Shown here one piece after another: positions 1-8,004 of a stretch of DNA of 8,004 bases. Position 1 is the stretch's first letter. Every line of letters starts with the position of its first letter. The translations under genes and the position numbers were made by a program. Source of the stretch: Candidatus Helarchaeota archaeon (GTDB lineage: Archaea > Asgardarchaeota > Lokiarchaeia > Helarchaeales > HEL-GB-A); NCBI GenBank assembly GCA_016840125.1, contig JAEOSY010000220.1, positions 1 to 8,004 of the forward strand. Direction: 5' to 3'. The notes under the pieces were generated by a model, which ran no database searches, was not told the DNA's origin, and saw only the letters and a program-made list of their open reading frames with translations.

Positions 1-894
1 CCCATTCCAAATCGTAAATTGATAGAGTTTAATTCTAAACTTGCAAGCAAATCAACTTCCATCTTATCAAGTCGAGGGTGCCCATTCCAGTGCCGATTTT
101 GCACATTTTCAATAGTGATGGGGACAAAGTGGCGCCCTCGTTCTGTAAAGAATGTAATAGAGGAAATAAAATTACTCCAGGACCAAGGCTATAGAGACAT
201 AGCTTTCATTGATGATAATTTTACTTTAGATAAAAAAAGAATATTTCGATTATGTGCTGGAATAAAAAGAAATCATTTAGATAATATAAGATTTGTAGGC
301 GATTCCAGAGTTGAGAATGCGACCGTTGATATTTGTAGAGCACTTGTTACAGCCCACTTCGTTCAATTGGTCTTCGGAATCGAAAGTGGTACTCAACGAA
401 TTCTGGATTATTACAACAAGGGGATAAATCTCGCCCAAATCAAACAAGCAGTAAAGAATACAAATAAAACACGATTAGAAATTATTTATGGGTCTTTTAT
501 ATTAGGAGCACCTTCTGAAACGCTTTCAGAAGCTAGAGATACCATTAAGTTTGCCAATAAACTAGGTATCACGATTCCAATCTTTCAGATATTATATGCG
601 AATCCAATCTCCCCGATTTATCGAGAACTTGTAGAAAATGGTCAATACCTCCCTCAAGAAGATGACTGGAAAAGAGTCTTTAAAATCCCCGATATTTCTC
701 CTACGTCTATCCCAACCAACGTATTGATGAGACTGTTAGAAGAGGGAGTTAATCAGATTGTTGGTAAGAGACGGATTATTCACCATCTTTTTAAAGCCTT
801 AAAATACAAATATTATATTGATACCATAACCGCTTCAATACTTAAAAGAAAAGTTAAAAGAGTTGAAAGCCATGTTCAACAAAAAAACGCTTAG
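1..894 (+). CDS. B12-binding radical SAM protein RS1 (5' end outside window)
   Basis: The reading frame is already open at base 1 and encodes PIPNRK before a TTG at 19. That stretch matches PIPDRK at residues 178-183 of the paralogue at 1102, so the TTG is not the start and about 180 N-terminal residues, presumably the cobalamin-binding domain, lie outside the window. The visible 297 residues hold the radical SAM core. The CX3CX2C cluster motif is at fragment residues 27, 31 and 34 and should ligate the 4Fe-4S cluster that cleaves S-adenosylmethionine. Further family signatures are FIDDNFTL, FGIESGTQRILDYY and LGAPSET. By eye about half the residues match RS2, so the two look like a tandem duplication. 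The 3' end overlaps the next small gene by 23 bases, which suggests translational coupling. The substrate is unknown. The radical SAM call is secure and B12 binding is inferred from the paralogues. Confidence 0.93.
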   Translation, partial: PIPNRKLIEFNSKLASKSTSILSSRGCPFQCRFCTFSIVMGTKWRPRSVKNVIEEIKLLQDQGYRDIAFIDDNFTLDKKRIFRLCAGIKRNHLDNIRFVGDSRVENATVDICRALVTAHFVQLVFGIESGTQRILDYYNKGINLAQIKQAVKNTNKTRLEIIYGSFILGAPSETLSEARDTIKFANKLGITIPIFQILYANPISPIYRELVENGQYLPQEDDWKRVFKIPDISPTSIPTNVLMRLLEEGVNQIVGKRRIIHHLFKALKYKYYIDTITASILKRKVKRVESHVQQKNA

Positions 895-1081
895 AATTTT
901 ATTCAAACTCTGTGCGCTATTTGGATTTCTGCCCTTATTTTTCCTCGCGCTATTTTCTTCGAATTTCCTCCAAAATATTTTGAAAAAACCAATCGAAGAA
1001 CTCGGGGCGGAAGATGTTAATCGCATATTAGCAGAAAAAAGCTTATTTGCAATTTTTGATTTTATGAAATACAAGAAATAA
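872..1081 (+). CDS. Small single-pass membrane protein SmA, partner-type protein of RS1
   Basis: This 69-residue protein belongs to no family I recognise. A short basic N-terminus is followed by a hydrophobic helix at about residues 9-30 with a Pro at 21, then a Leu-Lys-Lys stretch, then G45-A-E-D and, 18 residues after that Gly, F62-D63 near a lysine-rich C-terminus. SmB has G45 and F62-D63 at identical positions, which supports both reading frames and the ATG start at 872. A TTG at 863 would add three residues but would break this register. No strong Shine-Dalgarno sequence is visible. The gene overlaps the end of RS1, so translation may be coupled to it. It is probably membrane-anchored with the C-terminal helix on one face. 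A role as anchor, recruiter or stabiliser of the radical SAM enzyme is inference. Confidence 0.72.
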   Translation: MFNKKTLRILFKLCALFGFLPLFFLALFSSNFLQNILKKPIEELGAEDVNRILAEKSLFAIFDFMKYKK

Positions 1082-1101
1082 CTCCATCTAGTTGATTCAA
1101 T

Positions 1102-2496
1102 GTGGATGTACTTTTATTTAATTTAGCTGAACTGATTGATGAAAAGGGACAGGAAAAGGAGTATTTAATTCCCCAAATTCTGGTTCCACCCCTAGGATTG
1201 CTATACATAGGACAGATATTAAGCGATAACAGTTATAGCGTAAATGTTTATGATCAACCCGTTACGGGAGCCAACAATGACAAAATAATGAAGTTAGTGA
1301 AGAAGTTAAACCCAAAACTTGTTGGATTCTCAGTATTGACTGATAATATATGGACCACTTTTAACCTTCTTAAAAGAATTAAGGAGTGGAATCCGAATAT
1401 TATCTCAGTAGCGGGTAATTATTTTGCAATGTATTTCCCTGAAAAATTGATGAATGAAGTTGATTTCGACTATTGTGTTCGGGGTGAAGCCGAGTATTCA
1501 TTTCTGAATCTAGTTAATCAAATATTTAAAAAGAAGTCCGATTTTAAGGAAATTAAGGGTATTACTTACCGTGAAAATAACGTAATTAAATCCACACCAC
1601 TTCCGAAACCTCTGAAGAATTTGGATGAACTTCCGATTCCAGACCGGAAATTAATAGATTTTAATTATGGACTAGACCAAAGAGCAACATCAATAATAAC
1701 CAGTAGAGGTTGTCCGTTTCAATGTAGGTTCTGTAACAATCCAACTATAACGGGCAAGCCTTGGCGTCCCCGATCGGCTGAAAATGTCGTTGAAGAAGTA
1801 AAATTAATGAAAGATCAAGGATTTAAAGATATTTTCTTTATAGATGATAATTTAACTTTGAGCCAGAAGAGGATGTATAAAATATGTGCTGGAATCAAGA
1901 GGAACAAGTTAGATGATCTGAATTATCATGGAGATTGTAGGGTAGATAATGTCTCATTAACATTATTTAGGGCACTTGTTTCATGTAATTTTAAACAAAT
2001 TCTCTTTGGTATTGAAAGTGCGAACCAACGAATTTTAGATTATTATCAGAAAGGGATAACTGTTGCTCAAGCTGAGCAAGCAGTGAAAACGGCAAAGAAA
2101 GCACGAATGGAGCTCGTCTTTGGGTCCTTCATCTTTGGTGCTCCTGATGAAACTTACTCTGAAGCCCTCAAAACCCTTAAATTTGCTTTAAAACTAAAGC
2201 TAAATTATACAGTTCTTCAAATATTATATGTCCTTCCAATATCTCCAATCTATCAAGAATTGGTAGATAATAATCTATATACTCCCAAAGAAGATGACTG
2301 GAAAAAAGTTTTTAGAGTCTCAGACATATCTCCTACTGCGATTCGAACAGAATTACTACTAAAACTTGTAGATGAGGGTTTTATTCGCTTATTTAACAGG
2401 AGAGGGGTTTTTAAATATCTTTTGAACACGATAATGAATACTTATTATACGGATAATGTTGTTAAATCGGTTAGAGGTTATAAAAGGAGTGAATAA
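1102..2496 (+). CDS. B12-binding radical SAM protein RS2
   Basis: This is a full-length 464-residue protein with an N-terminal Rossmann-like cobalamin-binding domain (about 1-140), a linker ending in LPIPDRKLI (177-185), a radical SAM core (about 195-400) and a C-terminal tail rich in basic and aromatic residues. The cluster cysteines are C204, C208 and C211. The B12 motif DxHxxG appears as D51-Q-P53-V-T-G56, with no His to ligate cobalt. SVL (77-79) and A104-G105-N106 stand where SxL and GG are expected. Such enzymes often methylate unactivated carbons or rearrange rings, but the substrate cannot be read here. The GTG start at 1102 has no clear Shine-Dalgarno sequence. It is chosen because TGA closes the frame at 1093 and because MDVLLFN aligns without gaps to the N-termini of RS3 and RS4. 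It follows SmA by 20 bases and precedes SmB by 4, so it is probably in one operon with RS1. Confidence 0.95.
   Translation: MDVLLFNLAELIDEKGQEKEYLIPQILVPPLGLLYIGQILSDNSYSVNVYDQPVTGANNDKIMKLVKKLNPKLVGFSVLTDNIWTTFNLLKRIKEWNPNIISVAGNYFAMYFPEKLMNEVDFDYCVRGEAEYSFLNLVNQIFKKKSDFKEIKGITYRENNVIKSTPLPKPLKNLDELPIPDRKLIDFNYGLDQRATSIITSRGCPFQCRFCNNPTITGKPWRPRSAENVVEEVKLMKDQGFKDIFFIDDNLTLSQKRMYKICAGIKRNKLDDLNYHGDCRVDNVSLTLFRALVSCNFKQILFGIESANQRILDYYQKGITVAQAEQAVKTAKKARMELVFGSFIFGAPDETYSEALKTLKFALKLKLNYTVLQILYVLPISPIYQELVDNNLYTPKEDDWKKVFRVSDISPTAIRTELLLKLVDEGFIRLFNRRGVFKYLLNTIMNTYYTDNVVKSVRGYKRSE
2484..2489 (+). promoter_or_regulatory. Shine-Dalgarno AAGGAG for the TTG start of SmB
   Basis: AAGGAG lies in the last codons of RS2, 11 bases before the TTG at 2501. 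It is too late to serve the ATG at 2456 and overlaps the GTG at 2489, so it favours TTG 2501 as the initiation codon. Its position inside the upstream gene suggests coupled translation. Confidence 0.6.
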
Positions 2497-2500
2497 TAAC

Positions 2501-2722
2501 TTGAAAATCGACGAACTATTGAGATACTTATTAAAAACCTTCATAATAGTTTATTTCCCTATTATACTAATTGCTACTCTTTTATTTTCTTACTATTTCG
2601 AGAGAGTCCTCAGAGTTGCATTGAAAAAAGCTGGTAGAGACAAACTCGTTCGCCTAGTAGGATATCGAGGATTTATTGGGATTTTTGATTTAATGGGTGA
2701 GAAAGAGGAAGAGAATTCTTAA
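2501..2722 (+). CDS. Small single-pass membrane protein SmB, follows RS2
   Basis: This is a 73-residue relative of SmA. A short N-terminus (MKIDELLRYLLK) leads into a hydrophobic segment at about residues 13-33 with Pro at 20. The rest is basic and amphipathic: V-L-R, then G45-R-D-K, then F62-D63-L-M and an acidic Lys/Glu tail. G45 and F62-D63 fall at the same residue numbers as in SmA when translation starts at TTG 2501. This is why that start is preferred over ATG 2456, which would give 88 residues and overlap RS2 by 41 bases. It lies 4 bases after the RS2 stop and is almost certainly co-transcribed with it. Its end faces RS3 convergently with only 39 bases between. The function is unknown. 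A membrane partner of RS2 is the simplest reading. Confidence 0.75.
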   Translation: MKIDELLRYLLKTFIIVYFPIILIATLLFSYYFERVLRVALKKAGRDKLVRLVGYRGFIGIFDLMGEKEEENS

Positions 2723-2761
2723 TTTTCTATGATTTATTAAATAGAGCCGATCTCAAATACG

Positions 2762-4162
2762 TTAAAAATTTAAGCTCTTTCGTTGGAGAAAATGATAAAC
2801 CACCCGAAGTCTATAGGGATTTGCTGCAGATTTTAGGAACTGATAAATCATATAATTTCTATTCGTAACGAATTCTTTAAATCCCCACTTTGCCACCACT
2901 TCTAGGTATTGACGGCTCAAAGAATTCGGCACTACATCCGCTGCAGGAAGCTCCCTACACCAATCTTTTTTGTGATCGATATACCCTTTACCAACACACT
3001 CCTGATATAACTCGGTTCCAGGTGAGAGAAAGAGTATTTGAAATTGTGGTGTAGTAAGGCCGTATTTTTGGAGTTTTAAACCAAATTTTATTGTATTTAT
3101 GACTTCTTCACGGGTTTCAATGGGTGCACCGATGATGAATCCTGCGCCAATATAATCTATTCCTGCTTTTTTTGAATTTTTAATTGCAGTAATTGCCATG
3201 GGAGGGGTTGTTTTTTTAGCGTAGTAATCCAAAATTCGTTGGTTCGCACTTTCAATACCATATACTAGTGACTTGCAGCCCGCCTCTACCAAAGTTCTTA
3301 AAAAGCGAGTGTTACTTTGATTAACTCGTCCAACTGCATGCCAAACGAAGTCAAGTTTCTCTTTTTTCATTTGATGGCAAAATTTCAAGGTCCTTTTCGC
3401 ATTTGCATTGAAACAGTCATCAGTATATAACAATTCTTTAAAACCCGCCTCTTGTAGGTAAAGAAGTTCTTCGATAAGATTTTTGATGGAACGTAACCGC
3501 CACCGATCTCTAGCAAATGTCCTACAACTACAAAATCGACACTTGTAGGGGCAACCGCGAGACGAGATCAATGTTGTGGACTTTCCGGAGTATTCGTAGC
3601 TCTGACGTGACAATTTGCGATTAGGGATGGGAATCGTATCTAAATCTTCAATCAGGGGTCTATCTATATTTTCAATTATTTTTCCATTATCTCTATACGT
3701 AATACCTAACACTTTACTCAATGGTTTCTCCCGCTCTACAGTTTCTAAAAGCTCTGAAATTGTAAGTTCCCCTTCACCTCGAACACAAAAATCCACATCA
3801 TCACAATATTTTATTATATCCCGCGCACAAAAAGTGGCTGCGTAACCCCCATATACAATGACGACGTTGGGATTCCATTCCTTCATCCGCCTTGCTATAA
3901 TATTACAGGTAGGAAGATTAGCAGATAGCACAGTAAATCCTAAGACATCGGGATCTACCTTTTTTAGCCAATCAATAATAGAACTAATAGAAGACCCAGT
4001 AACGTTATGGTCATAGAGAAGAACTTTATGTCCATCATCCAATAGAACTTGACCCACATATAAAATACCTAAAGGCATATGGTATTTTTGAAGTAATTTA
4101 AATTCTTCTCCTTCAGTGTCTGATGTACTAAACTCTCCGGGGTAAATGAGCACGACTTTCAT
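2762..4162 (-). CDS. B12-binding radical SAM protein RS3
   Basis: This 466-residue protein has the same architecture as RS2: a B12-binding Rossmann domain at about 1-140, a linker with IPIPNRKL (177-184) and a radical SAM core with C204, C208 and C211. The DxHxxG motif is D51-H-N53-V-T-G56, so Asn replaces the cobalt-ligating His. TVL (77-79) and Y104-G105-G106 match the remaining B12 motifs well. Beyond the cluster motif it has an extra C213 and a C250 directly after the Asp pair in YTDDCF. RS4 shares the latter but RS1 and RS2 carry Asn there. The C-terminus NPYRL resembles SPYRL of RS4, so RS3 groups with RS4. The ATG at 4162 is preceded by AAGGA (4170-4174) at 7-base spacing. It is the only radical SAM gene here without a small membrane gene just downstream. 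SmC is divergent from it and may be its partner. The substrate is unknown. Confidence 0.95.
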   Translation of the reverse strand: MKVVLIYPGEFSTSDTEGEEFKLLQKYHMPLGILYVGQVLLDDGHKVLLYDHNVTGSSISSIIDWLKKVDPDVLGFTVLSANLPTCNIIARRMKEWNPNVVIVYGGYAATFCARDIIKYCDDVDFCVRGEGELTISELLETVEREKPLSKVLGITYRDNGKIIENIDRPLIEDLDTIPIPNRKLSRQSYEYSGKSTTLISSRGCPYKCRFCSCRTFARDRWRLRSIKNLIEELLYLQEAGFKELLYTDDCFNANAKRTLKFCHQMKKEKLDFVWHAVGRVNQSNTRFLRTLVEAGCKSLVYGIESANQRILDYYAKKTTPPMAITAIKNSKKAGIDYIGAGFIIGAPIETREEVINTIKFGLKLQKYGLTTPQFQILFLSPGTELYQECVGKGYIDHKKDWCRELPAADVVPNSLSRQYLEVVAKWGFKEFVTNRNYMIYQFLKSAANPYRLRVVYHFLQRKSLNF

Positions 4163-4277
4163 GGGTTTATCCTTTTCAGAAAATTTTGGTTTATTTATGG
4201 TTTATTAGTTTAGAGTATTTTTAAATATCTTTTTATTTGAAAACTAAATTAGTTTATAAGATAATGAAGTGATTTTG
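4163..4277. promoter_or_regulatory. Divergent promoter region between RS3 and SmC/RS4
   Basis: This 115-base, very AT-rich gap separates two genes read in opposite directions and should hold both promoters. The best archaeal TATA-like element is TTTTTAAATA at 4218-4227, which is nearly symmetrical and could serve either strand. It lies about 50 bases before SmC and about 56 bases before RS3, leaving room for transcription to begin about 25 bases downstream and give short leaders. A second TTTATAAG at 4253-4260 is only 17 bases from the SmC ATG, too close unless that mRNA is leaderless. Promoter positions are inferred from composition and spacing. Confidence 0.5.
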
Positions 4278-4502
4278 ATGACCGAGAAGCGTGCAGCTCT
4301 TTTTTCGATACTTCTTTCAGTATTATTACTAATATTTTCAATCATAATAATCCCAGTTTTAATCGTATTTACAGATTTATTAAAAAAGAAGATTGATGTA
4401 GCATTTGAAACCTTTGGACGTGATGATACAGTAAAGTTAATCGCATATTTTCCGTTGTTTGGACATTTTAAAGTAATTTTTGGAACAAAAAGAAAAAAAT
4501 GA
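4278..4502 (+). CDS. Small single-pass membrane protein SmC
   Basis: This 74-residue protein is a third member of the small membrane family. A basic start (MTEKR) is followed by a long hydrophobic helix at about residues 8-32 with Pro at 26, then D33-L-L-K-K-K, then G47-R-D-D-T-V and, 18 residues after that Gly, K65 in HFKVIF, ending in a Lys/Arg-rich tail. The Asp seen at this position in SmA, SmB and SmD is Lys here. ATG 4278 is chosen for its length match to the relatives, with GTGAT at 4269-4273 as a weak ribosome-binding match. GTG 4269 and TTG 4275 are possible alternatives. Unlike the others it precedes a radical SAM gene, by 44 bases, and is divergent from RS3. It may be the leading gene of an operon with RS4, the displaced partner of RS3, or both. 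Confidence 0.7.
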   Translation: MTEKRAALFSILLSVLLLIFSIIIIPVLIVFTDLLKKKIDVAFETFGRDDTVKLIAYFPLFGHFKVIFGTKRKK

Positions 4503-4531
4503 AATTATGAATTTCAATTAAACCCATAACT

Positions 4532-4545
4532 AGAAGGAACCTTCT
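4532..4545 (+). promoter_or_regulatory. Shine-Dalgarno of RS4 inside a small inverted repeat
   Basis: AGAAGGAACCTTCT contains AAGGA at 4534-4538, 8 bases before the RS4 ATG, so it sets that start. The same bases form an inverted repeat: AGAAG and CTTCT could pair around a GAAC loop and partly hide the ribosome-binding site. The stem is only 5-6 base pairs, so real control is uncertain. Confidence 0.45.
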
Positions 4546-4546
4546 G

Positions 4547-5932
4547 ATGCGAATTGCCCTGATTAATCCTGCGCCGATATTAGAAAGCGAAATTGAGATT
4601 AAGACACGACAAAAAACATGGCCACCACTCGGATTATTGTATATTGGAGAAGTTTTAAGGCAAGCTGGACATGATATAAAGATCCTAGATCAAGAGGTTA
4701 CGGCCTATTCATATTCACAAGTCTTAGATTGGATTAAGCAGAGAGACCCAGAGGTTTTAGGATTATCTCCACTTACGATATCCTTAGATTCGGCCCTGAA
4801 TATTGCAAAGGTAGCAAAAGGCTGGAATGAAAACATTAATATTATTTTTGGAAACGTAGTTGCTACCCTTTTTCCGCATAACCTTTTAAAAAAATATAGA
4901 TTTATTGATTACTGTCTTGGGGGGGAAGCTGAATCTACTTTCTTAGAAATGGTGAAGTCAATTGAAAGTGACAAAACGCCTCAAGATATTTCAGGATTGA
5001 GTTATAGGAAAAATGGGATATTCAAAACAAACCCGCTACCCCCATTAAATCAGAAATTAGACGCGATTCCATTCCCGGATCGTGAGGCATTGATTGATTT
5101 TGATTATAGAATGGGGTCCCATAAATTCACGCTTATTGCCACATCTAGAGGGTGCCCCTATAAATGTAAATTCTGTGGAGTCCACTTAGTCGCTAATTCA
5201 AAAGGAATTTGGCGTACAAGGTCAGTTGAGAATGTAATTAAAGAGTTACTTTATTTACAGAGTCAGGGCTATCAAGAATTTAGCTTTGTGGATGATTGCT
5301 TTACTGTACAACGAAACAGGACTATAACTTTATGTCATAAAATGAAAAAAGAAAAGATTGATATGATCTGGAGTTGTGAAGGACGGATTGACCAAGGAAC
5401 TCGAGAAGTACTAAGGACGATGCGAGTTGCAAATTGTTATCATATATTATTGGGAATTGAGAGTGCGAATCAACGGATTTTAGACGATTATAACAAGGGA
5501 ATAACACCAGAAATGACTCGAAAAGTTGTTAAGAATGTAAAAAAGGCAGGAATTGAAAATGTGGCGGGTTTATTCGTGGTGGGTGCTCCTGATGAAACAG
5601 TCCAAGAAATTATCAAGACCTTACGATTCGGATTATCTCTTGACTTAACTTTCGTTCAATTCCAATTGCTACATGTTTTATTGGGATCGGAACTTTGGAA
5701 GGATGCTGTTGATAAGGGGTTAATTAATGAGGCGAATGACTGGAATAAATATATTGTAGCTGCAGATATTTATCCCACTTCAGTTAAACGTGAAATTATT
5801 GAAAAATTAATTGATAAGGCATTTATCGAATTTCTTTCGCGCCCTAAATTCTTTTTACGAGAGTTCTTCCGGACAGTTAAAAGTCCCTATCGACTCCAAA
5901 GCTTATTTAGTATTTTTCGTAGACCTACATGA
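4547..5932 (+). CDS. B12-binding radical SAM protein RS4
   Basis: This 461-residue protein has a B12-binding domain at about 1-138, a linker with IPFPDREAL (174-182) and a radical SAM core whose cluster cysteines are C203, C207 and C210. The DxHxxG motif is the most altered of the set, D48-Q-E50-V-T-A53, lacking both the His and the final Gly. SPL (74-76) and G102-N103 follow. Cobalamin binding is therefore inferred from the overall fold and paralogues and could be weaker or lost. VDDCF places C251 after the Asp pair, as in RS3, and GIESANQRILDDY and VGAPDET are family signatures. The C-terminus (FFRTVKSPYRL onward) is basic and aromatic and may touch membrane. ATG 4547 has AAGGA 8 bases upstream. 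It is preceded by SmC and followed after 19 bases by SmD, probably as one transcript. The substrate is unknown. Confidence 0.94.
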   Translation: MRIALINPAPILESEIEIKTRQKTWPPLGLLYIGEVLRQAGHDIKILDQEVTAYSYSQVLDWIKQRDPEVLGLSPLTISLDSALNIAKVAKGWNENINIIFGNVVATLFPHNLLKKYRFIDYCLGGEAESTFLEMVKSIESDKTPQDISGLSYRKNGIFKTNPLPPLNQKLDAIPFPDREALIDFDYRMGSHKFTLIATSRGCPYKCKFCGVHLVANSKGIWRTRSVENVIKELLYLQSQGYQEFSFVDDCFTVQRNRTITLCHKMKKEKIDMIWSCEGRIDQGTREVLRTMRVANCYHILLGIESANQRILDDYNKGITPEMTRKVVKNVKKAGIENVAGLFVVGAPDETVQEIIKTLRFGLSLDLTFVQFQLLHVLLGSELWKDAVDKGLINEANDWNKYIVAADIYPTSVKREIIEKLIDKAFIEFLSRPKFFLREFFRTVKSPYRLQSLFSIFRRPT

Positions 5933-5951
5933 AAAATTTGAAGGTATGAAA

Positions 5952-6197
5952 ATGGCATCTATTTGGAATAAAATCGCTTTACCGGTAATTATGACAATCA
6001 TTTTCTCCTATTTTATCGTACCAATTATCTTAATATCAGTAGTTTTATCACGTTTTTTACGTAGAGAGCTGAAAAATCTGATAAACAGGTATGGGCGGGA
6101 GAACGTGGTAAAAATTACCTTACAAGGCAACATAAAAGGATTATTGGATTTATTTATAAGTAGCCGTAGGGATAAAATTAACCCATCCCCTGAATAA
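5952..6197 (+). CDS. Small single-pass membrane protein SmD, follows RS4
   Basis: This 81-residue protein is the fourth member of the small family. It has a hydrophobic helix at about residues 8-33 with Pro at 11 and 24, then F35-L-R-R, then G48-R-E-N-V-V-K, and L65-D66-L-F with the Asp again 18 residues after the Gly. It ends in a basic tail with two prolines. The frame is open far upstream (to 5811) but that part overlaps RS4. GAAGGT at 5940-5945 lies 6 bases before ATG 5952 and sits too close to ATG 5946, so 5952 is preferred, with two extra residues possible. It follows RS4 by 19 bases, repeating the order RS1-SmA and RS2-SmB. Its stop is 12 bases from the convergent GH3 gene. A function as membrane partner of RS4 is inference. 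Confidence 0.75.
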   Translation: MASIWNKIALPVIMTIIFSYFIVPIILISVVLSRFLRRELKNLINRYGRENVVKITLQGNIKGLLDLFISSRRDKINPSPE

Positions 6198-6209
6198 TTC
6201 GTCTGCCTC

Positions 6210-7748
6210 TTAGATTTCCACTTCATTTTTCACTTTTTCTTCGAACGCTTTCTTATATTCAGCTTTGTCAGTAAGATGCGGAATTTTAGTTTGTTCGAGT
6301 GGAGCACCCTTCTTGGTTTTCGTCTCTAGAACTTCATTATAGCTTCCAGTGTGTAATACCCATAGTTTTGGAGCTTTTAATATACCGATATCTTGACGGA
6401 AATACCGATAGACATCATTCGCTTCGTATAAGTATTTCTCCAGAGTCTTTAGATAATCTGAAAATGAGGATGGTATGGTTTTATCCGAAAACTCTAGAAT
6501 GAAAAGATAGTGAAAGTGAGGTGTGCGTAATCCAATAACTGTAAAATCGGTTAAAATAACGTCGAATTCTTGATTAGTATGATCGATTGCATATAAGATC
6601 TCCTTATGCGAGAGTTTTTCATCAACTAGATTAACCACACCTTTTCGGGAAGAGAAAATGAATAGAGGCGGGTCTTCAGAGATAAACTTGATGATATCCC
6701 CCATATTATAGGCGTATAATCCATTATAAGCTGAGATACATATGTAGTATTCTGTATTCTTTTTGATTTCGTTGATTATGCATCGATCGGTTGGATTATC
6801 AACAGGTATGAACTCAAAGAAATTGGCATTAACCATAGGAGTGAATCCAGGAGTTTCTTGTAGTTGAATCCCTAATACCCCTTCTGTAGCAGATAGTTGC
6901 TCACGAAAATCAATTTTCCGACCAATTAGGGTATAAAGTTTCTTTTCGTAGAATTTAGGGGAAACACCGCCACACAAAGTTAAATGATAATTTGGGAAAA
7001 TTTCACTGATTGTATTTGCACGTACGCCTAATTTTGAACAATTCTCTAAAATTTTTTCAAAAGTATTAGTAATAACGGATGGAACGCCAGAAAATTGCCT
7101 AAAATCTTTGTGTATAACTTCTTTTGTTAATTGGAAATAGCGCTTCTCGATGTCTTTTATTCTGAAAAGATGGAATGGGATATATAATCGCTGTTTAGTA
7201 AAATACTTCCATACTTGCGTTCCACCACGGGGATAGGAAAAAAGTCCCGTTCCATAACCTACTGGCAATTTTCCTTCATAACGCAGGATTGGATATGCAC
7301 CAAAATGGCAGCTCCTCCCATCTAAAAATCGTGAATTATTTCTCGGATCTTCATTAATATATGCAACTAAAATAGCGAAATTAGAAAAATTGACGGTTTT
7401 GAAGGTGTTGTTAACAATGGGAATTAATTTAGGAGTTCCAGCTGTTCCACTAGTTTGACCCCAATAAACCTGTTTAGCAACTGATAATACATTAGTATTT
7501 CCTTCGAGAATAAGTTTAATGTATGGTTCAAAATAATCATAGTTATAAATGGGACAGTTTTCCTGGAATTTCCTTATAGAATGGATCTGGGAAAATTTGT
7601 GGCGTTTTCCAAAAGTAGTTTTTTGATTGCGCTTAATTAAATCTCTAAAAAATTCTTCCTGGGTCTTCTCTGGATCTTTGAAGGGGCGTTTGAGGTAACG
7701 GTCTATATACTTTGAAAGTTTCGTAGCCAAGACTCTGATTAGCCCCAT
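6210..7748 (-). CDS. GH3-family acyl-adenylating enzyme
   Basis: This 512-residue protein resembles the GH3 (auxin-responsive promoter) branch of adenylate-forming enzymes, which activate a carboxylic acid with ATP and, in plants, join it to an amino acid. The three nucleotide-binding motifs are visible: a phosphate loop GQTSGTAGTPK (97-107), SATEG (286-290) in place of the plant YASSE-type motif, and YNMGD (347-351) in place of YRVGD. The C-terminal GAPLEQTKIPHL (481-492) matches the GH3 end region that carries a conserved Gln/Lys-Pro. It is somewhat shorter than plant GH3 proteins (about 600) but normal for prokaryotic ones. No signal peptide or clear membrane helix is seen, so it should be cytosolic. 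ATG 7748 has AAGGT at 7756-7760 at 7-base spacing. The substrate is not known. A divergent acyl-CoA dehydrogenase suggests a fatty or branched acyl acid. Prokaryotic members are mostly uncharacterised. Confidence 0.88.
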   Translation of the reverse strand: MGLIRVLATKLSKYIDRYLKRPFKDPEKTQEEFFRDLIKRNQKTTFGKRHKFSQIHSIRKFQENCPIYNYDYFEPYIKLILEGNTNVLSVAKQVYWGQTSGTAGTPKLIPIVNNTFKTVNFSNFAILVAYINEDPRNNSRFLDGRSCHFGAYPILRYEGKLPVGYGTGLFSYPRGGTQVWKYFTKQRLYIPFHLFRIKDIEKRYFQLTKEVIHKDFRQFSGVPSVITNTFEKILENCSKLGVRANTISEIFPNYHLTLCGGVSPKFYEKKLYTLIGRKIDFREQLSATEGVLGIQLQETPGFTPMVNANFFEFIPVDNPTDRCIINEIKKNTEYYICISAYNGLYAYNMGDIIKFISEDPPLFIFSSRKGVVNLVDEKLSHKEILYAIDHTNQEFDVILTDFTVIGLRTPHFHYLFILEFSDKTIPSSFSDYLKTLEKYLYEANDVYRYFRQDIGILKAPKLWVLHTGSYNEVLETKTKKGAPLEQTKIPHLTDKAEYKKAFEEKVKNEVEI

Positions 7749-7776
7749 ATCACTTACCTTCTAAACATACCGTGCA

Positions 7777-7787
7777 TTAATATAAAT
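7777..7787 (-). promoter_or_regulatory. TATA-like box of the GH3 gene
   Basis: On the minus strand this reads ATTTATATTAA, a good archaeal TATA-box match, preceded by an A-rich stretch (CCAAAATG) that could act as the B-recognition element. Its centre is 34 bases before the ATG at 7748, so transcription would begin about 10 bases before the start codon and the leader would just include the AAGGT ribosome-binding site. Confidence 0.55.
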
Positions 7788-7846
7788 CATTTTGGATAGG
7801 TAAACATCAACTGTATGAATAGGAAAACCCATTTCTTACATTTAGG

Positions 7847-7868
7847 ATTGGAAAAATTCCGACCCAAT
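7847..7868. promoter_or_regulatory. Nested dyad upstream of the acyl-CoA dehydrogenase gene
   Basis: ATTGG (7847-7851) and CCAAT (7864-7868) form an inverted repeat, and inside it GGAA (7850-7853) and TTCC (7857-7860) form a second one. It ends 19 bases before the start codon, a place where a repressor could block transcription. It could also be chance in AT-rich DNA. No clear TATA box was found for this gene. Confidence 0.25.
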
Positions 7869-7887
7869 TTTGTTTATGGGTGTTATT

Positions 7888-8004
7888 ATGAAAGACTTAT
7901 TTTATAATGAGAAAGAATCTGCACTGAAAGCAGAGGTTTCTGACTTTCTAGCAAAAGAACTCGATCCCATTCAGGATGATATTAATCAGACCAAAGAGTT
8001 GCCA
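7888..8004 (+). CDS. Probable acyl-CoA dehydrogenase, N-terminal fragment
   Basis: Only the first 39 codons are in the window and the frame is open to the edge. The residues (MKDLFYNEKESALKAEV, then DFLAKELDPIQDDI and ELP) follow the N-terminal helices of the acyl-CoA dehydrogenase family, where a 'LREEVRxFxxEELxPxxxEID' pattern comes before the FAD-binding part. Such flavoproteins oxidise acyl-CoA to 2-enoyl-CoA and pass electrons to an electron-transfer flavoprotein. The catalytic Glu and FAD motifs are beyond the window, so the call rests on the N-terminus alone. GGTG at 7879-7882, 5 bases upstream, selects ATG 7888. The in-frame ATG 7876 lacks a ribosome-binding site. It is divergent from the GH3 gene, which could supply or draw on the same acyl pool. 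Confidence 0.62.
   Translation, partial: MKDLFYNEKESALKAEVSDFLAKELDPIQDDINQTKELP

Follow-up and report, generated by a model that had tools for sequence, protein, structure and literature searches.

Based on profile searches, trees and comparisons of gene neighbourhoods, we find that SmA, SmB, SmC and SmD, four small proteins encoded in the 8,004-nucleotide stretch of DNA analysed here (the window), are members of a single family, and that small-protein subtypes follow the subtypes of the B12 radical SAM enzymes in a clear evolutionary match. The family was previously unnamed and occurs in a small group of Asgard archaea. Judging from the sequences, we see an even chance that every small protein serves a single B12 radical SAM enzyme with a membrane-bound substrate as its dedicated membrane anchor or docking subunit.

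Results

Gene arrangement of the window

All four open reading frames of 69-81 residues listed by the first-pass annotation were found (Table 1), as were the four radical SAM genes alongside them, with RS1 incomplete at the window start. As had been noted, three of the small genes closely follow a radical SAM gene: SmA overlaps RS1 by 23 bases, SmB begins 4 bases after RS2 and SmD 19 bases after RS4. SmC is divergent from RS3, with 115 bases between them, and lies 44 bases upstream of RS4. Translation of SmB from an alternative ATG at 2456 would yield 88 aa; the methionine of its relative P0026, which is 74% identical, aligns with the TTG.

The Radical_SAM domain (PF04055) scores above cut-off in all four enzymes, and the CxxxCxxC motif was seen in all four translations, that of RS1 included. 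The N-terminal B12-binding domain (PF02310) exceeds its cut-off in three of the four; RS1, which groups with RS2 in the enzyme tree, lacks that region because of the cut at the window start. Identity to counterparts outside the window is 62% for RS2 (genome G001), 63% for RS3 (L001:4558-5946) and 72% for RS4 (L001). In the GH3 ligase, the N-terminal, central and C-terminal domains (PF03321, PF23571 and PF23572) are all above cut-off.

Table 1 Features of the window and the matches that define them.
Feature	Position	Strand	Evidence
RS1, radical SAM enzyme, B-type, 297 aa left, 5' part beyond window start	1..894	+	PF04055 E 7.6e-20
SmA, small membrane protein, 69 aa	872..1081	+	44.9 bits to outside-relative profile, own shuffles ≤10.0
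RS2, B12-binding radical SAM enzyme, B-type, 464 aa	1102..2496	+	PF02310 4.9e-17, PF04055 4.9e-21
SmB, small membrane protein, 73 aa, TTG start	2501..2722	+	76.5 bits to outside-relative profile
RS3, B12-binding radical SAM enzyme, C-type, 466 aa	2762..4162	-	PF02310 2.8e-19, PF04055 2.1e-21
SmC, small membrane protein, 74 aa	4278..4502	+	88.4 bits to outside-relative profile
RS4, B12-binding radical SAM enzyme, D-type, 461 aa	4547..5932	+	PF02310 1.5e-19, PF04055 1.9e-22
SmD, small membrane protein, 81 aa	5952..6197	+	96.6 bits to outside-relative profile; two-helix model
GH3-type adenylate-forming acyl-amide ligase, 512 aa	6210..7748	-	PF03321 8.1e-32, GH3_M 9.5e-12, GH3_C 3.7e-16

The small proteins form one family

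A profile made solely from 31 relatives outside the window recovers all four window proteins at 44.9-96.6 bits, bearing out the earlier view that they are related, and the best of their half-wise shuffles (250 per protein) reaches 13.9 bits against the same profile. Comparison of subtype profiles with hhalign, SmA being left out, gave probabilities of 71-99% in nine of ten pairs and 9.6% in the tenth, B-prime versus C; column-shuffled controls (30-40 alignments per pair) stayed at or below 5.7%. Conservation runs along the entire protein. In SmD numbering, and among 36 aligned members, the near-fixed positions are Ser/Thr33 (35 of 36), Gly48 (35), Asp/Glu/Asn50 (36) and Gly63 (35), so that residues beyond mere hydrophobicity are conserved. 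SmA is strongly divergent, the most so of the four, and is without the otherwise near-invariant second glycine; both SmA and G002_y sit on very long branches. Relatives are annotated as separate proteins in public genomes; one of them, the 80-aa P0013, is labelled 'ABC-type bacteriocin/lantibiotic exporter with double-glycine peptidase domain' by one source, with no Pfam domain behind the label.

The shared plan described by the first-pass annotation survives in part. All 36 members have a proline within the stretch that corresponds to SmD positions 8-35. The motif G-[RA]-[DE] proved too narrow: its glycine and acidic position are kept, its middle residue can also be L, V, Q or H, and its third also N. 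The position 18 residues past the glycine, thought to be conserved, varies (D 18, E 7, K 4, R 4, T 2, S 1), and the supposed Leu-Lys/Arg turn is predicted to be helical in the SmD model.

The statement that no named family has these features holds across our searches. Pfam gave nothing above cut-off for the window proteins and, at E ≤ 0.01, no family matched by more than two of the 36 members; NCBIfam scores of the window proteins were at most 14 bits, far under the cut-offs; PHROGs returned nothing for the family at E ≤ 0.01, and a profile search of the PDB found no fitting family. Both DUF2208 (0.0098 for SmC, under cut-off, two of 36 members) and the PDB profile matches (best E 0.0096, limited to short segments in designed proteins) were taken as hydrophobic noise. 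A redox-partner role was judged unlikely because 34 of 35 small proteins are free of cysteine and none has more than two histidines.

A putative transmembrane helix spans the N-terminal half of the small protein. The highest hydrophobic mean of the small proteins is 2.2-3.3; strong hydrophobic segments are absent from the window enzymes, with a highest 19-residue mean of 1.2-1.6. Flanking charge varies: in 24 of 35 small proteins the residues that follow the hydrophobic stretch are more positive than those that precede it, and all seven C-type proteins show the opposite arrangement. The AlphaFold2 model of SmD (pLDDT 79.3, with a low pTM of 0.49) places helices at 3-47 and 49-76; a fold search with it against the PDB gave two matches with meaningless E-values of 5.1 and 9.3. 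No fusion of enzyme and small protein was present among the open reading frames of 60 sources.

Small-protein subtypes follow enzyme subtypes

One clade holds 11 of the 12 enzymes of small-protein clusters (bootstrap 100; support 100/98), in trees from which identical rows and enzymes shorter than 290 aa or under 190 bits were dropped prior to counting; the clade tree was also made without eight distant rows and rows from near-duplicate genomes. Among the dropped sequences is an RS2-like fragment of 78 aa with 53% identity (L123:9943-10176), located where a G080 contig stops, which may be a further clade member with its neighbour beyond the contig end. The C-terminal tail after the SPYRL region measures 10-24 residues in the 11 clade rows versus 22-41 in 63 of 66 others; the remaining three tails are 0, 0 and 1, L118 and L129 being cut by the contig end and the third, L107:64-1308, ending 63 bases from one.

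There is about one small-protein copy per clade enzyme. Genome G001 has 16 matches to RS4, yet only three small proteins, adjoining its three clade members, and the loci of non-clade paralogues in G001, G079 and G080 (L130, L121, L122, L123, L127 and L128) contain no small protein. Of the 16 related-cluster control loci, 12 come from G001 alone.

For ten adjacent pairs, the match of small proteins to enzymes gives r 0.81, and the observed pairing ranks second of 144 within-genome re-pairings, a scheme chosen because the genomes are related; in the single better arrangement the window's sister types A and B trade places. This test excludes L098:7249-7494 of G002, which was assigned by subtraction to enzyme L098:529-1959 at a distance of about 5.3 kb; adding this pair puts the observed pairing third of 288. 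It is the one of 11 cluster small proteins that follows a GH3 gene and not a radical SAM gene. Conversely, the non-clade radical SAM gene L098:2495-3970 ends just 25 bases from small protein L098:3996-4211, so adjacency alone is no marker of the clade. The cognate of SmC is most likely RS3, since their L001 orthologues share a strand, that of SmC being 20 bases upstream of that of RS3. Synonymous rates were saturated or undefined and so uninformative. Between the window and L001, third-position differences in SmC and SmB are not much above first-position ones.

Distribution and the GH3 ligase

A search of 83 genomes of the class, with up to 68 candidates scored per genome, gave seven small-protein matches at E ≤ 2e-14 in four genomes, every one inside a B12 radical SAM cluster, in keeping with the association first proposed: homologues do not lie mainly away from such genes. 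These counts refer to genomes of relatives and do not include the window's own whole genome. The bearers are Helarchaeota-like Asgard archaea, and the enzyme clade, too, has so far been seen solely in Helarchaeota-like genomes. Across 227 genomes of the phylum (at most 24 candidates scored per genome) there was no further credible match. Weak matches in eight class genomes (E 0.0014-0.0076) and one in G162 with two stops (E 4.3e-4) scored 18-22 bits and on that account were dismissed as spurious. Close RS2 relatives (51-62% identity) occur phylum-wide solely in G001, G079 and G080, with at most seven candidates scored per genome. Related enzymes occur in many class genomes without such a small protein, so the chemistry in itself does not depend on it.

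A GH3 gene is present in all four small-protein genomes and in one other of the 83. This acyl-amide ligase is likely a third part of the system. The earlier interpretation is partly supported: a strictly two-part arrangement finds no support as stated, as GH3 probably belongs too and one small protein adjoins it. Near some related enzymes we find genes for an acyltransferase, LuxE-like ligase, glycosyltransferase, polysaccharide deacetylase or CDP-alcohol phosphotransferase. The acyltransferases, LuxE-like ligases and glycosyltransferases by some related clusters that are free of small proteins point to lipid or glycolipid chemistry, and it looks as if small proteins and enzymes sit in a membrane-lipid pathway.

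Discussion

Proposed mechanism and alternatives

We infer a physical partnership between small protein and enzyme, and with it a subunit role, physical or catalytic, for the former. The N-terminal transmembrane helix would hold the small protein in the membrane, and the second helix, past the near-invariant glycine, would face the cytosol and bind the otherwise soluble enzyme. Docking would bring the active site to the membrane-bound substrate, presumably a lipid or glycolipid on which the enzymes may make radical modifications (C-methylation, cyclisation or similar) and whose acyl-amide part GH3 may supply. More tentatively, the sequences suggest a split radical SAM system, in which soluble B12 enzymes, each with a private, co-evolving, transmembrane two-helix docking subunit, might form with GH3 a multi-step radical tailoring line for an amide-containing Asgard membrane lipid.

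Other roles were weighed against docking. The small proteins could instead be membrane scaffolds for GH3 or for the pathway as a whole, their radical SAM adjacency reflecting a shared operon only. GH3 in every small-protein genome found, the small protein directly following a GH3 gene and the placement of both G001 GH3 genes within the cluster speak for such scaffolds, which we nevertheless hold to be unlikely, given that in G079 and G080 the small protein adjoins a B-type enzyme with GH3 on a different contig, that the window has four small proteins to one GH3, and that subtypes track enzymes. The match of subtypes, at about one copy per clade enzyme, also weighs against peptides of a membrane quality-control, regulatory or immunity type that were inherited along with the cluster and make no contact with the enzymes, as does the lack of a small protein next to the same-genome paralogues examined. 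Speaking for such peptides, many short single-span proteins that evolve fast are regulatory, and SmA and G002_y have very long branches; still, we rate this role as rather improbable.

Similarly doubtful, and slightly more so, is that the small proteins are substrates, each modified by the neighbouring radical SAM enzyme as in RiPP maturation. A small open reading frame adjoining a B12 radical SAM gene, with matched subtypes, would be expected of such a system; RS3 and RS4 are moderately similar to the RiPP enzyme ApyD (161 and 126 bits versus an NCBIfam cut-off of 750), and P0013 carries its exporter and peptidase label. Those scores are nonetheless far under the RiPP cut-offs, a putative transmembrane helix runs along the N-terminal half, conservation covers the whole length where a precursor would pair a leader with a variable core, and protease, exporter or recognition-element genes were not recognised in the window (Pfam) or in L001 (two genes by Pfam, the rest by eye). 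That the frames are chance hydrophobic stretches, as their shortness and the third-position differences of SmC and SmB might suggest, is refuted almost beyond doubt by the gap between outside-profile scores of 45-97 bits and shuffles, by hhalign between subtype profiles and by separate annotation in public genomes.

Returning to docking, to our knowledge it is poorly understood how lipid-acting radical SAM enzymes reach bilayer-buried substrates. A separate, subtype-matched anchor, if true, would make this question testable with small expressible pairs. Asgard archaea are thought nearest to eukaryotes and their membrane chemistry is debated; the GH3 link, if right, would point to an amide-type lipid pathway in these organisms.

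Comparison with known systems

RiPP B12 radical SAM systems such as that of ApyD have a small precursor-peptide open reading frame beside the enzyme gene, an arrangement shared with the window. Unlike a precursor, the small protein of the window is conserved and of transmembrane type, and we recognised no gene for maturation or export in its vicinity. In NCBIfam, RS1-RS4 match best to BchE/HpnJ-type models (TIGR02026 and TIGR03471), with which the RS enzymes have the order B12-binding to radical SAM in common; with at most 185.4 bits (cut-off 481.35) and 184.7 bits (cut-off 577.6), they were rejected as equivalogs.

The window GH3 matches positions 35-504 of the 524 in the model of OlsH, a GH3-type lyso-ornithine lipid synthetase (NF052613, 3.8e-46), and has segments, TSGTAGTPK, LSATE and GLYAYNMGD, that resemble the three nucleotide-binding motifs given in PMC12493201; its score of 157.7 bits, where the cut-off is 620, led us to reject it as OlsH itself. 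OlsH acts together with OlsI in a planctomycete, and according to that source acyloxyacyl amino lipids are absent from archaea; the amide-lipid reading stands beside that reported absence.

The GDGT ring synthases GrsA and GrsB are likewise archaeal radical SAM enzymes, which act on a membrane-embedded lipid. PMC11186832 describes a GrsA model with two elongated hydrophobic C-terminal helices that may anchor the enzyme to the membrane. Compared by described architecture and not by sequence, GrsA carries its hydrophobic helices in cis, whereas the window enzymes, with their 19-residue means of 1.2-1.6, have no such C-terminal helices, end in a short tail and are encoded next door to a separate two-helix protein. 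By analogy, docking by the small proteins would parallel the proposed anchor helices of GrsA, in the form of a separate polypeptide.

The small proteins constitute one family

The four small ORFs and the four radical SAM genes were located at the positions assigned by the first-pass annotation. Based on Pfam, RS2, RS3 and RS4 comprise a B12-binding domain and, C-terminal to it, a radical SAM domain, while for RS1, truncated at the window start, the radical SAM domain alone is visible. The small proteins SmA-SmD indeed lack a named family, as no credible match was obtained in Pfam, NCBIfam or PHROG. The proposal that they form a single family is also supported, since a profile of 31 relatives, with the window proteins left out, recovers all four at 44.9-96.6 bits, compared to 13.9 bits at most for 250 half-wise shuffles per protein. 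Comparison of subtype profiles using hhalign yielded 71-99% in nine of ten pairs, B-prime versus C being the weak pair (9.6%). An initial SmD search gave eight relatives out of nine candidates, and a 16-member profile detected 33 proteins at E ≤ 0.01 out of 914 candidates, a list that includes the window SmB and SmC, with SmA and SmD absent. The organism, named for only part of the entries, is Helarchaeota, Promethearchaeota, Lokiarchaeota or Hodarchaeota. One source labels an 80-residue SmD relative (P0013) a bacteriocin/lantibiotic exporter with a peptidase domain; the protein is too short for this label, and no Pfam domain is listed for it.

Among 36 aligned members the fixed columns are Ser/Thr33, Gly48, Asp/Glu/Asn50 and Gly63 (SmD numbering). 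The hydrophobic stretch is N-terminal and is followed by the greater positive charge in 24 of 35 members, with the bias reversed in all seven C-type proteins. In an AlphaFold2 model of SmD (pLDDT 79.3, pTM 0.49), helices 3-47 and 49-76 are predicted with a break at Gly48; among solved structures there is no credible match, by sequence or by fold.

Association with radical SAM clusters and a single enzyme clade

A whole-genome search of 83 class genomes identified seven strong matches (E ≤ 2e-14) in four genomes, all within radical SAM clusters, and weak hits only in eight more. Across 227 phylum genomes, where at most 24 candidates per genome were scored, the sole additional match was weak and contained two internal stops. 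When ORFs were screened in the window plus 59 loci (60 sources), 11 small proteins separated clearly from the rest, the next ORF having an E-value of 0.19; ten adjoin a radical SAM gene, and the remaining one, in genome G002, comes after a gene of the adenylate-forming acyl-amide ligase family GH3. The tie to radical SAM genes originally read from the window is upheld.

Of the named records, the nearest is Helarchaeota Hel_GB_A (locus L001, genome G001; RS4 72% identity), where the window arrangement is repeated as GH3, B-, C- and D-type enzymes each with a small protein, and GH3. Here SmC is located 20 bases upstream of RS3 on the same strand, suggesting that the two belong together. The orientation of SmC relative to its presumed enzyme in L001 differs from that in the window and G002 through a local inversion. 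SmC is found on the 5' side of its presumed enzyme, and the B and D types of the window and L001 on the 3' side.

In a tree of 58 enzymes, a single clade (support 100/98; 97 in a faster tree built from 85 enzymes) holds 11 of the 12 cluster enzymes; the twelfth, from G002, falls outside, although 25 bases separate its end from a small protein. Against 16 RS4 matches, G001 has only three small proteins, located beside its three clade members, and G079 and G080 likewise possess non-clade paralogues in loci without a small protein. Phylum-wide, with up to seven candidates scored per genome, enzymes close to RS2 (51-62% identity) were detected only in G001, G079 and G080, the next-nearest relatives being at 41% or less. 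An RS2-like start at a contig end is possibly a second B-type enzyme in G080.

Small-protein and enzyme distances are correlated (r 0.77, 11 pairs, permutation p 5e-5). To allow for relatedness among the genomes, the pairing was additionally permuted inside each genome, which placed the observed pairing of the ten adjacent pairs second of 144, with a swap of the window's sister types A and B as the only better arrangement, and third of 288 once the non-adjacent eleventh pair is included.

Neighbouring genes

GH3 (PF03321) is present in five of the 83 class genomes, namely the four small-protein genomes and G020. Treating the genomes as independent, although they are not, gives this overlap a probability of roughly 3 in a million. 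G001 carries two GH3 genes in all, both inside the small-protein cluster, and in G079 and G080 GH3 is on a contig other than that of the small protein. All three GH3 domains are found in the window copy (Pfam). In G001, G002, G079 and G080, GH3 is adjoined by a hexapeptide acyltransferase whose N-terminal part is hydrophobic, the Pfam assignment being based on the G001 copy; its relatives occur near radical SAM clusters in many class genomes, including clusters that lack small proteins in other genomes. Locus L179 (G002:C92) groups this acyltransferase and two GH3 genes with a CobN-type chelatase, a ChlI-like AAA/VWA protein, a glycyl radical enzyme and a methyltransferase.

Compared to 16 control loci (12 from G001; 10.7 kb on average), 44 loci with radical SAM clusters, which are longer on average (12.5 kb) and come from many related genomes, some of them contributing several loci, more frequently contain an acyltransferase (11/44 versus 0/16), a polysaccharide deacetylase (13/44 versus 0/16), matches to two glycosyltransferase queries (14/44 versus 2/16 and 13/44 versus 1/16), a CDP-alcohol phosphotransferase (6/44 versus 0/16), GH3 (3/44 versus 0/16), a LuxE-like acyl ligase (8/44 versus 0/16) and, near clusters without small proteins, methylmalonyl-CoA mutase (8/44 versus 1/16). 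At L099, a B12-binding subunit and MeaB, too, are encoded near a cluster without small proteins. In four loci the LuxE-like gene adjoins radical SAM genes, and GH3 and the LuxE-like ligase may fill the same role in small-protein and other genomes, respectively.

Coordinates of features in the window and related loci
Feature	Location	Remark
LuxE-like acyl-adenylating gene	L105:5111-6433	beside radical SAM; genome without small proteins; Pfam LuxE
LuxE-like acyl-adenylating gene	L101:11096-12418	beside radical SAM; genome without small proteins
LuxE-like acyl-adenylating gene	L113:2354-3688	beside radical SAM; genome without small proteins
LuxE-like acyl-adenylating gene	L116:1-651	beside radical SAM; genome without small proteins
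Hexapeptide acyltransferase	L001:41-1192	beside GH3
Hexapeptide acyltransferase	L179:12395-13525	beside GH3
Hexapeptide acyltransferase	L181:8857-10044	beside GH3
SmC	window 4278-4502	opposite to presumed enzyme
SmC	L098:3996-4211 (G002)	opposite to presumed enzyme
SmC	L001:5967-6212	co-oriented with presumed enzyme
Twelfth cluster enzyme	L098:2495-3970 (G002)	
RS2-like start	L123:9943-10176 (G080)	78 residues, 53% identity
IS605 OrfB / TnpB-like gene	L106:5369-6577	within radical SAM cluster without small proteins
ORF start	window 7888-8004	continues off window; N-terminus resembles acyl-CoA dehydrogenase by eye

Proposed role and relation to known systems

We propose that each small protein would serve as a separate, enzyme-specific membrane anchor for its radical SAM enzyme. 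The window enzymes are without a strong hydrophobic segment, and the C-terminal tail spans 10-24 residues in 11 clade members as compared to 22-41 in 63 of 66 others, the other three ending at or near a contig end. An anchor provided as an enzyme-specific protein of its own, rather than as part of the enzyme, would be the simplest reading of these analyses. Small proteins encoded beside radical SAM genes could alternatively represent peptide substrates of these enzymes, which we consider less likely than membrane anchoring. The substrate of the enzymes is probably a lipid or glycolipid, as judged from the neighbouring genes only.

No description of the small-protein family was found in titles or abstract openings of the radical SAM, Helarchaeota/Asgard lipid and small membrane protein literature, or of that on OlsH, ornithine lipids and GH3, and no matching publication in that on Lokiarchaeota LuxE with radical SAM or on B12-binding/BchE, lipids and archaea. 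In the window GH3, segments are found that resemble the OlsH motifs published in PMC12493201, where archaea are stated to be without acyloxyacyl amino lipids; OlsH ligates a fatty acid to ornithine. GrsA, a lipid enzyme of archaea, has been suggested to be anchored in the membrane by two hydrophobic helices at its C-terminus (PMC11186832); these putative anchor helices belong to the enzyme itself, whereas in the clusters described here the hydrophobic helix resides in a separate protein.
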